In this document: one piece after another, positions 1 through 64,000 of the stretch | How the letters are laid out: each line of letters opens with the position of its first letter | Numbering within the stretch: the first letter of the stretch is position 1 | Virus record (IMG/VR): IMGVR_UViG_3300036827_000134 | Coordinates: 1-64,000 of that record | Direction: 5' to 3' (one strand) | DNA length: 64,000 nucleotides | Origin: a virus | The notes under the pieces: generated by a model | The model's database searches: none | What the model saw: the letters and a program-made list of their open reading frames with translations, nothing else | Told to the model about the DNA's origin: nothing | Made by a program: the position numbers and the translations under genes

Positions 1-40
1 TGCTCAGCAACAAGCAAGCAACGCGTCGTCATTGACTTAG
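1..40 (+). CDS. 3' end of the fibre-associated small protein (complete copy at 63614-63925)
   Basis: These 40 bases encode the last residues (ending QQQASNASSLT) and the TAG stop of the 103-residue protein that is complete at the right end. It is partial here only because the circle is cut at this point. Confidence 0.85.
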   Translation, partial: AQQQASNASSLT

Positions 41-115
41 GAGCCAGGGCCATGGCTGACGACCGTCACTTTATTGGCGGAGATAACTATATTTTAGACG
101 ATATCTCAGGTTTTA
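1..115. repeat. Direct terminal repeat, left copy
   Basis: Bases 1-115 are identical to bases 63886-64000. The copy holds the last 40 bases of the CDS that ends at 63925 and the first 64 bases of the CDS starting at 52, so reading frames continue smoothly from the right end into the left. This fits a circular or terminally redundant molecule with a unit of 63,885 bp. The visible length is a minimum because the window ends inside the repeat. Confidence 0.95.
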
Positions 116-588
116 AGATAAGAGCCACCCGCGCGCGCATCATTCCAGGTGGCCAGACCGGGAACCTCGCGGTAGCGCCGGAGCGGTGGGAACCGCAGCA
201 ACCGCAGGACTTTGTCACCGGCGTTTATGACGATCAGACCGTGGATTTGGCGCGGCCGCGCCAGACCAACCAATTCGTCATCACAGGGACTTTCGTGACT
301 GCGCCATCAGCATCGCGCGCCAACACGATCACGGTCGACAGCACCGTAGGTTTCCAGGCGACAAGCCTCGTGCAGATCATGCTCGATAGCGGCGACAACT
401 TTCAGACACAGGTGCTGTCGGTCGCCGGAAACGTCATGACGCTGACCAACCCGTTGCCGGCATCGGTTGGTAGCCTCTACGGCGATCCCATCGAGAACTC
501 GGTGTTGCTGCTGCAATACTCCGCCTCGGCTGGGTTCTTCGTGCTCGACAGTGCCAACGGTATCCTCAATTACAATGTGCTCGCATGA
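52..588 (+). CDS. Hypothetical virion protein downstream of glycine-rich fibre
   Basis: This is a 178-residue protein of unknown function. The ATG at 52 has an AGGAG ribosome site about 8 bases upstream. Residues 70-130 are rich in T, S and V and read like beta-strands, as expected for a virion or fibre component. There is no signal peptide or membrane segment. It lies between the two fibre blocks, and its stop overlaps the next start (ATGA), so it is co-translated with the fibre gene at 585. No family was recognised; the structural role is inferred from position only. Confidence 0.7.
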   Translation: MADDRHFIGGDNYILDDISGFKIRATRARIIPGGQTGNLAVAPERWEPQQPQDFVTGVYDDQTVDLARPRQTNQFVITGTFVTAPSASRANTITVDSTVGFQATSLVQIMLDSGDNFQTQVLSVAGNVMTLTNPLPASVGSLYGDPIENSVLLLQYSASAGFFVLDSANGILNYNVLA

Positions 589-1529
589 CATTTAATCCCG
601 GCGACACCCTGACCGCTGCGGAAATGAACCAACTGGTCCCGCCGAGCGGGGCATTGCTTGGGGGTACCGGAACAACATTTTCGATCGTCAATCTCGGTAG
701 CGGACTCGCTCTGAGCGGCGGCACACTCGATGCGGACTGGCAGCTGGGAACCGTCACTGCGCTCCTCGGGCTTGCAGTTGTTTCGGGTAGCTTGGAAGCC
801 CAGTGGCAAGGGCCGACCATCACAGCGCTTGGGTCTGGCGTCTCCGGGAGCGGTGGGACCCTGACCGCAACGGGATCGGGAGGTTCCGTTACCCAGGTTG
901 ACACCGGTGCCGGCCTCACGGGTGGTCCAATCTCCTCGTCAGGTACGGTGTCGTTTGCGGCAATCGCTGCAGCGTCGCTGATCGCCAATGCATCGTCAGC
1001 CAGCGCGGTGCCGTCAGCCGTGCCGCTCGGGGCGGGCCTCGCGTTCTCCGGAAGTTCGCTCGCCGCCAACTATCAGGCCGGCACACTGGCGAGTTTCGCA
1101 ACGGGCTTGTCGCTGGTCGGCACCGCGTTGGCACCCGCGGTCGCCGCGGCCGGTAACGGCATCGCGATAAACTCCGGCACCATCTCGATCGACAACTCCC
1201 AGACCTTGACGGGTGCAGTCGCCGGAACGCTGACCATCGCACCGGCGAGTGGCATAGACAACGTGCTGGTTAATATGCCGACGGCCTCTGGTACGGTGAC
1301 ACTCGCTGCATCGCCGGCCTATCCGTTCCAAAAGACCCTGCTGAACATTAAGCAGGGTTCGACACCGCAGAGCGTGGCGCTCAACAGCGGTTTTGTCTTT
1401 GCCACCTCTGGCGGCCCGACAGGTTACACCGCCACCGCCACCGCCAGCGCGCGAGACATCCTCGGCCTCTATTCGCCTGACGGTACGCACTGGCTTGTCG
1501 ACGGTATGCTGCAGGGGGTCACCATTTGA
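585..1529 (+). CDS. Putative tail fibre protein
   Basis: 314 residues, dominated by G, S, T, A and L repeats such as 'GGTLDADWQLGT', 'SGSLEAQWQGPT' and 'SGSSLAANYQAGT'. These are spaced about 30-50 residues apart, the pattern of a trimeric beta-structured fibre shaft. The C-terminal part (about 220-310) is more ordinary sequence and may be the tip. It begins with ATGA overlap on the preceding gene and ends overlapping the TTG start of the glycine-rich protein, so the three form a translationally coupled fibre cluster. Receptor binding is inferred. Confidence 0.7.
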   Translation: MTFNPGDTLTAAEMNQLVPPSGALLGGTGTTFSIVNLGSGLALSGGTLDADWQLGTVTALLGLAVVSGSLEAQWQGPTITALGSGVSGSGGTLTATGSGGSVTQVDTGAGLTGGPISSSGTVSFAAIAAASLIANASSASAVPSAVPLGAGLAFSGSSLAANYQAGTLASFATGLSLVGTALAPAVAAAGNGIAINSGTISIDNSQTLTGAVAGTLTIAPASGIDNVLVNMPTASGTVTLAASPAYPFQKTLLNIKQGSTPQSVALNSGFVFATSGGPTGYTATATASARDILGLYSPDGTHWLVDGMLQGVTI

Positions 1530-2548
1530 CCACGGTCACGGTCCTGCTCACGTCTGGCACGACATGGGCGGTGCCTGCTGATTGGACGACCGCAGGCAGC
1601 ACGATCGAGTGCAGAGGAGGCGGGGGTTCTCCCTCCACCTGGGATACCTCGCACTTCGCGTCTCTTGGCGGTGGAGGAGGCGCTTATTCGAAATCCGTTG
1701 CCCAGGCCCTCACGCCTAGCGCGACGGTGAACATCAACATCGGTTCGGGCGGCGTTCCCGCGCTGACCAGCAACACGGATGGTCCCGCGGGCGGCGACAC
1801 CTGGATCGCGAACAACAATACCGCCGTCAATATCTCTTCGTCTGGCGTGATTTGCGGCGCCAAAGGTGGCTCTGGCGCAAGTCACGGCGGCTTCGGAACA
1901 GGGTCAGGCGGCGCAGGCGGTGCCGCAGCATCGGGCGTCGCCTTGGGTACCGGGAATATCAAGACGAGCGGCGGCGCGGGCGGCGGCAACAGCGGCACAT
2001 CCAGTGCAGGCGGCGGCGCGGGCGGATCGGGTGGAAACGGGGGATTGGCCGGCTCCGGGGGTTCCGGCTCCCAAGGAGGCGCAGCCGGAGGAGCAGGAGC
2101 GGACGCTGGCCCAGGTGGCTCTGCGGGAGGCGGCAACGCTCCCGGCACCAGCGTGGGTGCAACCGGCGGATTCAATACCGCTGGTGGTATCGGCAGCGCA
2201 GGGGTTGGAGCACCGTCGAACGGCGTCGCGGGAGGTAATGGTACCGCAGGCGGCGGAGGCGGCGGCGGTTTCGGCGGCACGTCGTCAACCGGTGGTAATG
2301 GCGGCGATGGTCAGGAGTGGGGCGCCAACTTCGGTTCCGGCGGAGGCGGCGGTGTGGGCACGGGTTCGTCCCCTACCGTTTCGCTCGGCGGTAGCGGTGG
2401 CCGGTGGGGCGGCGGCGGAGGGGGCGGAGGTCAGGCCGGTCCCCCCACCTCTTCCCAGAAGCCAGGCAGCGGTGCGCAAGGGGCCATCCTGATTACTTAC
2501 ACCTCCTCGGGTGTTTCGTCCGCGCAAGGGCTTTGGTTCCACCATTGA
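1526..2548 (+). CDS. Glycine-rich fibre tip / adhesin-like protein
   Basis: 340 residues starting at TTG 1526. Residues 30-320 are extremely glycine-rich (runs of GGGGG, GGAGG, GGNGG) and end in 'GAILITYTSS', the typical closing strand of phage glycine-rich domains. Such domains form polyglycine-II sandwiches in phage adhesins, e.g. gp38 of Salmonella phage S16 (known family). A second, longer protein of this type lies at 62358-63614, directly before this cluster on the circular map. Host-surface recognition is therefore likely. The low-complexity GC-rich DNA generates long false ORFs in other frames. Confidence 0.75.
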   Translation: MTTVTVLLTSGTTWAVPADWTTAGSTIECRGGGGSPSTWDTSHFASLGGGGGAYSKSVAQALTPSATVNINIGSGGVPALTSNTDGPAGGDTWIANNNTAVNISSSGVICGAKGGSGASHGGFGTGSGGAGGAAASGVALGTGNIKTSGGAGGGNSGTSSAGGGAGGSGGNGGLAGSGGSGSQGGAAGGAGADAGPGGSAGGGNAPGTSVGATGGFNTAGGIGSAGVGAPSNGVAGGNGTAGGGGGGGFGGTSSTGGNGGDGQEWGANFGSGGGGGVGTGSSPTVSLGGSGGRWGGGGGGGGQAGPPTSSQKPGSGAQGAILITYTSSGVSSAQGLWFHH

Positions 2549-2557
2549 GAGTGAGCA

Positions 2558-3571
2558 ATGTCACAGACCACCAGCGGAACATTTTCGGGCTCACCGTCGA
2601 TCATCACCCTGCTTAATGGGTCGATGCGCATTGCTCAGGTGATTGGTTCGGAGGAGACCGCCACTGGCGCGCAGCTGGCGAACGCCCTGGATGCCATGCG
2701 GGCCATGTGCAAAGGCTGGCAGGCCTCGGGTATCCACCTCTGGTGCGAGGAAGAGGGGATCCTGTTCGTTCAACCGGGTCAGACCCAGTACCAGATCGGC
2801 GCTGGTTCGCCTGACAAAGTAACCCTCTGGGATTCGCTGATCCAGACATCGCTGACCGCGAACGCGGCCGCGGCCGCGACAACGATCAGTATCGCGTCCC
2901 TGACCGGCGTCCTTTCCGATCTCAACACGATCGCCGCCGGCTATCAGATCGGCATTCAAATGGCCGATGGCACCAACTTCTGGACCACGGTCAGCGGTGC
3001 GCCATCTGGCCTGGTCGTCACACTGGCCGATGCACTGCCGTCGCCGGCGCTGAACGGCGCGCTGGTCTTTGCCTATGCGACGCCGCTTTATCGTCCGCTC
3101 CGGGTCATGGGTGGCCGGCGCTACAATCTCGCCTCGCGGATCGACATTCAGATCAATATGTGGGCACGCCTCGATTACGCGAACCAGAGCAACAAGTACG
3201 TCACCGGCATTCCGACGGCGTTCTTTTATGATCCGCAGACCGGCAACGGGGCTTACTCGCAGGTGCGCGGCATATGGAACAGCTGGCCGACGCCGCAGGA
3301 CAATACGAATGCCATGCGCTTCACGGCGCAGCGACCGATTCAGGATCTCGGCACGCTGGCCAACATCCCGGACTTTCCGGACGAATGGGACGCGGCGCTG
3401 AAGTGGAACCTGGCGCTCGAGATCGGCCCGGAGAACGGCACGCCGGCAGAGCAATTGCAGATCATCGTCAAGCAGGCCGAGCGCTGGTACTCCATGGCAA
3501 AGGAGTGGGACCGGGAAAGCGAGTCGATCCGGTTCGGCGTCGCTACCTCGCGCGGCCAGAGCAGGGGCTAG
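2558..3571 (+). CDS. P22 gp4-like head-tail connector protein
   Basis: 337 residues. The opening ('QVIGSEETATGAQLANALDAMRAM...GWQASGI') is typical of podovirus tail accessory factor gp4 / tubular adaptor proteins, which sit under the portal and seal the filled head. A central T/S-rich insertion (about 95-160) is followed by the conserved C-terminal part, with 'FPDEWDAALKWNLALEI' helices near the end. It directly precedes the gp10-like protein, the order expected from P22-type tails. Its TAG stop overlaps the stop of the convergent HNH gene. Confidence 0.75.
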   Translation: MSQTTSGTFSGSPSIITLLNGSMRIAQVIGSEETATGAQLANALDAMRAMCKGWQASGIHLWCEEEGILFVQPGQTQYQIGAGSPDKVTLWDSLIQTSLTANAAAAATTISIASLTGVLSDLNTIAAGYQIGIQMADGTNFWTTVSGAPSGLVVTLADALPSPALNGALVFAYATPLYRPLRVMGGRRYNLASRIDIQINMWARLDYANQSNKYVTGIPTAFFYDPQTGNGAYSQVRGIWNSWPTPQDNTNAMRFTAQRPIQDLGTLANIPDFPDEWDAALKWNLALEIGPENGTPAEQLQIIVKQAERWYSMAKEWDRESESIRFGVATSRGQSRG

Positions 3572-4131
3572 ATGGCCACACGGCGTCTCGTAATCGGGCC
3601 GCCCACGTGTTTCCATATGCGGCCGGAGCAAATAGCAGCGATATGGGAAACCTGGGCACAATGGTCTTTCGCGATTGTCTTGATCAGTTCGCCTTCCGCT
3701 CGTCGTACTCGCATACCCTGCACTTGGCTATTAGAGAACTTCGCCAGAGCATGATACTCACCCGAAATTACACGGCGCCCGAGCACCCGGAACGCATGTT
3801 CCTGGTTGGCCGAGCTTGTGAGGTACTCAAGATTACTGGCAGCGCAATCAAGCTTGCGACCATTCTTGTGGTTGACCTCATGGCCGCTCGGACAAGGGCC
3901 GATGAAGGCGCAGGCGACCAGGACGTGGACGGACCTATCAACTCGACGTCGATCAGGAAGGCTAAGGCCGACCTTCAGGTACTTTCCTCGAAGCGATGGT
4001 TTGAGGATTCTACCCACGCAGCGACGCCGGCCAGAAATATCACTGCCGACAATACGGACTTGCCCGTCGTTCGAGACCTCGTATCTTCCGTCCGTCTCGG
4101 TTATTGGAAGCCATACAAGGCGGTTGGACAT
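3568..4131 (-). CDS. NUMOD4/HNH homing endonuclease
   Basis: 187 residues from the ATG at 4131, which has an AGAGGG ribosome site; a longer reading to 4197 lacks support. The N-terminus 'VWLPITETDGRYEVSNDGQVR' matches the NUMOD4 DNA-binding motif. The HNH core is 'HVLVACAFIGPCPSGHEVNHKN' followed by 'NLEYLTSSANQEHA'. It lies on the opposite strand between the gp4-like and gp10-like genes, sharing the CTAG stop with the former. Free-standing phage HNH genes of this kind cut intron- or gene-less alleles and spread by repair. Role in the virus itself is probably none. Confidence 0.88.
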   Translation of the reverse strand: MSNRLVWLPITETDGRYEVSNDGQVRIVGSDISGRRRCVGRILKPSLRGKYLKVGLSLPDRRRVDRSVHVLVACAFIGPCPSGHEVNHKNGRKLDCAASNLEYLTSSANQEHAFRVLGRRVISGEYHALAKFSNSQVQGMRVRRAEGELIKTIAKDHCAQVSHIAAICSGRIWKHVGGPITRRRVAI

Positions 4132-4161
4132 GACCCTCTTTATCCTGCGTAGGACGTAGCG

Positions 4162-5376
4162 GTGCCCCAAGTGGCCTGGGCGTCTCAGGCATACCAAGCC
4201 CGCAGTCCGCAGCTTCTCTCCCAGCAGGCGATCAACTGCTTTACAGAGCCTACACCCAAAGAAGGTAAAACGACAACACCGCTCTACGGCATCCCAGGCC
4301 TCTCTCTGTTCTCACGCATGGGCAACGGTCCGATCATCGGGCTGCATGTGATGAACCAGACACTGTTCATCCTTTCTGGGCGGCAACTATGGTCGATTGA
4401 TTACGAGACGTTTCTTGAGACGGCGCCGTGGTCGCCCGTCGCCGCCACCTTCATCGGCACCACGACGCTCGGTGGCCTCGCCTCGATGGCCGACAACACG
4501 CAACAGCTGGTGATGGTCGACGGCAGCGCCGGTTGGGTCTACCAACCGGGTGGCCTCAACCAGGTAACGACCGCCACTGTCGCAGTCGGTGGAACGTCGA
4601 TCCCCGCCAACATCATTGGCGTGCTTGGCCCCGGCGACGCGCTCCTCGTGGAGATGGACGACGGATCGGTGTTCCATACAACGGTGGCATCGGTGACCGC
4701 GACCAGCATCGCGTTGACCGATGCGCTGCCCAGCCAATTAAGTGCCGGCGCCATCATCATCGACCCGACGAACGTGCTCGGTCAAATCACCGCGCCGGCC
4801 TTCAAAGCCGCCAACACAGTGCGGTACTTCGACGGTTACTTCGTCTTTAATGCCCGCAATACGCGGCAGTTTTTCATCTCAGGGATCAATGACGGCACGC
4901 AATATTCCGGCCTGGACTTCGCGACAGCTTCGGCCGGCAGCGATCTGCTTGTCTCTCTGGAAGTCTGGCACGAGCAATTGTTGCTGTTGTGCGAACGGCA
5001 CACCGAGGTCTGGTGGGACTCGGGCAACGCATCGTTTCCGTTCCAGCGTTACGATGCCGCGCTGATCGCCCGCGGTCTGCCATTGGGCGCGCCGTACTGT
5101 GTCTGCTCCGAGGATAACACGGTCTTCTGGATGGGCGACGATGGCATTTTTTATCGTCTCGACAACTATGCGCCGAAGCGCATCAGCACCTACGCGATGG
5201 AAACCGCCTGGGCACAATATCCGCTGCGCTTCACTGACGCGTCCTGTTTTGTGCTGGATCAGGAAGGGCATAAGTTCATCATCATCAACTTTCCCTCGGG
5301 CGACGGAACGTGGTGTTACGACATTTCCTCGGGGTTGTGGCATCAACGCGTGAGTTACGGCACGGCGTGGGTGTGA
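4162..5376 (+). CDS. P22 gp10-like stabilisation protein, N-terminal beta-propeller part (split gene)
   Basis: 404 residues from GTG 4162. The opening 'RSPQLLSQQAINCFTEPTPKEG' and 'LYGIPGLSLF' and later 'AANTVRYFDGYFVFNARNTRQFFIS' are the pattern of phage packaged-DNA stabilisation proteins (gp10 family), tail hub proteins that close the connector. Family members normally continue into a C-terminal beta domain. Here translation stops at TGA 5374-5376, followed by an in-frame TAA at 5383. The missing C-terminal domain appears in the next ORF (5386-6531), in the same reading frame but behind a SPRY-like module. The two products presumably assemble together. Confidence 0.75.
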   Translation: MPQVAWASQAYQARSPQLLSQQAINCFTEPTPKEGKTTTPLYGIPGLSLFSRMGNGPIIGLHVMNQTLFILSGRQLWSIDYETFLETAPWSPVAATFIGTTTLGGLASMADNTQQLVMVDGSAGWVYQPGGLNQVTTATVAVGGTSIPANIIGVLGPGDALLVEMDDGSVFHTTVASVTATSIALTDALPSQLSAGAIIIDPTNVLGQITAPAFKAANTVRYFDGYFVFNARNTRQFFISGINDGTQYSGLDFATASAGSDLLVSLEVWHEQLLLLCERHTEVWWDSGNASFPFQRYDAALIARGLPLGAPYCVCSEDNTVFWMGDDGIFYRLDNYAPKRISTYAMETAWAQYPLRFTDASCFVLDQEGHKFIIINFPSGDGTWCYDISSGLWHQRVSYGTAWV

Positions 5377-5385
5377 CGGCATTAA

Positions 5386-6531
5386 ATGGCGGATTATCAG
5401 GTCTATTTCAGACTCGACAACGGCTCATGGTTCGGTTCGGCGCCGGGAGCTGATCCGGTCGCCAACACGGGCGGTATGGACCTGTCCGCGATGGCCGGCA
5501 CGACGATGTATCCAGCGGTGCAAGGCACCGGCGATGCCGGCATTACCGTGAATTTCGGCGCGTCGGCGTTCTCTTTCCCGGTGCCGTCAGGATACGTGGC
5601 TGGCTGGCCGCACAGCGGCGGCGGCTTCACGACGCTCGATCCAAGCAAACTATTCGGAAGCGCTGCTCTGGGTAGCGGCAATTTGGTTGCCGGCTTTGCC
5701 ACCGTGCCAGGCCTGGCGCAGGCGGTCGACGGCTACACCACCGGCAAATACTATTTCGAGTTGGTCAATCCGACCGGCGACCTCTTCTCAGCCGATTGGG
5801 GCGGGGGTATTGGCCAGAACTTCGCGGTTGGCGGAAACCTCAACGAATGGTTTAGCAACGGCCGATTTAGTTCAAGCAACAATCTGGGAGGCGGCCTGAT
5901 CGGCGGCCAGAACCTTGCACACGAGCTGTCGTCGCTGGCCGCGCTTGGCTCGAATGTCTTGTCCGATGTCTTTAATTTCGCAACAAACGCCAATCACATC
6001 GTTGGTGTCGCGGTGTTCCTTACGAGCGCTCCGCCGCCGCCTCCGGCGCCCACGCCAGGCATCGTGGTGCCACCGAACCTCGGCCGCTGGCGAGGGCAGT
6101 GCGGCATCAACTGGAACGGGTTAGCCCTGGTCGGCGACGCATTTACCAATGTTGTCGGTTTGTCGAACTTCAATAGCTTCAACGAGTACGGCAACAAGAT
6201 TCATATGCTGGCGACCTCGCCGCCGCTGCATGAGGATCGCAAGCGCATCTTTGTCTCTCGATTTGAGGTAGAGGTTGAGGCCGGCGAAGGTACGCCAGAC
6301 CTGCCGCAGACCGCGCCGCTACTCGTGCTCGATTACTCGAAAGACGGCGGCATAACCTTTGCGCCGTTGCAGCAATTTCGCTCGATGGGAACCGCCGGCG
6401 AATACATCAAGCGATTGCGGTGGATTAACTTAGGCCAGTCGCGCACCTGGATTTTTCGGATCCGCTATTCCGATGCGGCGCGGCCAGCCATCATCGGCAC
6501 CTATTACGATTACTGGAAATCTTTAGGGTGA
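5386..6531 (+). CDS. SPRY-like domain fused to the C-terminal domain of a gp10-like stabilisation protein
   Basis: 381 residues. Residues about 50-212 look like a B30.2/SPRY domain: 'NFGASAFSFPVPSGY', then 'TTGKYYFEL', 'GGGIGQNF' and 'HIVGVAVFL'. A proline-rich linker (215-230) follows. Residues about 232-370 ('GRWRGQCGINWNGLALVGD', 'HEDRKRIFVSRFEVEVEAG', 'GEYIKRLRWINLG') match the C-terminal part usually found on full-length gp10-type proteins. The preceding ORF supplies the N-terminal propeller, in the same frame, separated by two stops. No good ribosome site precedes ATG 5386, so translation may be coupled. The domain assignment is from motif memory. Confidence 0.65.
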   Translation: MADYQVYFRLDNGSWFGSAPGADPVANTGGMDLSAMAGTTMYPAVQGTGDAGITVNFGASAFSFPVPSGYVAGWPHSGGGFTTLDPSKLFGSAALGSGNLVAGFATVPGLAQAVDGYTTGKYYFELVNPTGDLFSADWGGGIGQNFAVGGNLNEWFSNGRFSSSNNLGGGLIGGQNLAHELSSLAALGSNVLSDVFNFATNANHIVGVAVFLTSAPPPPPAPTPGIVVPPNLGRWRGQCGINWNGLALVGDAFTNVVGLSNFNSFNEYGNKIHMLATSPPLHEDRKRIFVSRFEVEVEAGEGTPDLPQTAPLLVLDYSKDGGITFAPLQQFRSMGTAGEYIKRLRWINLGQSRTWIFRIRYSDAARPAIIGTYYDYWKSLG

Positions 6532-7025
6532 TTGTCACCATCGAGCGCCTGAAGGAGGTTTTGCACTACGATCCTTCGTCGGGAGCCTTCAGATGGCGCG
6601 CGCGACGGCGGTTTTGTAGGTACGGGGCAGGAGACATCGCGGGCACAGACAACGGCAATTATTGGATCATCCGGATCGACGGCGAAGGCTACAAGGCGCA
6701 CCGCCTGGCGTGGTTCTACACATACGGAGCGTGGCCGAAACGCCTGGACCATCGCGATACCGATAAGCTGAATAATCGACTCGCTAATCTAAGGCTCGCA
6801 ACGAACGCTCAGAATGTCGCCAATGTCGGCTTGAGGGCGAACAGCACGACAGGCATCAAAGGGGTTCGTTACGTTCCAAAAGGCCGAAGGCGAAAATGGA
6901 ATGCCCAGATGACCGAGAAGGGAAAAACTCGCAATCTGGGATGGTTCTTCACCGCCGAAGAAGCGACCGTCGCTTATCGCGAAGCGGCGCAGCAGGCGTT
7001 CGGCGAGTTCGCGAGGTTCGAATGA
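6528..7025 (+). CDS. HNH/AP2 homing endonuclease
   Basis: 165 residues. The HNH core is 'KRLDHRDTDKLNNRLANLRL' (about 80-100). An AP2-type DNA-binding domain follows ('GIKGVRYVPKGRRRKW', 'NLGWFFTAEEATVAYREAAQ'), the usual architecture of phage AP2/HNH endonucleases. The start overlaps the stop of the split stabilisation gene and the stop overlaps the next start (ATGA), so the element has slotted in without breaking coupled translation. Confidence 0.9.
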   Translation: MIVTIERLKEVLHYDPSSGAFRWRARRRFCRYGAGDIAGTDNGNYWIIRIDGEGYKAHRLAWFYTYGAWPKRLDHRDTDKLNNRLANLRLATNAQNVANVGLRANSTTGIKGVRYVPKGRRRKWNAQMTEKGKTRNLGWFFTAEEATVAYREAAQQAFGEFARFE

Positions 7026-7456
7026 GCGGTACTGGCCAGTCGAACACACAGGCGCCGACGCGGCTCACGCCGATCGTCCTCGACCAACCAATCGTTGACG
7101 CGCGGACCGGGCAACCGACGCCGTATTTTGGCCAGATGATCCAGCGGATCCTGTCTTACCTCGGCCAACCGGCCACGTCGTCGTCCGGCGGCGGGGGTTC
7201 GGGCAGCGGCCTGACGATCACGGAACAAATCACCAACCTGAACACACAGGTCGAGGTGCTGCAGGCTCAGGCCGCCGGCAACACGCCGCAAAGCGGGACG
7301 ATCTCACGCCTGTCTTCGCTCGAGGTCGCGTTCCGGAATCTTCTGCGGTTCAACCGACCGCCGCCGTCGGCCGCGCTGCGCATCCTGGTACCGGCCGCAC
7401 CGCCACCGCCGCCGAACCTGACACCCGCCATGATACTTTCCTGGTGGAATCAATGA
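7022..7456 (+). CDS. Coiled-coil tail-associated protein
   Basis: 144 residues from ATG 7022 (ATGA overlap with the endonuclease). The N-terminus 'PIVLDQPIVDARTGQPTPYFGQMIQRIL' is common in short phage tail proteins. A Gly/Ser linker (about 58-68) and a heptad-like helix ('ITEQITNLNTQVEVLQAQAA') follow, ending in a proline-rich stretch. It overlaps the next gene by an ATGA. A structural role beside the fibres is inferred; no enzymatic motif is visible. Confidence 0.6.
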   Translation: MSGTGQSNTQAPTRLTPIVLDQPIVDARTGQPTPYFGQMIQRILSYLGQPATSSSGGGGSGSGLTITEQITNLNTQVEVLQAQAAGNTPQSGTISRLSSLEVAFRNLLRFNRPPPSAALRILVPAAPPPPPNLTPAMILSWWNQ

Positions 7457-8685
7457 TCCTCGACACCACAAGCAAGGTGCTCCGGATCGTCCTGGGCGAG
7501 AACCACACCACCAATCAATGCAAGTGCGTGTCATCGTGGACCGAAGGTGCCGCGCCCAATATCTTCAATCCCGGCAACACCAACATCCTGACCAACGACA
7601 CAACTCCCGTCATCGTTGTCGGTGCACCTTCGAAAGCCGGCCGTTACCGCGATGCCCGCGAGGTGCGCGTCAACAACAACGATACGGTGACGCACACCAT
7701 TACCTTGCAGATTTACGACGGCGCGACCGCGTGGCCGATCGCTCCATCGAATGTGTCTGTCCCGGCCGGCGGAGCGTTTGTCTACACGCCTGAGGCCAGC
7801 ATCACGGTCGTTCAAAGCGGCGGCACGACCGCAGGCATCACCGTGGTCGACGGCAATGGCACGACGATCAACGGTGTCACCAGCCTGACCTTGGCCGGTC
7901 CGACGGTGACCGGTTCGTCGCCAAACGCGACAGCGACACTGGTACCTCGAGGCTACATCGACGGCCTACAGATTACCGTTGCGAGTACCACCAGTTTTGC
8001 GGCTTCGGCGGGACAAGCGACATCGTCTGATGGCACGGCGGTGATGAACCTGGCCTCGGCAATCACCAAGCTGACCGGAGGCACATGGGTCGCCGGCAAC
8101 AATCAGAACGGACTCGATACCGGCACGATCGCCAATTCGACCACGTATCACGCCTATTTGATTTTCAATCCCAGCACGCTGGTCACCGACGTTCTATTTT
8201 CGACGAACGCGACGACGCCATCGCTGCCTTCCGGCTTTACGAAATTCCGGCGGATTTTCAGCTTCTACACGGGGGCATCCACTGCGCCGCTGGTCACGGT
8301 CATCCAGAACGGAGACCGGTTTGACCTGGGCACGCCGATTCAGGACACTTTGGGCACCCCCGGCGTCACCACAGCGTTGACCCAAACCCTGAGTGTCCCG
8401 ACCGGTATTGTCGTGGAGGCAATTCTCAGTGGGTTTTTGTTGGATGCCACCGGCAGCAATACGGCGCTTTATCTGTCATCGCTGGCGCAGACCAACGTGG
8501 CGGCGGGCGCCGGTTTGGCAATGACAACGGAGCAAGGCGCGGCAGCGGCTACAGGGCTTGGTACCTATTCAGGATTTCGAGTTATAACGGATACAGCGGC
8601 TGGGATCAGAAGGCGTGTCAGCACCACCACCGCACAAATACTTATCGTCACCAACGGCTGGATCGACCGACGCGGCAAGCAGTGA
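7453..8685 (+). CDS. Putative tail / receptor-binding structural protein
   Basis: 410 residues from ATG 7453 (ATGA overlap). The N-terminal 110 residues form a beta-rich unit ('REVRVNNNDTVTHTITLQIYDG', then 'VPAGGAFVYTPEASITVV'). The remainder is T/S/A-rich with repeated strand-turn patterns and ends in 'LIVTNGWIDRRGKQ'. There are no catalytic or membrane signals. Its place among tail genes suggests a fibre or baseplate-like component. Confidence 0.6.
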   Translation: MILDTTSKVLRIVLGENHTTNQCKCVSSWTEGAAPNIFNPGNTNILTNDTTPVIVVGAPSKAGRYRDAREVRVNNNDTVTHTITLQIYDGATAWPIAPSNVSVPAGGAFVYTPEASITVVQSGGTTAGITVVDGNGTTINGVTSLTLAGPTVTGSSPNATATLVPRGYIDGLQITVASTTSFAASAGQATSSDGTAVMNLASAITKLTGGTWVAGNNQNGLDTGTIANSTTYHAYLIFNPSTLVTDVLFSTNATTPSLPSGFTKFRRIFSFYTGASTAPLVTVIQNGDRFDLGTPIQDTLGTPGVTTALTQTLSVPTGIVVEAILSGFLLDATGSNTALYLSSLAQTNVAAGAGLAMTTEQGAAAATGLGTYSGFRVITDTAAGIRRRVSTTTAQILIVTNGWIDRRGKQ

Positions 8686-8774
8686 TCGCGTTTGCCTTCG
8701 GACCCTTCACCTGATACTCAAACGGTCCGGCGTAAGGAGCGCCTCCCGTCCAGAGATCAGGATGAGAGCCCTAC

Positions 8775-9113
8775 ATGACCTCGCCGGTCCAACAGATTAT
8801 CGAAATGCAGCAGCTGACCGGCGCAGCGGCGATGTACTACACGTCGCCCGTCGGGGTCTGGACCCAGATCATCTCGCTCGGCGCGCTCAACGTCGACACC
8901 GCCGTTCATTCGGTCACCATCTATATCGTCCCGAACGGTAGCGTAGCGGGAGCGAGCACGCTGAGCACACAGGCTTTTACGTTACTCCCGGGCCAAAACT
9001 ACAACGGGCAGAACGAGTACGGCATGGTGCTCAATCCCAGCGATGCGATCTGGGCGCTGGCCGATACCGGCAGCGTGGTCAACATCCAGGCCTCGGGATT
9101 GTTGAACACCTGA
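8775..9113 (+). CDS. Small beta-rich tail protein
   Basis: 112 residues, start ATG 8775. The pattern 'ALNVDTAVHSVTIYIVPNGSVAG' followed by 'TFTLLPGQNY'-like strands resembles small phage proteins that carry one immunoglobulin-like or jelly-roll fold. The 89 bases upstream (8686-8774) hold no gene. Its stop overlaps the start of the dioxygenase (TGATG), so the two are translated together. Confidence 0.6.
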   Translation: MTSPVQQIIEMQQLTGAAAMYYTSPVGVWTQIISLGALNVDTAVHSVTIYIVPNGSVAGASTLSTQAFTLLPGQNYNGQNEYGMVLNPSDAIWALADTGSVVNIQASGLLNT

Positions 9114-9673
9114 TGAGCCATTTCACCTTGATCGCCGAGAATCTTGATGTCGCGCCAGCGTTGCGCGAGATCGATAGCCAGCCGTGGCTCTGGAACCATC
9201 GGCCAGACCGTCGCCAGGGCGACTCGCCACACCGAGAAACAAGCGACGCCTGGTTAAGATACGCATCTGAAGATGCCATGCGAGAGCCCGGATTCGGGGC
9301 AAGGCCTCATGTCTCTGTCGCGTGGCCAGCGTGGTGGGTTCTACCGGCGACCGTTCATCTCGTCAGACAAATCGGCCAGGCCCTCGGCGGGAGTTTGGAG
9401 TTGGGCGGCGTGCTGATGACCCGCATCGGACCGGGACGCCAGGTCTACCCGCACCACGATCGCGGCAGCTGGCATGCCGAGCACTACGACCTGAAGGTTT
9501 GGGTTCCGTTAAGGGCCAACCTGCTTTGTGTGAACGGCGTTGAGGACGAAGAGATGGTCTGGCGCCCGGGTGACGCGTGGAGCCATGATAATCTGGTCAC
9601 ACATTGGGTGCGCAACGAAGGTCAGTCGGAACGAATTTGTTTGATCAGTTGCTTTAGGCGAGTCGCGCCGTGA
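9113..9673 (+). CDS. Putative 2-oxoglutarate/Fe(II) dioxygenase
   Basis: 186 residues. The region 'GPGRQVYPHHDRGSWHAEHY' contains an HxD pair (His114, Asp116). A distal His164 and Arg174 in 'THWVRNEGQSERICLIS' complete the facial triad and 2-oxoglutarate contact expected of aspartyl/asparaginyl hydroxylase-like enzymes. Length suits a minimal double-stranded beta-helix. It is coupled to a small tail protein upstream and a cupin downstream (GTGA overlap). A protein-modifying hydroxylase acting on virion or host protein is a plausible but unproven role. Confidence 0.7.
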   Translation: MSHFTLIAENLDVAPALREIDSQPWLWNHRPDRRQGDSPHRETSDAWLRYASEDAMREPGFGARPHVSVAWPAWWVLPATVHLVRQIGQALGGSLELGGVLMTRIGPGRQVYPHHDRGSWHAEHYDLKVWVPLRANLLCVNGVEDEEMVWRPGDAWSHDNLVTHWVRNEGQSERICLISCFRRVAP

Positions 9674-9996
9674 GCCGCGAGGCATTGCATATATTTGACG
9701 ACCTGTTTCCGCCACAGAACATACGTCACCACTTTGCTGGCCAGGATGACGATCACGGCGTCTACGCCAAGGAAATGCTCATTGACGCCGGTATGGTGCT
9801 CACGTCCCACGTCCATGCGTACGACCATCTGAGTATCATCGGCCGCGGTATTGCTCACCTCCGGATCGAAGCTGGTACGCGTGTCGTGGTCGGGCCTCAG
9901 GCGATCGTCATTCCGAAGGGCGCCGCGCATGAACTGCGCGCGATCACCGACGTGGTCTGGTACTGCATACACGCGACCAGCGACGGAGAAGTCTGA
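9670..9996 (+). CDS. Small cupin-domain protein
   Basis: 108 residues from GTG 9670, overlapping the dioxygenase stop. 'GMVLTSHVHAYDHLSIIGRG' gives the HxH...H signature of a cupin motif 1. 'VVGPQAIVIPKGAAHELRAI' gives motif 2 with its His. A metal-binding single-domain cupin is expected. Its coupling to a dioxygenase suggests that the two act on the same substrate or that this is a partner or sensor, which is inference. Confidence 0.75.
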   Translation: MSREALHIFDDLFPPQNIRHHFAGQDDDHGVYAKEMLIDAGMVLTSHVHAYDHLSIIGRGIAHLRIEAGTRVVVGPQAIVIPKGAAHELRAITDVVWYCIHATSDGEV

Positions 9997-10844
9997 TGCC
10001 GTGGGCGCCAGCAATCGCAGCGGGGGTTTCAGCCGCTGGATCGATCGGCAGCGGCATCCTTGGAAGCCAGGCTTCGGGTTCGGCTGCGCGCTCGCAGGCC
10101 GCGGCCCAGCAAGGCACCCTCAACTGGATCCAGCAGGTCTACGGTCAGGCGGGTAGCAATCTTCAGCCGTTCATCGGGGCCGGCCAGGATGCGCTTACAT
10201 CGCTGAAGGGATTCTATGGTCTGCCGGGCGGCAATACTGGCAACGCACAGCAGGCCTTTTCGTCGTTCCAGGGCACGCCGTTCTATCAATTCCCCCTGCA
10301 GCAGGCGAACCTGGCGACCAACCGCGCGCTTGCGGCCAGTGGCCTGACCGGTTCGGGCGGCGCGCTGCGCGACCTCTCGCAACTCAATGCCGGATACGCG
10401 AGCCAAGGACTCGGCCAGTACCTGACCGGTCTCGGCACATTGGCAGGCGGCGGTCAGAGTGCGGCGTCGCAACTCGCCGGCGTGGGCATCGGGACGATCC
10501 CGGGTGTTGGAAACGCCTATACCGGCATCGGTAATGCGCAGGCCGCAGGCACCGTCGGCGGGTTCAACTCGATCAGTCAGGGCGTGTCGAACGCGATGCC
10601 ATTCCTCACTGGCACGCCGGGTGCGAATCCAAGCCAGAGTTCATACGGCAATGGTACGCCGGCCGGCGGCGGTCTTCTGGGCGCGGCTTCGGGCCAGTTC
10701 AGCGGAAACGGATTGTTCAGCGCGAACAGTCTGAATTCCGCCTTCGGCACTCAGTTCGGCGCCGGCACATTCCCGACCGCCGATAATCCAAATGCGATTG
10801 TGCCCGGCTATCAGTCCGATAATTACACCCCGATTGGCGGCTGA
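9996..10844 (+). CDS. DNA ejection / internal virion protein (small)
   Basis: 282 residues. The start 'MPWAPAIAAGVSAAGSIGSGILGSQASGSAA' is the hydrophobic Gly/Ala segment typical of podovirus ejection (DNA transfer) proteins. The pattern 'PFYQFPLQQANLATNRALAASGL...GGALRDLSQLNAGYASQGLGQYL' recurs in this family. It is the first of three consecutive ejection-type genes (9996-16289), as in P22 gp7/gp20/gp16 clusters. The proteins leave the head before DNA and form a conduit through the cell envelope. Confidence 0.75.
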   Translation: MPWAPAIAAGVSAAGSIGSGILGSQASGSAARSQAAAQQGTLNWIQQVYGQAGSNLQPFIGAGQDALTSLKGFYGLPGGNTGNAQQAFSSFQGTPFYQFPLQQANLATNRALAASGLTGSGGALRDLSQLNAGYASQGLGQYLTGLGTLAGGGQSAASQLAGVGIGTIPGVGNAYTGIGNAQAAGTVGGFNSISQGVSNAMPFLTGTPGANPSQSSYGNGTPAGGGLLGAASGQFSGNGLFSANSLNSAFGTQFGAGTFPTADNPNAIVPGYQSDNYTPIGG

Positions 10845-12970
10845 TGAGCGGCACGCAGATCCCGCTACAGGTCCAACCTTTCAGCCCGTTCACCGGACAG
10901 AAGGCCGAGACCGACATCGAGGCCACGCAAGCCGGGATTGGCCAGACTCAGGCGCAGACCGGGTTGATCGGTGAACAGGCCAGGACCGCGCAGATCGGCA
11001 ATCAGATCGCTTCGGCTCGTCTGCCGTTCTTGCTTCGTGCGTACGGTGCTGCCGGCGGAACTCCGCCTCCCGGCATGCCTGGTGCGATCGGCGCAAGCGG
11101 TGGTCAGGACTATACTGGGCCTGACGGAATAATCCCCGATCAAAACGGCCCTCTGGGCGGTATGGGTTCACTTCCGAAGGGAGCTTTTATCCGATTCATG
11201 ATGTCTCCTGCGGAGAAATGGGCTGATCTCGCACCAAAGGTCCGTGAGGAGAAAAACGCGTACGTCAACCAGGCCGCATCAGCAACGCTCGATCCGACCA
11301 CAGGACAGGCCGATCCGGTCAAATGGAACCAAATGGTCGCCAACGAGGTGCAATCCGGTTACATGACCGCCTCGCAGGCACGCATCCTGTACGGGCACCC
11401 CGAGCTGGCGCAGACCATCCTGCAGTCGACCCTACCAGTGGGCGAGCAACCGGGTACCAAACAGACGCAGGCAGCTGCAACAGCGGCGGGCCAAGCAACG
11501 CAGAAAATAGTCAAAGTCAACGCCCCGGTCCTGGACGCGAACGGCCAACCGACCGGTCAGAACCAGGACGTTTACTACCGACAATCGGACCTATTGCCGA
11601 ACGGTCAGCCGAAGCCGGGAGCGCAGACGGCACAGTACGGACCACCTGTCCAGGCAACGGACCTTCCGCCGACAGCGCAGAAATTCCTGCGCGCACTTTC
11701 GCCGTCAGAGGCCAACGCCCCTGACCAGCGTTACGTACCACCCGGCAGTGACAGACCAGCGACCTTCGATACTACGCAAGGTCACCCAGGCCAGGGTGCG
11801 GCAGGGCTTTTCCAGTTTGAACCCGAGACCTGGCAGCGCGGTGCGCAACTTGCTGGTGTAAATCCGAACAATATGAGTCAGGCCAACCAGGAGCGTGCAG
11901 CCTGGGCCGTGGCGCAGGATGATTACGCGAAGAATTCCGGCGGCCGATCGTTACTTTTCGATATCAACAGAGGAAACGTTAATCAGGTGGCAGCCGGTCT
12001 GAAAAGCACATGGCCGTCGATTACCGGGGGCGCCCAGCAGAACGCGGTCGGAGCGAGTTTCACTCAAAGACTCGCCGCAATCACCGGACAGCCGAACGCC
12101 GCCACGGCCGCCGCTCCTCCGCTTCCTGTCGGTCCACGCGCTGCACCTGTTGCTGCTGCCAGCCCGCCGCAGTTTACCCCAGGCGTTGAAGCGGCGCGCG
12201 CCGTCGATACCGAACACATCAAGGCGGACGATACGCTCAACCAATCCAATCTCGATGCCGCACAAAAGGCGTTGTCGGCCGGCATCGGAATTCGCGAAGC
12301 GCGCGATCTCATCGCCAACGTGCCGACCGGCGCTTTCATTGACCAGAGACTGGCATTACAGAGCGCAGCGCAGCAAACCGGTAGTCCATTGCTGTCCCGC
12401 ATTTCGACAGCGCTTACCGGGCTTAATCCGCAGCAACTAAATGATGCCGAGTTCGCCCGGAAGCTATATCAGAATAACGTTGTCTCCCAGGAACAAGCGA
12501 TCGGCGGCGTACGGATCGGCGCGATGTTCACCAATTTCTTTGCCAAGGCCAGTCCGAACCTGTCGTTGCAAAACGGCGCCTTGAACGAAATGAGTAATGC
12601 GGCTTTGGTCGGTCAGCAGATGATCCGGGATTTCGCCAACGGATCGAATGCCTACACGAATGCGAAGCAGCAGACCTATCAACAGAACCTCGCGGCCGGA
12701 AGATATCAACCATACCCAGCCGAGCGAAACTATGAGGCAACCTGGACCGCGGACGGATCGCCGCACGCCGCGGACACCTACGCGGCCGCCGTGCACATCC
12801 TCAACGGCGCGCCGATCACCCAGGCCGTGAAGGGTCTCAATCCAGCGCAGCTCAACGAGGCGATCGACGTGATCGCGCGCGCTGACCCAGGTGCGATGCC
12901 AAAGATACTTGCTCGGCCGGACGTGCGGGCGTGGCGCAAATCGCTGAAAACCGCAGCAAATGGAGGATAG
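10844..12970 (+). CDS. Internal virion protein with transglycosylase domain
   Basis: 708 residues; start overlaps the previous stop (TGATG). Residues about 275-400 resemble lambda-R-type (GH104-like) peptidoglycan lytic enzymes: 'LRALSPSEANAPDQRY' with a candidate catalytic Glu, then 'GAAGLFQFEPETWQRG', 'NQERAAWAVAQDDY' and 'AAGLKSTWPSI'. The flanking regions are Ala/Gln-rich helical sequence as in ejection proteins. The enzyme would open the cell wall during DNA entry rather than at lysis. Middle member of the ejection gene trio. Confidence 0.75.
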   Translation: MSGTQIPLQVQPFSPFTGQKAETDIEATQAGIGQTQAQTGLIGEQARTAQIGNQIASARLPFLLRAYGAAGGTPPPGMPGAIGASGGQDYTGPDGIIPDQNGPLGGMGSLPKGAFIRFMMSPAEKWADLAPKVREEKNAYVNQAASATLDPTTGQADPVKWNQMVANEVQSGYMTASQARILYGHPELAQTILQSTLPVGEQPGTKQTQAAATAAGQATQKIVKVNAPVLDANGQPTGQNQDVYYRQSDLLPNGQPKPGAQTAQYGPPVQATDLPPTAQKFLRALSPSEANAPDQRYVPPGSDRPATFDTTQGHPGQGAAGLFQFEPETWQRGAQLAGVNPNNMSQANQERAAWAVAQDDYAKNSGGRSLLFDINRGNVNQVAAGLKSTWPSITGGAQQNAVGASFTQRLAAITGQPNAATAAAPPLPVGPRAAPVAAASPPQFTPGVEAARAVDTEHIKADDTLNQSNLDAAQKALSAGIGIREARDLIANVPTGAFIDQRLALQSAAQQTGSPLLSRISTALTGLNPQQLNDAEFARKLYQNNVVSQEQAIGGVRIGAMFTNFFAKASPNLSLQNGALNEMSNAALVGQQMIRDFANGSNAYTNAKQQTYQQNLAAGRYQPYPAERNYEATWTADGSPHAADTYAAAVHILNGAPITQAVKGLNPAQLNEAIDVIARADPGAMPKILARPDVRAWRKSLKTAANGG

Positions 12971-12974
12971 AGAA

Positions 12975-13328
12975 GTGAATCTTCGGGAAGCTGTGGAAGA
13001 ATTCGAACGGGAAATGAACGTGTTTAGAAACGACGATAAGTTGATCTTGCCTGTTCATCCCGTCTCTTCGGGCGATCCGGTAGCCACCGAAGCTGAGGCG
13101 GCCATGAGATGGCTTCACGCGGTCCGTTGCTTCGCCAAGGGACACGGTACTACTCTATGCTGGAACGACAATCCCCACCTTGTAGTCTTCGGCGAAGATC
13201 ACCACTACGCGGGCAAGTGCAAGGTCTATTCATACCTCTGGGTGTGGGACGGGTTGGTCCCGACGTGTCCCCCTGGGGAGTCGATTGAGCACTGGCTTAT
13301 TAGAGTAGAAACGGAGTTATGTGCTTGA
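12975..13328 (+). CDS. Hypothetical protein between ejection genes
   Basis: 117 residues from GTG 12975, chosen because GGAGG lies 8 bases upstream; an ATG at 12960 is the alternative. The sequence is acidic with a helical start and several His/Trp residues ('GHGTTLCWNDNPHLVVFGEDHHYAGK'). No family was recognised. It differs in composition from the Ala/Gln-rich ejection proteins around it and may be an insertion or cargo gene. Confidence 0.6.
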   Translation: MNLREAVEEFEREMNVFRNDDKLILPVHPVSSGDPVATEAEAAMRWLHAVRCFAKGHGTTLCWNDNPHLVVFGEDHHYAGKCKVYSYLWVWDGLVPTCPPGESIEHWLIRVETELCA

Positions 13329-13351
13329 TCTTGATCCTACGGAGACAGACG

Positions 13352-13552
13352 ATGCCCAGTTTTGGAAAAACGTTCATAGCTTCAGCTATCAACGCGCTCC
13401 TTTTGTTTATGGCATTGGCCCAAATCGGGGGCACTATTATCGACCTCGAGAACGGAGAAACGAGTCCCGACGTTTGGGCTTGCGGTGACATAGGGGTGAC
13501 TTGTCTCTTTGCAATACCTCTCGTTTTCCGCTGGGGTACGCGGCCGAGATAA
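13352..13552 (+). CDS. Small two-segment membrane protein
   Basis: 66 residues from ATG 13352, with GGAG 8 bases upstream. Two hydrophobic stretches are visible: residues 6-30 ('TFIASAINALLLFMALAQIG') and 44-60 ('GDIGVTCLFAIPLVFRW'). Size and topology would suit a holin-like or superinfection-type membrane protein. It lies between ejection genes, away from the lysis cassette at 17523-20349, so no function is assigned. Confidence 0.6.
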   Translation: MPSFGKTFIASAINALLLFMALAQIGGTIIDLENGETSPDVWACGDIGVTCLFAIPLVFRWGTRPR

Positions 13553-13583
13553 TCCCACTCCGACCGATAGAAATCGCAGTTTG

Positions 13584-16289
13584 ATGGCTGACCCGGCAGT
13601 CGATCCCTTCGCCCAGTATGACACGCCGGCCGCGACGCCGGCGCCGACGAACGACAACGCGCAGCCTGCTTCCACAGGGCCGGCAGTCAGTCAACAGCTG
13701 ATCCCGGTCTATGATCAGTCCGGCCAATGGACCGGGTATCGCCGCGCCGACCTCGCACCAGGCGGTGCGCCAACCCCTGATCAGGCACCAGCCGTCGCAC
13801 CCACCACCACGCCGATCGCGGTGAAAGGCGCCGCCGCTGCGCCGGCACCCGGGTCGATCTCTGACACCGTCAACCAGATGCTGGATCAGACAGCGCCGGG
13901 GAAGGCAGCAGCCGTACCGCCAACTGCGCCGGCGAAAGGTGCGCCGCAGGTCGATCCGTTCGCGAAGTACGAGGTGGCCTCACCGGTATCATCGGCACCT
14001 GCGACACCAGCGGCGCAGGGAGTGCAAGCCGTTGCGCCAGGCACGAAAACGACAGGAATGGTAGCAAACGTCGGCGCAGGCACCAGCGAGGCGGTATCGG
14101 GATTACTTGGTCTTCCTGTGGACACCGCGGCTGCGGCGATGAACCTCGGTCTTAAAGCGATGGGCATGCCGCCGATCGAGAAACCATTCGGTGGAGCGAA
14201 GTCCTGGAATGAGTTGTTCGGCCTTTTCGGCGCAAACCCCGAGAACGTGGCACCAGCGAATGAGACTGAAGCGCTTCTTCGTTCAGCGGGCCGCGGCGCC
14301 GCCAGCGTCGCACTTCCAGGTGGCGTGGCCTCACGATTGGTACGTGCGGCGGCCCCGGGCGTTGCTGTCGCTCCGGCCCTTTCTACCATCGCCCAAGGAG
14401 CCGGAGTCGGAGGAGTGGCAGCCGGAGCTGCGGGAGGTGTGACAGGAACATTGGCCAGCCAGGCTGTGCCAGATCCGTACAAGCCAGTCGCTGAATTGGT
14501 AGGGAACGTCATCGGAGGCGGTGTCGCAGGGGAACTTACAAATGCCGCGGCGGCCATCGGGAGGGGCATCAACACAGCATTCAGGCCATCATCCCAGGTC
14601 GATCGTCTTACCGGCCAGATATTGAACGAAGCCGCTGGCAATACCGTCCCAAACTTCGAGCCTTCGCCGATTCCAGGGGCGCCTCTCAACATCGCCCAAT
14701 CATCGGGTAGTCCAGAGCTAGCTGGACTCGTCGATACCCGTAATGCCGCCAATGTCGCGGCAATGAAACGGATGCAGACCGCCCAGAATACGGCTGTCAT
14801 CGGTGAGGTCCCAGGAACGCCAGGAACCAATGTGGCACCTGAAGCGGCTGCAGCGCGCGGATCGACCCGCTTTACCAGCGGTGTCCAGAGCGGCACGAAG
14901 ATATCGAACACCGAGGAAGGACGGCTCTGGAACACGCCGGCCCTCAAAGACAAAAACATGTCTTCCGAATCCTCGAAGAAATCCGTTGCTGACGCGATCC
15001 TCCGCATCCAGGCGGATACCCCGGGCCTTCACGATGCAATGAACAACTCTGGTGTGCTTCGCGGCGTCGTTAAAGACCTGACGGAGATGTCAGAGAAGAT
15101 ATCGGCCAACGAATTGAACTCGATTGCATCACGTTTCAAAAAGATCGGTCGCGATCCAAACCAGGATGATAACGTACGGCTCGTCGCAAAGCAGCTTGGC
15201 GGCGCGGCGCATGACGGTCTCTGGAACGCGCCGGAAGTGACAGGGCGCCCAGCACGGACCATCCCGGGACTTCCCGCGCGGACCGAAATGCACGCGCAGG
15301 CGGATGGAACGGTGGTGCCTGTGCAGATCGCGGCACAGCCATCGACCGTCATCCCTGCCGTGCAGCCTATCCCGGCCCTCGTTCGAGACCTGACCAAGGC
15401 ACGCGAGTTCACACGTCACGAGGCCGAGACCTTTGGACATGCCTCGTTCGATAATATCGTCGGACGCAATTCCTACGGCAACCAGACTGTCACGCCGGGT
15501 ACGGCAGCCAATCGCTTTTTCGATTTTGCCAACGGAACCGAACGACCAGGAGCTATTCGGGACGCCGGGAAATTCCTCAACGACATCAAATCCGAGTGGC
15601 TGAAGCTGGGTCAGCTCGGAACCAAGTACGACCCAGTGGGCGTCCAACTTGCCCAAACAGAACTGAAAGAGGGGTTACGGGAATATATCGCTTCCAGGTT
15701 CCTGAGCACGGTTTCGACCAACAATATTGATGCGGCTGGTCAGCAGATGATCTCGATGGCCAAGGCGGCGGACTTCCTTGGTAATAACAGGCAGATGTTG
15801 GAGCGCACCGGCGTGTATACGCCAGCCGAGATCGACGCGTGGCTCAGGGTTAAGGATTACGCGAGAATGATCAACCGGGGCGACAACCTAGGAAGGCCGG
15901 TCAATTCCGCAACCTTCACGCGTCTAATGTCCAATAAAAGATGGCTCGATATGTTCATGCCGCCACTGGTCGGGCATGTCGCAGGTGCAGGGATCGGCGC
16001 TGCGCTTGGCGGCACGATCGGCAACGTTGTCGGAGAAGGCGCACTTGGCGCGATACTTGGCGCGGGAACTGAGGGCGGAGGACTCGGCACAGCGGTCCTT
16101 CGACGGATTTACGACGCGCCCCGCGAGAAAGTGATGGAGCGGTTGGATGAGGCGATCAGCGACCCTGTGATCGCAAAAGATCTGATGCAACGGGCAGTGC
16201 GCAGGGTGAGTTTCAATCCACGGACGAAGGTCTGGATACGCGGGCTTCTTACGCTACCAACCGTCGCAACAGGAGCGCAGCAGCAATGA
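13584..16289 (+). CDS. Large internal virion (ejection) protein
   Basis: 901 residues from ATG 13584. The first 170 residues are Pro/Ala-rich and disordered ('VDPFAQYDTPAATPAP' and a repeat 'QVDPFAKYEV'). Long Gly/Ala membrane-like stretches occur near 180-220, 250-330 and 790-840 ('GHVAGAGIGAALGGTIGNVV'), typical of ejection proteins that insert into the envelope. Charged helical regions fill 430-760. It is the third and largest ejection protein. No enzymatic motif was seen. Confidence 0.75.
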   Translation: MADPAVDPFAQYDTPAATPAPTNDNAQPASTGPAVSQQLIPVYDQSGQWTGYRRADLAPGGAPTPDQAPAVAPTTTPIAVKGAAAAPAPGSISDTVNQMLDQTAPGKAAAVPPTAPAKGAPQVDPFAKYEVASPVSSAPATPAAQGVQAVAPGTKTTGMVANVGAGTSEAVSGLLGLPVDTAAAAMNLGLKAMGMPPIEKPFGGAKSWNELFGLFGANPENVAPANETEALLRSAGRGAASVALPGGVASRLVRAAAPGVAVAPALSTIAQGAGVGGVAAGAAGGVTGTLASQAVPDPYKPVAELVGNVIGGGVAGELTNAAAAIGRGINTAFRPSSQVDRLTGQILNEAAGNTVPNFEPSPIPGAPLNIAQSSGSPELAGLVDTRNAANVAAMKRMQTAQNTAVIGEVPGTPGTNVAPEAAAARGSTRFTSGVQSGTKISNTEEGRLWNTPALKDKNMSSESSKKSVADAILRIQADTPGLHDAMNNSGVLRGVVKDLTEMSEKISANELNSIASRFKKIGRDPNQDDNVRLVAKQLGGAAHDGLWNAPEVTGRPARTIPGLPARTEMHAQADGTVVPVQIAAQPSTVIPAVQPIPALVRDLTKAREFTRHEAETFGHASFDNIVGRNSYGNQTVTPGTAANRFFDFANGTERPGAIRDAGKFLNDIKSEWLKLGQLGTKYDPVGVQLAQTELKEGLREYIASRFLSTVSTNNIDAAGQQMISMAKAADFLGNNRQMLERTGVYTPAEIDAWLRVKDYARMINRGDNLGRPVNSATFTRLMSNKRWLDMFMPPLVGHVAGAGIGAALGGTIGNVVGEGALGAILGAGTEGGGLGTAVLRRIYDAPREKVMERLDEAISDPVIAKDLMQRAVRRVSFNPRTKVWIRGLLTLPTVATGAQQQ

Positions 16290-16398
16290 GGGCCCTAGAA
16301 AGCACACGTCCGACCGACCGGCCGAGATACCAGACCAGTTGGCAAATCCTGAAGCTGACCACCAGGATAACGGCTACCAGAAGCAGTGCGTGGAACAT
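16249..16398 (-). CDS. Possible antisense membrane peptide
   Basis: 49 residues on the minus strand, starting 'MFHALLLVAVILVVSFRICQ', with a GAGAGAT ribosome-site-like stretch before ATG 16398. A clear hydrophobic helix is followed by an Arg-rich amphipathic tail. It runs antisense to the end of the ejection gene and to the short ORF at 16286. Hydrophobic antisense ORFs can arise by chance in GC-rich genes, so this remains a candidate only. Confidence 0.3.
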   Translation of the reverse strand: MFHALLLVAVILVVSFRICQLVWYLGRSVGRVLSRALIAAALLLRRLVA

Positions 16399-16447
16399 AA
16401 CGAATATCTCTCAAATTCTGAGTTCAGTGCGAGATATTTACACATGA
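16286..16447 (+). CDS. Short ORF linking ejection and fibre genes
   Basis: 53 residues, beginning at an ATGA overlap with the large ejection protein and ending in an ATGA overlap with the next ORF. The coupling on both sides supports translation, but the sequence (Ser/Thr/Arg-rich) gives no clue to function, and an antisense membrane ORF competes for the same bases. Confidence 0.35.
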   Translation: MRALESTRPTDRPRYQTSWQILKLTTRITATRSSAWNITNISQILSSVRDIYT

Positions 16448-16620
16448 AAATGCCGAAAATAAAGGCTTTTCCGGCGATCAGGATGCCGCAACCGCCAGGC
16501 GGTCACGCGCTCAAGGCCGGGCGGGCCGTGTTGGGTCAGTTCGCGCATCACGCACCGGCGACGGTGAAAGCCATCCCGAGGATGTCGCGGCCCGGTAAGG
16601 CGCACGGACCGCACAACTAG
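16444..16620 (+). CDS. Small basic protein before collar fibre
   Basis: 58 residues from ATG 16444, Pro/His/Lys/Arg-rich ('KMPKIKAFPAIRMPQPPGGH', 'GPHN' end). No family was recognised. It lies 10 bases before the collar fibre gene, with a GGAGAG ribosome site in the gap. Confidence 0.5.
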   Translation: MKMPKIKAFPAIRMPQPPGGHALKAGRAVLGQFAHHAPATVKAIPRMSRPGKAHGPHN

Positions 16621-16630
16621 GAGAGAGCCA

Positions 16631-17518
16631 ATGGCCGCCTCTGGCGTTGCGTACTATACCGCAAATCCGTTCGAAATATCAACGAACGGCACTCCCTTGG
16701 CTGGCGGTCAACTTCTGTTTTACGAATCTGGAACCACGACGCCGCTCGCGGTCTATTCAGATCCTGGACTGGCCACTCCGATTGCCCAACCAGTCGTTGC
16801 TGATGCGAACGGCCGCTTCGGCAGTATTTGGCTCGATCCTTCCCAGGCGTACAAGATTCAATTATTTACCGCTGCCACGCCGGATAATCCAACCGGGTCT
16901 CAGATTTGGAGCATTGACCCTTTCGGCCCGGCCGCCGGTGGAACCGTCGCCAATACGGCGGGGATCATCGGCGAGGTCAGGCAGTTCGCCGGCCCTGCTG
17001 CCTCCATTCCTTCGCAATGGTACCTTTGTTATGGGCAGGCGGTCAGCCGCACCACCTATGCCGCCCTGTTCGCCCTCCTCGGCACGACGTGGGGCGCCGG
17101 CGATGGCACCACCACCTTTAATCTGCCGGATCTGCGCGGCCGCGTGATGGCCGGCGTCGACAATATGGGCGGCACGCCGGCGAACCGGATGACGTCAGGA
17201 GTAAGCGGCATCTCCGGAGTGACCCTGGGCGCGGCGGGCGGTGGCCAATTGGCCCAGCAGGATACCCTCTCGGCGAGCAGCTCGGCGAGCAGCGTTGTGA
17301 GCGGCGGGTCTGTGGCGGTAAATAATGCCGGCGCAAGCGTGTTGGCCGGTCCGAACAAGCAGGTGTGCCAGAACACTGGTTCGACCGAGAGTTATTCGGT
17401 GACCGGCCTGACCGTCGCCACCACGGTGACCACGACAGTATCATCGGGCTTGACTGGCACAACCCAGAACGTGCAACCGACTGCCATGACAAACATGATA
17501 ATTTACGCTGCAGCATAA
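16631..17518 (+). CDS. Tail fibre with phage tail-collar domain
   Basis: 295 residues. The N-terminal part ('ANPFEISTNGTPLAGGQLLFYESGTTTPL') is the short beta module common at the base of phage fibres. Residues about 115-200 ('GEVRQFAGPAASIPSQWYLCYGQAVSRTTYAALFALLGTT', then 'FNLPDLRGRVMAGVDNMGG') match the phage tail-collar domain (PF07484 type). The C-terminus is S/T/V-rich and probably forms the tip. It closes the virion block and is followed 4 bases later by the spanin-like gene. Confidence 0.85.
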   Translation: MAASGVAYYTANPFEISTNGTPLAGGQLLFYESGTTTPLAVYSDPGLATPIAQPVVADANGRFGSIWLDPSQAYKIQLFTAATPDNPTGSQIWSIDPFGPAAGGTVANTAGIIGEVRQFAGPAASIPSQWYLCYGQAVSRTTYAALFALLGTTWGAGDGTTTFNLPDLRGRVMAGVDNMGGTPANRMTSGVSGISGVTLGAAGGGQLAQQDTLSASSSASSVVSGGSVAVNNAGASVLAGPNKQVCQNTGSTESYSVTGLTVATTVTTTVSSGLTGTTQNVQPTAMTNMIIYAAA

Positions 17519-17522
17519 CGCC

Positions 17523-17912
17523 ATGCCTGATCAGACTACCCCTTCCGATAAGCCAACGGTCTACCGGAACGTAATCCAACTCGGCCAACTGCTTCCTTTG
17601 ATCCCAGCCCTCACCATGATTGGACTGCTGATCAAACTTACCTGGACGGCTGGCGCGACCTATGAGGAGGTCCACTCCGCGATGATCCAGGAAACCGCCC
17701 GGGCCACCAACGCAGAGGTCGTTCTAAGGAACGATGTGACTCAACTCGGCGACAAGCTGAGTGCGAAGATCGACTCGAAAACGGACATGGAAGATCAGAA
17801 ATTGAGCAACCTCAGTGACAAGATCAATGGCCTGAGCGACAAGTTGATCGACCTGAAGGTACAAGTCGGCGACATCGTCAAGGCCAGCACGCCGACGCCG
17901 CCGCGACGATGA
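17523..17912 (+). CDS. Candidate inner-membrane spanin subunit (Rz-like)
   Basis: 129 residues. One membrane segment (about 24-42, 'LLPLIPALTMIGLLIKLTW') near the N-terminus is followed by an external helical coiled coil ('KLSAKIDSKTDMEDQKLSNL', 'LSDKINGLSDKLIDLKVQVG'). This is the layout of i-spanins, which join inner and outer membranes during lysis of Gram-negative hosts. The next gene overlaps by 4 bases and encodes a small proline-containing lipoprotein, the expected partner. An alternative is a holin-type protein. Confidence 0.55.
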   Translation: MPDQTTPSDKPTVYRNVIQLGQLLPLIPALTMIGLLIKLTWTAGATYEEVHSAMIQETARATNAEVVLRNDVTQLGDKLSAKIDSKTDMEDQKLSNLSDKINGLSDKLIDLKVQVGDIVKASTPTPPRR

Positions 17913-18157
17913 TCCGGGCATTCGCCCTGCTTATGGCAGTGGCGGGGTGCAAGGCGCAGATAGTGACGGTACCACCGCGACCGCATATTGATTTGCCGCA
18001 CTACTGTCAGTTGGCGCCGAAACCACCGCAACCGCTTGGGCAATTTGTGACGACCGCACAACTAAGGGCATGGGCAGAAGCAACCGAATCGGCCCGACGG
18101 GAAACTGCGGCGAGGCTGAATAAATGTGTCCGGCGCCTTCGTGACGTGATGGAGTGA
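17909..18157 (+). CDS. Candidate outer-membrane spanin lipoprotein (Rz1-like)
   Basis: 82 residues with a lipoprotein signal, 'MIRAFALLMAVAGC': the lipobox AVAG|C puts the acylated Cys at residue 14. Prolines follow ('VTVPPRPHIDLPHY', 'APKPPQP'), then a helix ('RAWAEATESARRETAARLNKC'). This matches o-spanin organisation. The gene is coupled to the membrane coiled-coil gene upstream by an ATGA overlap. Together they would fuse the two membranes at the end of lysis. Confidence 0.65.
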   Translation: MIRAFALLMAVAGCKAQIVTVPPRPHIDLPHYCQLAPKPPQPLGQFVTTAQLRAWAEATESARRETAARLNKCVRRLRDVME

Positions 18158-18162
18158 GAGCG

Positions 18163-18360
18163 ATGGCTGTTCGTCCCGCGAGACGCAAGCCAATAGTGGC
18201 CGTTGTTCCGAGGAGCGTCCAATTTGAACCTGACGTGGCCGCAGAGGTGGACGAATATCGGGCAGCGAAGGGATTGACCTCGTTCAGCAAGGCGGTAATG
18301 GCGATGCTGGCGGAGCGTCGGGCACTCCTCGCACAGGGGCGGAGAATCGCAGGATCGTAA
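18163..18360 (+). CDS. Small ribbon-helix-helix-like protein
   Basis: 65 residues from ATG 18163, with GGAG 8 bases upstream. 'RSVQFEPDVAAEVDEYRAAK' and 'TSFSKAVMAMLAERRALLAQ' suggest a beta strand and two helices, like MetJ/Arc-type regulators. It sits inside the lysis region, so it could be a local regulator. No operator was identified. Confidence 0.5.
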   Translation: MAVRPARRKPIVAVVPRSVQFEPDVAAEVDEYRAAKGLTSFSKAVMAMLAERRALLAQGRRIAGS

Positions 18361-18396
18361 CTTGCTACCTGTGCACGCTTCGTTCATCTTCTGGTC

Positions 18397-18762
18397 ATGA
18401 GCGAGGAAGTTCAGGTCCACATTCATCTGCATCTGCCGCCCGAGTTGGCGACGATGCTGTCAGACCGTCAACTACTTCGCGATATCCTTCGCAGCACCGA
18501 AAGGCTCATCGTCATGTCTCAGACGCTTTCCGAACAGGTTGACGCCGCCAATGCCGCCTTGAGTGCCGGCCTCGACTCGATTCAGACCGACGTGACCGCC
18601 ATCGCCGCCGAATTGCAGGCTGCGGTGCCGCCGGCTGGCAGCACCATCTCGCAGGCCCAGGTCGATGCGCTGAACGCCCAGGTCACGCGCGTCCAGGCCG
18701 TCAAAACGTCCCTTGACGCACTGGTCGTTCCGCCCGTTACGCCTCCTGCACCGACTCCGTAA
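18397..18762 (+). CDS. Small helical protein of lysis region
   Basis: 121 residues. 'VQVHIHLHLPPEL' is followed by long amphipathic helices (45-105) and a proline-rich tail. The middle is Ala/Gln/Val-rich, with no membrane segment or motif. The function is unknown; it is the last gene before a terminator-like hairpin at 18787. Confidence 0.5.
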   Translation: MSEEVQVHIHLHLPPELATMLSDRQLLRDILRSTERLIVMSQTLSEQVDAANAALSAGLDSIQTDVTAIAAELQAAVPPAGSTISQAQVDALNAQVTRVQAVKTSLDALVVPPVTPPAPTP

Positions 18763-18786
18763 TTCCGCGCACACGGCGTGGTAACG

Positions 18787-18816
18787 CGGCCCTCGGCTCC
18801 GGCCTGGGGCCGTTTT
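18787..18816 (+). terminator. Probable intrinsic terminator
   Basis: CGGCCC (18787-18792) pairs with GGGCCG (18807-18812), followed directly by TTTT. It lies in the gap between the genes ending at 18762 and starting at 18836. Confidence 0.6.
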
Positions 18817-18835
18817 CGTAAAGGGGGAACCTGAA

Positions 18836-19171
18836 ATGGCCGTGACGCCCACACCAACCGCCCCGGTCGCGCCAGCCACGAATACGATCGTCAGGGTGGC
18901 GAACGATGCCAACGATCTCTACAATGCAGCGGAACAAAACCCAGCCGCGAAGGCTGACCTGCAAACCTTATTCGACAGCATCAGTCACGGTGGCGCGATC
19001 AGTCCGGGTCTCATGGCCTATCTCGTGACGGCCATCGGTGCCGATCTGCAACAGCACGGCATCACGCTCGACAGCCAGCTGCTATCGTTGCTGATCGGCG
19101 TTCTGGTCAGTGCCGTTTCCTATCTGTGGCAATGGCTCATGATCAAAATAAATAAGCCGGAAACGAAATAA
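18836..19171 (+). CDS. Holin candidate (C-terminal membrane segment)
   Basis: 111 residues, start ATG 18836 behind AGGGGGAA. The first 75 residues are soluble and helical. Residues about 80-104 ('LLSLLIGVLVSAVSYLWQWLMI') form one clear membrane helix ending in Lys-rich sequence. One membrane helix plus location beside spanin-like and lipoprotein genes makes it the best holin or pinholin candidate, but no specific family was recognised. Confidence 0.5.
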   Translation: MAVTPTPTAPVAPATNTIVRVANDANDLYNAAEQNPAAKADLQTLFDSISHGGAISPGLMAYLVTAIGADLQQHGITLDSQLLSLLIGVLVSAVSYLWQWLMIKINKPETK

Positions 19172-19187
19172 CAGAGAGGGGTTCGAA

Positions 19188-19670
19188 ATGTTCAAGCGAC
19201 GACTTCTTGCTGCATCTGCGCTCGCGCTGCCCGTATTCCTGGGATCATGCGCCGCGACTTCGGGCAATCCGACCGTCCAGGCCGTGTTCAACGCCATCCA
19301 GTACGTGTTGCCATTTGCCGATGCTCTGGCACTTGGCATCTCGGTTGCGGTGCCCGCATCTGCGTCTCTGATGGCCGGGGTGATGACCGGGCTCAACCAG
19401 GCTGGACCGATTTTCCAGACTCTGCAAAACACGATGACTGCAGCGGCCGCGCTGCCGATCGTGAAACAGATCGAAGATTATCTGTCGGCGGGTGTGAGTT
19501 CGATCGGCAGTGTCGTGGCCGCTAACCAAAAGCTGGCCGCCTACCAAACCCGCGTCACTCAGGCGCAGACCCTGGTGGGATTGCTGACCACCTTCGTGAA
19601 CGGCGTCAGTGCCGGTGTGCCAGTCGCTGCGCTGGCACCGACCGTGCCGATCCCGTTGCTGCATAAGTGA
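19188..19670 (+). CDS. Phage lipoprotein
   Basis: 160 residues. 'MFKRRLLAASALALPVFLGSC' is a bacterial lipoprotein signal with cleavage before Cys21. The mature part is Ala/Val/Gly-rich with possible amphipathic helices. It lies between the holin candidate and the metal-site protein. Envelope location is well supported by the signal; possible roles are lysis timing or exclusion of other phages. Confidence 0.6.
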   Translation: MFKRRLLAASALALPVFLGSCAATSGNPTVQAVFNAIQYVLPFADALALGISVAVPASASLMAGVMTGLNQAGPIFQTLQNTMTAAAALPIVKQIEDYLSAGVSSIGSVVAANQKLAAYQTRVTQAQTLVGLLTTFVNGVSAGVPVAALAPTVPIPLLHK

Positions 19671-19680
19671 GGCCAGGACA

Positions 19681-20349
19681 ATGCCTGTTATTGCGATCTA
19701 CACGCACACCGGGCTGATCCCGGCCCGCTACATTCAGCAGTGTGTGGCGGCAACCCAGATCGCCCTGGACCGAGACTTCGCGCCGCTATGGGGAGGCGCC
19801 GAACTGGTTTACGTGCCACCTGGCGGCGCAATCCAACCCGACTGGTGGCAGGTGGTGTTTTTCGACCACTCGGACCAGGCCGGCGCACTGGGCTATCACG
19901 ATGTCACGCCGGAGGGCCAACCGCTCGCCAAGATCTTCGCCGCCGATTGCATCGCCGATCAGGAAAACTGGAACGTTACATTTAGCCACGAGGTCTGGGA
20001 GATGCTCGCGGATCCACATATCGACCAGACCGTGACGTATGATGGTTGGGAGTATGCCCGCGAGGTAGCCGATGCACCGGAAGATGACCGCTATGCGGTG
20101 CGCGTCGCCGGTCATCTGATCAGCAATTGCGTCACACCGTCATGGTTTGTCCCCGGCGGCGCGCCGCCATTCACCATGTATCCCTGTCCGGACATCGCAG
20201 GGCCATTTCTGCTGGCGCCTGGCGGCTATATCGGCCGACGGCAGCTACCGAGCGGCCAGTGGGAACAATTGCTTGCGGCGCAGCGTGGCCCGCGGCAGGA
20301 GAAGGGGCCGGACAGTCGAACGCTGCGTCGGTTCAACCGTCCGGCCTGA
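19681..20349 (+). CDS. Metal-site protein of HE-helix type, lysis region
   Basis: 222 residues from ATG 19681. The segment 'NVTFSHEVWEMLADPHIDQ' resembles a family in which 'SHE.xEMxADP' provides a zinc or metal site, as in putative metallopeptidases. The rest ('WWQVVFFDHSDQAGALGYHD', 'GQPLAKIFAADCI') is conserved in phage and plasmid hypothetical proteins. No other endolysin was recognised, so this could be the wall- or protein-cleaving enzyme, but that is inference. It converges on the minus-strand gene ending at 20356. Confidence 0.5.
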   Translation: MPVIAIYTHTGLIPARYIQQCVAATQIALDRDFAPLWGGAELVYVPPGGAIQPDWWQVVFFDHSDQAGALGYHDVTPEGQPLAKIFAADCIADQENWNVTFSHEVWEMLADPHIDQTVTYDGWEYAREVADAPEDDRYAVRVAGHLISNCVTPSWFVPGGAPPFTMYPCPDIAGPFLLAPGGYIGRRQLPSGQWEQLLAAQRGPRQEKGPDSRTLRRFNRPA

Positions 20350-20355
20350 CCTCAT

Positions 20356-22419
20356 TTAAGCCGGGAACCCAGCGCGCTGCTGCTTGATGAAGTCGACAAT
20401 GGCAGCGTACTCAGTCGCGTCATTCTGATTTAGCCACCCGACAGCGCCGTCAACCATCGAGTCGCCGTCCAACGCCTGGAAGGCCTCAAGCGTCTCACAA
20501 CCCTCCACGCGCATGCGCACGTAGGCGCTATTCGCGGCGCTCATGACCCGCACCCAGCCAGGAGGGTCGGTCGCCAGCACATTCGCAATCAGCGTTTTGA
20601 TCCGCGGCATCGCCAACCAGGTGGTCACACTCTCGGCGCTGGTCAGCGACAGCACGTCGCCGCGCAGATCCTCGACAATGTTCGGTGCCGCGCTGCCGTT
20701 GCCTTTCCCTGCTGCCGACGCAGTGAGTTCCTTGCGCCGGGCCTCAAGGATGCCAATCGCGTCCAACCGGTAAGCGTTCGGCATGCCGTTGATGGTCCCG
20801 GTATTGACCGCCTGAATATGGCCGAGCTGCAGTTCGGTCGCGGTCGCAGCCTTCGCCTTCAGCGCCTCATTGAATACCACGAAGGCGGCACGAGTTGGTT
20901 TGGTTGGCTTCGGGATCAATGCCATGTCGTGTGGCGCGTCCAACGGCAATTCGTTTGCCATGGCCGACTGCTGTTGCGTCTCGGCCGCTGGCTGCACCTT
21001 CGGCGGGTTAAGCACCTCCTCGACGGCATAAGGGCTAAGTTCACGCGCAGCGGTCAGCGACTCGGCGTTGGCCCGCTCGAATGGTTTGCGTTCCGGCGGG
21101 AACATATCGGCGTAAGCCTTGGCATAGGCTTTGGCGAACTCAACCGGGTCGGTGAAATCCTCGGTCCCGTCGATCGCCACGCCGTCGCCGTCGATCAGCC
21201 AAGCGGCAAAGGGGGCACCGGAGGACTCAGGTTGAATCTGCTTCGCCTCCGGTGCCGACGGCCCCACTGCTGCCCCGGTTTGCGAAGTTCGGGTTTCACC
21301 GGCGCTGGCGGACGTTTTGGAAGAAGCCGCCGGAGGCGCGGCAGGACCATCACCTCTGGCCTCGGACACCGCAGGCGATCCTGCTTCGCGCTGCGTCCCT
21401 GTGGACGCGGCCGGCGGCGGCTTCTGGCCCGTATCGCCCTGCGCTGCGGTATCAGGCGGATCGGTTGGCGGCGTTCCGCGTTCCTGCGGCGCAGGTTCTT
21501 TTGCTGCTGCCTTGCGGGGCGCTCGCCGATGGGGCGTGCCGGCCTGCGGCGCAGCGCTGTTCTGGGTTGCGTGCGCCTGATCGACCGCACCCCAAACCCC
21601 GCCGCCAGCCGCCGCACCTTCCACCTCGAACCAATCGGCAGGAGCGGACATGCCGTCCGTGAGCGATGCAAATATCTTGCTCAATTGGATCACCTGCGCC
21701 GGACGGATCGCCTCAATGCGTCGTTGGATCCGCTTTTCGATTTGCTCGCGGGTCACCTCGAACTGCTCGAACGCTTCGACCATGCGGATCAGCGCTTCTG
21801 GCGTGGTGTCGGCTGTCGCCGCGAGCGTCTCTTCGCATTGCTCAACCGCGGCTTCGACCACGTCACCTGGGATCACCGTCAGGAGCGCGGCTCGCTTACG
21901 CCTGGCACCGTTGTTTGCCACCAGCTCGTAAATATCGCGCTCGTCGGTGATAGCGTAACCGCCCTGCTTCGTGTCGCGCCAATGACGAACCTGAAACTGG
22001 CGCTCGTCATAGAAGCCGGACTCCATGTCCCACGCATACGCGATGCACTCGCTATAACCTCCGGCGCGGCTGACCTCCTTTACCCCAGAGGCGATATTCC
22101 CCCATCGCTGGGCAAGCGCCTCGGCGAGCCGGATTGATGGTCCCGAGATGTCTGTCCCGCCCCGCACGTACTGATAAAGCGCTTTTTTCGCCAAGGTCGG
22201 CCGGGTGCAATCCGACAGGATCATATCCATCGCCTTGATGGGATCGCGTGGGTAAGAGCGCGCGATCATCATGCGAGCCTGTACTTCCGCAACGGTCTTC
22301 TGCTGGTCCGATCGCGCCAAAGCTCCACCGCCGCCTGAGACCTGGACGGCTTGACTGCCGAATGGGTTGCTGACCCTGTCCGAACGGCGCGGTTCGGGCG
22401 GCAGGATTTCGTCACTCAT
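20356..22419 (-). CDS. Large conserved phage protein, possible recombination/annealing role
   Basis: 687 residues from ATG 22419 (AGGAAAA ribosome site; ATGA overlap with the HNH gene). Residues about 38-270 form a well-conserved phage domain: 'ALYQYVRGGTDISGPSIRL', 'AEALAQRWGNI', 'NNGARRKRAALLTVIPGDVV'. A long Pro/Ala/Thr-rich linker (about 280-430) leads to a helical C-terminal part. Upstream genes encode a DnaQ-like exonuclease and a coiled-coil protein. This neighbourhood suggests single-strand annealing or replication support, but the family name is not certain and no catalytic motif is visible. Confidence 0.6.
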   Translation of the reverse strand: MSDEILPPEPRRSDRVSNPFGSQAVQVSGGGGALARSDQQKTVAEVQARMMIARSYPRDPIKAMDMILSDCTRPTLAKKALYQYVRGGTDISGPSIRLAEALAQRWGNIASGVKEVSRAGGYSECIAYAWDMESGFYDERQFQVRHWRDTKQGGYAITDERDIYELVANNGARRKRAALLTVIPGDVVEAAVEQCEETLAATADTTPEALIRMVEAFEQFEVTREQIEKRIQRRIEAIRPAQVIQLSKIFASLTDGMSAPADWFEVEGAAAGGGVWGAVDQAHATQNSAAPQAGTPHRRAPRKAAAKEPAPQERGTPPTDPPDTAAQGDTGQKPPPAASTGTQREAGSPAVSEARGDGPAAPPAASSKTSASAGETRTSQTGAAVGPSAPEAKQIQPESSGAPFAAWLIDGDGVAIDGTEDFTDPVEFAKAYAKAYADMFPPERKPFERANAESLTAARELSPYAVEEVLNPPKVQPAAETQQQSAMANELPLDAPHDMALIPKPTKPTRAAFVVFNEALKAKAATATELQLGHIQAVNTGTINGMPNAYRLDAIGILEARRKELTASAAGKGNGSAAPNIVEDLRGDVLSLTSAESVTTWLAMPRIKTLIANVLATDPPGWVRVMSAANSAYVRMRVEGCETLEAFQALDGDSMVDGAVGWLNQNDATEYAAIVDFIKQQRAGFPA

Positions 22420-22916
22420 GTGATTTTCCTTTTGTTCCTGTAATAAGCGTTCATGCATTCACGGTGGTGAACACCACTGCGACGAACGAACAGACTGGCG
22501 GGGTCGTCATACCGCTTACAGAAGCGGCATTTCCTTGCGTCTGGATTTCCGCAGGCGATTAGCGCCTTCGTTCGGAGGTGCAGCAAGTCGTGATAGGCAG
22601 CATCGGGGCAGATAACCAGATTGACCGAGAGATTATTTGAGCGATCAAAATCGACGTGGTGCACCTCAACCTTTGGCGGCAGAACTCTCCCGAGTGCCTT
22701 TTCTGCGGTCCATTGGTGAGCGAGTTTCGAAACACCATCAACCATAATCCGAACATAGCCATTCGACATCGTGCTACCCGTTCCGGCGCGCCTGTTCTTC
22801 GGTGGATCCGCCAGTGTGTTCCCGTACCGCAGCTTCCGGGCATAATGGCCCTTGCACAGACCAACCGCGCGCAACGGTCTCTCGCAATGCTCTACCGTGC
22901 AACGGCCGGTGTTCAC
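22416..22916 (-). CDS. HNH endonuclease inserted between recombination genes
   Basis: 166 residues from GTG 22916, which overlaps the exonuclease stop (GTGA). An N-terminal zinc-type motif 'CTVEHCERPLRAVGLCKGHY' is followed by an HNH core 'KVEVHHVDFDRSNNLSVNLV' and a C-terminal 'CRFCKRYDDPASLF' knuckle. Both ends show 4-base stop/start overlaps, so it is embedded in the operon without a gap. A free-standing homing endonuclease is likely. Confidence 0.85.
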   Translation of the reverse strand: MNTGRCTVEHCERPLRAVGLCKGHYARKLRYGNTLADPPKNRRAGTGSTMSNGYVRIMVDGVSKLAHQWTAEKALGRVLPPKVEVHHVDFDRSNNLSVNLVICPDAAYHDLLHLRTKALIACGNPDARKCRFCKRYDDPASLFVRRSGVHHRECMNAYYRNKRKIT

Positions 22917-23632
22917 GGGGCTGCGTCCGGATCGGTGCAGTATGCCTCGGATACGGTGAACATTCCAGATTGCTGTTCTTGCTGCCGAGACTTCGCAAAC
23001 AGGATGGAAGGTTCCGGGCAGGCGTTCATCGCCATCAGTTTGCGGAAGATGGCAAGGCACGCCCTGGCATCGGCGGCGGCCGTGTGTGCGTCGGCAAATG
23101 GTTCGCCGCAGAAATATTCATAGGCCTCCTGCAACTTCGGTTGCTTGAAGATTTTGTAACCCGCAGCCAGCATCTTGTGCGTGGGCGCTTCTTTGATGAC
23201 CGCCTGCGATGCCTTCTGCGTGCACAGCGTGAAGGTCTTCATGAAGCGGTCGTCCATGCCAGCGCGACGCAATTCGCCGCGCATGACCTTCGCATCGAAT
23301 TGCACGTTGTGCGCGACCACAATCCAGCCGGAGTCAATGAACTCGGCGTAGATTTTCAGCACTTCAGCGACGGGTAGACCGCCTGCTGCAAGCATCTCAT
23401 CCGTGATGCCGTTTACCTTCGTGGCACCAGGCGACATCTTCCAACCGTCGGCCCTGACGAGACCGGAAATGCTGGCATCCTCGTCGATCTCGAGTTCAGG
23501 TGTTGTCGCCAGCAACGTGAAGCTAGCCAATCGCGGTTGGCCTTCCGCAGTGGCGGACGGCGGCGGCCCGCCTTTCTTGTAGGGCAGCGGCAAGCCACTC
23601 GTCTCGGTGTCGAGGATCAGATAGCGCGGCAT
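22913..23632 (-). CDS. DnaQ-like 3'-5' exonuclease (DEDDh)
   Basis: 239 residues; the ATG at 23632 has AAGGAG upstream. Exo I 'LILDTETSG' supplies Asp and Glu (residues 8 and 10). Exo II is 'WIVVAHNVQFDAKVM'. Exo III is 'DAHTAAADARACLAIF' with His and Asp. These are the DEDDh residues of DnaQ-type exonucleases, which degrade single strands or trim ends. Its position beside the large conserved protein suggests a phage recombination pair. The product acts in the cytoplasm. Confidence 0.9.
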   Translation of the reverse strand: MPRYLILDTETSGLPLPYKKGGPPPSATAEGQPRLASFTLLATTPELEIDEDASISGLVRADGWKMSPGATKVNGITDEMLAAGGLPVAEVLKIYAEFIDSGWIVVAHNVQFDAKVMRGELRRAGMDDRFMKTFTLCTQKASQAVIKEAPTHKMLAAGYKIFKQPKLQEAYEYFCGEPFADAHTAAADARACLAIFRKLMAMNACPEPSILFAKSRQQEQQSGMFTVSEAYCTDPDAAP

Positions 23633-23644
23633 AAACTCGCTCCT

Positions 23645-23893
23645 TCAGAACGGGACTTCATCCACGACGGCCGGTGGCGCCTGCGCGGTGCCGACCTCGC
23701 GATAGCCATCCCGTTGGAACACTTCTTCCATCAAATGCGCGTCAGGTTGCTCTATGCGGGCAACGCAGTATCCCTCTTCGAAAAGCGCCTGCAGGAAGTC
23801 CGCAAGCACCATGGCGTCCGGCACGATGCCCGGCCCTTTGTCGAGCGCCTTCGTCAATGCCCGCGCCGCCGCGCCGATCGCCTCAGTCCTCAT
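23645..23893 (-). CDS. Small hypothetical protein
   Basis: 82 residues from ATG 23893 (a GTG at 23896 is possible). It is acidic and helical ('DAMVLADFLQALFEEGYCVARIE'). It lies between the coiled-coil protein and the exonuclease in the same operon. No family recognised. Confidence 0.55.
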   Translation of the reverse strand: MRTEAIGAAARALTKALDKGPGIVPDAMVLADFLQALFEEGYCVARIEQPDAHLMEEVFQRDGYREVGTAQAPPAVVDEVPF

Positions 23894-23895
23894 CA

Positions 23896-24735
23896 CTATC
23901 TCCGGTTCAGATCGGTGTGATCGGTGATCTTCACGCCTGGGATCTCAGGGATCGGCGTGTCAGGATCGCCAACGCCGGCGCGCAGCAAGCGGTCCGACGG
24001 CTCACAGAATTGCCTCGGCACAAGGTCCGGGTTGGTGATTTCGAACACGCGCACCCGCTTGCCTGACGTGGACCCAGCCAGATTGCCGGACGTCCGGGTC
24101 AGCTTGTTGATCGGTGCCGCTGCCGTCTCGCGCTGCTTCTGGGCCGCTTCCGCTGCCGCTGTAGCATCGTCCGCAGTCACAATATTGCTGCCCTTGGCGG
24201 CAAGATCACGAGCGACCTGTGCCTCTTTCTCCAACCGCTGCGCCTCGGCCTCGGCATCCTTGCGGATGCGTTCGGCGTCGCGTTCCTTCTTGGCGATCAC
24301 CAGATTGGAAATCTGCTCCGCGAGGGTCAGAGGTGCGATGCGTCGGTTGGCCACCGGCCCGGTCAGCGGCCGCACGATCAGGTCGCGGCCAAACCGGCGG
24401 AATTCTTCGTCGATCACGCGACCGGCGGTCAGCACCGGCTGCTTCATCTCTTGCCGGGTTTTTTCGACACGGCCGCTGTCGCCAACGAAACGGCCGCAGG
24501 TGTGCAACACCTCGGTTGCGATGCGCTCGCCTTCGTCGTCTTCGATCTGCGGGTACGCCTTGAGGAACCGCCTTGTCATCGCGATCAAATCAATCTCGCG
24601 CTGTCTGATAGACGGTGTCCGGCTACCGTCAACGACGGACACAGGTTCATCATCCAAAGCAGCATCTATGATGGCCTGGATGACATCGACGCCTAGCAGA
24701 TCGAGTAAAGTCGGGAGGTTCCGGATGGCACTCAT
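23896..24735 (-). CDS. Coiled-coil protein of the recombination operon
   Basis: 279 residues. N-terminal helical domain (1-110), a charged coiled coil about 140-205 ('ERDAERIRKDAEAEAQRLEK'), and a conserved C-terminus 'KRVRVFEITNPDLVPRQFCE ...IPEIPGVKI'. Phage recombination-associated proteins often end with this type of 'F.ITDPDLVP..' motif. It overlaps the HNH gene upstream by 4 bases. A DNA-handling accessory role is inferred. Confidence 0.6.
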   Translation of the reverse strand: MSAIRNLPTLLDLLGVDVIQAIIDAALDDEPVSVVDGSRTPSIRQREIDLIAMTRRFLKAYPQIEDDEGERIATEVLHTCGRFVGDSGRVEKTRQEMKQPVLTAGRVIDEEFRRFGRDLIVRPLTGPVANRRIAPLTLAEQISNLVIAKKERDAERIRKDAEAEAQRLEKEAQVARDLAAKGSNIVTADDATAAAEAAQKQRETAAAPINKLTRTSGNLAGSTSGKRVRVFEITNPDLVPRQFCEPSDRLLRAGVGDPDTPIPEIPGVKITDHTDLNRR

Positions 24736-25274
24736 GTTGTCGCCTTCTCCCGTAACTGACGTTCTCTATGTTCCCGGCCGCGCCGCTGTTGGCATACTAT
24801 GCACTGACGCCATCCGCGAGGATCGACGTAAGTATTGTCTGCGGAATACGGATGCCCACGCGGGCAAGTCAAAATACTTCGATATCTGGCCACCAAGATC
24901 GCGGGAGCGTTTCCACGCAGTGTATTCACACGGGGCGTTACCGGCTCAAGGTGGTCGGGGTTGATGCAACAACGGACGCGACATAAGTGGTCAATCTGAA
25001 GGCCATCTGGGATCGGACCATTAAGCAGCTCCCAAACGATGCGATGAACCAATCTCACACCTATTTTTGCATAACCGGCCTGGCTCGTAGGGCCCAACCA
25101 TACAATGCATCCACAGAATGGGACCGGCATACTAAGATCGGCAAGACGCTGCTGGACAGGAGGCGACCGATATACCTCGTGACATTCCTTGGAACAAAAC
25201 GACCGCTCGGGGTTCTTCACCTGACTTTTTGCTCGATAGAATATGCCTGAGCACTTTTGACATGTCAGAATCAT
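24732..25274 (-). CDS. HNH endonuclease
   Basis: 180 residues. An N-terminal zinc knuckle 'CQKCSGIFYRAK...FCSKEC' precedes the HNH core 'HRIVWELLNGPIPDGLQIDH' and 'LCRVRCCINPDHLEPVTPR'. A second zinc ribbon follows ('CPRGHPYSADNTYVDPRGWR', then 'CIVCQQRR'). This is a standard phage HNH architecture. It is inserted in the early minus-strand operon with a 2-base gap upstream and an ATGA overlap downstream. Confidence 0.9.
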   Translation of the reverse strand: MILTCQKCSGIFYRAKSQVKNPERSFCSKECHEVYRSPPVQQRLADLSMPVPFCGCIVWLGPTSQAGYAKIGVRLVHRIVWELLNGPIPDGLQIDHLCRVRCCINPDHLEPVTPRVNTLRGNAPAILVARYRSILTCPRGHPYSADNTYVDPRGWRQCIVCQQRRGREHRERQLREKATT

Positions 25275-25276
25275 GA

Positions 25277-25603
25277 TCAGAACGGCAACAGCTGATCAGA
25301 GTTGATCGGGCGCCGAGCGTTCGCTGCGGGGTGTGACGGCGCATACGCGACCGCCCAGCGCTTCAGGTCGATCCGGTAACGGACCTCCGCTTCCGAAGCT
25401 TCCACGCCATAAGCGTGGACCTGGCCGAGCGCCTCGAGCGCGAACGGGTCAGTGGCCGGCCCATACAGCACATCGTCGATCATGGCCCACCATTGCCCGG
25501 TTTCATCGTGCACAATCTCTGCGCCGACCGGCGGCCCGCCGCGGCAGAGTCGTAGCGTGTAATGACCGGGCACCGGTTGGTCAGTCCGGCGTGGCATTCT
25601 CAT
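25277..25603 (-). CDS. Hypothetical early protein
   Basis: 108 residues. The centre 'GAEIVHDETGQWWAMIDDVL' is a small beta unit seen in phage early proteins. The N-terminus overlaps the preceding gene by 23 bases. Function unknown. Confidence 0.6.
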   Translation of the reverse strand: MRMPRRTDQPVPGHYTLRLCRGGPPVGAEIVHDETGQWWAMIDDVLYGPATDPFALEALGQVHAYGVEASEAEVRYRIDLKRWAVAYAPSHPAANARRPINSDQLLPF

Positions 25604-25769
25604 TCCCTGGCGACGGCAAGAATGCCCAATGGGTCGCGGGTTCTGCGTCCTCGCCTGACCACGGAGTTCGGGCCCAGGAGCAGCTGCCGTCCGGCCAGAA
25701 CCGCGCGACGATAATCACCGACCGTCCTTTGCCAGCTGGGGTCGGTTCCCTCATCGGATGCCACTTCAT
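25581..25769 (-). CDS. Small hypothetical early protein
   Basis: 62 residues starting at ATG 25769, overlapping the upstream stop (ATGA). 'SVIIVARFWPDGSCSWARTP' suggests a short beta hairpin. No family recognised; kept because of operon coupling. Confidence 0.6.
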   Translation of the reverse strand: MKWHPMREPTPAGKGRSVIIVARFWPDGSCSWARTPWSGEDAEPATHWAFLPSPGNENATPD

Positions 25770-26455
25770 CAGGCGGCAGGCAGGAATTGCTGCGACCGCT
25801 CGACGGCCGAGCGCAACGCAGCCATCGCGCCCGCTTGCTTCATCGCCTCTGCCTCGAGCGACGGTAGACCGGTTCGGATCGACTCATCGACCTGGGCACG
25901 GGTCGCGAACCGTCCATCGGCCCACCACTCGACTGCGACCGGTTCGCCGATGTCGAACAGGATTTCGCCAGGCGCAGGGTTCCATGTCTTGTATTTTTCG
26001 ACGGACCATATGCACCCGACGCCAGGGTTCCGGCGAATCATTATGCCCGATGCAGTCGCACCTTCGGGCTTGCCGACGTCGATCCGACGCATTTTCGGGA
26101 ACGCCAGAAACGGGCAAACCAAGACCGAGTAGTGGGCGCATTCCAGGTGCGACGGCGGTTCGGAACTGGTGCGATTTACGATACACATAGGACCGACCAC
26201 GAAGGCCTTCACGCGGGGCAGCGCGCCGCCGCATACCCAGCAGATGCGGTACCGGATGCAGTCCGCCAGGTACTTCGCATCCATGATCCGAAAGTCAGGT
26301 TCACCATCCGGTTTGTCGGCCTTCCGGTCGACGAATCGCGGGATGGGGTAACCGCGACTGTCCCGCTGAAGTTTGGCGATGCGCGCCGGCATTGGAACGG
26401 CAGCAAGTCGTTCGCGGGTCCCTCGAGGCAACGTGGTGACGGCAGGCTCTGGCAT
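25769..26455 (-). CDS. Conserved phage protein, first gene of leftward operon
   Basis: 228 residues; the ATG at 26455 follows AAGGAGA. 'CIRYRICWVCGGAL', 'PSHLECAHYSVLVCPFLAFP' and 'NPGVGCIWSVEKYKTW' give a Cys-rich pattern that may bind zinc. Proteins of this type are common in the early regions of phages of alphaproteobacteria, without known function. It is transcribed away from the Cro/YdaS-like gene, across a 64-base control region. Confidence 0.65.
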   Translation of the reverse strand: MPEPAVTTLPRGTRERLAAVPMPARIAKLQRDSRGYPIPRFVDRKADKPDGEPDFRIMDAKYLADCIRYRICWVCGGALPRVKAFVVGPMCIVNRTSSEPPSHLECAHYSVLVCPFLAFPKMRRIDVGKPEGATASGIMIRRNPGVGCIWSVEKYKTWNPAPGEILFDIGEPVAVEWWADGRFATRAQVDESIRTGLPSLEAEAMKQAGAMAALRSAVERSQQFLPAA

Positions 26456-26519
26456 TGGGTGTCTCCTTGACGCGAGTATCCTGCGTCATTAACGGTTATT
26501 TGGTCAATGGGGTGTCGGC
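26456..26519. promoter_or_regulatory. Divergent early control region with operator-like site
   Basis: These 64 bases separate the leftward operon from the rightward Cro/YdaS-like gene. They contain TTAACGGTTA (26489-26498), one of several near-palindromic TTAACNGTTA sites in this genome, and GGTCAA (26502-26507), which reads TTGACC on the minus strand as a possible -35. Binding by the adjacent Cro-like protein is the natural guess. Confidence 0.5.
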
Positions 26520-26801
26520 ATGTCAGGTGACAAATTGTCGGGAATATCGCGTGCCATCGCCGTCGCTGGCAACCAGGCCGCGCTTTCCCGCCTGATCTGG
26601 GAGCGCTGTCGCGTCCACCTCTGGCAGAGCCGCCTGAGTGAGTACGAGAGATCGGGCTATGCCCCTCTCCGCAGCGCGCGGTTGATCTCCGAGGCAACGG
26701 GGGTTCCCGTCGAGGATCTGCTACGTCCGGCCAACCAGCGTGCGCACCGGCGCGTCGCCCGCAGTAAAGAGGGAATTCCGTATGGTCGTTCTGGGAATTG
26801 A
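26520..26801 (+). CDS. Cro/YdaS-type transcriptional regulator
   Basis: 93 residues. 'ISRAIAVAGNQAALSRLIWE', 'VHLWQSRLSEYERSGYAPLR' and 'ARLISEATGVPVEDLLRP' match the helix-turn-helix of YdaS/Cro-like phage regulators, in which 'VxxW' precedes the recognition helix. It is the first rightward gene from the divergent control region and is followed by the overlapping resolvase gene. It probably represses the leftward early operon and itself. Confidence 0.8.
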   Translation: MSGDKLSGISRAIAVAGNQAALSRLIWERCRVHLWQSRLSEYERSGYAPLRSARLISEATGVPVEDLLRPANQRAHRRVARSKEGIPYGRSGN

Positions 26802-27294
26802 CCCGGGCGCGAAGGGTGCCTTGGCGTGGGTGACCGGGGATGGCCATCTGATCGACGTCGAAGACATGCCGATGTCGACGGTCCGGGACAAACTGCGGGT
26901 CTCCGCGGCCGGCCTCGCGCTGGCATTCCGTGCCCGTCGGCCCGATCTGGTGGTGATCGAGGGCGTTGGTGCGATGCCGGGCCAGGGCGTTTCGAGCTGC
27001 TTTTCATTCGGTTACAGCGCTGGCCTGATCGAAGGCGCAGCTGCTGGCCTCGGGCTGCCGGTCGAGATCGTTTACGCAGCGGCATGGAAGCGCCGGGCCG
27101 GCGTGCCGAAGGACAAGGGTGCCGCCCGCCAGATGGCGACCCGGTTTTGGCCGGGGGCCGCCGACAAGTTCAAGCGCGTTCGCGATGACGGTAGAGCAGA
27201 GGCGGCGCTGCTGGCACGGTGGGCGGTCCTGCGCAGCGATGGACCGTCAGCACCTCACAAACGGACGGCCAAACCATTGGGCATCTTCGCTTAA
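26782..27294 (+). CDS. RuvC-like Holliday junction resolvase
   Basis: 170 residues from ATG 26782 (AAAGAGGGA ribosome site), overlapping the regulator gene by 20 bases. 'MVVLGIDPGAKGALAW' gives the first acidic residue (Asp7), 'PDLVVIEGVGAMPGQ' the Glu, and 'DDGRAEAALLARW' the C-terminal Asp pair of the RNase H-like RuvC fold. It would resolve branched DNA before packaging, acting with the exonuclease and recombination genes to its left. It converges with the minus-strand gene at 27301. Confidence 0.85.
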   Translation: MVVLGIDPGAKGALAWVTGDGHLIDVEDMPMSTVRDKLRVSAAGLALAFRARRPDLVVIEGVGAMPGQGVSSCFSFGYSAGLIEGAAAGLGLPVEIVYAAAWKRRAGVPKDKGAARQMATRFWPGAADKFKRVRDDGRAEAALLARWAVLRSDGPSAPHKRTAKPLGIFA

Positions 27295-27300
27295 AGGCAT

Positions 27301-27714
27301 TTACGCAAATAGGTTTGGACGCTTCGGTTTGGCGGGTTGTGCGGGCCGCGGTTGGTTCGTCTCGTATTGTGCCAGGCACCATGAGTCGCAATACCATCGG
27401 AATTTCTGCGACGATTCGTCCTCTGGATTGCACATGATCGGGAGCTGCGCATCGGGCTTATCGCAAAAAGCACACCGCATCCCAGGTCCCTTCAACCGCT
27501 TCCAGCAAAAGACTTTCCACTCTCTTAGCCAGTCGTCGCTCACCATACCGGATGCGATGGCGTCCTGTTCGAAGCGCCTGACCTCCGACAGGTACTCGTC
27601 TTGCGGGATCTTCGCGAGCATCGCCGTGATGCGCCAGCGTCCATCGTTCCGCCAGTCTGGCGAGAGTGGTTGTTTTGATGCAGCAGCGATCGCCGCTTTC
27701 GGTCTACGCGCCAC
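27301..27714 (-). CDS. Hypothetical protein with zinc-knuckle pattern
   Basis: 137 residues from GTG 27714 (short overlap with the upstream gene). The N-terminal half carries basic and acidic helices ('DEYLSEVRRFEQDAIASGMV'). The C-terminal half has 'CAFCDKPDAQ', 'CNPEDES' and 'CDSWC', a possible four-Cys zinc site. No family recognised. Confidence 0.5.
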   Translation of the reverse strand: MARRPKAAIAAASKQPLSPDWRNDGRWRITAMLAKIPQDEYLSEVRRFEQDAIASGMVSDDWLREWKVFCWKRLKGPGMRCAFCDKPDAQLPIMCNPEDESSQKFRWYCDSWCLAQYETNQPRPAQPAKPKRPNLFA

Positions 27715-27919
27715 GATGTGCCATCTGGTCGGCCTGGCGATAGAGGCACCCACAAGACTGTGTGCGGCCGTTGCGCAACGAATCGCTTCGGACGTGCGGC
27801 CGCCTACCTCCGCAGGAACACTGACAATCGTAATAAGCATAAGTCTTGTCGGACCACCGACGTTCGCTCCGGGCCGTCGCCGTCAGTCGGCCAAACGTGC
27901 GGCCGGTCAGGTCATCCAT
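27704..27919 (-). CDS. Small 'LTGRTFGRLT' zinc-ribbon phage protein
   Basis: 71 residues from ATG 27919. 'MDDLTGRTFGRLTATARSER' and 'YYDCQCSCGGRRPHVRSDSL', ending in 'QSCGC', match a small Cys-rich module common in phages, often found beside or fused to AP2/HNH endonucleases. It probably binds DNA. It may be a remnant or partner of a homing endonuclease. Confidence 0.7.
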   Translation of the reverse strand: MDDLTGRTFGRLTATARSERRWSDKTYAYYDCQCSCGGRRPHVRSDSLRNGRTQSCGCLYRQADQMAHRGA

Positions 27920-28259
27920 CTTTGGCATCATTCGCGCCGCTGGTGGCGTTGCGCTCCATATGCCGGTGCGGACCGGTCGTCGGGTGCCCGCGGTCGTCGA
28001 ACTTCAGTGCGTCGTGTTCGCTCTTCTGGCGCCGGTCCCGCTCCCAGATTTCCATATCCCGCGCGATCTTCAACGCCTGCGTGACCTGCGGCCGGTCGGC
28101 CTCAGGCCGAAGTCCAAGACTGATCTCTTGTAACCACAGCGTTGCCCAGATCTTGATGACCGCCGGTGCCTCTCGATCACGACCAATGAGGACGAAGCAC
28201 GGTTCATCCGATTCGAGTTTGGCGAGACAATCGTACTCGATCTTGCGGCGCCTGCTCAT
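27912..28259 (-). CDS. Hypothetical early protein
   Basis: 115 residues from ATG 28259, chosen because it overlaps the stop of the small Cys-rich gene (ATGA). Acidic and basic helices are visible ('ALKIARDMEIWERDRRQKSE'), and the tail is His/Gly/Asn-rich. Function unknown. Confidence 0.55.
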   Translation of the reverse strand: MSRRRKIEYDCLAKLESDEPCFVLIGRDREAPAVIKIWATLWLQEISLGLRPEADRPQVTQALKIARDMEIWERDRRQKSEHDALKFDDRGHPTTGPHRHMERNATSGANDAKDG

Positions 28260-28432
28260 TGACATGATTGACACATATCATCATCGCCCGAGCAGTTGCC
28301 GCCGCGCACCTGAATCTTCGGCCGTTCTTTCAGGCCTTCGCTCATTGTCTCGTATGGGCAATCTTCATCAGCGCGGGAACCGCATGTGGCGCATTCCTGG
28401 GCCTGACCGAGTCGCATGCATGGCTTTGACAT
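28256..28432 (-). CDS. Small cysteine-rich protein (58 residues)
   Basis: 58 residues: starts 'MSKPCMRLGQAQECATCGSR', has 'DEDCPYETM', and ends 'DDMCQSCQ'. Seven cysteines in CxxC-like spacing suggest zinc binding. GGAG lies upstream of ATG 28432 and the stop overlaps the next start, so it fills the gap between the methyltransferase and its neighbour. Confidence 0.6.
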   Translation of the reverse strand: MSKPCMRLGQAQECATCGSRADEDCPYETMSEGLKERPKIQVRGGNCSGDDDMCQSCQ

Positions 28433-28453
28433 CTTGGAGTCTCTCCGTTGAGG

Positions 28454-29908
28454 TTAGGAAAACAGGCGCGGTCGTTGCGGCGCCTTCGCAATCTGTGTGA
28501 GCAGCGGCGCGTCCTTCAGCAACCGGCGCTGTGCCATCTCACAGTACTCTGGGCTCAATTCGATTCCGATCGCGTCGCGCTGTAGGCGATCGGCAACCAT
28601 CGCTGTCGTGAATGCGCCAGCGAAACAATCCAAGACAGTACACGGAACCACGGCGGATTCGCATACGCAAGATGCAAGCCAGCCTGTCGTACGATCCTCC
28701 GTGACCGGGACGCCGGTCTTTCCTTTCGATCGGCCGTTTCGATGGATCGTGCCATGCGCACCCTCGCTGGCGTCCCAGCCATCCGCCGCTTTCTGGATGC
28801 GGTCAGTGCTCACGCGTTCAATCTGCCTGACCCATGGCGCCCGGCATAAAGCGCAACAACCTTTCTCGCTCGTTCCCGCACGGATCAGCGGCTCAACGAG
28901 GCCCGAAGGAAAAACTGCGAAGTGACTGCCCGGAAATGGCTGCGTATTGACATCGAGCGCGATCGGATCGCCACCGTCATCTGTGATCAGACCATGAGGC
29001 GCGTTGAGACTGTCGAAAAACAGGTCCGAGTTCCGGAAATTCCTGGCGCCAGTGTATTCCCAGTACTCCGGCGGCCGCCCGTTTACGTCTTTCAACTCTG
29101 AGCGCACATTGGAACCCTTCGCCGCGCGCGTGCCGGCGGCGACGGAGCCGACCCTTTTGACCGCGGTTACGTCCCAGTAGTACTTTGCCGACTTCGTCAG
29201 GAGATAGACGTACTCGACTGCTGAGGCTGGCCGGTCAGTCACGCTCTCCGGCATGCAGGAGCGTTTGATCCATGGCATCTGCGACCGAAGGAACCAACCG
29301 TCGGCTTGCAATGCCATCGCCACGCGGGCCGGCATCATCATCAGGTCTTTTGGTTTGAGGCCGAGGTCTGGCCATGATCGAATGTTGCCGAGTGCTTCTT
29401 GCGTGTGTCTTCGGTCCCTTCGCTGCCCGCGTTTGCCCTGCGTGCCTGTTCCTCCTCCGCTGGCGTACCCGTCCCCCATGTTGACGAACAGGACAGCGTC
29501 AGGCCGCAGGACCCGCCAAACCTCTCGGAAAATCAAAACCTCATGGGCGACAAATAGATCGGGGTTTGGTTCGAGACCGTGCGCGCCGGCCCATGCGTTG
29601 CAGCGTTGACAGAATTTTCCTTGAGGCACCTCGGTGCGGAGCCACGCGACACGTTTTTCGGTCGGTTGCTCTTCGTCCCGGCCGTTGCGGGTGTGTTGCC
29701 ACCGTCGCTTGTCGGTGTGGTTCGTCGCGTTGACCTGAAGAACGTCACCCCATTCATGTTCGCAGGTATCATCGTCGCCCCATATCGTTGCTGGTACGCC
29801 ATAATCGCGTAGGCCAAGATACGGAGGACTCGTGATGCAGCAATGAACGCTGGCGTCTGGCAGCTTGCGCAATTCGTCGCGTGCGTCGCCGCAGATAATC
29901 CGGATCAC
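28454..29908 (-). CDS. DNA methyltransferase (N4-cytosine/N6-adenine type)
   Basis: 484 residues from GTG 29908 (GTGA overlap). Motif IV 'HCCITSPPYLGLRDYG' has the SPPY catalytic signature of amino-methyltransferases. 'LDCFAGAFTTAMVADRLQRD ...GIELSPEYCEMAQRRL' is the S-adenosylmethionine-binding region at the C-terminal end (permuted beta-class order). A zinc-like insert ('CCALCRAPWVRQ', 'CVCES') lies between them. It modifies phage or host DNA, possibly for restriction evasion. It could influence GcrA-type regulation if its site were GANTC, which cannot be told from sequence. Confidence 0.88.
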   Translation of the reverse strand: MIRIICGDARDELRKLPDASVHCCITSPPYLGLRDYGVPATIWGDDDTCEHEWGDVLQVNATNHTDKRRWQHTRNGRDEEQPTEKRVAWLRTEVPQGKFCQRCNAWAGAHGLEPNPDLFVAHEVLIFREVWRVLRPDAVLFVNMGDGYASGGGTGTQGKRGQRRDRRHTQEALGNIRSWPDLGLKPKDLMMMPARVAMALQADGWFLRSQMPWIKRSCMPESVTDRPASAVEYVYLLTKSAKYYWDVTAVKRVGSVAAGTRAAKGSNVRSELKDVNGRPPEYWEYTGARNFRNSDLFFDSLNAPHGLITDDGGDPIALDVNTQPFPGSHFAVFPSGLVEPLIRAGTSEKGCCALCRAPWVRQIERVSTDRIQKAADGWDASEGAHGTIHRNGRSKGKTGVPVTEDRTTGWLASCVCESAVVPCTVLDCFAGAFTTAMVADRLQRDAIGIELSPEYCEMAQRRLLKDAPLLTQIAKAPQRPRLFS

Positions 29909-30132
29909 AGCGGACCGCCCGGCACTGGCGTGATAAGGTCGATCAGGTCCATCTGTGGACTCTGTGTGCGGTGGCGCAGCGCCGCCCGATAACTGCGCCG
30001 CGAGCACGCCGGTGTAGGGTCCGGCAGGGCGGATCGCGCCGTCTCGGCGATACAATCGCAGCACCACCGTGAACGGTCCGGGATCTCCGCGCCATCATCT
30101 GGCCGACCCGCACAGGACAGGCACTCCCTCAT
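29905..30132 (-). CDS. Small hypothetical protein upstream of methyltransferase
   Basis: 75 residues. 'CLSCAGRPDDGAEIPDRSRW CC' gives an N-terminal Cys cluster that could bind zinc. Its start overlaps the upstream stop (ATGA) and its stop overlaps the methyltransferase GTG. Function unknown. Confidence 0.55.
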   Translation of the reverse strand: MRECLSCAGRPDDGAEIPDRSRWCCDCIAETARSALPDPTPACSRRSYRAALRHRTQSPQMDLIDLITPVPGGPL

Positions 30133-30314
30133 GCTGGCAGCGACTTCAGGTGATCAAGCACCGCGCGCATGATGGCGATCTGGCGATCAGCCTTGGCTTG
30201 TCGCAGTTTCTTGCGCTCCACCAACCCCGGATAGACCCATTCCCGCAGACCGATTTCGCGCTCGATCTCGGTGATCATCTCGGCGACCGTGATCGGCAGC
30301 AGATCGCCGCTCAA
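30129..30314 (-). CDS. Small helical phage protein
   Basis: 61 residues: 'TVAEMITEIEREIGLREWVY', then 'ERKKLRQAKADRQIAIMRAV'. Small phage proteins with this helix-loop-helix pattern are frequent in replication regions. It is coupled on both sides by ATGA-type overlaps. Confidence 0.65.
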   Translation of the reverse strand: MSGDLLPITVAEMITEIEREIGLREWVYPGLVERKKLRQAKADRQIAIMRAVLDHLKSLPA

Positions 30315-30478
30315 CGGCCATACGCCTGCAGCGCCGCCACGATCACCGCGGTTTCGCTGACGGAAAGTTCCCGGATTTTGATATAGTCCATGTAACCGCG
30401 CTCAATCCGACGTGCGAGGTCCGACGCCTCGAAACGCGTCGTCTCGGGCTTACGCTCGATCGTGACGGTATCCGCCAT
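30311..30478 (-). CDS. Small hypothetical protein
   Basis: 55 residues from ATG 30478, two bases after the upstream stop. 'ARRIERGYMDYIKIRELSVS ETAVIVAAL' is helical. A longer reading frame upstream overlaps the neighbouring gene and is not credible. Confidence 0.55.
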   Translation of the reverse strand: MADTVTIERKPETTRFEASDLARRIERGYMDYIKIRELSVSETAVIVAALQAYGR

Positions 30479-30480
30479 GG

Positions 30481-31227
30481 TCAATCCCCTCCGAACAAAC
30501 GCGGCCGCGCCGGCGCTGCATACCGCTCGCTGGTCATCTCCTCCTGCAACACCGGCAGTAGGTGCCTGGCGTTGGCCGCGACCGCCGCTGTGAGCAACTC
30601 GGCCGAGGCGAGCCACGCCATCGCCGGCAGGCTCTTGAACGTGCCAAGGCCGCTGTCACGCGGCGTTTGGCGTGATGCCGCGTCGTGGTAGTACGCCATC
30701 AGCTTGCGTGCCTTGTCCCGGACCACGCCTTCGTCATCCCATTCGGCCTCGCGTTCGCCAGGTTCGGGCGCCAGGCGCCACCCGCGACCAACCACCAGAT
30801 CGGCAGCGCGCATGTCTTCGCGCACCACCCAGTTGAACGCCAGGGGTTCGAGCGAATGAATCAGGCCCAGTGCTGACACGGCGTGATGGTCATCCGTGGC
30901 CTTCAGAAACCGGGCAAACAAGATCTTGCCCATCCGAGACAGCGGCGCGGCCTCGGCCTCGGCCGGCAATGCCAGTTCATCCGCTGTGCCAAGGTTTTCC
31001 TTGCACCACGCATCAAGCGCGGTGCTGACCACGGCCTCATTCCAATAGCGGACATTGCCGGCGATCGCGTCCTGCGACTGCTGACAGAATGCTGCAGCTT
31101 CGAACCGAGCGACGAAGGCCGGCGTGGCGGTCTCGGCATTGCGCTTTGCATCGGCAACGGATTGCGGAACCTGCCGGCCCATGACCTCGAGCAGCCAGCG
31201 GCCCACCATGCGCTTAGTCGCCTTCAT
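30481..31227 (-). CDS. Hypothetical protein of replication operon
   Basis: 248 residues from ATG 31227, with GGAAGG upstream and a 14-base overlap with the replication-type gene. Largely helical and acidic. Sections such as 'LGLIHSLEPLAFNWVVREDM' and 'RLAPEPGEREAEWDDEGVVR DK' carry no known motif. Directly follows the replication-type protein, so a helicase-loader-like or replication-accessory role is conceivable but unsupported. Confidence 0.55.
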   Translation of the reverse strand: MKATKRMVGRWLLEVMGRQVPQSVADAKRNAETATPAFVARFEAAAFCQQSQDAIAGNVRYWNEAVVSTALDAWCKENLGTADELALPAEAEAAPLSRMGKILFARFLKATDDHHAVSALGLIHSLEPLAFNWVVREDMRAADLVVGRGWRLAPEPGEREAEWDDEGVVRDKARKLMAYYHDAASRQTPRDSGLGTFKSLPAMAWLASAELLTAAVAANARHLLPVLQEEMTSERYAAPARPRLFGGD

Positions 31228-31639
31228 GGAAGGTGCCTTCCAGAAGCGGAACGGAATTGTCGAGCTGCGCAAGGAGGATGGCGGCGCCGTTCACCGACTG
31301 TTCATGGTGGTGCGGAGCGCGGCGCATCTGGTACCCGTGCTCGAGTAATTTTGCGAGCGATTTGGGCTGAAGCACAAAATCCAGGTCGGCTTTCCAACCG
31401 CGGTCATTATCGCCGCAGCAGAAAGCGCTGGCTTCGACCCGGGCGACTGCCTCGAGCAGGCCAGCGATGCCAACCTCCCGCAATCGGCAGCGCAGGTTCG
31501 CAGTGCGCGTTTTGGTCATCAACCGGACCCGAGGAAGTCCGGCACGGGCGGCCATGGCGTTCCACGCATCCAGAACGCTTTGGCTGTCGGCGGCGCTTGT
31601 GTCCGCCAGCAGGCTCATCCCAGCCACTGTAACCGACAT
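31214..31639 (-). CDS. Replication-type protein (C-terminal domain of phage replisome organiser)
   Basis: 141 residues. 'SVLDAWNAMAARAGLPRVRL' followed by 'TRTANLRCRLREVGIAGLLE' and 'CCGDNDRGWKADLDFVLQPK SLAKLLEHGY' matches the C-terminal module of phage replication initiators/DnaD-like organisers, where 'W.A..DF.L.P..F.K.L.G.Y' is diagnostic. The usual N-terminal DNA-binding half is absent, so this is either a short variant or works with another DNA-binding protein. It is the first gene leftward from the divergent region at 31640-31940. Confidence 0.65.
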   Translation of the reverse strand: MSVTVAGMSLLADTSAADSQSVLDAWNAMAARAGLPRVRLMTKTRTANLRCRLREVGIAGLLEAVARVEASAFCCGDNDRGWKADLDFVLQPKSLAKLLEHGYQMRRAPHHHEQSVNGAAILLAQLDNSVPLLEGTFHEGD

Positions 31640-31747
31640 TTAACGGATATTTTTCTACGCAAAGGCCCGTTCTCCCCTGAAACCATTGGGACAGCCGTTG
31701 CGTTCGACGCCTGTGCGCACCTATGGTGGCAGCACCGGTCGTCGTCC

Positions 31748-31768
31748 GACCACAGTCCCAGTGTGGTC
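31748..31768. other. Stem-loop, 7-bp stem and 7-nt loop
   Basis: GACCACA (31748-31754) pairs with TGTGGTC (31762-31768) around a GTCCCAG loop. It is 12 bases from the next hairpin, which has the same loop size. Confidence 0.65.
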
Positions 31769-31780
31769 TATGGCTCAAGT

Positions 31781-31803
31781 GTCAGGGGTTTCCGGCCCCT
31801 GAC
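31781..31803. other. Stem-loop, 8-bp stem and 7-nt loop
   Basis: GTCAGGGG (31781-31788) pairs with CCCCTGAC (31796-31803) around a TTTCCGG loop. There is no T-run on either side, so an ordinary intrinsic terminator is unlikely. Confidence 0.65.
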
Positions 31804-31940
31804 CACCGCCATCTCTTCAGTCTGCTACCCTACCGTGTGGCGGTCAACCGGCTTTTACGAAAAGATGCGTTGCCGACTCGGTTCTCTTGTGCCTTAACTG
31901 GTAAATGAGTTGGCTAACCCGAGGGAAAGCAAAGCGAAAC

Positions 31941-32258
31941 ATGCCTGGGAAAAAACGGATCTGGACCGAGGCTGAGGATGAGGCGCTGCGCCAGCTGATC
32001 GCTGCCGGTGGATCGACGAACGATGCCGCTGCGCGGTTCGGTTGTGGCCGGCAGCATGCACTCGCGCACGCCAAGAAGATCGGCGCGATGAAGCCGCGCA
32101 CCCCCTATGTGAAGCCACGATCCAACGCGAGCCTCTATTACGACGATCCGTTGCCGGCGTGGCGCAAGGATTGGTGGCCGCTGCCGGCGGGCCATCCGGT
32201 GCCCTGGCAGGCCATCACCGCTGGCACCGTCCTGGAGGGCCAGGAGTATCCGCAATGA
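31941..32258 (+). CDS. GcrA-like N-terminal HTH regulator
   Basis: 105 residues from ATG 31941. 'KRIWTEAEDEALRQLIAAGG STNDAAARFGCGRQHALAHA' is a Trp-led helix-turn-helix resembling the DNA-binding start of GcrA. The C-terminal 'WPLPAGHPVPWQAITAGT' motif is familiar from regulators in alphaproteobacteria and their phages. It is the first rightward gene from the divergent region and probably an early regulator of phage or host promoters. Confidence 0.65.
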   Translation: MPGKKRIWTEAEDEALRQLIAAGGSTNDAAARFGCGRQHALAHAKKIGAMKPRTPYVKPRSNASLYYDDPLPAWRKDWWPLPAGHPVPWQAITAGTVLEGQEYPQ

Positions 32259-32455
32259 CCGAGGTGTGGCTGCGCGACGCCCGCGGTCGCTTCCTCGCCG
32301 GTTCGTTCTATGATCTGGCGGGTGCGGCCGATTACGTCGAGTTCGAGCAGTGCCGGCCACGTCAGTTTCAGGTCACCGAAGTGGAGATCATTGATGACCG
32401 AGTCATTGCAGATATTCTCGATCAAAGACGTAGCTCGCGGGTGGGAGTTCGTTAA
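32255..32455 (+). CDS. Small hypothetical protein
   Basis: 66 residues, ATGA overlap with the regulator. 'WLRDARGRFLAGSFYDLAGA ADYVEF' reads as a small alpha/beta unit. The last 62 bases overlap the next gene. Confidence 0.55.
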   Translation: MTEVWLRDARGRFLAGSFYDLAGAADYVEFEQCRPRQFQVTEVEIIDDRVIADILDQRRSSRVGVR

Positions 32456-32603
32456 TATGTACCGTAATCGTGACGGTCTTTATCATTGTCGGATCAGGAA
32501 GATCGATCCGCGGCGTTCCGTAAATTCGTGGGATGAGATCAGCGCATCCGGCGCGACGATGCAGATCGCGTTCGATCGGGCGAACCAGGAAGCGGCTGGG
32601 TGA
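32394..32603 (+). CDS. Small hypothetical protein
   Basis: 69 residues from ATG 32394, which has GGAG 7 bases upstream. It overlaps the preceding gene in another frame by 62 bases. An alternative start at 32457 would remove the overlap. Unknown function. Confidence 0.5.
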   Translation: MTESLQIFSIKDVARGWEFVNMYRNRDGLYHCRIRKIDPRRSVNSWDEISASGATMQIAFDRANQEAAG

Positions 32604-33040
32604 GTGTGCACATCGGTTTTACCGGCACCCGCAACGGCATGACACCGGAGCAACAAACGCGGGTCAGCCTGTTGCTGTTGGAACTGGGTGCGACCGACCT
32701 GCACCACGGCGATTGCACCGGCAGCGACGATCAGATGGATCAGATTGCCTGTGAACTGGGGATTGGAGTCTGCGTACACCCGCCGCTCAATCCGTTGCAT
32801 CGTGCCTGGTGCCACACCCGGCCGCACGATGCCGACTTCCTGATGTACGAGCCAAACCCCTATCTTCATCGTAATCGGGCGATCGTCGACGCTACGGAAG
32901 GGCTGGTCGCCACACCGAAAACCATGGCCGAAACGACCCGTTCAGGCACGTGGTCGACGATCCGCCATGCGCTGCGCCGAGGTGTCCCGGTCTGGATCGT
33001 TCGGCCCGATGGTTCGGTGAAGTTCCGCGGGCCAAAATGA
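32600..33040 (+). CDS. SLOG-superfamily nucleotide-binding protein
   Basis: 146 residues from GTG 32600 (GTGA overlap). 'HIGFTGTRNGMTPEQQ', 'HHGDCTGSDDQMDQIACELG', 'RNRAIVDATEGLVATPK' and 'RSGTWSTIRHALRRGVPVWI' are the Rossmann-like motifs of small SLOG/YpsA-type proteins. Families in this group bind or process nucleotide-derived ligands. Some act in anti-phage signalling, and phage copies may counteract it. The specific ligand cannot be read from sequence. Confidence 0.72.
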   Translation: MSVHIGFTGTRNGMTPEQQTRVSLLLLELGATDLHHGDCTGSDDQMDQIACELGIGVCVHPPLNPLHRAWCHTRPHDADFLMYEPNPYLHRNRAIVDATEGLVATPKTMAETTRSGTWSTIRHALRRGVPVWIVRPDGSVKFRGPK

Positions 33041-33640
33041 AAACGGCCCGCAGGGGTGGGTTGACCGGCGAGCCGTTTCCGATAGGCTTTCGATGTCGCG
33101 ACTGGAGTTGGAAGCTCCGACGCGGGACCAAACACTGACGGAACCAGGTTTGGAACACTTGAGAGCCATACGATACGTGCTCTTGAGCCAAATTCAACCC
33201 TCCTACCGTGACAGTTTTGGTCCCCGGCGGTTTTCCGCCCGAGGTCGCACAGCCTCGCCCGTTTCGGGGAATCCCGCGAGGGAACAACGGTGGGCGCGCG
33301 AGGTCGATGGCGGTACCACGGGACAGCAAACCGCCGCTGAGTACGACGGGCCCTGGCGACAGGGTCGGGCACCGCTCTGCTGCGTCGGGGAAAGCCGGCG
33401 ACAAAAGGTGTCTGGGCACGCGGGCAAATCCCCTGCGCTGCCTGACCGCATGCGGCGACGACCGCCCGGTGACCCGTCTGACCTTCGTTGCTTTTGGGCA
33501 ACGGGGTTAGGCGACCGTGTCTCCGGTCATCGTTGCCGATGACTGCCTTGAAGGAAGATGTTGATGAAGGGTAAATGCTAAAGTTCAAAAGAAAGACTGA
33601 GAGGTAGTACTGTGTATCCGCGCGAGAGAAAGTAAATAAT
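33041..33640 (+). ncRNA. Protein-free region with many hairpins; candidate structured RNA
   Basis: About 600 bases with no reading frame that looks like protein. Pairings seen include AAACGGC 33041-33047 with GCCGTTT 33072-33078; GGAGTT/AGCTCC around GGA near 33104-33118; CCTCGC 33253-33258 with GCGAGG 33276-33281; GGCGGT 33309-33314 with ACCGCC 33330-33335; CCCTG-GCGA-CAGGG 33351-33364 (GNRA loop); CGTTGC 33486-33491 with GCAACG 33498-33503; GTCATCG 33526-33532 with CGATGAC 33537-33543. It matches none of RNase P, tmRNA or group I introns by eye. The last 80 bases carry SD-like AAGGAAG before a 7-codon ORF. GC-rich DNA forms hairpins readily, so this is a hypothesis. Confidence 0.4.
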
Positions 33641-33919
33641 ATGCAACAACTTTTCGGAAATTGGGTCGCCGAAAATCCGATGCGCCGCACAGTTCCGCTG
33701 CCGATCGGGAACGAAGGGAGTTGGTATCATATCGAACCGGATATCATCGTCGATTATGTGTCGGCGCATGGTTCGCAGCGCAGTCTTGTTTCCGTGCTGA
33801 TGCGGGAATCGCGTCGCGGTCCCGAGGGTCTCCGGATTCTGGACGTCGGCGTTGATGTCGAATGGATTGACCAACGCATGAAGGAAGCCACATTTTGGCC
33901 CATTCACCGCAAACAATAA
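33641..33919 (+). CDS. Hypothetical protein after RNA-like region
   Basis: 92 residues from ATG 33641, preceded by GAGAGAAAG. 'NEGSWYHIEPDIIVDYVSAH' and 'GLRILDVGVDVEWIDQRMKE ATFWP' look like a compact alpha/beta protein. No family recognised. Confidence 0.55.
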   Translation: MQQLFGNWVAENPMRRTVPLPIGNEGSWYHIEPDIIVDYVSAHGSQRSLVSVLMRESRRGPEGLRILDVGVDVEWIDQRMKEATFWPIHRKQ

Positions 33920-33932
33920 CTGGTAAACAACC

Positions 33933-34283
33933 ATGCGAACTGAATATACGATCTTTCGACCGGGCCATGAATCAGGCGAACGTCACGAAATCGACTGGCC
34001 AGAGGAACCGGACTACCGGGAGATCGTCGCGCTGATATCCTCAATACTCGGCGGTGCGGACCTCGAGCACGTCAACGTCCTGTACGAGGCCGCCCGGCAC
34101 GATATGTTCATCGACGAGTTAAGCTCGACTTCCCTGAAGCCTGGGTATCCGCTGCCGCAGAACGATCGCGCGACCGAGATTTACCGGGCGAACTGGCTGG
34201 CGCACCATCGGTGCGCCGATCCGGAGGAACTGCCGGCGATCTACGGGCCGGCTGTTCTGTTCCATCGTATCGTTTGGACGTAG
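33933..34283 (+). CDS. Conserved small phage protein of DUF3846-like type
   Basis: 116 residues. 'YREIVALISSILGGADLEHV NVLY', 'LPQNDRATEIYRANWLAHHR' and 'ELPAIYGPAVLFHRIVW' match a phage family whose hallmark is 'N.RAT.IYR.N...H' followed by 'I.GPAV.F'. Function is not established in the family. Start ATG 33933 lies near a TAACTGGTAA sequence. Confidence 0.7.
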   Translation: MRTEYTIFRPGHESGERHEIDWPEEPDYREIVALISSILGGADLEHVNVLYEAARHDMFIDELSSTSLKPGYPLPQNDRATEIYRANWLAHHRCADPEELPAIYGPAVLFHRIVWT

Positions 34284-34285
34284 AC

Positions 34286-34456
34286 GTGGCCAACGAAACC
34301 GAAATCCTGCACGCGAGATGGCGCATTACAAACATCCGCCACGCGCCGCCCGGTTGGCCGAGGGGATGGGCTTGTGTGCACCCGGCCGAGGCCTGCACGT
34401 GGCAGGAGCGGTGCGAATCGCTGCACGAGTGCAATTACCACCGCTTGATGAAATGA
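34286..34456 (+). CDS. Small Cys/His/Trp-rich protein
   Basis: 56 residues from GTG 34286: 'ILHARWRITNIRHAPPGW', 'GWACVHPAEACTWQERCESL HECNYHRLMK'. Four Cys and several His suggest a metal site. It follows the previous stop by 2 bases. Confidence 0.5.
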   Translation: MANETEILHARWRITNIRHAPPGWPRGWACVHPAEACTWQERCESLHECNYHRLMK

Positions 34457-34475
34457 TCGGCGAACCGCCTTTTTG

Positions 34476-34841
34476 ATGACCCAGCGTCGCACCCTCGAGC
34501 AGCAACGGCTTGATGCCACTGTCTGGGCGGCACAGCTCCGGCGCGGACTGAGCGTTAAGCAACTCGCCGCAGCAGAGGGTATCGAGACCAAGCAGGTCTA
34601 TCGGGACCTGCGGGCTTGCGGTTATTCGTTGTCGGCGCTGCAGGTGGAGAGGGCGCCCGAAGCGGCGATCGAGGAGGAAGCGATGTTCGAAGGATTCCCG
34701 CAAGTGGCCAGCGAACGGCCGGCCTGGATGCATCTGAGCGCGAACGACATAGCTTTCCTGCATCGCGTGCGGGAGGAAATCCGAGCGGCCGATCGCGTGA
34801 TGGCGTATAAATCTCGCGCAAGCGGTCAATTTATGGACTAA
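34476..34841 (+). CDS. HTH-type small protein
   Basis: 121 residues from ATG 34476. 'LRRGLSVKQLAAAEGIETKQ VYRDLRACGY' is a helix-turn-helix pattern. The C-terminus has 'HLSANDIAFLHRVREEIRAA DRV'. It sits in a cluster of DNA-binding proteins and is probably a regulator. Confidence 0.6.
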   Translation: MTQRRTLEQQRLDATVWAAQLRRGLSVKQLAAAEGIETKQVYRDLRACGYSLSALQVERAPEAAIEEEAMFEGFPQVASERPAWMHLSANDIAFLHRVREEIRAADRVMAYKSRASGQFMD

Positions 34842-34878
34842 CGAAAAACCCCAACCGCGGCATGGGAGATGGGCCCCG

Positions 34879-35595
34879 ATGGCAGTCACGCGGGACGGTA
34901 CAACGTCGAAATTACGTCAACCCGACATCATCGAAGCGATTCGAGATGTGCAGCGCACCGCCGGAAACCGAGCGTTTCGACCGGCCGTGATGGAAATGCT
35001 GCTTGCCAGGTTCCAGATGGTTCCGACCAAAGGTCAATTGAGTGGGATGCTATGGCGCGAAGGCCTCTCGGTTGGAAATGACGGTGTGCTGCGCGAAACT
35101 GATGGCGCGGCAGCGCTGGATCTGGCCAGGAAGCGAAGCCGGGAGGAGGTCGACCGCCGGCGCCAGCAACGCGAGCATGCGCGAGCTGCCGCGGTTGCGG
35201 TTTCGGATGCTGCAGCGGTGAAACCGCCGGCGCAACCAAAGCAACCCAGGCCGGCATCCGTGCAACAGAAACCAGTTGTCGTGCAACCGGCCGCCCGGGT
35301 CACCGTGATCTCCCCCGCCGCCGCAGCGGCCCTGGTGCCATCGCTGCCGGATCCGCCGCCAGCGGTCGCTGTGGTGGCGCCTCCGCGGCCGCCACCGACG
35401 CGCCAGGCCAGCTGCGTGTTCCCGCTCGGCGATCCTGGCACCCGAGAGTTCCACTACTGCGACGATGCAACACTCCCGGGTCGGCCGTACTGCCTGGCCC
35501 ATTGCACCACCGCTTATCAGGGCTTCAAACCGGAGCGGAAATACAACGAAGCAACCGCCTCCTATGCTGGGTTGTTTCCCGCACGGCATCTTTAA
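34879..35595 (+). CDS. GcrA-family C-terminal domain protein
   Basis: 238 residues. The C-terminal segment 'CVFPLGDPGTREFHYCDDAT' plus 'LPGRPYCLAHCTTAY' closely follows the conserved end of GcrA ('C.WP.GDP...F.FC.....PYC..H...AY'), which contacts sigma-70 RNA polymerase domain 2 in alphaproteobacteria (known for GcrA). The usual Trp-led N-terminal helix-turn-helix is replaced by about 65 residues ending 'VPTKGQLSGMLWREGLSV'. A basic coil (90-105) and a long Pro/Ala linker (110-175) join the two. It may redirect host transcription at methylated promoters. Confidence 0.75.
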   Translation: MAVTRDGTTSKLRQPDIIEAIRDVQRTAGNRAFRPAVMEMLLARFQMVPTKGQLSGMLWREGLSVGNDGVLRETDGAAALDLARKRSREEVDRRRQQREHARAAAVAVSDAAAVKPPAQPKQPRPASVQQKPVVVQPAARVTVISPAAAAALVPSLPDPPPAVAVVAPPRPPPTRQASCVFPLGDPGTREFHYCDDATLPGRPYCLAHCTTAYQGFKPERKYNEATASYAGLFPARHL

Positions 35596-35900
35596 TCGGG
35601 AAACGCAATGCCCGCGCGTTGCAGCGTGTCCAGCAGGCGAATGATCACCACGGCCCAACCGGGCATAATCTGATCGCCTGAGGCCCAGCGCCGCACCGAT
35701 CGTTCGTTGACGCGGGCAAAGGCCGCAAAGGTACGTTGCGTGTGGCCGAGATCCCGCAATGCAGAGCGGAAGGCCTCGGGCGTTATCGTGACCGGGTGAT
35801 CACCACCAGAATCACCACCGCTATCACTGCGGCCCAGAACGCCAGGCCAAGGCTTACTCCGGTCACGCAACCTTTCAGAAGTCCGGGTTTCATACGCCAC
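35592..35900 (-). CDS. HTH regulator-like protein, overlapping a membrane peptide frame
   Basis: 102 residues from GTG 35900, with AAGGAG 9 bases upstream. The C-terminal part 'EAFRSALRDLGHTQRTFAAF ARVNERSVRRWASGD' is a helix-turn-helix of the phage antirepressor/NadS-like kind. The first 36 residues are low-complexity Gly/Ser/Asp and are encoded where another frame gives a membrane peptide (35783-35893), so the real start may be later (e.g. TTG 35870). Confidence 0.6.
   Translation of the reverse strand: MAYETRTSERLRDRSKPWPGVLGRSDSGGDSGGDHPVTITPEAFRSALRDLGHTQRTFAAFARVNERSVRRWASGDQIMPGWAVVIIRLLDTLQRAGIAFPD
35783..35893 (-). CDS. Small membrane peptide (36 residues)
   Basis: 36 residues beginning 'MKPGLLKGCVTGVSLGLAF', continuing with a strongly hydrophobic 'WAAVIAVVILVVITRSR'. 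It has an amphipathic start, one membrane helix and a positively charged end. It overlaps the HTH gene in a different frame. The AAGGAG site lies 16 bases upstream, further than usual. Confidence 0.4.
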   Translation of the reverse strand: MKPGLLKGCVTGVSLGLAFWAAVIAVVILVVITRSR

Positions 35901-35949
35901 AACTCAATACTCCTTTGGCTTGCTGGCAAGGTCACCACCTTGTCGCCAT

Positions 35950-36045
35950 TTAATGCGGTCGGCCTCGAGCGCGCCTGACCGCGGAACGATCGCCGAACCA
36001 CTCGATGATGCAGATCACGACGGCGGTCAGGATTATCAGGAACAT
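35950..36045 (-). CDS. Small membrane peptide (31 residues)
   Basis: 31 residues: 'MFLIILTAVVICIIEWFGDR' then an Arg-rich end. AAAGGA precedes ATG 36045, and the start lies inside the last codons of the upstream gene. Single N-terminal membrane helix. Function unknown. Confidence 0.5.
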   Translation of the reverse strand: MFLIILTAVVICIIEWFGDRSAVRRARGRPH

Positions 36046-36224
36046 TCGCCGTTATCCTTTCGAGTCAGATCGACCGGGCGGCCAAAGAATGCGCGCTTGC
36101 AGTCGACGCAGTGCATGGCGACCAGATGCTTGCCGAGGTAATAGGTGGCGACCCGATGCCCGGGCCGGCGCCACATGTGCCAGAGGGCCCGGAGGCGGGC
36201 CCTGAGCGGGCCGCCAGCGGTCAT
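36036..36224 (-). CDS. Small basic protein with CxxC
   Basis: 62 residues. 'MHCVDCKRAFFGRPVDLTRK' supplies a CxxC that may bind zinc. ATG 36224 overlaps the upstream stop (ATGA). Confidence 0.55.
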   Translation of the reverse strand: MTAGGPLRARLRALWHMWRRPGHRVATYYLGKHLVAMHCVDCKRAFFGRPVDLTRKDNGECS

Positions 36225-36316
36225 TGGCCAGCTCCGCTGGCGGTCGCAGTCGGCTTGTGGCCGAATCGGGTGACGGCAGCCCGACGCACATCGTCGGGCT
36301 TACGAGGACGTGGCAT
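36221..36316 (-). CDS. Very small basic protein (31 residues)
   Basis: 31 residues, 'MPRPRKPDDVRRAAVTRFGH KPTATASGAGQ'. GGGGAGGG lies upstream of ATG 36316, and the stop overlaps the next start. The coupling on the downstream side supports it as a real gene. Confidence 0.5.
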   Translation of the reverse strand: MPRPRKPDDVRRAAVTRFGHKPTATASGAGQ

Positions 36317-36320
36317 CGGC

Positions 36321-37160
36321 TCAACCCTCCCCTGCCACGTCACGCTCAGCGTCAACGCCGTACTCGGCGCCGTCGATAAGGCCGGCGGATACTTTCCAAT
36401 CAAACAGAGCGTTGGCCAACTCGCGGCGTATCGTAGCGGCCTCGGCGAGGGACGTGACGTGGTAAGCGCTACCACGAAGGCCAAATGATCCAGAGATATG
36501 GCAAAACCGTTCGTGGGCCATGCGAGCCTTGCGCACGATGTTGAACCGCCGATCGCGCTTAATCTGTTCCGCCACGATCTCCGCCACGCCGGCGCCGGGA
36601 AGCGGCCCCTGGTCGACCGGAGCGGGTGCAATCTCGAGTCCGCAATCGGGTAACGCACGCTCAGGCCAGTACCGGGCCGCCGGCATACGCCAGTCACGGC
36701 GCCACTTGATCTTACCGCCCAGCGGTCCTGTCATGCTGCACAGCCGGCCAGGGACGGTCAGGACGACCGTTTCGGTCAATGGGGCATGCGAGTACCAGTT
36801 CTCGCCCAGACAGCTGCGAATCGCGTCCACAGCCGCGCCGTGCAGGCTCCAAAAACGCTCAGCCGTCATCGCTGGCACTTTGGTCACTTTCGGTGCTGGA
36901 GCGGTTGGACTTTTCCGGGTCGGTTTCGGAACCAGCGTCACGACCGGCGCCGGCGCGTCCATCTGATCAGCGCGGGCGGCCAGTGCCACGCAAGAGGCCT
37001 CGAGGCGGTCGACCTGGTCGGGTGCGAGACCTGGCGTAGTCTCGAGGTAGCGTTGCCAGAATGCCGCGCGGGCCCGGAGATCGGCCGAACTCGGATCAGC
37101 GTTACTGAGTTGATCAAGAAGTGTAAGAGCGGCGACAGTCGTTTGAAGTGATGCACTCAT
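36321..37160 (-). CDS. Hypothetical protein, largest of the small-gene operon
   Basis: 279 residues; AAGGA lies 10 bases before ATG 37160. N-terminal helical part (1-70), Pro/Lys-rich linker (75-100), then 'PAMTAERFWSLHGAAVDAIR SCLGENWY' and a C-terminal helical region 'AEIVAEQIKRDRRFNIVRKA RMAHERF'. It looks DNA- or RNA-binding in charge, but no family was recognised. A promoter-like TTAACC...GCTGTAAC pattern lies upstream at 37217-37248. Confidence 0.55.
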   Translation of the reverse strand: MSASLQTTVAALTLLDQLSNADPSSADLRARAAFWQRYLETTPGLAPDQVDRLEASCVALAARADQMDAPAPVVTLVPKPTRKSPTAPAPKVTKVPAMTAERFWSLHGAAVDAIRSCLGENWYSHAPLTETVVLTVPGRLCSMTGPLGGKIKWRRDWRMPAARYWPERALPDCGLEIAPAPVDQGPLPGAGVAEIVAEQIKRDRRFNIVRKARMAHERFCHISGSFGLRGSAYHVTSLAEAATIRRELANALFDWKVSAGLIDGAEYGVDAERDVAGEG

Positions 37161-37270
37161 AACGTGGATTCCTTGTTCTGGGAACGATTGACCGAAATAT
37201 TTGTGAACTATCGTCGGTTACAGCGTGGTTACTTAGTGTCATGGTTAATGGAAATTATGGACACAAAGAA
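37161..37270 (-). promoter_or_regulatory. Promoter-like region
   Basis: On the minus strand TTAACC (37248-37243) is followed after 18 bases by GCTGTAAC (37224-37217), close to the Caulobacter-type -10 GCTANAWC. It precedes the gene at 37160. Confidence 0.4.
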
Positions 37271-37342
37271 TCAGATCTTCGGATGGGCCAATGCGTTAAG
37301 CACGTAAAGCACGGCAACGCCTACGACGAACCAGAGCAGCAT
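37271..37342 (-). CDS. Very small membrane peptide (23 residues)
   Basis: 23 residues, 'MLLWFVVGVAVLYVLNALAH' plus PKI. It starts directly after the TAG of the preceding 40-residue gene (TAG|ATG). It is almost entirely one membrane helix. Confidence 0.4.
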   Translation of the reverse strand: MLLWFVVGVAVLYVLNALAHPKI

Positions 37343-37465
37343 CTACCGCACCACTGGCACGATGACGGTCGGCAAGCCCGACAGCCATGCGGGTTGCGGC
37401 ATCAATCGCAGGTACGGCAGGCACAACGCCAGGCCGAGTACGGCGATGATCAGGTTCTTGCCCAT
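37343..37465 (-). CDS. Small membrane/secreted peptide (40 residues)
   Basis: 40 residues: 'MGKNLIIAVLGLALCLPYLR' is a signal- or anchor-like helix, followed by 'LPTVIVPVVR'. An AAGG stretch lies 8 bases upstream of ATG 37465. Function unknown. Confidence 0.45.
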   Translation of the reverse strand: MGKNLIIAVLGLALCLPYLRLMPQPAWLSGLPTVIVPVVR

Positions 37466-37468
37466 GGC

Positions 37469-37651
37469 TCAGGCCTTTTTTATGGGAGAAGTCAGCGCAC
37501 CTTCTTGTGTGGCCTTTGCCCATTTCTCGACATGAGCTCCGACTTCCTGAGGGGACGCCGCGATATGCGTAAATTCAGGATCGGCATTAGGGCCGCCAGG
37601 ATAAATGATCCATCCGTTGGCAACGCGGCGGACTGAGATAAGGTCGCGCAT
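37469..37651 (-). CDS. Small conserved-looking protein
   Basis: 60 residues: 'RDLISVRRVANGWIIYPGGP', then 'FTHIAASPQEVGAHVEKWAK A'. This beta-beta-helix pattern is frequent in small phage proteins. GGAGATC precedes ATG 37651. Confidence 0.65.
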   Translation of the reverse strand: MRDLISVRRVANGWIIYPGGPNADPEFTHIAASPQEVGAHVEKWAKATQEGALTSPIKKA

Positions 37652-37652
37652 A

Positions 37653-37877
37653 TCAGATCTCCTCAATCAATAGGCCGAGCGCCACCGCATCATGCGCATG
37701 CAGCAAAATACCCTCGGGATGCTCGTAACGAGCACTCAGCCACGACCCGACAGGATACACGTTTGCGTCCAGACGGGTCGCCGGTGCGCCATCAAGATGA
37801 AGCACTGCGACATAGCCGCCCACGCTCCGGTCGATTTTACGGCCGAAGAATTGACCGAATTTGTCAGAATAGGTCAT
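37653..37877 (-). CDS. Small hypothetical protein
   Basis: 74 residues from ATG 37877, behind AAGGAGG and overlapping the previous stop (TAATG). 'GRKIDRSVGGYVAVLHLDGA' and 'HAHDAVALGLLIEEI' indicate a small alpha/beta fold. Unknown function. Confidence 0.6.
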   Translation of the reverse strand: MTYSDKFGQFFGRKIDRSVGGYVAVLHLDGAPATRLDANVYPVGSWLSARYEHPEGILLHAHDAVALGLLIEEI

Positions 37878-38053
37878 TAGCAAGCCTCCTTGGCGGGCAG
37901 CACAATCGGCCGCACAATCGAGACAGGGTAATAACCAGCATCGTGCAGCTCGGGCCCCACGGCTCGCAGGACTGCGTCAATGCTGGCGGCGTATACGACC
38001 CGTTCAATTCTTTGCGAACCGGTCATGCTACACGCAGTTACTTTGTATTCCAT
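37877..38053 (-). CDS. Small hypothetical protein
   Basis: 58 residues from ATG 38053. 'EYKVTACSMTGSQRIERVVY AASIDAVLRAV' is alpha/beta. It shares TAATG with the next gene. Confidence 0.55.
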   Translation of the reverse strand: MEYKVTACSMTGSQRIERVVYAASIDAVLRAVGPELHDAGYYPVSIVRPIVLPAKEAC

Positions 38054-38076
38054 TGCACTGAACTCCCAGAGGTTGA

Positions 38077-38268
38077 TTACCAGCGAGCGAAAGTCGGCAA
38101 ACGATCGTAAATCTGCTGACAGATCGACTCGTAATGAATGGCGGTGTGCACCTCTCCGCGGGCCCGACACCGCATGGCCGTGGCCGGATACGCGTAAACG
38201 GTCGCACCCGTGAACTCGTCACCCGCGATGAACGCGCCTTGCGAGTCGTGGCCGAACTTGATTTGCAT
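38077..38268 (-). CDS. Small hypothetical protein
   Basis: 63 residues from ATG 38268 (AGAGGAG upstream). Starts 'MQIKFGHDSQGAFIAGDEFT', ends with a helix 'YESICQQIYDRLP'. The opening MQIK echoes the neighbouring gene (MQIKVQIK), which may reflect shared ancestry or just a shared leader. Confidence 0.55.
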   Translation of the reverse strand: MQIKFGHDSQGAFIAGDEFTGATVYAYPATAMRCRARGEVHTAIHYESICQQIYDRLPTFARW

Positions 38269-38281
38269 GGTCGTACTCCTC

Positions 38282-38467
38282 TTAACGGTTAATAGTGACA
38301 GTCGGGTGCACCACAACGATCTCGTATCCGAGTGAGCGAATGAGCCGGAGCGTGCGATCCGTCAGAGTTGTGGTTCCCGCGATACACGCAAACCGGCCGG
38401 CATCCGGACAAGCGGGGTAAACTGTGTCCCGCCCGTAGACTGATTTGATCTGGACCTTGATTTGCAT
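38282..38467 (-). CDS. First gene of the small-protein operon
   Basis: 61 residues, 'MQIKVQIKSVYGRDTVYPAC', ending 'SLGYEIVVVHPTVTINR'. GGAGCGG precedes ATG 38467. Its last codons and stop coincide with a perfect TTAACGGTTAA palindrome (38282-38292). Confidence 0.6.
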   Translation of the reverse strand: MQIKVQIKSVYGRDTVYPACPDAGRFACIAGTTTLTDRTLRLIRSLGYEIVVVHPTVTINR

Positions 38468-38542
38468 CTCACCGCTCCATCTATCTATTAACTGTTAAAA
38501 GGTGTAGCGGACTCTCTGTCCATTGGTCAATGGAAATACGAC
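38468..38542. promoter_or_regulatory. Divergent control region with operator-like palindrome
   Basis: TTAACTGTTAA (38488-38498) is a perfect inverted repeat about a central base. On the minus strand TTGACC (38530-38525) is followed after 16 bases by GCTACACC (38508-38501), matching the alphaproteobacterial TTGAC/GCTANAWC promoter pattern except for one position. It would drive the leftward small-gene operon. The plus-strand gene at 38543 shares the region. Confidence 0.5.
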
Positions 38543-38722
38543 ATGCGAGCGACAAATAAATCACGGCCTATAGCTCCCCCTGTTTGTAAGTGGTGTTACG
38601 GCGGCGACACCGCACGCCCGGACGGATATCATTGGATTGTGAAAAGCATCTTTCCGGCAAAGATAGATATCCGGAAGTGTACCGCGATAAAGCAAAGGCC
38701 CGAACCGATATGCCCAAAATGA
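38543..38722 (+). CDS. Small four-cysteine protein (59 residues)
   Basis: 59 residues: 'PVCKWCYGGDTARPDGYHWI' and later 'IRKCTAIKQRPEPICPK'. A CxxC plus two further Cys suggests a zinc ribbon. Start ATG 38543 follows GGAAA. It is transcribed away from the small-gene operon. Confidence 0.55.
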   Translation: MRATNKSRPIAPPVCKWCYGGDTARPDGYHWIVKSIFPAKIDIRKCTAIKQRPEPICPK

Positions 38723-38979
38723 ACTCGAGACCGTCACCGTAAAGCTGCGCTACGCAGATCAGCCTCACCCCGCACTTGAACCTCCCGCCAGCGCATCCTC
38801 AACAATGGAAAACTGGCCGACGTCATTGACTAACCGTTAAACGGTGAGGAAGTACTCCCCCGCGCACGCGCGCGTCGCGACGTCCAGACTCGTACAGCGG
38901 CCCGAGTGCATCAACCCGCAAGCGGCCTCTAATTCGTTCGGGCTTGCCTGTCAATGAGTGCGACGCCATACAACGCGAC
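38723..38979. other. Intergenic stretch before small terminase
   Basis: About 257 bases with no convincing gene. It contains CTAACCGTTAA (38830-38840), another copy of the recurrent palindromic motif, followed by AACGGTGAGGAAG. The terminase frame is open back to a TTG at 38944. Confidence 0.4.
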
Positions 38980-39426
38980 ATGCCGCCAAGACCTAGCCCG
39001 CGACCTGTGGACGAACGTGCACCGCTCAGTGCACGCCAAATGTCGTTCATCGCGCACTATCTGCTCAGCTTCAATGCGACCCAAGCAGCGCTGAAGGCAG
39101 GCTACAGCGCAAAGGGTGCGACGACACAAGGATCGATCCTGCTATCGAACCCGAAGGTAAAGGCCGAGATCACTAAGCGGAAATCGGCTCTGGCGGCTCG
39201 CTCTGAACTGTCGCGCGATTGGCTGCTTCATGAGCTGGCCGAGGAGTTTCAGGCCGCCCGAGAACCGACGGTGCGCAAGAACGACAAGGGTGAAGTCGTG
39301 AGCGTGACGCGAAAACCGCAGGCTGTAGCTCGCATTGGTGAACTGTTGGCGCGAATGAACGGGTGGATCGAGGACAAGCCAGGCAACACCAACCAGACGC
39401 TCGTGAACTTCGTTGTCCAGCGGTAA
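38980..39426 (+). CDS. terS: Terminase small subunit
   Basis: 148 residues from ATG 38980; TTG 38944 is a possible longer start. 'LSARQMSFIAHYLLSFNATQ AALKAGYSAKGATTQGS' and 'LLSNPKVKAEITKRKSALAA R' match the helix-turn-helix DNA-binding domain of the Terminase_2 family, which recognises the packaging site. A helical middle and C-terminal 'KPQAVARIGELLARMNGWIE D' would form the ring. The large subunit is about 10 kb away (49406-50890), an unusual separation. Confidence 0.85.
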   Translation: MPPRPSPRPVDERAPLSARQMSFIAHYLLSFNATQAALKAGYSAKGATTQGSILLSNPKVKAEITKRKSALAARSELSRDWLLHELAEEFQAAREPTVRKNDKGEVVSVTRKPQAVARIGELLARMNGWIEDKPGNTNQTLVNFVVQR

Positions 39427-39751
39427 GCCACTGACATTGCTGTATTGTCTGGTCGGCCACCTGATCAAACGGTCGTATGGAGATACATCCGAGGTTTGTA
39501 AAGGCAGCTAACACGCGGGTTTCATTGGGATTTCCGCCGGGTCGGTAGCGCCGGCCAGCGGTCGACGTCCCGCACACCACCCAGATCGCGGCCGGCCGGA
39601 CCCACCCCACCCCCAAGTCAAAGGACTCTGATTGTGGGGATGGTCCCCCTCTCCTCCGAGCGCGAAGCCAAAAATCACCAGTTATAAGAAATAACACGCG
39701 TTAGATACCTGGAAACGTTGCTGAATTTTTGAAAAATGTCAGAATGCTTCG
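39427..39751. other. Gene-free stretch after terS; possible packaging region
   Basis: 325 bases without a credible gene. GGGGA (39636-39640) pairs with TCCCC (39644-39648), followed by a C/T-rich run, perhaps a weak terminator. The last 100 bases are AT-rich, unlike the rest, and include GTTAT/ATAAC and probably the promoter of the next gene. Packaging sites often lie near terS, but no specific cos or pac motif was recognised. Confidence 0.4.
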
Positions 39752-40543
39752 ATGTTGATATGCATTGATCCGGCATGGGATAGACTGCCGCGGTCTGGTG
39801 GTGAAGCGCGTCGTTTGGGCGAGCGGTATTATTTTTCTGGTCGAGTGTGTCCGTTTGGTCACACCTGTCCACGACTCGCGAAAAAACTCAGTTGTCTGAT
39901 TTGTCATCGCGAGGCATCGCGCAGGTTTTGGCGAGCGAGGTGTGGCAGCGAGGGTCGTTTGTCCGCGCCAAAGCGGCAATGGCGGCTTGAAGAGTTCATG
40001 CCAGTAGAACCGGTCATCCGGCTGGTTCCTGTTCCTCGGCCCGCGCGCCTGCCGAAGCACGTTCGGCCGGATGACCTGGCGTCTGACGATGCATTGATGA
40101 TTTTACCGGCATCGGCGGCTGCGGCTTCGGGGATGGGTATCGGGCGTTTCTACACTGGAGTGCCATGTCCGAAAGGCCACGTAGAGGCGCGGTATGTGAG
40201 GCAGGCCCGTTGCGTCGAGTGTGTTCGGATCAAGAAGCGACATTGCCCATCGAAGATGCGGCGTCGGGAGCGGTCGAAGGCGTCTGGAGGTAACGCCCGC
40301 ATTCGATGGGTTCGAGAATTATTGGAGCGTCAGGGCGGCAGGTGCGCCGCCTGCAGGAATGAGTTTGGGGTGGTTGGTTTCCACCGGGACCACATCATGC
40401 CGTTGGCGCGGGGCGGTTCGACCACCAGATCCAACATCCAGTTACTTTGTCCTGGTTGCAATCTCACGAAGGGAGCGCAGCACCCTGATGATTTCACACG
40501 CACATACTTTCGCTCTTGCGTTTCCCTCGCCGATGGTTATTGA
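39752..40543 (+). CDS. HNH endonuclease with duplicated zinc ribbons
   Basis: 263 residues. A first ribbon 'YYFSGRVCPFGHTCPRLAKK LSCLICH' (about 26-52) and a second 'FYTGVPCPKGHVEARYVRQA RCVECVRIK' (about 132-162) are related. The HNH core follows: 'RCAACRNEFGVVGFHRDHIM PLARGG' and 'NIQLLCPGCNLTKG'. Its final codons (about 40510-40543) resemble the end of the 49-residue gene at 41511-41660 and the DNA after it, as if the element replaced part of a duplicated neighbour. Confidence 0.88.
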   Translation: MLICIDPAWDRLPRSGGEARRLGERYYFSGRVCPFGHTCPRLAKKLSCLICHREASRRFWRARCGSEGRLSAPKRQWRLEEFMPVEPVIRLVPVPRPARLPKHVRPDDLASDDALMILPASAAAASGMGIGRFYTGVPCPKGHVEARYVRQARCVECVRIKKRHCPSKMRRRERSKASGGNARIRWVRELLERQGGRCAACRNEFGVVGFHRDHIMPLARGGSTTRSNIQLLCPGCNLTKGAQHPDDFTRTYFRSCVSLADGY

Positions 40544-40575
40544 ATGTGGTGAATGGAAACGAGGACTTAACTGTT

Positions 40576-40800
40576 ATGGATAGCGCGCGCCTGAAAGCGC
40601 TGCACGCCGTTTTACGAGCTTCGTATGATGCTCTCATTCGGATCAGGGAGGCTGGGTTGCCGGACGGCGTTGGGACCGATACGGCGTTTGCGATCGGCGA
40701 GGCGACGGGTGTGTTGTCCAAGGCCAAGGGATTGCTGGGCCGCGACATCGACGATGTGAGGCGTTCGTCATCAGGAGCATCCCAAGATGGTCAACGTTAA
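40576..40800 (+). CDS. Small helical protein, paralogue A
   Basis: 74 residues from ATG 40576, which overlaps TTAACTGTTAT (40567-40577). The stretch 'GTDTAFAIGEATGVLSKAKG LLGRDIDDV' is closely similar to 'ADTDTAIVEAVGILSRARAL MGWDIDDL' in the gene at 41660, so the two are paralogues. Function unknown. Confidence 0.65.
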   Translation: MDSARLKALHAVLRASYDALIRIREAGLPDGVGTDTAFAIGEATGVLSKAKGLLGRDIDDVRRSSSGASQDGQR

Positions 40801-41095
40801 TGGTCGGCGCCCCAACACGAAGTCGTTTGGGCAGGTCAAAACGGCGGCGATACCATGTCCGCGGTGCAACGGAACCGGCCGTATCGAACCTGACAGCATC
40901 ACCATCGGGGACCGCTTCAAGCAGCTACGGTCAAAGATGGGTGTCACTCAGTCCGAGGTTGCTCCGAAGATCGGGATCAGCCGCGCCCAGCTCGCCAACA
41001 TCGAAGGTGACCGGTCAAGGCCAAGCATCGAGAACTTCGTCAGGGCAGCTGATACCTTCGGGGTATCGGTCGATTATCTTCTCGGGAGGAAGTGA
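40787..41095 (+). CDS. XRE-family regulator with zinc-motif N-terminus
   Basis: 102 residues from ATG 40787 (CAGGAG upstream). N-terminal 'IPCPRCNGTGRIEP' is half of a DnaJ-type zinc motif. Residues about 39-102, 'IGDRFKQLRSKMGVTQSEVA PKIGISRAQLANIEGDRSRP' and 'FGVSVDYLLGRK', are a canonical XRE/Cro-C1 helix-turn-helix. It could be the repressor that binds the TTAACNGTTAA sites, one of which lies just upstream. Confidence 0.88.
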   Translation: MVNVNGRRPNTKSFGQVKTAAIPCPRCNGTGRIEPDSITIGDRFKQLRSKMGVTQSEVAPKIGISRAQLANIEGDRSRPSIENFVRAADTFGVSVDYLLGRK

Positions 41096-41508
41096 TGAGC
41101 TTCTACAGCGCGGTGATCGCGGTCAACCCGATAGCGGGGGATTTACTGGCGTCGATCGGTCTTGGTCCTACTTCGGTTCCGCGGCCGCGTGATGTGTGGA
41201 TCAACCGCGAGTTGACCGAGATCACGGTGTTCACCCGCACTGGCGGCGGCAACCGCGACGACTATGCGACGGAGAATGCGGCGTTGCGGGCGCATCCCGG
41301 GTATTTGCGCGATCACGACTGGGCGACGGACCCGACGTATGCCGAATGGGTGTTTATCGTTCCGGCCGTGCACAGGGAGGGTATGCGTTCAGCGCTGGCA
41401 GATCTGCCGGGGAACGAGGAGCGGGACCACCTTCTCGGCGTAATCACGGCCGATGCCACGGCCAAGTGGTCGCGGATGATGGAGCGATTGAATTCGAGGG
41501 GAGGCTGA
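41095..41508 (+). CDS. Conserved phage accessory protein
   Basis: 137 residues, ATG 41095 overlapping the regulator stop. 'RPRDVWINRELTEITVFTRT GGGNRDDY' and 'WVFIVPA' match a phage family that carries the 'TRTGGGNR..Y' signature. No biochemical role is known to me. It is the middle of a run of small coupled genes. Confidence 0.65.
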   Translation: MSFYSAVIAVNPIAGDLLASIGLGPTSVPRPRDVWINRELTEITVFTRTGGGNRDDYATENAALRAHPGYLRDHDWATDPTYAEWVFIVPAVHREGMRSALADLPGNEERDHLLGVITADATAKWSRMMERLNSRGG

Positions 41509-41510
41509 TC

Positions 41511-41660
41511 ATGGATTTGATTTTTCTTGAGCGACTGCGGCGCAGGCGGCGAGCGTTCGCTTCGTCCCTTTGGGATGCGGTTCGGGAAATTTGCAGATTG
41601 CGTTCCGCCGCCCGTCATGGTTATTGGATGACGGAAGCGGTAACAGGGATTACCGGTTAA
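41511..41660 (+). CDS. Small basic protein (49 residues)
   Basis: 49 residues, 'MDLIFLERLRRRRRAFASSL WDAVREI', ending 'HGYWMTEAVTGITG'. GGGGAGG precedes ATG 41511. Its 3' end resembles the 3' end of the HNH gene at 40543, evidence of a local duplication. Confidence 0.55.
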   Translation: MDLIFLERLRRRRRAFASSLWDAVREICRLRSAARHGYWMTEAVTGITG

Positions 41661-41857
41661 TGGATCAGTTGGAAGAGATGAAGCGGATGCATGCCAAGTT
41701 GGAGGAGGCGCATCGTCTGGCGCGTTCGTTGTTTCCGCTTCGGGTAGCGATTTCGGCGGACACGGACACGGCGATTGTCGAGGCGGTTGGTATTTTGAGC
41801 CGGGCGCGAGCGTTGATGGGCTGGGACATTGATGATTTGGTACGCAAGGGATCGTGA
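41660..41857 (+). CDS. Small helical protein, paralogue B
   Basis: 65 residues, starting at TAATG. Paralogue of the gene at 40576: the shared motif is 'DTDTAIVEAVGILSRARAL' followed by WDIDDL. The upstream DNA (ATGGTTATTG.ATG and a TTA-C-GGTTA-type site) is also shared. Confidence 0.65.
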   Translation: MDQLEEMKRMHAKLEEAHRLARSLFPLRVAISADTDTAIVEAVGILSRARALMGWDIDDLVRKGS

Positions 41858-41860
41858 ACG

Positions 41861-42052
41861 ATGGACATTCAGTTGGTTGAGAGATTGGCGGCGGCCGGTG
41901 CCAGTTTGGAGCAGGCACAGGAGTTGGTTGAGGTTGGCGGGGTGCAGTGGCTGATGATCGGGAAGGTCGTTGATTTGATTGAGCGGTTGGTCGACTCGGA
42001 GGTTCGGGAGTTATGGCTTGACGCGGTTCCCGAGGGCGAGCGGCCGCGATGA
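41861..42052 (+). CDS. Small acidic helical protein
   Basis: 63 residues, 'MDIQLVERLAAAGASLEQAQ ELVEVGG' then 'LMIGKVVDLIERLVDSE'. Purely helical. The stop overlaps the next start (ATGA). Confidence 0.55.
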   Translation: MDIQLVERLAAAGASLEQAQELVEVGGVQWLMIGKVVDLIERLVDSEVRELWLDAVPEGERPR

Positions 42053-42237
42053 GTGTTCGGGCTGACTTTAAGGCGCGGCTTCTCGAATACATCACTCAGG
42101 ATGATCGAAGAGGCCAGGGCGACCAGTGCGGGTCGGCATTAGCGGCGATAGAGGCTGGCATGGGACTGATCCTGATGTTTTCCGCAATCGTGTTGATCGT
42201 TGCGATCCTGGGTACGCCGGTGTGGCCACCGAAGTGA
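42049..42237 (+). CDS. Small membrane protein
   Basis: 62 residues. The soluble N-terminus 'FKARLLEYITQDDRRGQGDQ' is followed by one membrane helix 'MGLILMFSAIVLIVAILG' and a short Pro-rich end. Function unknown. Confidence 0.55.
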   Translation: MSVRADFKARLLEYITQDDRRGQGDQCGSALAAIEAGMGLILMFSAIVLIVAILGTPVWPPK

Positions 42238-42271
42238 TGCGCGCTTTCATTGAGACTGGGAAATGGTTCGC

Positions 42272-42562
42272 ATGAGTGATGATCTGTCTGTTGAACCGGA
42301 GCGTCGACCGCGGCCGCACTTGCCGCATGCGTCCCGGCTCGGTGTCGAGGCGCGGGCCCGCAAGGCGGCGGTGTTCGCGGCCAATCTGCTGCCGATCGTG
42401 CGGCGCATTCAGGCGGCTGACCCGGGCTGCGGGTATCAGTGGATTGTTGATCGGTTGAATGAGCAGCGGGTGTTGGCACCGCGTGGCGGCGATTGGAACC
42501 TGTCGACGCTGCACGCCATCCTGAAGCGTGAGATGGGAGGCGGGAGGCATGAACGAGGCTGA
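42272..42562 (+). CDS. Stand-alone recombinase-type DNA-binding domain
   Basis: 96 residues from ATG 42272 (GGGAA 9 bases upstream). 'ANLLPIVRRIQAADPGCGYQ WIVDRLNEQRVLAPRGGDWN LSTLHAIL' is the pattern of the recombinase domain of large serine recombinases ('IA..LN..G..TPRGG.W...TV..IL'). The catalytic resolvase domain is missing, so it is a DNA-binding remnant or a co-opted regulator. Confidence 0.7.
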   Translation: MSDDLSVEPERRPRPHLPHASRLGVEARARKAAVFAANLLPIVRRIQAADPGCGYQWIVDRLNEQRVLAPRGGDWNLSTLHAILKREMGGGRHERG

Positions 42563-42761
42563 CGCACGAAAGAAATGGTGCCCATTCTCTCGGGTGGCGC
42601 TGACCGAAGGTATGGCGGCGAACCGCACGGCCACGATGGGCAGCGGCGGCTACGCCGATATCAAGGATGAAACCCGGTGCCTTGCGTCTGACTGTATGGC
42701 CTGGCGTTGGGGGCCCGATAGGGCCGGCGGGTACTGCGGTCTCGCGGAGAAGTCAGGATGA
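42549..42761 (+). CDS. Small Cys-rich phage protein
   Basis: 70 residues from ATG 42549. 'DARKKWCPFSRVALTEG', then 'RCLASDCMAWRW' and 'GGYCGLA', form a four-Cys pattern recurring in phages of many hosts. Metal binding is likely; role unknown. Confidence 0.7.
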   Translation: MNEADARKKWCPFSRVALTEGMAANRTATMGSGGYADIKDETRCLASDCMAWRWGPDRAGGYCGLAEKSG

Positions 42762-42985
42762 AGATTTTGATAGAGGTCGAAATCCCTGAAAGCGGCTTCG
42801 CCTTTTTCCGCCGGGCAGCGCCGCCGCCTCCGGATTGGTCGGATGAGCAGGTCAGCCACGCGACCATCCGAGCGTTGATCATGGGGATCACACACGATAT
42901 CGGCGCCCGAGGCTTCGATTTCGACACTGAAGTGCGGGGTAATATGTATGGCGGCGGTTATTGCGTGCGGCGGTTGGCATCATGA
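42758..42985 (+). CDS. Small hypothetical protein
   Basis: 75 residues coupled by ATGA. 'MKILIEVEIPESGFAFFRRA' is followed by a helical middle and 'RGNMYGGGYCVRRLAS'. No family recognised. Confidence 0.55.
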   Translation: MKILIEVEIPESGFAFFRRAAPPPPDWSDEQVSHATIRALIMGITHDIGARGFDFDTEVRGNMYGGGYCVRRLAS

Positions 42986-43194
42986 CTGACGCTGAACATC
43001 TCGCGCTTTTGATGATCAACCGGGCGATCCGGCCGACGGCGATGCACCTCGGTCCTATCCCAGCGCAGATGGCATCCGATATGCTGGCTGATCTTTCGGG
43101 CGCGGTGCTGACGCTCGATCGGCCGCTGTCGATGCCGATGCTCGACGCTGTCCTGAAATTGGCGGAGACGTTGCGAGACGAAATCACAGCTTAG
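42982..43194 (+). CDS. Small helical protein
   Basis: 70 residues, ATGA-coupled. 'TDAEHLALLMINRAIRPTAM' and 'MLDAVLKLAETLRDEI' are amphipathic helices. Unknown function. Confidence 0.55.
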   Translation: MTDAEHLALLMINRAIRPTAMHLGPIPAQMASDMLADLSGAVLTLDRPLSMPMLDAVLKLAETLRDEITA

Positions 43195-43233
43195 GAGGAT
43201 CATTCCGTGACCGGTGCAGACGCGCTATGATAT

Positions 43234-43833
43234 ATGGCCGAAGGATACAAATACAGGCATCTCTCGGTCAAACTGCCACCACTTTGGTATGAGCCACCGC
43301 CGCCGGGGCTGGTCGCGATGCTTGATCAGTTGGCGAGGGATTGTCTTGAGGTTACGGCGATCGACTTCGACGTGTTCGGCTCCCCGGCAACGCGAGTTTC
43401 GCTGAAACCAACGGAGGAACGTTCCATGAGCGATGATCTGTTGACGGCGTCGGGTGCGCTGTTGCCCTTGAAGAGTGAGGCCCAGATCGCTGATCTCCAG
43501 GGAGAAAACACTTATCTCAGGACCAAATGCGCGCGCATCCTCGCTGATCGCGATCGCTGGAAGCAAGAAGCCAGGGTCGCGCTCGACGGAGAAGAAAAGG
43601 CACTTGAAAAAGCCGTGCTCCGAGAAATCCGGATCGCCGCACTCGAAGCGGAGAACGCCGACAAAGACGCTCGGATCAAAGGCCAGACCGAGATGCTGAC
43701 GCTGCTCGACCGGAAGTTGAACCTCTATATGCGCCTGTTCGTCAGCACAACGAACGTCCAACCGAAAGTGCTCGAGCACAATCCGTTCCGCGAGTTCCCG
43801 GTCGATCGCCGTCGGATGGGACCGTTGGTATGA
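43234..43833 (+). CDS. Coiled-coil protein with strong internal start
   Basis: 199 residues from ATG 43234. Residues 1-62 form a small alpha/beta part. Residues 80-160 are a coiled coil ('AQIADLQGENTYLRTKCARI', 'EEKALEKAVLREIRIAALEA'). GGAGG stands just upstream of Met65 (ATG 43426) while ATG 43234 has little ribosome-site sequence, so two products or a shorter 135-residue protein starting at 43426 are possible. Confidence 0.55.
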   Translation: MAEGYKYRHLSVKLPPLWYEPPPPGLVAMLDQLARDCLEVTAIDFDVFGSPATRVSLKPTEERSMSDDLLTASGALLPLKSEAQIADLQGENTYLRTKCARILADRDRWKQEARVALDGEEKALEKAVLREIRIAALEAENADKDARIKGQTEMLTLLDRKLNLYMRLFVSTTNVQPKVLEHNPFREFPVDRRRMGPLV

Positions 43834-44195
43834 CGCTGACCGAATATGCTGCGGCGCTGGCGACTGCTCCGGCCGGTTATGCCGAACGCCCGAGCGAGGA
43901 GGTGCAGTCAGCCATTATCGATGGCACAATCTTCCTTGTGCACGCGGCGCTTGAACCGATTCTCTACGAAAAAGGCGGTTGGTGGTATCTTTCCATCAGA
44001 CGCACGCAACCAATTCCAACGAAAAAGCACGATCCTGATCCGCCGGCGGTGGCTGATATAGATGTGCGCGATGAGATTCTGCGCATCCTGGCCGAGCGGC
44101 ATCTGTCGTCGCTCACGCCAGGCACGGCTGCGGCGCAAGAGTTGAATCGGTTGATGGTGGCGGCAAACCTTTGGCGACCGCCGCCGCCCGGCTAG
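43830..44195 (+). CDS. Hypothetical protein
   Basis: 121 residues, ATGA-coupled. 'SAIIDGTIFLVHAALEPILY EKGGWWYLSIRR' suggests a beta/helix unit; the C-terminus is helical and Pro-rich. It meets the convergent minus-strand gene end to end with a 4-base overlap. Confidence 0.55.
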   Translation: MTLTEYAAALATAPAGYAERPSEEVQSAIIDGTIFLVHAALEPILYEKGGWWYLSIRRTQPIPTKKHDPDPPAVADIDVRDEILRILAERHLSSLTPGTAAAQELNRLMVAANLWRPPPPG

Positions 44196-44782
44196 TCTTC
44201 CATCGGCACGCGTTGCATGCGCGGCGGCGCGAACGGACTGGCGATGCGGCGCGGTTCAATCAGGGACCCGATCCCAGGGTATTCCGGTTCGGCTCTGGCT
44301 TCGGCGGCAGCCGGTTTACCGCGGGCCAGACTGTGGAATTCGGCCACCGGCAGCGTAAACCGTTGGCCTTGTCGTGCGCGGATGGCCTCGCGGACCTCGT
44401 CGGCGACCCCGCAGCGCTCGGCGAGCCGGCCGACCATGAACCGCGCACCGGCGACCTCCTCGGGCGACGCGTCCTGGCCATCCAGGGCGAAATATTCATC
44501 GACCAGCTTGGCAGCGATGTCTTCCAGCAGCATGACTTTGACGTCATGCGGGATTTGCGACGGCATGATGAAGCTCTCCGGACCGGGCGGCGGCAGCGCC
44601 TCGATCGCCTTCCGAATATCGCGCAACCATTGCAGTTGCACCGGAGCGATCGGCTGTTTGAGACTGCGAAATCCGGCGAGATAGGCCGACGACCAGTCGA
44701 GGCGCCTGGCGATTGTGGCCCACGACCAGTCTATGGCGGCTTTGATCTCCTCGACTTCGTCAATGGTGCTTTGGGAGATCAT
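44192..44782 (-). CDS. Hypothetical protein with possible HTH
   Basis: 196 residues from ATG 44782 (ATGA overlap). 'KAAIDWSWATIARRLDWSSA YLAGFRSLKQPI' may be a helix-turn-helix. The rest is helical and acidic, with a Pro/Arg-rich tail. It forms a two-gene minus-strand island with the gene at 45189. Confidence 0.55.
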   Translation of the reverse strand: MISQSTIDEVEEIKAAIDWSWATIARRLDWSSAYLAGFRSLKQPIAPVQLQWLRDIRKAIEALPPPGPESFIMPSQIPHDVKVMLLEDIAAKLVDEYFALDGQDASPEEVAGARFMVGRLAERCGVADEVREAIRARQGQRFTLPVAEFHSLARGKPAAAEARAEPEYPGIGSLIEPRRIASPFAPPRMQRVPMED

Positions 44783-45189
44783 GGTCTTATTTCCTCGATA
44801 CAACCGAACAGCTTAATGCGCTGCGGCGCGTATTCCTTATCTGTTTCAGCGCGGGTTATCGACACCCAACGGGTAGCATGGTCCGGTTTGGTGGTCAGTG
44901 ACCACGTCGTGAGGCCAAAATCATAGACCGCGTAAATCGGCAGATCGGTCGCTTCCTGTTCGCGCGGCACCCGGATTCGATAGTGCTCCTCGATAGCGGA
45001 CGGCGCGATCTGTTCCAGCAGAAGCAGGGCCAACCTGCCGGCCGTGGCACCGATCTGTTCACGAGTAAGATCAGGAGCGACCGCAAGTCTGGCGAATCTC
45101 ACGCCGCTGTAATGGAGTTGCTCTACCTGGTCCGGCATGGGCAGCACCACTCGATCGGTCGGGTCGTAAAAAACGAATAACGCAGGCAT
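44779..45189 (-). CDS. Hypothetical protein behind an RBS-masking hairpin
   Basis: 136 residues from ATG 45189, behind AAGGAG. 'MPALFVFYDPTDRVVLPMPD' opens an alpha/beta protein with 'TREQIGATAGRLALLLLEQI A' and 'DLPIYAVYDFGLTTWSLTTK'. No family recognised. Its ribosome site lies in an 11-bp hairpin (see 45190-45251), so translation is likely controlled. Confidence 0.6.
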   Translation of the reverse strand: MPALFVFYDPTDRVVLPMPDQVEQLHYSGVRFARLAVAPDLTREQIGATAGRLALLLLEQIAPSAIEEHYRIRVPREQEATDLPIYAVYDFGLTTWSLTTKPDHATRWVSITRAETDKEYAPQRIKLFGCIEEIRP

Positions 45190-45251
45190 TTGCACGCGAC
45201 TCCTTGCCGGTGGCCCGGCATGGTTGACCGAGTCGCGTGCGATTGGCAAGG
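45190..45251 (-). promoter_or_regulatory. Translational control hairpin or pseudoknot over a ribosome site
   Basis: In the minus-strand transcript GCACGCGACTC (45240-45230) pairs perfectly with GAGTCGCGTGC (45202-45192), which includes the end of the AAGGAG ribosome site. The ATG follows two bases later. Upstream CCTTGCC (45251-45245) can pair with GGCAAGG (45209-45203), crossing the first stem, which would make an H-type pseudoknot covering the whole ribosome site. Confidence 0.6.
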
Positions 45252-45344
45252 TGACCAAGTTCTTGAACTGTTTCCTCCAAAGGGTGGCCCGGCGGAAGAT
45301 GTAACGAACCGACCGTCGGGCCCAACCCGAAATCGAGGCCATCC

Positions 45345-45464
45345 GTGACGGTCTCCGACCTGCTCAACATCGCCAGTTCCATCGGCACAGGGTGTTTTGC
45401 CCTGTCGATCGCGTTTGCCGGGCTCGGCACGGTGCTGAAGTTTGCCCGCTGGGCGTTTGGCTGA
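45345..45464 (+). CDS. Small membrane protein (39 residues)
   Basis: 39 residues from GTG 45345 (GAGG 7 bases upstream): 'VTVSDLLNIASSIGTGCFAL', then 'SIAFAGLGTVLKFARWAFG'. One membrane helix with a charged end. The stop overlaps the next start (TGATG). Confidence 0.5.
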   Translation: MTVSDLLNIASSIGTGCFALSIAFAGLGTVLKFARWAFG

Positions 45465-45664
45465 TGCCGCAGGGTCCGGTCTCCCGCATCATTGTCCGGC
45501 GGCCCAACGGCGAAACCGAGGTCGTCGGCCGGCCAGGGCATATCGACCACAACACCGCAGCCCGGCTTTTCGCCAGGCACGGCGAGGTGGTGACGGTCCG
45601 GCACGAAATGATGCCACAGCAGGGCGCGGCGCTCACCGTCGCCATCCACAACCTGAAACGATGA
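45464..45664 (+). CDS. Small hypothetical protein
   Basis: 66 residues from ATG 45464: 'VSRIIVRRPNGETEVVGRPG' and 'RHGEVVTVRHEMMPQQGAAL' form a likely beta-rich unit. Unknown function. Confidence 0.55.
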   Translation: MPQGPVSRIIVRRPNGETEVVGRPGHIDHNTAARLFARHGEVVTVRHEMMPQQGAALTVAIHNLKR

Positions 45665-45855
45665 TGACAGGCGGTTGGGTCTGCGAGGTCGGCGCCGGCG
45701 AACCCTCCGTGTGCTACCCCCTCGACGATCTCTATGCGCATCGGCCACTGAGCGAGCATTGTCCGTGCAATCCATTCTGGGATGACGGCATTTTGGCGCA
45801 CAATTCGTTCGACGGCCGCGAGGATTTCGAGGAGGGCCGCAGAAAGGCGTCCTGA
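45661..45855 (+). CDS. Small Cys-containing protein
   Basis: 64 residues starting 'MMTGGWVCEVGAGEPSVCYP LDDLYAH', with 'HCPCNPFWDDG' in the middle. Possible metal site from four Cys and His. Overlaps the previous stop. Confidence 0.55.
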   Translation: MMTGGWVCEVGAGEPSVCYPLDDLYAHRPLSEHCPCNPFWDDGILAHNSFDGREDFEEGRRKAS

Positions 45856-45856
45856 T

Positions 45857-46351
45857 ATGCCACTTGTGAAATCGGCCTCCCGTAAGGCAGTATCCGAGAA
45901 TATCCGGCGTGAAATGGACGCCGGGGACCCGCAGCGCCAGGCCGTGGCGATCGCACTCGACGTGCAACGCCGATCAAAAGGAAAACGGAAGATGCCCGAA
46001 AGTGCAGCACATGCGCCCGGCCGTGAGATCTCGGGAGAGGGCGGCGCGGTCCGCCAGCGCCACCGCATGGGCGAAGGCGGTGGCCCAATGGGTGGTAATT
46101 TCGGCGTGATGCCGTTCCATGAGGCGAACAAGACCGGCGGCGTCGAGCACGGCGGCCATATGCCGCATGACGGGGTGACGCTGCACGATCATCACCGAGC
46201 GGGCCCGCCGGCGATCAAGCAGGGTCACGACGAGATGGCGGCAACCGCGCACAGCCACCATGGGCCGCATCATCACCCGCGCCACATGCACGACCTGATG
46301 CCAAAAGGGACGCGCCCGCACCACATCGGCGGTAAGCACCACAGCAAGTGA
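45857..46351 (+). CDS. DUF6496-like start with histidine-rich tail
   Basis: 164 residues from ATG 45857. 'MPLVKSASRKAVSENIRREM ...GDPQRQAVAIALDVQRR' follows the short phage motif '(V/I)K..S.K..S.NI...(...)P.KQAVAIAL'. The rest (55-164) is Gly/His/Met-rich, ending 'HHGPHHHPRHMHDLMPKG' and HHSK, and could bind metal. Often found before structural genes; function unknown. Confidence 0.65.
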   Translation: MPLVKSASRKAVSENIRREMDAGDPQRQAVAIALDVQRRSKGKRKMPESAAHAPGREISGEGGAVRQRHRMGEGGGPMGGNFGVMPFHEANKTGGVEHGGHMPHDGVTLHDHHRAGPPAIKQGHDEMAATAHSHHGPHHHPRHMHDLMPKGTRPHHIGGKHHSK

Positions 46352-46361
46352 GGGTTGTCGC

Positions 46362-46826
46362 ATGAACACGGCGACCTGGGACGAGACGAACCCCGAGGAC
46401 ATCATTTGCGTCGTTGGCGCGAACGGGAAGTCGCAAACCATCCACGGCCGTTCGGTCGCGGAAACGCAGGGCCGGATCCCGAAAGTCATGGTCAGCGAAT
46501 TCCGGATGTCGCAACCGGAGGCCGACGCGTTCGCGGAAATGGCTGCGGCGGAGCGCGGCAGGCCGACCGAGATCGACGAACTGCGCTTATCGGCGCGAGG
46601 GCTGGTTACGATCAATCGGCAGCAGACCAGGCTGATCGCCGACCTCCAGGACAAGGTCGACGCGGCCGAGAAAGACCGCGACGCGGCGATTGCCGAGAAG
46701 AAAATCCTTGGCACGTCGCTGGATCAGGCCACCGCCAAGATCGCAGAATTGCAAAAACCGCCGCCTGCGCCACCAGAGTCCACACCGGAGACCACCGATG
46801 GCAAAACGGAAAAACCGGCGGCGTAG
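46362..46826 (+). CDS. Coiled-coil hypothetical protein
   Basis: 154 residues. N-terminal alpha/beta part, then a coiled coil 'LIADLQDKVDAAEKDRDAAI AEKK' (about 90-120) and a Pro/Thr/Glu tail. The last 29 bases overlap the next gene. Unknown function. Confidence 0.55.
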   Translation: MNTATWDETNPEDIICVVGANGKSQTIHGRSVAETQGRIPKVMVSEFRMSQPEADAFAEMAAAERGRPTEIDELRLSARGLVTINRQQTRLIADLQDKVDAAEKDRDAAIAEKKILGTSLDQATAKIAELQKPPPAPPESTPETTDGKTEKPAA

Positions 46827-47079
46827 CAACGAGATCGCGGTACCGGCGCCGCAGTCGCAGAATGAAAGTCTGTCCGTCCGGCAGATATCGAACGGCTTTA
46901 TTATCGAGCGATCCGGCGTGAAGCGCGGCAGGTACTTTTCGCACCAGGAATATTCCGCCGGTCGACCGGTAATCTCGGCCGCAGCGCCCAGACCGGCAAA
47001 AGTTGTGCCGGCGCCACGCACCAAAACCCGTCCACGGTCGGAACACCGTGAAGTCGGCTACCTGAGGCAGACTGACTGA
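46798..47079 (+). CDS. Small basic protein
   Basis: 93 residues from ATG 46798: 'MAKRKNRRRSNEIAVPAPQS' then 'SVRQISNGFIIERSGVKRGR YF'. The second motif resembles 'ISV..V.NGWII' in the 60-residue protein at 37469-37651. Unknown function. Confidence 0.55.
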   Translation: MAKRKNRRRSNEIAVPAPQSQNESLSVRQISNGFIIERSGVKRGRYFSHQEYSAGRPVISAAAPRPAKVVPAPRTKTRPRSEHREVGYLRQTD

Positions 47080-47255
47080 TGGCAGACGATAGCGACTACG
47101 CATTCACGCCGCCGAGCAGCCCGACGGCCTTCCCGAACCACATGTTCAAGCGCATTGAGTTCGCGGACCCGCGCGCTGAGTACACTGGATTTCGCAATCG
47201 CCAACGCAGCGGCTTGGTGTCGCCGGCAAACGACTCGGGAAAGGCGGACGACTGA
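47079..47255 (+). CDS. Small hypothetical protein
   Basis: 58 residues (TGATG overlap): 'MADDSDYAFTPPSSPTAFPN HMFKRIEF'. Charged and probably disordered. The stop overlaps the short repeat copy at 47255. Confidence 0.5.
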   Translation: MADDSDYAFTPPSSPTAFPNHMFKRIEFADPRAEYTGFRNRQRSGLVSPANDSGKADD

Positions 47256-47305
47256 TGGCTAAGCACCCCGGCGACGACGGCAACTGGAACCTGGGCTCGG
47301 CCTGA
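47255..47305 (+). pseudogene. Truncated copy of the gene at 47581
   Basis: A 16-residue ORF, 'MAKHPGDDGNWNLGSA', nearly repeats the start of the protein at 47581 ('MAKHPGDSGKWNLTSA'). The DNA is similar over about 50 bases and then ends in TGA. It is either a decayed duplicate or a minigene. Confidence 0.6.
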
Positions 47306-47323
47306 AAGAGCGAGGGACCTGAC

Positions 47324-47581
47324 GTGGCCGACGAACCGGACATTTCCAAATTCGCCCATCACGCTCCGGCGGGACCGACGTCGGCGCCAGATATGACGCC
47401 GGATGCACCGACGCCGAGCCGGCAAGTCATGTACCACATCGTGCACCGGCAGTCCGGTAAGGTCGTCGGGAAGGCGTCAACCCGCCAAGGCGCGCGCCGG
47501 TCGATGGATCGGAACGATAATGCGTATGGAGGCTACGCCCACAAGGTCGTAGAGGTGGGTAGCGGTAAAGAGAGGCTCTGA
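47324..47581 (+). CDS. Small hypothetical protein
   Basis: 85 residues from GTG 47324 (GAGGGA upstream). 'VMYHIVHRQSGKVVGKASTR QGARRSMDRND' looks like a small basic beta-beta-helix unit seen in phages. Its stop overlaps the next start. Confidence 0.6.
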   Translation: MADEPDISKFAHHAPAGPTSAPDMTPDAPTPSRQVMYHIVHRQSGKVVGKASTRQGARRSMDRNDNAYGGYAHKVVEVGSGKERL

Positions 47582-47832
47582 TGGCCAAACATCCCGGCGA
47601 CAGCGGCAAGTGGAACCTGACCTCGGCCGATCCGGTGCCGATGACGATCGACCAGCGCCTGAGCACGCTGGTTGACCTGCCGTCGCAGGCGCAGCGCCGC
47701 GAGATGGAAAAGGAGGAGGCGTTCCTCCGGAACATCCCGCTGTTCACCACGAAGCGGTTCACCGACCGGCGCGATATCCCGGGCCGCGACCGGGTGAAGC
47801 CGTCGGGACCTGACCGGAAGGGACCGTGGTGA
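47581..47832 (+). CDS. Small hypothetical protein (full copy)
   Basis: 83 residues: 'MAKHPGDSGKWNLTSADPVP', a charged helix 'QAQRREMEKEEAFLRN' and a basic C-terminus. A truncated copy of its first 16 codons lies 326 bases upstream. Unknown function. Confidence 0.6.
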   Translation: MAKHPGDSGKWNLTSADPVPMTIDQRLSTLVDLPSQAQRREMEKEEAFLRNIPLFTTKRFTDRRDIPGRDRVKPSGPDRKGPW

Positions 47833-47996
47833 GCGGGTTTGGACTCCCGCCCCTCAAGGAAATGGGCGAACCTATGCGGTTTGACGGGCCGCCGATGACA
47901 CCCGTTGAACGTCAAAATTGGAAAATGGCTAAGGCGAAGCGCGACAAACGCAATGCCAGACGCCGAGAACTCTATCGACTTAGGAAGAGCGGTTGA
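47829..47996 (+). CDS. Small basic protein (55 residues)
   Basis: 55 residues from GTG 47829 (GTGA overlap). The second half is very basic: 'KMAKAKRDKRNARRRELYRL RKSG'. Nucleic-acid binding is possible. Confidence 0.5.
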   Translation: MSGFGLPPLKEMGEPMRFDGPPMTPVERQNWKMAKAKRDKRNARRRELYRLRKSG

Positions 47997-48250
47997 CGGT
48001 GTCGGTCGTCGTCCACGCGCTCGAGGAAATGCGAGCGGTAAGCCGGGCGAAGGTTATCGAGAAAATTGAGCGTGTGCTTGCCGAAGCCAGGGCCGGCGAA
48101 ATCTGTGCTATCGCCATCGCAACCGTTGCGCCCGATCTGGCGACGGGAAGCTGTTTCAGTCTTGGCGATAAAACACTCACAGAGTTGCTTCGAAGTGTTT
48201 GTCTCATGCAGCATCGGATGATCGAGTCCGATCGTGGACCGTTGGACTGA
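47993..48250 (+). CDS. Small helical protein
   Basis: 85 residues from TTG 47993 (or GTG 47999). 'SRAKVIEKIERVLAEARAGE ICAIAIATVAPD' has one helix and one hydrophobic strand. Unknown function. Confidence 0.55.
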   Translation: MTVSVVVHALEEMRAVSRAKVIEKIERVLAEARAGEICAIAIATVAPDLATGSCFSLGDKTLTELLRSVCLMQHRMIESDRGPLD

Positions 48251-48300
48251 TGGCCGTCATCACCACTGGCAACGCGCCAGCAGCACTCGGAGGGGGAAGA

Positions 48301-48522
48301 ATGGCGAAATTGACGACGAAGGCTCGCAAGGCGATCGCGCCGAAAAACTTCGCGCTGCCGGGCGGTAGTTATCCGATCGAAGACGCCAGCCACGCGCGCA
48401 ACGCGCTCGCCCGCGTATCGCAACACGGGACGTCGGCAGAAAAGGCCACCGTCCGCCGCAAGGTGCATGCCAAGTACCCTGGTATCGGGTCGCACGCACA
48501 CCATCCGCCCGCCCATCGTTGA
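48301..48522 (+). CDS. DUF6582-like small phage protein
   Basis: 73 residues from ATG 48301, which has a strong GGAGGGGG site. 'KARKAIAPKNFALPGGSYPI EDASHARNALARVSQHGTSA EKATVRRKVHAKYPGI' matches a short module common in phages and some capsid-maturation proteins ('FALP....YP..D..HARNALARV..HG'). Function not established. Confidence 0.72.
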   Translation: MAKLTTKARKAIAPKNFALPGGSYPIEDASHARNALARVSQHGTSAEKATVRRKVHAKYPGIGSHAHHPPAHR

Positions 48523-48761
48523 TTGTCGGTTGGGTTGAGAAGACCACCGGCGGCCTCCGGATCTTCGAGTCACAACGCGGACGTTATTTCCGCGATCCGG
48601 TGCGCGCCCGAGCCCGCGAAACCGTCACCTGGAAACGAAACTGCCGGCGCAGCTCGGCCGGACAGCGGCGTGAACCCTACCTCGCGGTCCACCAGCATCT
48701 GGATTTCGCACTGCCGCGTGCCATAAGGATCACCCTTCACGAGCCTGATGGAGCGGCATGA
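48519..48761 (+). CDS. Short hypothetical protein beside HNH insertion
   Basis: 80 residues from TTG 48519. Basic ('RDPVRARARETVTWKRNCRR SS'). It ends one base before the stop of the convergent HNH gene, so it may be the truncated remainder of a longer gene that the element interrupted. Weakly supported. Confidence 0.4.
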   Translation: MIVGWVEKTTGGLRIFESQRGRYFRDPVRARARETVTWKRNCRRSSAGQRREPYLAVHQHLDFALPRAIRITLHEPDGAA

Positions 48762-48762
48762 T

Positions 48763-49329
48763 TCACTCCGGAGGACAATAAAACTCACCGTGGAATAGCT
48801 TCGCCGCCGCTTGGTACGCTTCGGATGCTCCATCAGAAGTCTCGAAACTTCCGAGCCAATGCTTTTCGCCGCCCACCATGATCTGCGCCCGAAACAGCTG
48901 ACCTGACCGCCATACTCCTCTTGGAAGGCCGCTCGCTTTATTCCTGATACCGATCGTGTTCACGCGATTCTGCGCCCTGGTCGCTTCCCTCAGATTTTTC
49001 CATGAATTATCCAATCCGTCTGTGTTTCTATGGTCGACCACAAAAGGCTCAGTGCCGGTCACCAATTTCCAAATCAATCGGTGTTGTAAGATGTGACTCC
49101 GGAAGACCATGCCGTCGGTCAGACAGAGCACCCAATATTGAATGTTGCCGCTCTGATAAATGCGTCCAACCCGGCGTCCGGGAGGGTTCATTGCTTTCCA
49201 GACCCCAAACGCTTTGCGTGACCTGAAGTCGCTATCAGGTCTTGGGCGGCAAAACAGTTCACCAGAAAAGGAGTTGTAATCGAAGAGTTGCCGCAAACGC
49301 TCTTGCGATGGTAACGCTCGGATAGTCAC
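48763..49329 (-). CDS. HNH/AP2 homing endonuclease next to terL
   Basis: 188 residues. HNH core: 'HRLIWKLVTGTEPFVVDHRN TDGLDNSWKNLREAT'. AP2-like end: 'GLPRGVWRSGQLFRAQIMVG' and 'HWLGSFETSDGASEAYQAAA'. It is oriented against the large terminase gene and fills the space directly upstream of it, the classic location for a homing element targeting terminase. Confidence 0.9.
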   Translation of the reverse strand: MTIRALPSQERLRQLFDYNSFSGELFCRPRPDSDFRSRKAFGVWKAMNPPGRRVGRIYQSGNIQYWVLCLTDGMVFRSHILQHRLIWKLVTGTEPFVVDHRNTDGLDNSWKNLREATRAQNRVNTIGIRNKASGLPRGVWRSGQLFRAQIMVGGEKHWLGSFETSDGASEAYQAAAKLFHGEFYCPPE

Positions 49330-49405
49330 GGCGATCTCCTGAGGATCGTTGTTGGTCAGGGCGGCGCGGGCGCTGCGAACGTCTGCGTCTGTCCGAACCT
49401 ACTGG

Positions 49406-50890
49406 ATGGAGGCCGCGATTCCAATCTACTCCTGTATCGGAATGCCGACAATTCAGGCGTTCATGAACTCAGACGCCTTCATTCGCGGTCTGATGGGTCC
49501 TTGGGGATCGGGCAAGACTTCGGCCTGCATAATGGAACTGGCTCAGCGTGGATTAGCGCAGGCGCCGGGGCCAGATGGAGTTCGTCGGACCCGTTTCGCC
49601 GCAATCCGAAATACTGCAAAGCAACTGGAAGATTCCACCGAGCGCAGCTTTCTGCAATGGTTCCCGCCCTACCAGTTCGGCGAATGGATCCCGTCCAAGC
49701 ACAACTATATCATCAAGGCTCTCCGGGCGCCTGGCGATGACAGGAGCGCGGAAATCGAAGTAAATTTCCGAGCGCTGGATCGTCCCGATCAGTTGGGCGA
49801 CCTCTTGTCGGTCGAGTACACCGCTGGTTGGATACATGAAGGCCGCGAAGTGTCATGGCCCGTGATTGACGCAGTTACTGGTCGCGTCGGTCGGTTCCCA
49901 GCCCGCAAGGATGGCGGCTGCACATGGTCCGGCGTGTTCAGCGACACCAATCCGCCCGACGTCGATTCAGACTGGCACAAATTTTTCGAGGAGACCGACC
50001 ACAGCGAGTCTGTCGCCGAACTTGCGAAGGTGGTTCCGGGCGTTACCGTGGACAATTTTTGCCAGATATTCAGGCAACCATCCGGCCGAGCGCCGAACGC
50101 AGAAAACCTCGGTAATTTGCCTGTTGGATATTATCAGCGGCTCGCGATTGGTAAGTCGCCGGAATGGATCAAGGTAAACATCGATGCTCAGTACGGTTTC
50201 GTAACTGACGGAAAAGCGGTATGGCCAGAGTATTCCGACCAGTTACATTGCCCTGTTGAGAAAGAAAGATGGCCTAAGCCAGTGTTAAATCTCCCTATAG
50301 TTAGGAGTTGGGATTTTGGTCTTACTCCAGCTTGTGTATTTAGTCAGATAACAGGAAAGGGCCAGTGGATTATATTCGATGAACTTGTAGCTACTTCAAT
50401 GGGTGCTGATAAGTTCTCCGATGAGGTTCTTGAGCACAGCGCCAGGTACTATAACCGCGGCGATTTCTGGGATATCGGCGATCCAGCCGGGATGCAGCGC
50501 TCTCAGACTGACGAAACGACTTGCTTTCAGATCCTTCATGGGAAAAATATTGCGATCGAGGCGGCGTTGCAAACCCTCGAGATACGACTTGAAAGTGTGC
50601 GAAAACCGCTGCGCACTCTGGTGGACGGCCGACCGCAATTCGTGCTTCATCCGCGATGCCAGAAGTTGCGGAGAGCAATGCTTGGCGGCTATCATTTTCG
50701 CCGAATGAAAATAAGCGGCGAAAGATATACATCATCTCCGGAAAAAGACTCCCACAGCCATGTGGCTGACGCGTTAGGTTACGCAGGTACAAGACTTTTT
50801 GGTGGGGCTCTTTTCAACCCAAGAGGTAGCGTTCGTCACGAAGCAACTGCTTCTGGTGAAGCTGGGCGCAGCCGTATAACTGGGTATTGA
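49406..50890 (+). CDS. terL: Terminase large subunit
   Basis: 494 residues from ATG 49406; TTG 49349 and ATG 49442 are alternatives and none has a clear ribosome site. Walker A 'GLMGPWGSGKTSACIMEL' lies near residue 30. A hydrophobic-acidic Walker B-like segment 'SVEYTAGWIHEGREVSW' comes after it. The nuclease domain begins 'PIVRSWDFGLTPACVF' with its first Asp and ends '...KDSHSHVADALGYA', the second metal site. It pumps DNA into the head with the small subunit encoded at 38980. Confidence 0.88.
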   Translation: MEAAIPIYSCIGMPTIQAFMNSDAFIRGLMGPWGSGKTSACIMELAQRGLAQAPGPDGVRRTRFAAIRNTAKQLEDSTERSFLQWFPPYQFGEWIPSKHNYIIKALRAPGDDRSAEIEVNFRALDRPDQLGDLLSVEYTAGWIHEGREVSWPVIDAVTGRVGRFPARKDGGCTWSGVFSDTNPPDVDSDWHKFFEETDHSESVAELAKVVPGVTVDNFCQIFRQPSGRAPNAENLGNLPVGYYQRLAIGKSPEWIKVNIDAQYGFVTDGKAVWPEYSDQLHCPVEKERWPKPVLNLPIVRSWDFGLTPACVFSQITGKGQWIIFDELVATSMGADKFSDEVLEHSARYYNRGDFWDIGDPAGMQRSQTDETTCFQILHGKNIAIEAALQTLEIRLESVRKPLRTLVDGRPQFVLHPRCQKLRRAMLGGYHFRRMKISGERYTSSPEKDSHSHVADALGYAGTRLFGGALFNPRGSVRHEATASGEAGRSRITGY

Positions 50891-50899
50891 GGTATCGTA

Positions 50900-51178
50900 A
50901 TGACAGACACCGAACACTGGCCGAAATACCAAAGCCACAAGGTCGTGCGCGCGGCGAAGATCGTTGCGATCCACGACGATGGCGAAGGTCCTGATTTCCT
51001 GTGGGTCGATCCCGGCACCGGGACGCTTGAGCGGTTCATCCCGACCGAACCGGCGATGATGGGCCGCGCCCAGGTCGGCGGCTACGCTGTGGCGTACGAC
51101 AACGACTTTCTCAGTGTGTCGCCTAAAGCACCGTTCGAAGAGGGTTACGTCCTGGCGGAGGAAGATGATGATGGATGA
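50900..51178 (+). CDS. Hypothetical protein after terL
   Basis: 92 residues: 'KYQSHKVVRAAKIVAIHDDG EGPDFLWVDPG', 'VGGYAVAYDNDFLSVSPKAP FEEGYV'. A small beta-rich protein often seen in phage head regions ('VGGYLVVYDDGYRSWSP..FE.GY' type). Role unknown. Confidence 0.65.
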   Translation: MTDTEHWPKYQSHKVVRAAKIVAIHDDGEGPDFLWVDPGTGTLERFIPTEPAMMGRAQVGGYAVAYDNDFLSVSPKAPFEEGYVLAEEDDDG

Positions 51179-51497
51179 TCACAATCCGAACGAAGAGGGA
51201 TTAGGTGGCGTCGAACCACCGATCGACCTGTCGAGCCTGCAACCGGTCCGGATTGTGGTTCCTAAGATCGCCCGCGCCTGCGTGGCCTGCACAAGTTCGG
51301 CGACCGAAGGCCGCGATCTCGTTTGCCGGCGTAATCCGCCGCAAGTGACGTTTTTGATCGTGCCCGGTCCGGTCACTATGGTGCCGGGCCCCGGCGGAAG
51401 AGCGCAACCGCAGCAGGCGATGCAGGCGGTCCCGCATACGGCGTTCCCGGTCATGCGTCCGGATCAGTGGTGCGGTATGTTCGAGCAGAAGAGGTGA
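51171..51497 (+). CDS. Small Cys-rich head-region protein
   Basis: 108 residues from ATG 51171. 'CVACTSSATEGRDLVCRRNP PQVTFLI' and 'FPVMRPDQWCGMFE' match a common phage zinc-type module ending 'P...P..WCG.F'. The middle is Pro/Gly/Gln-rich. Overlaps its neighbour slightly. Confidence 0.65.
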   Translation: MDDHNPNEEGLGGVEPPIDLSSLQPVRIVVPKIARACVACTSSATEGRDLVCRRNPPQVTFLIVPGPVTMVPGPGGRAQPQQAMQAVPHTAFPVMRPDQWCGMFEQKR

Positions 51498-51517
51498 CCT
51501 CGGTCAAAGAGATGATC

Positions 51518-51943
51518 ATGGCTCATAGTCCGAACGCGGTGCGCCTGCTCAACGCCGCGACCACCGGCGACCTGACGTTCGACGATCCGGTTTCGGATAT
51601 GATCAAATTCGATCGGTTCCCACCCGAGCTCAGGTTCCGGATCGCGACCAACAACACCAAACTTTCCGCCGGCGCGTTCGAGAAGCATGTCGCATGGGCT
51701 GACCGTCAGGGTCTCGGTCCCGGCCGGACGATCGCCAAAATCAACGAATTCGAGAAAAACGAGATCGCTGTCTTTGCCGGGCAATATCGCGGCCGGTACG
51801 GTTCGGTGCTGCCGCACATCGCTGCCGGCGCATCGGTCCAGCGTTACGGGCCGCTCGGTGCGAGTAAGCACCCGGCCAGGTTGGTTGGTCGACCGATTTA
51901 CCGCAAACCATGGCGACCGCGTCGCCGGCGAAGGGCAGCATGA
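51518..51943 (+). CDS. Hypothetical protein upstream of portal
   Basis: 141 residues from ATG 51518. Helical centre 'ELRFRIATNNTKLSAGAFEK HVAWADRQG', basic C-terminus 'YRKPWRPRRRRRAA'. Its stop overlaps the portal start (ATGA). A head-assembly role is inferred from position. Confidence 0.55.
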   Translation: MAHSPNAVRLLNAATTGDLTFDDPVSDMIKFDRFPPELRFRIATNNTKLSAGAFEKHVAWADRQGLGPGRTIAKINEFEKNEIAVFAGQYRGRYGSVLPHIAAGASVQRYGPLGASKHPARLVGRPIYRKPWRPRRRRRAA

Positions 51944-54333
51944 GCGCAACCGTCCCACAGTCGCCGCCGAACGGCATCGCCGCGTTGGCCAACGGCGTCA
52001 ACGGCAGCCTGGATCCGATCGCACTGGCGCGTCGCATGATGCCGCCGCCGGAGGATGACACTGACGAGGATGCCGAACCGCCGAGGGAAAGTCTCCGGGC
52101 ACAACTGGAACGCTGGGCGAAGTCGACCAATGTCGCCGAGGAACCGGACGTCGCCGATTTGCTGATGGAGATCGCCGCGCGCGTGCGGAGCGATTACGAC
52201 CTGGACGAGAACTCTCGGGCGGACTGGAAGACCAAATACCGCCAATGGCTCGATTTCGCGCTGCAGATCGCGCAGCAGAAGACTTATCCATGGCCAGGCG
52301 CTTCGAACGTTATCTATCCGCTGATGACGGTCGCCGCGATCCAGTTCGCTGCCAGAGCGTACCCGGCAATCATTCGCGACCGCGATGTGGTCAAGGGCCG
52401 CGTGGTCGGTCGCGACGATGGCGTTCCGAACCCGGCTTACGCGCAGTGGATCCAGCAGCAGGCCGCGGCCGCCGCAGCACAACAGCAGACCCCGCACGGT
52501 CCGGGTATGCCGCCGCCCGGCGCGGTGATGCCGGGCATGGGACCGGCGAGTACCGGCCAACCGCAACCGCCGCCGCGGCAATGGCTCGAGGAACCGGGGG
52601 CGAAGCTGAAACGGGCGATCGCCATCGGCCGGCACATGTCCTGGCAGCTGCTCAGCGAGCAAGAGGAGTGGGAACCGCAGACCGATACGATGCTGGTCGC
52701 GCTGCCGATCGTTGGCACCTATTTCCGAAAGACCTATTACGATCCGGCAATGCGACGGAACGTGTCCGAAACCGTCGATGCGATGGCGCTGTGCGTGAAC
52801 TATTACGCCAAGTCGTTCGAGACAGCGCCAAGACAAACCGAGCTGATCCGGATGTATCCGGAGGAGATAGAGACTGCGATCAGATCCGGTCTGTTCATTG
52901 ATTACGACGGCGAGGGCGCAAAGGCCTATGGTCGCGACCAGGGTGTATCGACACAAAGCACCGAACAGAAAAACGATCCAAACCAGCAGCAGGATGAGGA
53001 CGCCGGCACCACGTTCCTGGAGCAGCACCGGCGCTGGGATCTGGATGGCGACGGGTATCCCGAGCCCTGGATCGTCACTGTGGCTCGCGACTCGGGAAAA
53101 CTCGCGCGCATCCGTGCCGGCTACGATATGGATGGCGTGCACTGGACCGACGACGACCGGGTGCGGAAGATCGACCGGATCGTGGTCTATACCAAATACG
53201 GCTTCGTGCCGTCACCCGATTCGAAGGTTTACGATCTCGGCTTCGGGCACCTGCTGTTCCCGATCAACGAGGCGATCAACACCACGCTCAACCAGATGTT
53301 CGATGCCGGATCGCTGCAAAACGTCGGCGGCGGTTTCATCGGATCCGGTCTGTCGGTCAACACCGGCGCGCTGCGCTTCGCGATGGGTGAGTACAAGCCC
53401 GTCAACGTGATGGGCGGCACGATTCGCGACAACGTGTTCCCGATCCCGTTCCCCGGACCCAGCCAGGTGCTGATGCAGCTACTGACGTTCCTGGTTGAGG
53501 CCGGCGAGCGGGTTGCCGCGGTCAAAGATGTCATGACCGGCGACATGCCCGGCGATAACACCTCCGGCATCACCACGCTGGCGGTGATCGAACAGGGACT
53601 GAAGGTCTTCAGTGCGATCTATAAGCGGATTTACCGCTCGCTCGGGTACGAGTTCAAGAAACTCTACCGCCTCAATCGCATCTATGGTGCCGAGGAGATG
53701 GAATACGAAGGCGGCGACGCGTGGTCGATGGTCAAGCGGTCCGATTACGAAGAAGGCGCCGGCGTCGAACCGGTCAGCGACCCGCAGATGGTCACCGACA
53801 TGCAGCGGCTCGGCCGTGCTCAGTTCATGCTGGGTTTCAAGGACGACCCCCGGGTCAAAGGGGGCAAGGTGATCCTCGGCGCGTGGCAGGCAGCGATGAT
53901 CCCGGACGCCGAAAGCTACATGAACGAGACGCCGCCACCGCCGGATCCGAAGAACCTCCTGAAGAGTCGGGAACTCGACATCCGCGAGAAGCGTGAGATG
54001 ATCGACCTGATGCTGCGCGAGCAAAAAGACAAAGCGCTGATCGTGAGAGAAATCGCGCAAGCGACATTGTTCCTCGCTCAGGTCAGGAAACTTGACAATG
54101 ACGCACAATTGGGATGGGTTGAGGCCCACCTTCAAAGGATGAGGGACCAATTGGATGCCGTTAGCGCCCTATCAGCCGCAGGTCCGGATCACAGCGACTC
54201 TGGAACCGGGGCAGGTGGCGGTTCCCCAACTCCTGACGGAACTCTCGGTGGAGCAGTGGGCGCTATGGCGCCGCCACCCGGTCTCGGACCTCCTCCTGGC
54301 GCGGTACCTCCCGGACTGGCGGGGGGCGCTTGA
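51940..54333 (+). CDS. Portal protein
   Basis: 797 residues from ATG 51940 (ATGA overlap; an in-frame ATG at 51910 is less likely). Large podovirus-type portal. 'WPGASNVIYPLMTVAAIQFA ARAYPAII' and 'VKDVMTGDMPGDNTSGITTL AVIEQGLKVFSAIYKRIYRS LG' are conserved portal segments. A Pro/Gly/Gln-rich insertion occupies about 175-220. The C-terminal 60 residues are low-complexity and overlap a second gene in another frame. It forms the dodecameric DNA gate at one head vertex. Confidence 0.87.
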   Translation: MSATVPQSPPNGIAALANGVNGSLDPIALARRMMPPPEDDTDEDAEPPRESLRAQLERWAKSTNVAEEPDVADLLMEIAARVRSDYDLDENSRADWKTKYRQWLDFALQIAQQKTYPWPGASNVIYPLMTVAAIQFAARAYPAIIRDRDVVKGRVVGRDDGVPNPAYAQWIQQQAAAAAAQQQTPHGPGMPPPGAVMPGMGPASTGQPQPPPRQWLEEPGAKLKRAIAIGRHMSWQLLSEQEEWEPQTDTMLVALPIVGTYFRKTYYDPAMRRNVSETVDAMALCVNYYAKSFETAPRQTELIRMYPEEIETAIRSGLFIDYDGEGAKAYGRDQGVSTQSTEQKNDPNQQQDEDAGTTFLEQHRRWDLDGDGYPEPWIVTVARDSGKLARIRAGYDMDGVHWTDDDRVRKIDRIVVYTKYGFVPSPDSKVYDLGFGHLLFPINEAINTTLNQMFDAGSLQNVGGGFIGSGLSVNTGALRFAMGEYKPVNVMGGTIRDNVFPIPFPGPSQVLMQLLTFLVEAGERVAAVKDVMTGDMPGDNTSGITTLAVIEQGLKVFSAIYKRIYRSLGYEFKKLYRLNRIYGAEEMEYEGGDAWSMVKRSDYEEGAGVEPVSDPQMVTDMQRLGRAQFMLGFKDDPRVKGGKVILGAWQAAMIPDAESYMNETPPPPDPKNLLKSRELDIREKREMIDLMLREQKDKALIVREIAQATLFLAQVRKLDNDAQLGWVEAHLQRMRDQLDAVSALSAAGPDHSDSGTGAGGGSPTPDGTLGGAVGAMAPPPGLGPPPGAVPPGLAGGA

Positions 54334-54535
54334 GCGACAGGCGTTGGACGGCTGGATCGGTGGCAAACTGACCTTGCAGGCAGAGCAAGAGGCCCGCGGT
54401 TACCTGCTCGGCGCACACATGATCGAAAATCTCGCTCTGGATCAGGTGCGCACCTTTTACGGTCTCGAAACGCTACGCGACCAGGAAGAGCGCAAGAAAC
54501 TGTTGCAGCGACCGTCGCGCGCGCAGGGTTACTGA
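54155..54535 (+). CDS. Small head protein overlapping the portal gene
   Basis: 126 residues from ATG 54155, overlapping the portal reading frame by 179 bases. 'LSVEQWALWRRHPVSDLLLA RYLPDWRGALERQALDGWIG GKLTLQAEQEARGYLLGAHM IENL' is ordered helical sequence. The portal frame here is low-complexity, so this frame carries the constrained sequence. Function unknown. Confidence 0.65.
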   Translation: MPLAPYQPQVRITATLEPGQVAVPQLLTELSVEQWALWRRHPVSDLLLARYLPDWRGALERQALDGWIGGKLTLQAEQEARGYLLGAHMIENLALDQVRTFYGLETLRDQEERKKLLQRPSRAQGY

Positions 54536-54990
54536 TGACCGCAGCGGAAGCAATCGATGCCGCCGAGGCTTTGTTCGCGAACGTGCATCGCGAGGTCGGT
54601 TATCCGACGCCGTACGAGAACCAGGCCGGTAAGGCGATCGGCGACGGACCGCGCGATATGATGTGCGCGCCCAATGGCGAAACTTATGACACCGTCACGA
54701 GTTTCGGGATCAATGAAAATCTTGCGCATGGGCCGGTGCTGTTCGTCTCCGAAGGTCTGGCGATGCAATGGTGGTTCGACGAAGTGCGCGACTATCAGAA
54801 GGCGACCGGTGCGCAACATCTCTATTGGTGCCACGAACCGAAGTTTGTATCAGCGACGTTCCTGACGATGGATCAGGGTGGGTTGATGCGCACGCAAAAC
54901 CCGATGGCTGAGATCCCGCAGATCGAACTGGGCTTCGTCACTTCGAAACTGCTGATCTCGAAGATCGGTCCCGACGGAAAGGAAACCTGA
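54535..54990 (+). CDS. Hypothetical head-region protein
   Basis: 151 residues (TGATG overlap). The second half 'HLYWCHEPKFVSATFLTMDQ ...GFVTSKLLISKIGP' is beta-rich. It precedes the GroES-like gene with a one-base stop/start overlap. Unknown function. Confidence 0.6.
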   Translation: MTAAEAIDAAEALFANVHREVGYPTPYENQAGKAIGDGPRDMMCAPNGETYDTVTSFGINENLAHGPVLFVSEGLAMQWWFDEVRDYQKATGAQHLYWCHEPKFVSATFLTMDQGGLMRTQNPMAEIPQIELGFVTSKLLISKIGPDGKET

Positions 54991-55439
54991 TGAGCGACAC
55001 TGATGAGATCGCAGCCGGCCGTCAGGTCTACATTCAGACCCAGTTCGGTTCGTACGGCATGGTGCAATGGACTGGCCGGAACACCTCGGGCATGCGCGCG
55101 CTGTGCGACAAGGTGATCGTGTTGCCGGATCAGGCGCCCGATATCACGCAAGGCGGCATCATCGTTCCGGAAATGGCGCAGGAGCACCAGGGTCACGCGG
55201 CAACGACCGGCGTTCTGGTCTCGGTCGGACCGCAGGCCTTCGCCTGGGATACTCACGGCATGCACCGATGGGAAGGCGAAAAACCAAAGGCCGGCGACCG
55301 GGTTTACTTCCAGAAATATGCCGGTCAGGAGCATATCGGCAAGGACGGCCTGATGTACCGGATCATGGAATATCGGGCAATCGGCGCCGGCGAGGAGATC
55401 GACCAACCAGCGGAGGAATCGGACAATGCCGTTGCATGA
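54990..55439 (+). CDS. GroES-like co-chaperonin
   Basis: 149 residues. 'ALCDKVIVLPDQAPDITQGG IIVPEMAQEHQGHAATTGVL VSVGPQAF' and 'KAGDRVYFQKYAGQEHI' follow the cpn10 fold: N-terminal strand, mobile-loop region 'ITQGGIIVP', and the 'G.VVA.G...GD.V.F....G' core. About 45 extra N-terminal residues are present. A phage co-chaperonin would cap host GroEL to fold capsid protein, as T4 gp31 does (known). It is adjacent to scaffold and capsid genes. Confidence 0.85.
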   Translation: MSDTDEIAAGRQVYIQTQFGSYGMVQWTGRNTSGMRALCDKVIVLPDQAPDITQGGIIVPEMAQEHQGHAATTGVLVSVGPQAFAWDTHGMHRWEGEKPKAGDRVYFQKYAGQEHIGKDGLMYRIMEYRAIGAGEEIDQPAEESDNAVA

Positions 55440-55668
55440 AGGATTGCCGGTCGCCGGCTATCAACCTCAACCCGAAGATCGCGTCGCTGTGGTGAACGGG
55501 CACAAAGAGTCCGAGGAACGCATACTTCGGCATATCGAGGTGCTGGTCGCGAGCGAGTACATCAATCCACGCTGGGCTGCGATTGCGAAGACGCATTTTG
55601 AAGAGGGGTTCATGGCACTCAATCGCGCGGTGTTTCAGCCGAGTCGTGTGAAGCTACCGGAGGACTGA
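55426..55668 (+). CDS. Acb2/Tad1-like anti-CBASS helical protein (candidate)
   Basis: 80 residues. The C-terminal half 'ILRHIEVLVASEYINPRWAA IAKTHFEEGFMALNRAVFQP' matches the helical-hairpin pattern 'I..L......D.RW.AI..T....GFMAL.RAV..P' of the Acb2-type domain. Acb2 proteins sequester cyclic oligonucleotides and block CBASS defence (known family function). The residue match is from memory, so the call is tentative. It overlaps the GroES-like gene by 14 bases and sits in the head operon. Confidence 0.55.
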   Translation: MPLHEGLPVAGYQPQPEDRVAVVNGHKESEERILRHIEVLVASEYINPRWAAIAKTHFEEGFMALNRAVFQPSRVKLPED

Positions 55669-55672
55669 ACAA

Positions 55673-56710
55673 ATGTCGGGGGCACAAACGCAGCTGGTTG
55701 ACCGGGAAGATCCGCCCCGGACGGAGGTCGACGGCGTCAATCCGGAAACCGAACGGATCGCCCGACTGAATGGCTGGAAACCGCGGAGCGAACTGCCGGC
55801 CAATTTCGACGATTCGCGTTGGATCCCTGCCGACGTCTTTGTTGCGCGCGGCCTCGAAGTTCCGGCGATCCTCGCCAACCGCAACAAGGCATTGACCGCC
55901 AAGGTCGATGATATGCAGCGGGAATTCGCGGAGTCGCAGCGCTTGTCGAGTGAAAAACTCGACGCGGCGGTGGAGACGATCAATGGCCTGACCACGATGG
56001 TCCGCACCTCCGAGCAGCGGGCGTACGAACGCGCGCGCCGCGAACTCAAGGAGGACATGGAGAGGGCTGTCGAAACCGGCGACACCGCGACATGGCGACG
56101 GCTCGATCTGCAGCGTGAGGAACTTGAAAATAACAAACCGCCGCCGACGCCCGTTCGCGCCACCACGACGACGACAACGACCGCGCAGCCATCGCAGCAG
56201 CAGCAGCGCAACGGCAATCTTGACCCGGCAGTGCAGCGGTTCTTCGCCGACAATCGATGGTACGATCCGGAGCGTAAGCGGGATGATCGCGACGATGAAA
56301 TGATGGCGTTCGCCGATACGATCCACAACGGATTGCGAACCACGCGGCCCGACCTGTCGATGGAACAGAACCTTGGTTTCGTCGTGATGGAGGTCAAGAA
56401 TCGCTTCCCGGATCGCTTTGGCGGCCAGCGGACTACCACCGCTGATCCGGACCCCGCCGCCCGGCAGAACAACAATAACGGCGGCGGTGGTGGCGATCGG
56501 CGCAACGATCCGCCGGCGGTGACACCCAGTTCCGGCAGCCCCGGACCGAGACGCAACACCAACCGGTTCACCTTTGACACGATGCCGCAGATCTCGAAGG
56601 ACAATTACGCTCGTTATGCCAAGGTGCTCGAAGGCAAAGGGAAGCCCTTGACCAAAGAGGAATGGGCGACCGATTACTGGGCGCAGTACCAGGACGATGG
56701 GAATCCCTGA
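55673..56710 (+). CDS. Scaffold / capsid assembly protein
   Basis: 345 residues, very hydrophilic. A coiled coil spans about 75-160 ('KVDDMQREFAESQRLSSEKL', 'EQRAYERARRELKEDMERAV'). A Thr/Gln linker, a helical part 'LDPAVQRFFADNRWYD', an Asn/Gly-rich linker (265-285) and a basic C-terminal helix 'ISKDNYARYAKVLEGKGKPL' follow. This is the composition and position expected of a scaffolding protein that guides the capsid protein encoded at 58440. Confidence 0.75.
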   Translation: MSGAQTQLVDREDPPRTEVDGVNPETERIARLNGWKPRSELPANFDDSRWIPADVFVARGLEVPAILANRNKALTAKVDDMQREFAESQRLSSEKLDAAVETINGLTTMVRTSEQRAYERARRELKEDMERAVETGDTATWRRLDLQREELENNKPPPTPVRATTTTTTTAQPSQQQQRNGNLDPAVQRFFADNRWYDPERKRDDRDDEMMAFADTIHNGLRTTRPDLSMEQNLGFVVMEVKNRFPDRFGGQRTTTADPDPAARQNNNNGGGGGDRRNDPPAVTPSSGSPGPRRNTNRFTFDTMPQISKDNYARYAKVLEGKGKPLTKEEWATDYWAQYQDDGNP

Positions 56711-57057
56711 TGCATCAAGAAACAGAGGTGAAACAGCTGCATGGTCGGCGACTTTGTAAGGATTGTCGGTATATCATCCTGACCGATCATAGTCCGCAAT
56801 GTGGCCACTCAGGATCGACTGTTTGGCGGCATGATCTGGTTTTTGGCTCGCCGCCCGTTGTCGGGCGCCTCGCCTGCGTTGCGGTTCGAACCGGAAATGC
56901 ACGCTGCGGTGAGGAAGGCAAGTGGTGGTCGCCACCCGAAGGAGCGCGGCTGGAGAGCGTGGAGATTACCGCTTCTGGCGATGTTTCAAAGCAAGTAACC
57001 AGAGACGAATGGGCTGGGGATTATCGGGCAAACGGGGGTTATGATGGCACTCCGTGA
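56710..57057 (+). CDS. Zinc-type small protein in head operon
   Basis: 115 residues from ATG 56710 (TGATG-type coupling). 'LCKDCRYIILTDHSPQCGH', 'LACVAVRTGNARCGEEGKWW' form a four-Cys/His pattern similar to phage proteins reading 'C..C.......R.....CG..G..W'. Role unknown. The C-terminus overlaps the next gene by 17 bases. Confidence 0.65.
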   Translation: MHQETEVKQLHGRRLCKDCRYIILTDHSPQCGHSGSTVWRHDLVFGSPPVVGRLACVAVRTGNARCGEEGKWWSPPEGARLESVEITASGDVSKQVTRDEWAGDYRANGGYDGTP

Positions 57058-57679
57058 CATCCTCGCTGGCGAAGACAGCGACCAGCGCACCGCCGCCGAC
57101 GCCGCTTCGCATGGCCGGTCGATTACCGGTTTTTCTGGCCGTCACAGCGAAGTGACCGACCGATTCGCCGCGCGCGAGGGGCTGTTCGGTGGCACTACGC
57201 TGAACCCGACTCCGCCTCCGGCACCAGCGTCAACCGAACCGCCGTCACCGGCGCAGAACGTCAACGACCCGATCATCCCGTGGGACGCGCCCGCCCGTCG
57301 TCGCGGTCCCGATACGTTCGTGCGCGAACCGTTTGGCGATGCCGAGCAGCAACTCGCCTATGCGCTGCGGCCGGGATACCGCCGCTATTGGTTCAATGAC
57401 CGACCTGGCCGCATCAAACGCGCGATACAGGCCGGCTACGCGCACGTGGTCGACAGCGATACCGGTCAGCCCGTCGTCCGGACCACAGACGTGGTCGATG
57501 GACGCGGGCGTCAAAGCTACTTGATGGAACAACCAAACGAGTGGTATCAGCAGGATATGGCGAAGAACGCCAGACGACTTGCTGATCGCCTGAACGATAT
57601 TCGCAACGGCCGGGCAGGACCCGGATCAGAAGACAGTCGATACATCCCACAGCAGGGTATCCGTATCGAAGGTCGCTGA
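57041..57679 (+). CDS. Head-associated hypothetical protein
   Basis: 212 residues from ATG 57041. The N-terminal half is disordered (Pro/Ser-rich 52-80). The C-terminal half 'YALRPGYRRYWFNDRPGRIK RAIQAGYAHVVD' is compact and similar to small proteins found before decoration and capsid genes. No enzymatic sign. Confidence 0.6.
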   Translation: MMALRDILAGEDSDQRTAADAASHGRSITGFSGRHSEVTDRFAAREGLFGGTTLNPTPPPAPASTEPPSPAQNVNDPIIPWDAPARRRGPDTFVREPFGDAEQQLAYALRPGYRRYWFNDRPGRIKRAIQAGYAHVVDSDTGQPVVRTTDVVDGRGRQSYLMEQPNEWYQQDMAKNARRLADRLNDIRNGRAGPGSEDSRYIPQQGIRIEGR

Positions 57680-57801
57680 AGGCCCCCGCATAGCGGAGGG
57701 AAAGGGCAAGCAGCCCGACCGCCTAAAACCGTCCGCACAACGGCCCAGTGCAGGCCGATGCTGCTTTCCTTTATCCCGAACAATCTCAGGGGCTGCGACC
57801 C

Positions 57802-58413
57802 ATGGCCAACGCGAACACGCCGCGCGGCATCATTCCGTACGCCTACCGTTCCGGTGCGCCGTACAATGGAGCGGTGCGCACCTATTACGTTCCGGTGGGC
57901 AACGGTACCGCGCTCTATATCGGCGATCCGGTCATCCTGATCACCAACAGCGGCGACGGCAACGGCGTCCAGACCGTGGAGATCGCCACCGCCGGCAGCA
58001 CCACGACCACCATCGGGGTTGCGATTCTCGGCGCCTTCATGGGCCGATCGAATAACGCCGGTCAGTCCGTCATTACGCTGCGTCAGGAACAGAACGTCTA
58101 CCTCCCCGCGTCGACAGCGGCCTACGTGTACGTCTCCGACGATCCGACCTTGCTTTACGAGGTCCAGGAGGATTCGGTCGGTGGCGCACTCGCCTCCGGC
58201 GCTGCGGGCCGCAATGCCCCGCTCGTTGCTGGTGCCGGCTCGACCTTCACCAACTATTCCGGTTGGCAGCTGCAGTCGTCGAACCTCAACACGGCGGCGT
58301 ACCAGATGCGCATCGTGGAACTGCTGCAGCAGGCCGACAACGCCATCGGCGTCAATGCCAAGTGGCTCACGTACATCAACAACCACCCGTGGACACAGAC
58401 CACCGGCATCTGA
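57802..58413 (+). CDS. Capsid decoration-like protein
   Basis: 203 residues from ATG 57802. 'GIIPYAYRSGAPYNGAVRTY YVPVGNGTALYIGDPVIL', 'GVAILGAFMG' and 'VYVSDDPTLLYEVQED' are the beta-rich pattern of small structural proteins placed directly before the major capsid gene in many podo- and siphoviruses. It probably cements or decorates the capsid. The 122 bases upstream hold no gene. Confidence 0.7.
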   Translation: MANANTPRGIIPYAYRSGAPYNGAVRTYYVPVGNGTALYIGDPVILITNSGDGNGVQTVEIATAGSTTTTIGVAILGAFMGRSNNAGQSVITLRQEQNVYLPASTAAYVYVSDDPTLLYEVQEDSVGGALASGAAGRNAPLVAGAGSTFTNYSGWQLQSSNLNTAAYQMRIVELLQQADNAIGVNAKWLTYINNHPWTQTTGI

Positions 58414-58439
58414 TCGGCGCAGTCTGAGGAGAGCGACGT

Positions 58440-59348
58440 ATGGCAATCATAACTACGGGATCTCATCCTAAGGCTCTCTGGCCGGGCATTAAGGCATGGT
58501 GGGGACGGAGTTACTCCGAGCACGTTCCGGAGTACCCGGACCTCTTCGAAATCGACACGTCCGACAAGGCGTACGAAGAGGAGCCGGAAATCACCGGTTT
58601 CGGCCTCGCGCCCGTCAAACCGCAGGGTTCGCAGATCTTCTACGACACCGAGGTGCAGGGGCCGGTCAGCCGTTACACGCACGTGGCGTATGCGCTCGGC
58701 TACATCGTCACCTTCGAAGAGTTGCGTGACGACCTCTACGAGGTGGTGTCGCGCCGCCGTGCGCAGCAGCTGGCGTTCTCGATGCGCCAGACGAAGGAGA
58801 ACATCCTGGCGGCGGTCTACAACCAGGGCTTCAACAGCAGCTTCCCCGGCGCCGACGGCCAGCAGCTGTTCTCCCCGGCGCATCCGACCCTGTCGGGCAG
58901 TCAGTCGAACCTACTGACGGTGGCAGCGGACATGTCGGAAACGGCGGTTGAGGATCTCTGCATCCAGATCATGCAGATGACCAACAACCGCGGGCTGAAG
59001 ATCAGCGGCCTGCCGCAGAGCCTCAACCTGCCGCCGCAGCTGTGGTTCGACGGCAACCGGATCTATCACTCGGTGTTGCAGAACGACACCGCCAACAATG
59101 CGATCAACGTGCTGCGCGCCACTGGTGCCTTCCCGAAAGGGATCAAGATCAACCACTACTTCTCGTCCGGCACGGCGTGGTTCATCCGCACGAATATCCC
59201 GCGTGGCATTCAGTACTTCGGGCGTGATGAGATAACCTTCGATCAAGACAATGATTTCGACACAAAGAACGCAAAAGCTGCGTGTTATGAACGGTACAGC
59301 GCCTTCTGGTCAGACTGGCGTGGAGCTTACGGGACCCCTGGGGTGTGA
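58440..59348 (+). CDS. Major capsid protein
   Basis: 302 residues. 'LWPGIKAWWGRSYSEHVPEY PDLFEIDTSDKAYEEE' and 'EVQGPVSRYTHVAYALGYIV TFEELRDDLY' are typical of HK97-fold capsid proteins of the Mu gpT-like group. An A-domain-like region ('LNLPPQLWFDGNRIYHSVLQ', 'IKINHYFSSGTAWFIRTNIP RG') follows. It is preceded by scaffold and decoration genes and followed by an intrinsic terminator, as expected for the most abundant product. Confidence 0.85.
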   Translation: MAIITTGSHPKALWPGIKAWWGRSYSEHVPEYPDLFEIDTSDKAYEEEPEITGFGLAPVKPQGSQIFYDTEVQGPVSRYTHVAYALGYIVTFEELRDDLYEVVSRRRAQQLAFSMRQTKENILAAVYNQGFNSSFPGADGQQLFSPAHPTLSGSQSNLLTVAADMSETAVEDLCIQIMQMTNNRGLKISGLPQSLNLPPQLWFDGNRIYHSVLQNDTANNAINVLRATGAFPKGIKINHYFSSGTAWFIRTNIPRGIQYFGRDEITFDQDNDFDTKNAKAACYERYSAFWSDWRGAYGTPGV

Positions 59349-59375
59349 TATAAGTCCCATATGATACAAGGAACT

Positions 59376-59399
59376 GGCGCCAAATGGCGCCTTTTCTTT
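59376..59399 (+). terminator. Intrinsic terminator after the major capsid gene
   Basis: GGCGCC (59376-59381), AAAT loop, GGCGCC (59386-59391), then TTTTCTTT. This is a strong Rho-independent terminator shape placed just after the capsid gene. Confidence 0.85.
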
Positions 59400-59452
59400 G
59401 TTTGACACACATAATGCAATATGGCATCCTTGGTCTCGAAAGGATGCTATTT

Positions 59453-60181
59453 ATGTTGTGTTCGAACTGTCAGGAAAGGCCAATTTTCGCGAAATCGGTA
59501 TGCCAAAGGTGTTACTGGCGGCTACGTCGTACCGGCTCGCTCGAGCGCACCAATGTTCAGAACCTTGGGCGAACTTGTTCCGTCGAGGGATGCAGCAAGG
59601 CAGCTCACGCCAAAGGGATGTGCTCGACTCACTACGAGGACTCACGCCATCCGCTCAACCACCTGTGGCGCTTACTTCGGAGTCGAAATGTAGATGCCTA
59701 TCCGTTCTCATGGAACCGCTTCGACTCTTTTTTGGCTGATGTGGGAGAGCGTCCCCACCCGCGTTCGCAGCTCCGTCGCATCAGAACAGACGAACCGTTC
59801 TCGAAAGACAACTTTCATTGGACGGCGCCGATCAAAGTCGGACGGGATCATTTAAGCAAGAAAGGAAGAACTGTTTATAACAGAGAGCATCACTTGCAAC
59901 GAAAGTTCAAAATCAGCGGGGAGGAATATGCGGCCCTACTGATCGCACAAGGCGGCGGTTGCGCAATATGCGGAGGCAAGGAGACTCATGCTTATCTGAG
60001 CGGCAAGGTCAAAGATCTTTCGGTTGATCACGACCACGCAACCAGCACAGTGCGCGGTCTTCTTTGTACGAACTGTAATCAGGGGATCGGACGCCTGCAG
60101 GATTCACCGAATCTGCTTCGCAGGGCCGCCGACTATCTTGACCGCCACAAAACTTGCGCGTCCGAGCCAAATTCCCCATAA
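59453..60181 (+). CDS. Endonuclease VII-like / HNH-type endonuclease
   Basis: 242 residues from ATG 59453 (GAAAGG upstream). Two N-terminal zinc motifs, 'CSNCQERPIFAKSVCQRCYW' and 'CSVEGCSKAAHAKGMCSTHY', are followed by the recombination-endonuclease-VII pattern 'CAICGGKE', 'LSVDHDHATSTVRGLLCTNC NQGIG' and 'NLLRRAADYL'. In phage genomes such genes act as resolvases or, when free-standing beside capsid genes as here, as mobile endonucleases. The terminator upstream separates it from the capsid gene. Confidence 0.88.
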   Translation: MLCSNCQERPIFAKSVCQRCYWRLRRTGSLERTNVQNLGRTCSVEGCSKAAHAKGMCSTHYEDSRHPLNHLWRLLRSRNVDAYPFSWNRFDSFLADVGERPHPRSQLRRIRTDEPFSKDNFHWTAPIKVGRDHLSKKGRTVYNREHHLQRKFKISGEEYAALLIAQGGGCAICGGKETHAYLSGKVKDLSVDHDHATSTVRGLLCTNCNQGIGRLQDSPNLLRRAADYLDRHKTCASEPNSP

Positions 60182-60197
60182 CGACGCGTCACCGTAA

Positions 60198-60251
60198 GGA
60201 GCGCGTGGCACGGACCGGGGATCGTCCTCGGTTGTCCCGGCGCCGCGCTCC
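60198..60251. other. Nested inverted repeat in intergenic space
   Basis: GGAGCGCG (60198-60205) pairs perfectly with CGCGCTCC (60244-60251); inside, CCGGG pairs with CCCGG. No T-run follows. It lies just before the His-tailed small gene. Confidence 0.55.
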
Positions 60252-60289
60252 CTGTGACTGCGGCATCCTCTTGGGGAAGGATTGTCGTT

Positions 60290-60475
60290 ATGGCTGAAAG
60301 TAAAGCAGAGCACCGCAAGGCTGGCAAAAAGGGCGAGCGGGCCGAACCGCGCGCCGCGAAGGCCAAGGGTGGTCGCGACTCGCACAAGCATCTCGAGCGC
60401 GCGGCCGAGGCGAAGCATGGCGGCAAGAAGGCCGGCCACATGCACCACCACCATCATCACCATCATCACCATTGA
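60290..60475 (+). CDS. Small basic protein with natural ten-histidine tail
   Basis: 61 residues from ATG 60290. Lys/Arg/Ala/Glu-rich helix ('AEHRKAGKKGERAEPRAAKA') followed by 'HKHLERAAEAKHGGKKAGHM' and ten consecutive His at the C-terminus. Metal or nucleic-acid binding is suggested. The codons alternate CAC/CAT, so the run is not a simple DNA repeat slip. Confidence 0.6.
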   Translation: MAESKAEHRKAGKKGERAEPRAAKAKGGRDSHKHLERAAEAKHGGKKAGHMHHHHHHHHHH

Positions 60476-60535
60476 TTGATTTGACCTGACGTTGCTGCGG
60501 CGTATCCTGGGCATCTCGCCACAGGAGGCACCGCG

Positions 60536-60937
60536 GTGTTTATCGTTCGGATCAATCACAAGAACGGCCTTTACCTCGAGTTCCTGTTCCTGGATCCGGG
60601 TCGCGCCGAGGCCTGCGCCAAAACCTGCGCGGAGGCTCGGCTGCGCGGCAACTCTCATCCGCCCAAGGAGGCCAGTTGCGAGGTCCGCGACGATGCCGGC
60701 CGGCAAACCTGGCTTGACGGTTCGCAGATGAACACCGTCCAACTCGTCGCTCTCGAGGAAGAGGTGAAATTCAACACCCGGATGAAGGTGGTCGCCGACA
60801 TCACTGCGCGGCAGTGGCTGCAGGACATGGGGTTGGCCGACCATCCGGCGGTCACCGACGGCGCGCCCAATGGCCGCAACGCACCAGCGCCGGAGCCGAT
60901 CCACGAACTGCCGGCGATCGGCACGTTTTCCTCCTGA
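60536..60937 (+). CDS. Hypothetical protein
   Basis: 133 residues from GTG 60536 (AGGAGG upstream). 'FIVRINHKNGLYLEFLFLDP', 'CEVRDDAGRQTWLDGSQMNT VQLVALEEEVKFNTRMKVV' indicate a beta/helix fold. Unknown; part of the late operon. Confidence 0.6.
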   Translation: MFIVRINHKNGLYLEFLFLDPGRAEACAKTCAEARLRGNSHPPKEASCEVRDDAGRQTWLDGSQMNTVQLVALEEEVKFNTRMKVVADITARQWLQDMGLADHPAVTDGAPNGRNAPAPEPIHELPAIGTFSS

Positions 60938-61070
60938 CGGCATGATTGCGGGCGCTTGCCCGTTCTGCCATTTATGCGCGTATCGGCAAGGAGCCGGACT
61001 GCCAACCGTGTCCCAAGATGGTTGAGTCCCGGCGCACATCCGGGAGGCACATACCCGGAGCACCGCTGCT

Positions 61071-62051
61071 ATGCCGCGTTTCACCAATTATCCGAACGGC
61101 ATCACCTCGCTTGGCATCCCGACCTTCGGTACGGGCTTTCTGCCGCCGTTCACCGGCAACTATTTCTTTGTCCAGGAGACCACGACGGCAGGCGTCGCGG
61201 CCGGCGAGGGCACCGCGCAAAAGCCGTTCAACACGATCCAGCAGGCGCTGGCGCAATGCGTCTCCGGCAACAACGACGTCATCTTCCTGACCGGAACCGT
61301 CCATGTCACGGCGCCGATCGTATGGAACCTGAACAACACGCATCTGATCGGCGTGTGCTCGCCGTTGAAGCGGGGCAAGAGGGCGCGCGTCTCGGTCAGC
61401 GGAGCAACACCGTTCTCCTATCTGTTCGACGTGTCGGCGACCGGTTGTCTGTTTCAGAATTTCGGCACGTTTTACGGCTTCCCGACCACTGGCGCGACGA
61501 CGCCGATCTGCTGGCACACCACGGGCGGCCGGAATACCTACAACAACGTGGAGTTCCTCGGATTCGGAGACGCGACCGTCACCACCGGGACCGCCAACCA
61601 GACGGGCGCGCGTGCATTCCAAATGAACGGCAGCACCGGAGAGTCGACGTTCCGAAACTGCGTGTTTGGGGTCGATACGGTGCAGCGCGGCGCAGCGAAT
61701 TATACTTTGGAGGTTGCCGGCGGAGCGCCACGCCTGACCTTCGAGAACTGCGATTTCGAGTCCGATCTGGCGGCTGGCGGATCGGCCAGCAGCCATGTGC
61801 TGATCGGCGCCGACGGCATTGACCGTTACTGCAAATTCCAGAATTGCACCTTCATCAGCGACACACTGTCGGGCGGCACGGCGATGGCCCAGGCGTTCAA
61901 TGTGAATGCGGCGGCGGGCGGCGTCGTCATGCTGGACTTCTGCACGTCGTTCGGCGTGACGGCATGGGAGACCTCGGCCAGCAACAGCGTTTTCAACAAC
62001 ATGATCATCCCGACAGCAAATGGCACTGGCGGAAAGATGCTGGTGATCTAA
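61071..62051 (+). CDS. Right-handed beta-helix virion protein
   Basis: 326 residues. 'GEGTAQKPFNTIQQALAQC' is the usual entry to pectate-lyase-like beta helices. Repeated turns such as 'NTYNNVEFLGFGD', 'STFRNCVFGVD', 'LTFENCDFESD' and 'CKFQNCTFISD' (with Asn ladders) mark the coils. No obvious catalytic acids. It could be a spike or a head fibre anchored to the capsid. Coupled to the next gene with a one-base gap. Confidence 0.75.
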   Translation: MPRFTNYPNGITSLGIPTFGTGFLPPFTGNYFFVQETTTAGVAAGEGTAQKPFNTIQQALAQCVSGNNDVIFLTGTVHVTAPIVWNLNNTHLIGVCSPLKRGKRARVSVSGATPFSYLFDVSATGCLFQNFGTFYGFPTTGATTPICWHTTGGRNTYNNVEFLGFGDATVTTGTANQTGARAFQMNGSTGESTFRNCVFGVDTVQRGAANYTLEVAGGAPRLTFENCDFESDLAAGGSASSHVLIGADGIDRYCKFQNCTFISDTLSGGTAMAQAFNVNAAAGGVVMLDFCTSFGVTAWETSASNSVFNNMIIPTANGTGGKMLVI

Positions 62052-62052
62052 A

Positions 62053-62361
62053 ATGCGGCCGGTCACAGTCACCACGACGGATGCATCGGGGGGAACGAAA
62101 AATAGTTCCCCCATTCCGATGGACTATAATGCGTCCGTTGCATTCAACGTCGGGATCACCTGCATCGTCACGGGAAGCGTGACCTATTCGGTGCAGCATT
62201 CGAACGACAATTCGAACTGGATCAACAACGCCAACATCGCCTCCGCAACCAGCAGCCTGGACACCAACTACATGTTTCCGGTGAAGTACATCCGGCTACA
62301 GCAAACGGCCGGCAGCGGTTCGGTGACGATGACGGTGATCCAAACCGGGCCGGCTCGATGA
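62053..62361 (+). CDS. Small beta-sandwich virion protein
   Basis: 102 residues: 'PVTVTTTDASGGTKNSSPIP MDYNASVAFNVGITCIVTGS VTYSVQHSNDNSNW' then 'MFPVKYIRLQQTAGSGSVTM TVIQTG'. Small proteins of this type are common beside capsid genes in podoviruses and are probable capsid or fibre components. Overlaps the glycine-rich fibre gene by 4 bases. Confidence 0.72.
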   Translation: MRPVTVTTTDASGGTKNSSPIPMDYNASVAFNVGITCIVTGSVTYSVQHSNDNSNWINNANIASATSSLDTNYMFPVKYIRLQQTAGSGSVTMTVIQTGPAR

Positions 62362-63614
62362 GCGGCGGCGGTCTTTCTCTCCCCGGCGAAGGACTATCGC
62401 TTGTTCCCGGATCCAGCGGCACCGGCGCGTGGAATGCTGGCACGGTCAATGCACTGAACACGCTGCAATTGGTCATAAATTCCGGTACGCTTTCATTCAC
62501 GAACAATCCGACGGTTGCGGCGGAAACAATCGGTTCGATCACTGTGGGCGCTGCCTCTGGCGGTCCGATCGTCACCTCTGGATCGGGAGCGCCTGGCGCA
62601 ACTTTACCTTCGGGTTCGCTTTATCTCCGCACCAACGGGACAACCGATACTCAGGCTTATCTTTCTGCCGGCGCAGGTGTTTGGACGGGTATCGCTACCC
62701 AGACCGAAGACGTTCAGATTTTCACCGGTTCCGGCACCTGGACCAAACCAGCCTGGGCGACGGCCAACAGCGAAACGCAGATTTTCGCGATCGGCGGCGG
62801 CGGCGGCGGCGGCGGCGGTTCGCAGCAAACCCTAGGAACCACCGGATCAGGCGGCGCAGCGGGCGGCGGCGGCGCGGCCCTGTCGGATGTTTTTCAAACG
62901 TCGGCGCTTGCTGCAACCGTGACGGTAACGATTGCGGCAGGAGGGACCGCCGGGGCTGGCGGCAGTTCTGGCGCAGGCGGCAACGGTGGCGCGGGCGGTA
63001 ATACCACGTTCGGCGCCATCCTGACCGCTTTCGGCGGCGGCGGCGGCGGCGGCGGCACCACAGCCGGTAATGCTGGCGGCGGCGCAAGTGGTGGGATTTT
63101 CGTTGCTGGCGCGTCTGGTGCTGGCGCTGCTGCGGGCGCGCAGAGTATCAGCCTTGCGTCTACGGGGGGAGGTAGCGCGGCAAATGGGGTTCAAAATCCT
63201 GTTTGCAATAATGCTTCGGGTTCGGGGGCCAGCCCCGCACAAGGCTTCGCGGGTTGGGGTGTCAACACGGTGGGAGGATCGGCGGGCGGCGGTCCACTGC
63301 TTATCGCAAGCGCAGGCAACGGAGCAATCGGTGGCGCGGCGATTGGCAGAAACGCCAGCGCAGGCGGATCGTCGGCGGCAACCGGAACCGCTGGCGCGGG
63401 AGGAAATGCCCTAGGCGATGGTGCTTTATTGGCTCACACTACCGGGGCTGCTGGTGGTGGCGGTAATTCCGGCGGCACAGGGGGCGCGGGCGGCACTGCT
63501 GGAGCGAATGCTTTTGGTGCTGGCGGTGGCGGTGGCGGTGCCGGGACGGTCGCGGGCGGTGCCGGCGGCGTCGGATGCCCAGGCTACTGCGTCGTGATCA
63601 CGAGGGGTGTGTGA
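62358..63614 (+). CDS. Glycine-rich fibre/adhesin protein (long)
   Basis: 418 residues. N-terminal beta part (1-110, 'LPSGSLYLRTNGTTDTQAYL'), then 'DVQIFTGSGTWTKPAWATAN', the standard opening of phage glycine-rich domains. About 250 residues with up to ten consecutive Gly follow, ending 'GYCVVITRGV'. It pairs with the shorter relative at 1526-2548. Likely receptor recognition through polyglycine-II helices (known for related adhesins). Confidence 0.78.
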   Translation: MSGGGLSLPGEGLSLVPGSSGTGAWNAGTVNALNTLQLVINSGTLSFTNNPTVAAETIGSITVGAASGGPIVTSGSGAPGATLPSGSLYLRTNGTTDTQAYLSAGAGVWTGIATQTEDVQIFTGSGTWTKPAWATANSETQIFAIGGGGGGGGGSQQTLGTTGSGGAAGGGGAALSDVFQTSALAATVTVTIAAGGTAGAGGSSGAGGNGGAGGNTTFGAILTAFGGGGGGGGTTAGNAGGGASGGIFVAGASGAGAAAGAQSISLASTGGGSAANGVQNPVCNNASGSGASPAQGFAGWGVNTVGGSAGGGPLLIASAGNGAIGGAAIGRNASAGGSSAATGTAGAGGNALGDGALLAHTTGAAGGGGNSGGTGGAGGTAGANAFGAGGGGGGAGTVAGGAGGVGCPGYCVVITRGV

Positions 63615-63925
63615 TGGCGGTTTATGTCCTCGTTGCCACTGTTCCTTGGCACGCACCTGACGGCACAACGCAGGCTCCAGGGACGGTTGCACAGCGAATT
63701 GTCTGGGATGGCGTGACGCCCTATGAGCCGCCCACGGGTTTTTCGATCCAACCTTGGACCAACCAGGTGCAATACGCACCGGTGTTTGCCCCTGATCCGC
63801 CATCTGCACAGAGCGTCCTTGCCGGCCTCTCGCTGGCGGAGGTCACCCAACTCAAAACGCAGGCTGACGCGGTGGTGGCAAATCCTGCTCAGCAACAAGC
63901 AAGCAACGCGTCGTCATTGACTTAG
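63614..63925 (+). CDS. Small fibre-associated protein
   Basis: 103 residues, start overlapping the fibre stop (TGATG). 'LVATVPWHAPDGTTQAPGTV AQRIVWDGVTPYEPPTGFSI' precedes a helical end 'LSLAEVTQLKTQADAVVANP'. Its 3' 40 bases are repeated at position 1. A fibre assembly helper or tail protein is likely from position only. Confidence 0.65.
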   Translation: MAVYVLVATVPWHAPDGTTQAPGTVAQRIVWDGVTPYEPPTGFSIQPWTNQVQYAPVFAPDPPSAQSVLAGLSLAEVTQLKTQADAVVANPAQQQASNASSLT

Positions 63926-64000
63926 GAGCCAGGGCCATGGCTGACGACCGTCACTTTATTGGCGGAGATAACTATATTTTAGACGATATCTCAGGTTTTA
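63886..64000. repeat. Direct terminal repeat, right copy
   Basis: Identical to bases 1-115. If the source continued 12 bases further, the overlap would be 127 bp, a common assembler k-mer, so it may be an assembly signature of a circular molecule rather than a biological repeat. Confidence 0.95.

Follow-up and report, generated by a model that had tools for sequence, protein, structure and literature searches.

The locus at positions 4162-6531 of the window (the whole stretch analysed, 64,000 nucleotides, positions 1 to 64,000 of the IMG/VR virus record IMGVR_UViG_3300036827_000134) raises the question of whether a tail hub of the P22 gp10 type can be made as two polypeptides. Such hubs belong to the conserved core of the short-tail injection machine, and the solved structures compared here are all single chains. 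In the window, ORF1 (4162-5376, + strand, 404 aa; hereafter gp10N) comprises the N-terminal part and most of a P22 gp10-type beta-propeller and ends in WHQRVSYGTAWV before its stop, whereas ORF2 (5386-6531, + strand, 381 aa; hereafter gp10C) consists of a module, a Pro-rich linker recognised by its sequence (6022-6078, +) and the gp10 C-terminal domain (6079-6528, +). The joint (5368-5388, +) reads TGG GTG TGA for the final gp10N codons, with the TGA at 5374-5376, followed by a 9-bp gap (cgg cat TAA) and the gp10C ATG at 5386; both ORFs lie in frame 1. Coordinates, shared frame and the TGA/TAA joint were thus as an earlier note on this DNA had described them.

The two chains divided a single profile between them. 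ORF1 matched phrog_578 (head closure Hc3, P22 gp10-like) over profile positions 5-328 (E 1e-68) and residues 233-374 of ORF2 matched positions 330-467 (E 1.5e-22) of the 486 in the profile; the two parts thus follow each other directly in it, and the ~230 extra residues that separate the gp10 halves lie within ORF2. The match of the ORF2 region to PF11134 was weak (348-452), and this model scored under the cut-off on its own. Isolate phages, for example Vibrio phage 1.211.A, encode these two stretches without interruption in a single gene. No further phrog_578 or gp10C match was obtained in the whole IMG/VR record of 64,021 bases, and a full gp10-like gene elsewhere is thus absent from this record.

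A joined structure model was obtained by reading the stops as residues (789 aa, 45-row alignment). The pLDDT was ~95 in gp10N, mostly 75-95 in gp10C and <50 in the module. The model displayed the fold of the solved gp10 members, propeller and C-terminal domain, with Z scores of 38.7 for Pan3 (9vyg), 37.4 for P22 gp10 (8eap; rmsd 2.2, 440/471 residues aligned), 34.4 for Sf6 and 34.0 for Pam1; together with the profile match, this bears out the earlier assignment of the end of ORF2 as the gp10 C-terminal domain. Unrelated, ordinary propellers aligned to model residues 42-671, gp10C residues 641-671 included, so the initial gp10C strands belong to the propeller; according to the model, gp10C contributes the strands that close it. 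The fit of gp10N with gp10C into a single complete gp10 is seen in the model only, which was folded as one chain, a setting that favours association; the halves, the break, the separate genes, selection and exchange are read from sequence. The joint corresponds, by sequence, to the loop after Trp-Cys at residues ~331-336 of P22 gp10, and at the break this loop would face outward. Assembly from two chains is strongly implied, and gp10N and gp10C would co-assemble, probably in six copies each, to give the hexameric ring that P22 gp10-like hubs form between adaptor and needle.

Relatives were gathered by searches with ORF1, ORF2 and the alignments A1 and A2. The same gp10 break was found in 16 distinct lineages, represented by many independent contigs, with all split members being uncultured contigs. 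In 15 of these lineages gp10N terminates in WHxRxSxGxxWV and a stop, the exception being L017, where gp10N continues into the module and stops just before gp10C. The gp10C part was present in 15/16 lineages (the L027 contig ends before it) and its core was strongly conserved. These data bear on the possibility that gp10N alone is the hub and gp10C an adhesin or decoration protein with a gp10-like docking domain. We regard this as improbable: gp10C is indeed movable, duplicable and found fused to fibre-like and FN3 modules, as such a protein might be, but gp10N would then be a hub lacking both the strands that close the propeller and the C-terminal part, which every solved relative has, and gp10C would hardly be expected in nearly every split lineage with so conserved a core.

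Gene arrangement varied considerably among the relatives. The gp10N stop codon was TGA, TAG or TAA, and the gp10C start lay at offsets 0, 1 and 2, that is, in all three frames; the gap from gp10N stop to gp10C start was -1 to 16 nt in most of them and 125 or 469 nt in L108 and L020. In one lineage (five contigs, L021-L025) gp10C is located upstream, followed by an adaptor-like gene and then by gp10N, so neither readthrough nor frameshifting can join the chains there. In G001 two gp10C copies are located 3-8 kb downstream of gp10N, one of them on a chain of 956-964 aa in which a Gly-rich part and FN3 are inserted within gp10C. In the window the shared frame, the two nearby stops and the strongly conserved gp10N end would suit a single protein made through stop-codon readthrough or frameshifting, the split being merely apparent; however, the variation in gene order, stop kinds and frames among relatives excludes these as a general joining route, and no intron or other structured RNA was detected at the joint (no Rfam match with E up to 1 in 3000-7600), which makes this explanation very unlikely. 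The conserved TGGGTGTGA at the joint (GGTG-TGA) can pair with the 16S tail as an anti-Shine-Dalgarno match of ~-7 kcal/mol and may act as the ribosome binding site of gp10C, although this pairing is suggestive only.

A tree built from 41 proteins and 460 columns placed all split lineages, a group of soil-type phages, together on the same side of a branch supported at 100/100, and a single change of state suffices to explain this placement on one branch. The branch neighbours of the split clade, L123 (a prophage of Bradyrhizobium sp. dw_78) and L059, are intact single chains, and in these and in more distant relatives the two parts lie 4-8 residues apart in most cases. The sister prophage points to Bradyrhizobium or its kin as possible hosts of the split clade. 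Values of dN/dS were 0.06-0.17 for gp10N and gp10C alike, thus reflecting purifying selection on both. A decayed gene or an assembly error, in which ORF1 would represent a truncated gp10, with ORF2 as a fragment, could account for a stop within a normally single-chain protein, but is extremely improbable given the same break in 16 lineages and many independent contigs of one clade with both parts under purifying selection. Because it is common to all these lineages and both halves are under such selection, the break is not due to chance, and the sequence data indicate that the split is old and clade-wide, and no local accident. In the solved structures compared gp10 is one polypeptide, whereas here it is encoded by two genes, in reversed order in L021-L025; we have hence classed it as a split variant and not as an ordinary gp10. 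All these factors taken together make it highly probable that the tail hub of this clade is made as two polypeptides, gp10C carrying a variable N-terminal module, which agrees with the two-chain gp10-like hub that the earlier note had proposed.

The earlier note had also placed a SPRY-like module at the break; such a module is present, but its halves are in reversed order. Part 1 (5386-5607, +; aa 1-74) resembles the C-terminal half of SPRY domains (blastp to L009, L015, L010, L027 and L006, and alignments A6 and A7), and part 2 (5626-6021, +; aa 81-212) resembles the N-terminal half (L027 aa 31-119, and alignments A6 and A7), aa 81-170 matching the N-half of L027. The match to the C-half thus precedes that to the N-half, and the whole module is in permuted order, unlike the SPRY domains of L027, L009 and L015, which are canonical. 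The window module aligned straight over the junction of tandem SPRYs in L006 and L027 (27-33%). The junction of a tandem duplication is a classic route to circular permutation, and the module (5386-6051) is likely to be a natural circular permutation, apparently derived from tandem SPRYs; the reversed order was seen only in the lineages of the window, L013 and L023. As regards the Pfam SPRY domain (PF00622), each half of the module can be aligned with its counterpart in canonical phage SPRYs, whereas the Pfam model gave no match with E up to 1 to the module or its pieces. With regard to the concanavalin-like sandwich fold of SPRY domains, the module alone, modelled in AF2 with half-domain rows, reached a low pLDDT (47.6), and Foldseek returned no match with E < 1. 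A binding site for sugars or receptors was not recognised in the module, which may nevertheless be exposed and lectin-like, as the earlier note had suggested.

The N-terminal modules of gp10C differed strongly among lineages. Besides the SPRY-like module (window, L013 and L023), we found a repeat-rich module (L014), a module that appears sandwich-like by eye (L016, L018, L019 and L028) and a short-repeat module (L020 and L026), among others, and Gly-rich sequence represents another kind of module at the joint; four gp10C chains (L018, L019, L023 and G001) had FN3 matches above the Pfam cut-off. DNA identity between the window and its nearest relative, L013, was 73.8% in gp10N and 80.7% in gp10C as opposed to 97.7% in the module, and the stretch of high identity extended from 5368, in the final gp10N codons, to 6116, in the initial dozen codons of the gp10C domain. 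The opposite pattern was obtained between L019 and L028, with flanks mostly at 90-100% and the module at 61-85%. The joint thus bounds a module that moves or diverges independently of the hub, and the identity pattern indicates a recent exchange of the module between the window's lineage and L013. The stop/start joint would free such exchange from the need to stay in frame at the 5' boundary, and recombination could use the conserved gp10N and gp10C ends as homology.

Two HNH genes flank the locus. A NUMOD4 + HNH gene (3568-4197, - strand) lies antisense between the adaptor-position gene and gp10N, overlapping the gp10N start, and has a counterpart only in L041 (46%, same place). The other (6528-7025, +) overlaps the gp10C stop with its start; no counterpart was found at that place in the relatives tested, and its sole match among relatives was divergent and lay antisense, upstream of gp10N in L103. 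An HNH-driven origin of the split was considered and rejected, there being no consistent HNH neighbour in the relatives; the HNH gene as cause, from which the earlier note had suggested a recombination or insertion event, was thus not supported, since the occurrence of HNH genes does not follow that of the split and the split is clade-wide.

Regarding function, the module would be presented on the hub, where it could contact the host surface; we consider such display, with moderate confidence, to be its likeliest purpose. More tentatively, the split hub might work as a socket in which a constant gp10N takes any gp10C, modules being swapped, or mixed where two gp10C genes occur (G001); this is possible rather than probable and, if true, would place a host-range cassette inside the core of the injection machine and not in a separate fibre. 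A propeller completed in trans, with the break as the site of module exchange, would constitute a natural two-part display system, by means of which it can be tested whether podovirus hubs as such participate in adsorption. Both genes are easily labelled 'truncated' or 'hypothetical' in annotation. The open-access literature searched yielded no account of a gp10 hub in two pieces or of a two-chain hub with exchangeable modules, which, given the incomplete coverage, is weak evidence of novelty; extra domains on hub proteins are already known.

The nearest known systems, P22 gp10 and Sf6 gp8 (PDB 8eap, 8u10, 7sg7) and the hubs of the cyanophages Pam1 and Pan3 (7eeq, 9vyg), are homologous over the full length of gp10N plus gp10C and share the fold of the joined model, but they are single chains of ~440-470 aa, in contrast with two genes of which the second (the first in L017) carries an exchangeable module. 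In the nozzle protein gp17 of SU10 (PDB 7z47), nozzle domains are placed between the blades, and the edge of blade 1 bears a fibre-dock loop (PMC9509320), to which the split site may correspond. It is likewise a propeller hub with extra domains, closed by a C-terminal strand at the dock loop, but it is a single chain, with a Z score of 23.5 only, and a short tail fibre, which is a separate protein, binds to its dock loop. Among the relatives, two SPRYs are inserted in one chain at a second loop, within the C-terminal domain, in L006/L008, and insertions occur at other loops in L138 and L141. These parallels, with SU10, indicate that extra domains on hub proteins are not in themselves new. In L089, of another lineage, a gp10-type hub is independently split at that loop, and three genes separate its halves (3363-5015 and 7788-8246).

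Some further observations were made around these genes. A small extra beta domain within gp10N (4570-4776, +; aa ~137-205) is missing in intact relatives, which skip model positions ~134-205. This domain of ~65 aa recurs in the adaptor-position gene upstream (2558-3571; profile E ~1e-4 to 3e-10 in relatives) and apparently also in the ORF at 52-588 of the window, and some relatives have it twice in gp10N. A Gly-rich ORF of the fibre-tip type (1526-2548, +) resembles in style the N-terminus of the 964 aa chain that carries gp10C in G001. The gp10C genes of G001 correspond to L105 8906-11797 and L037 865-1944, one of them being fused to a Gly-rich fibre-like part and 'EPLSEP' repeats. In Acetobacter phage phiAX1 (L039, LC644973.1), the gene annotated as 'phage stabilisation protein' (3686-3877, 63 aa) bears no resemblance to gp10, whereas the actual gp10 is annotated as a 'hypothetical protein' (BCZ75906.1, 7593-9032).
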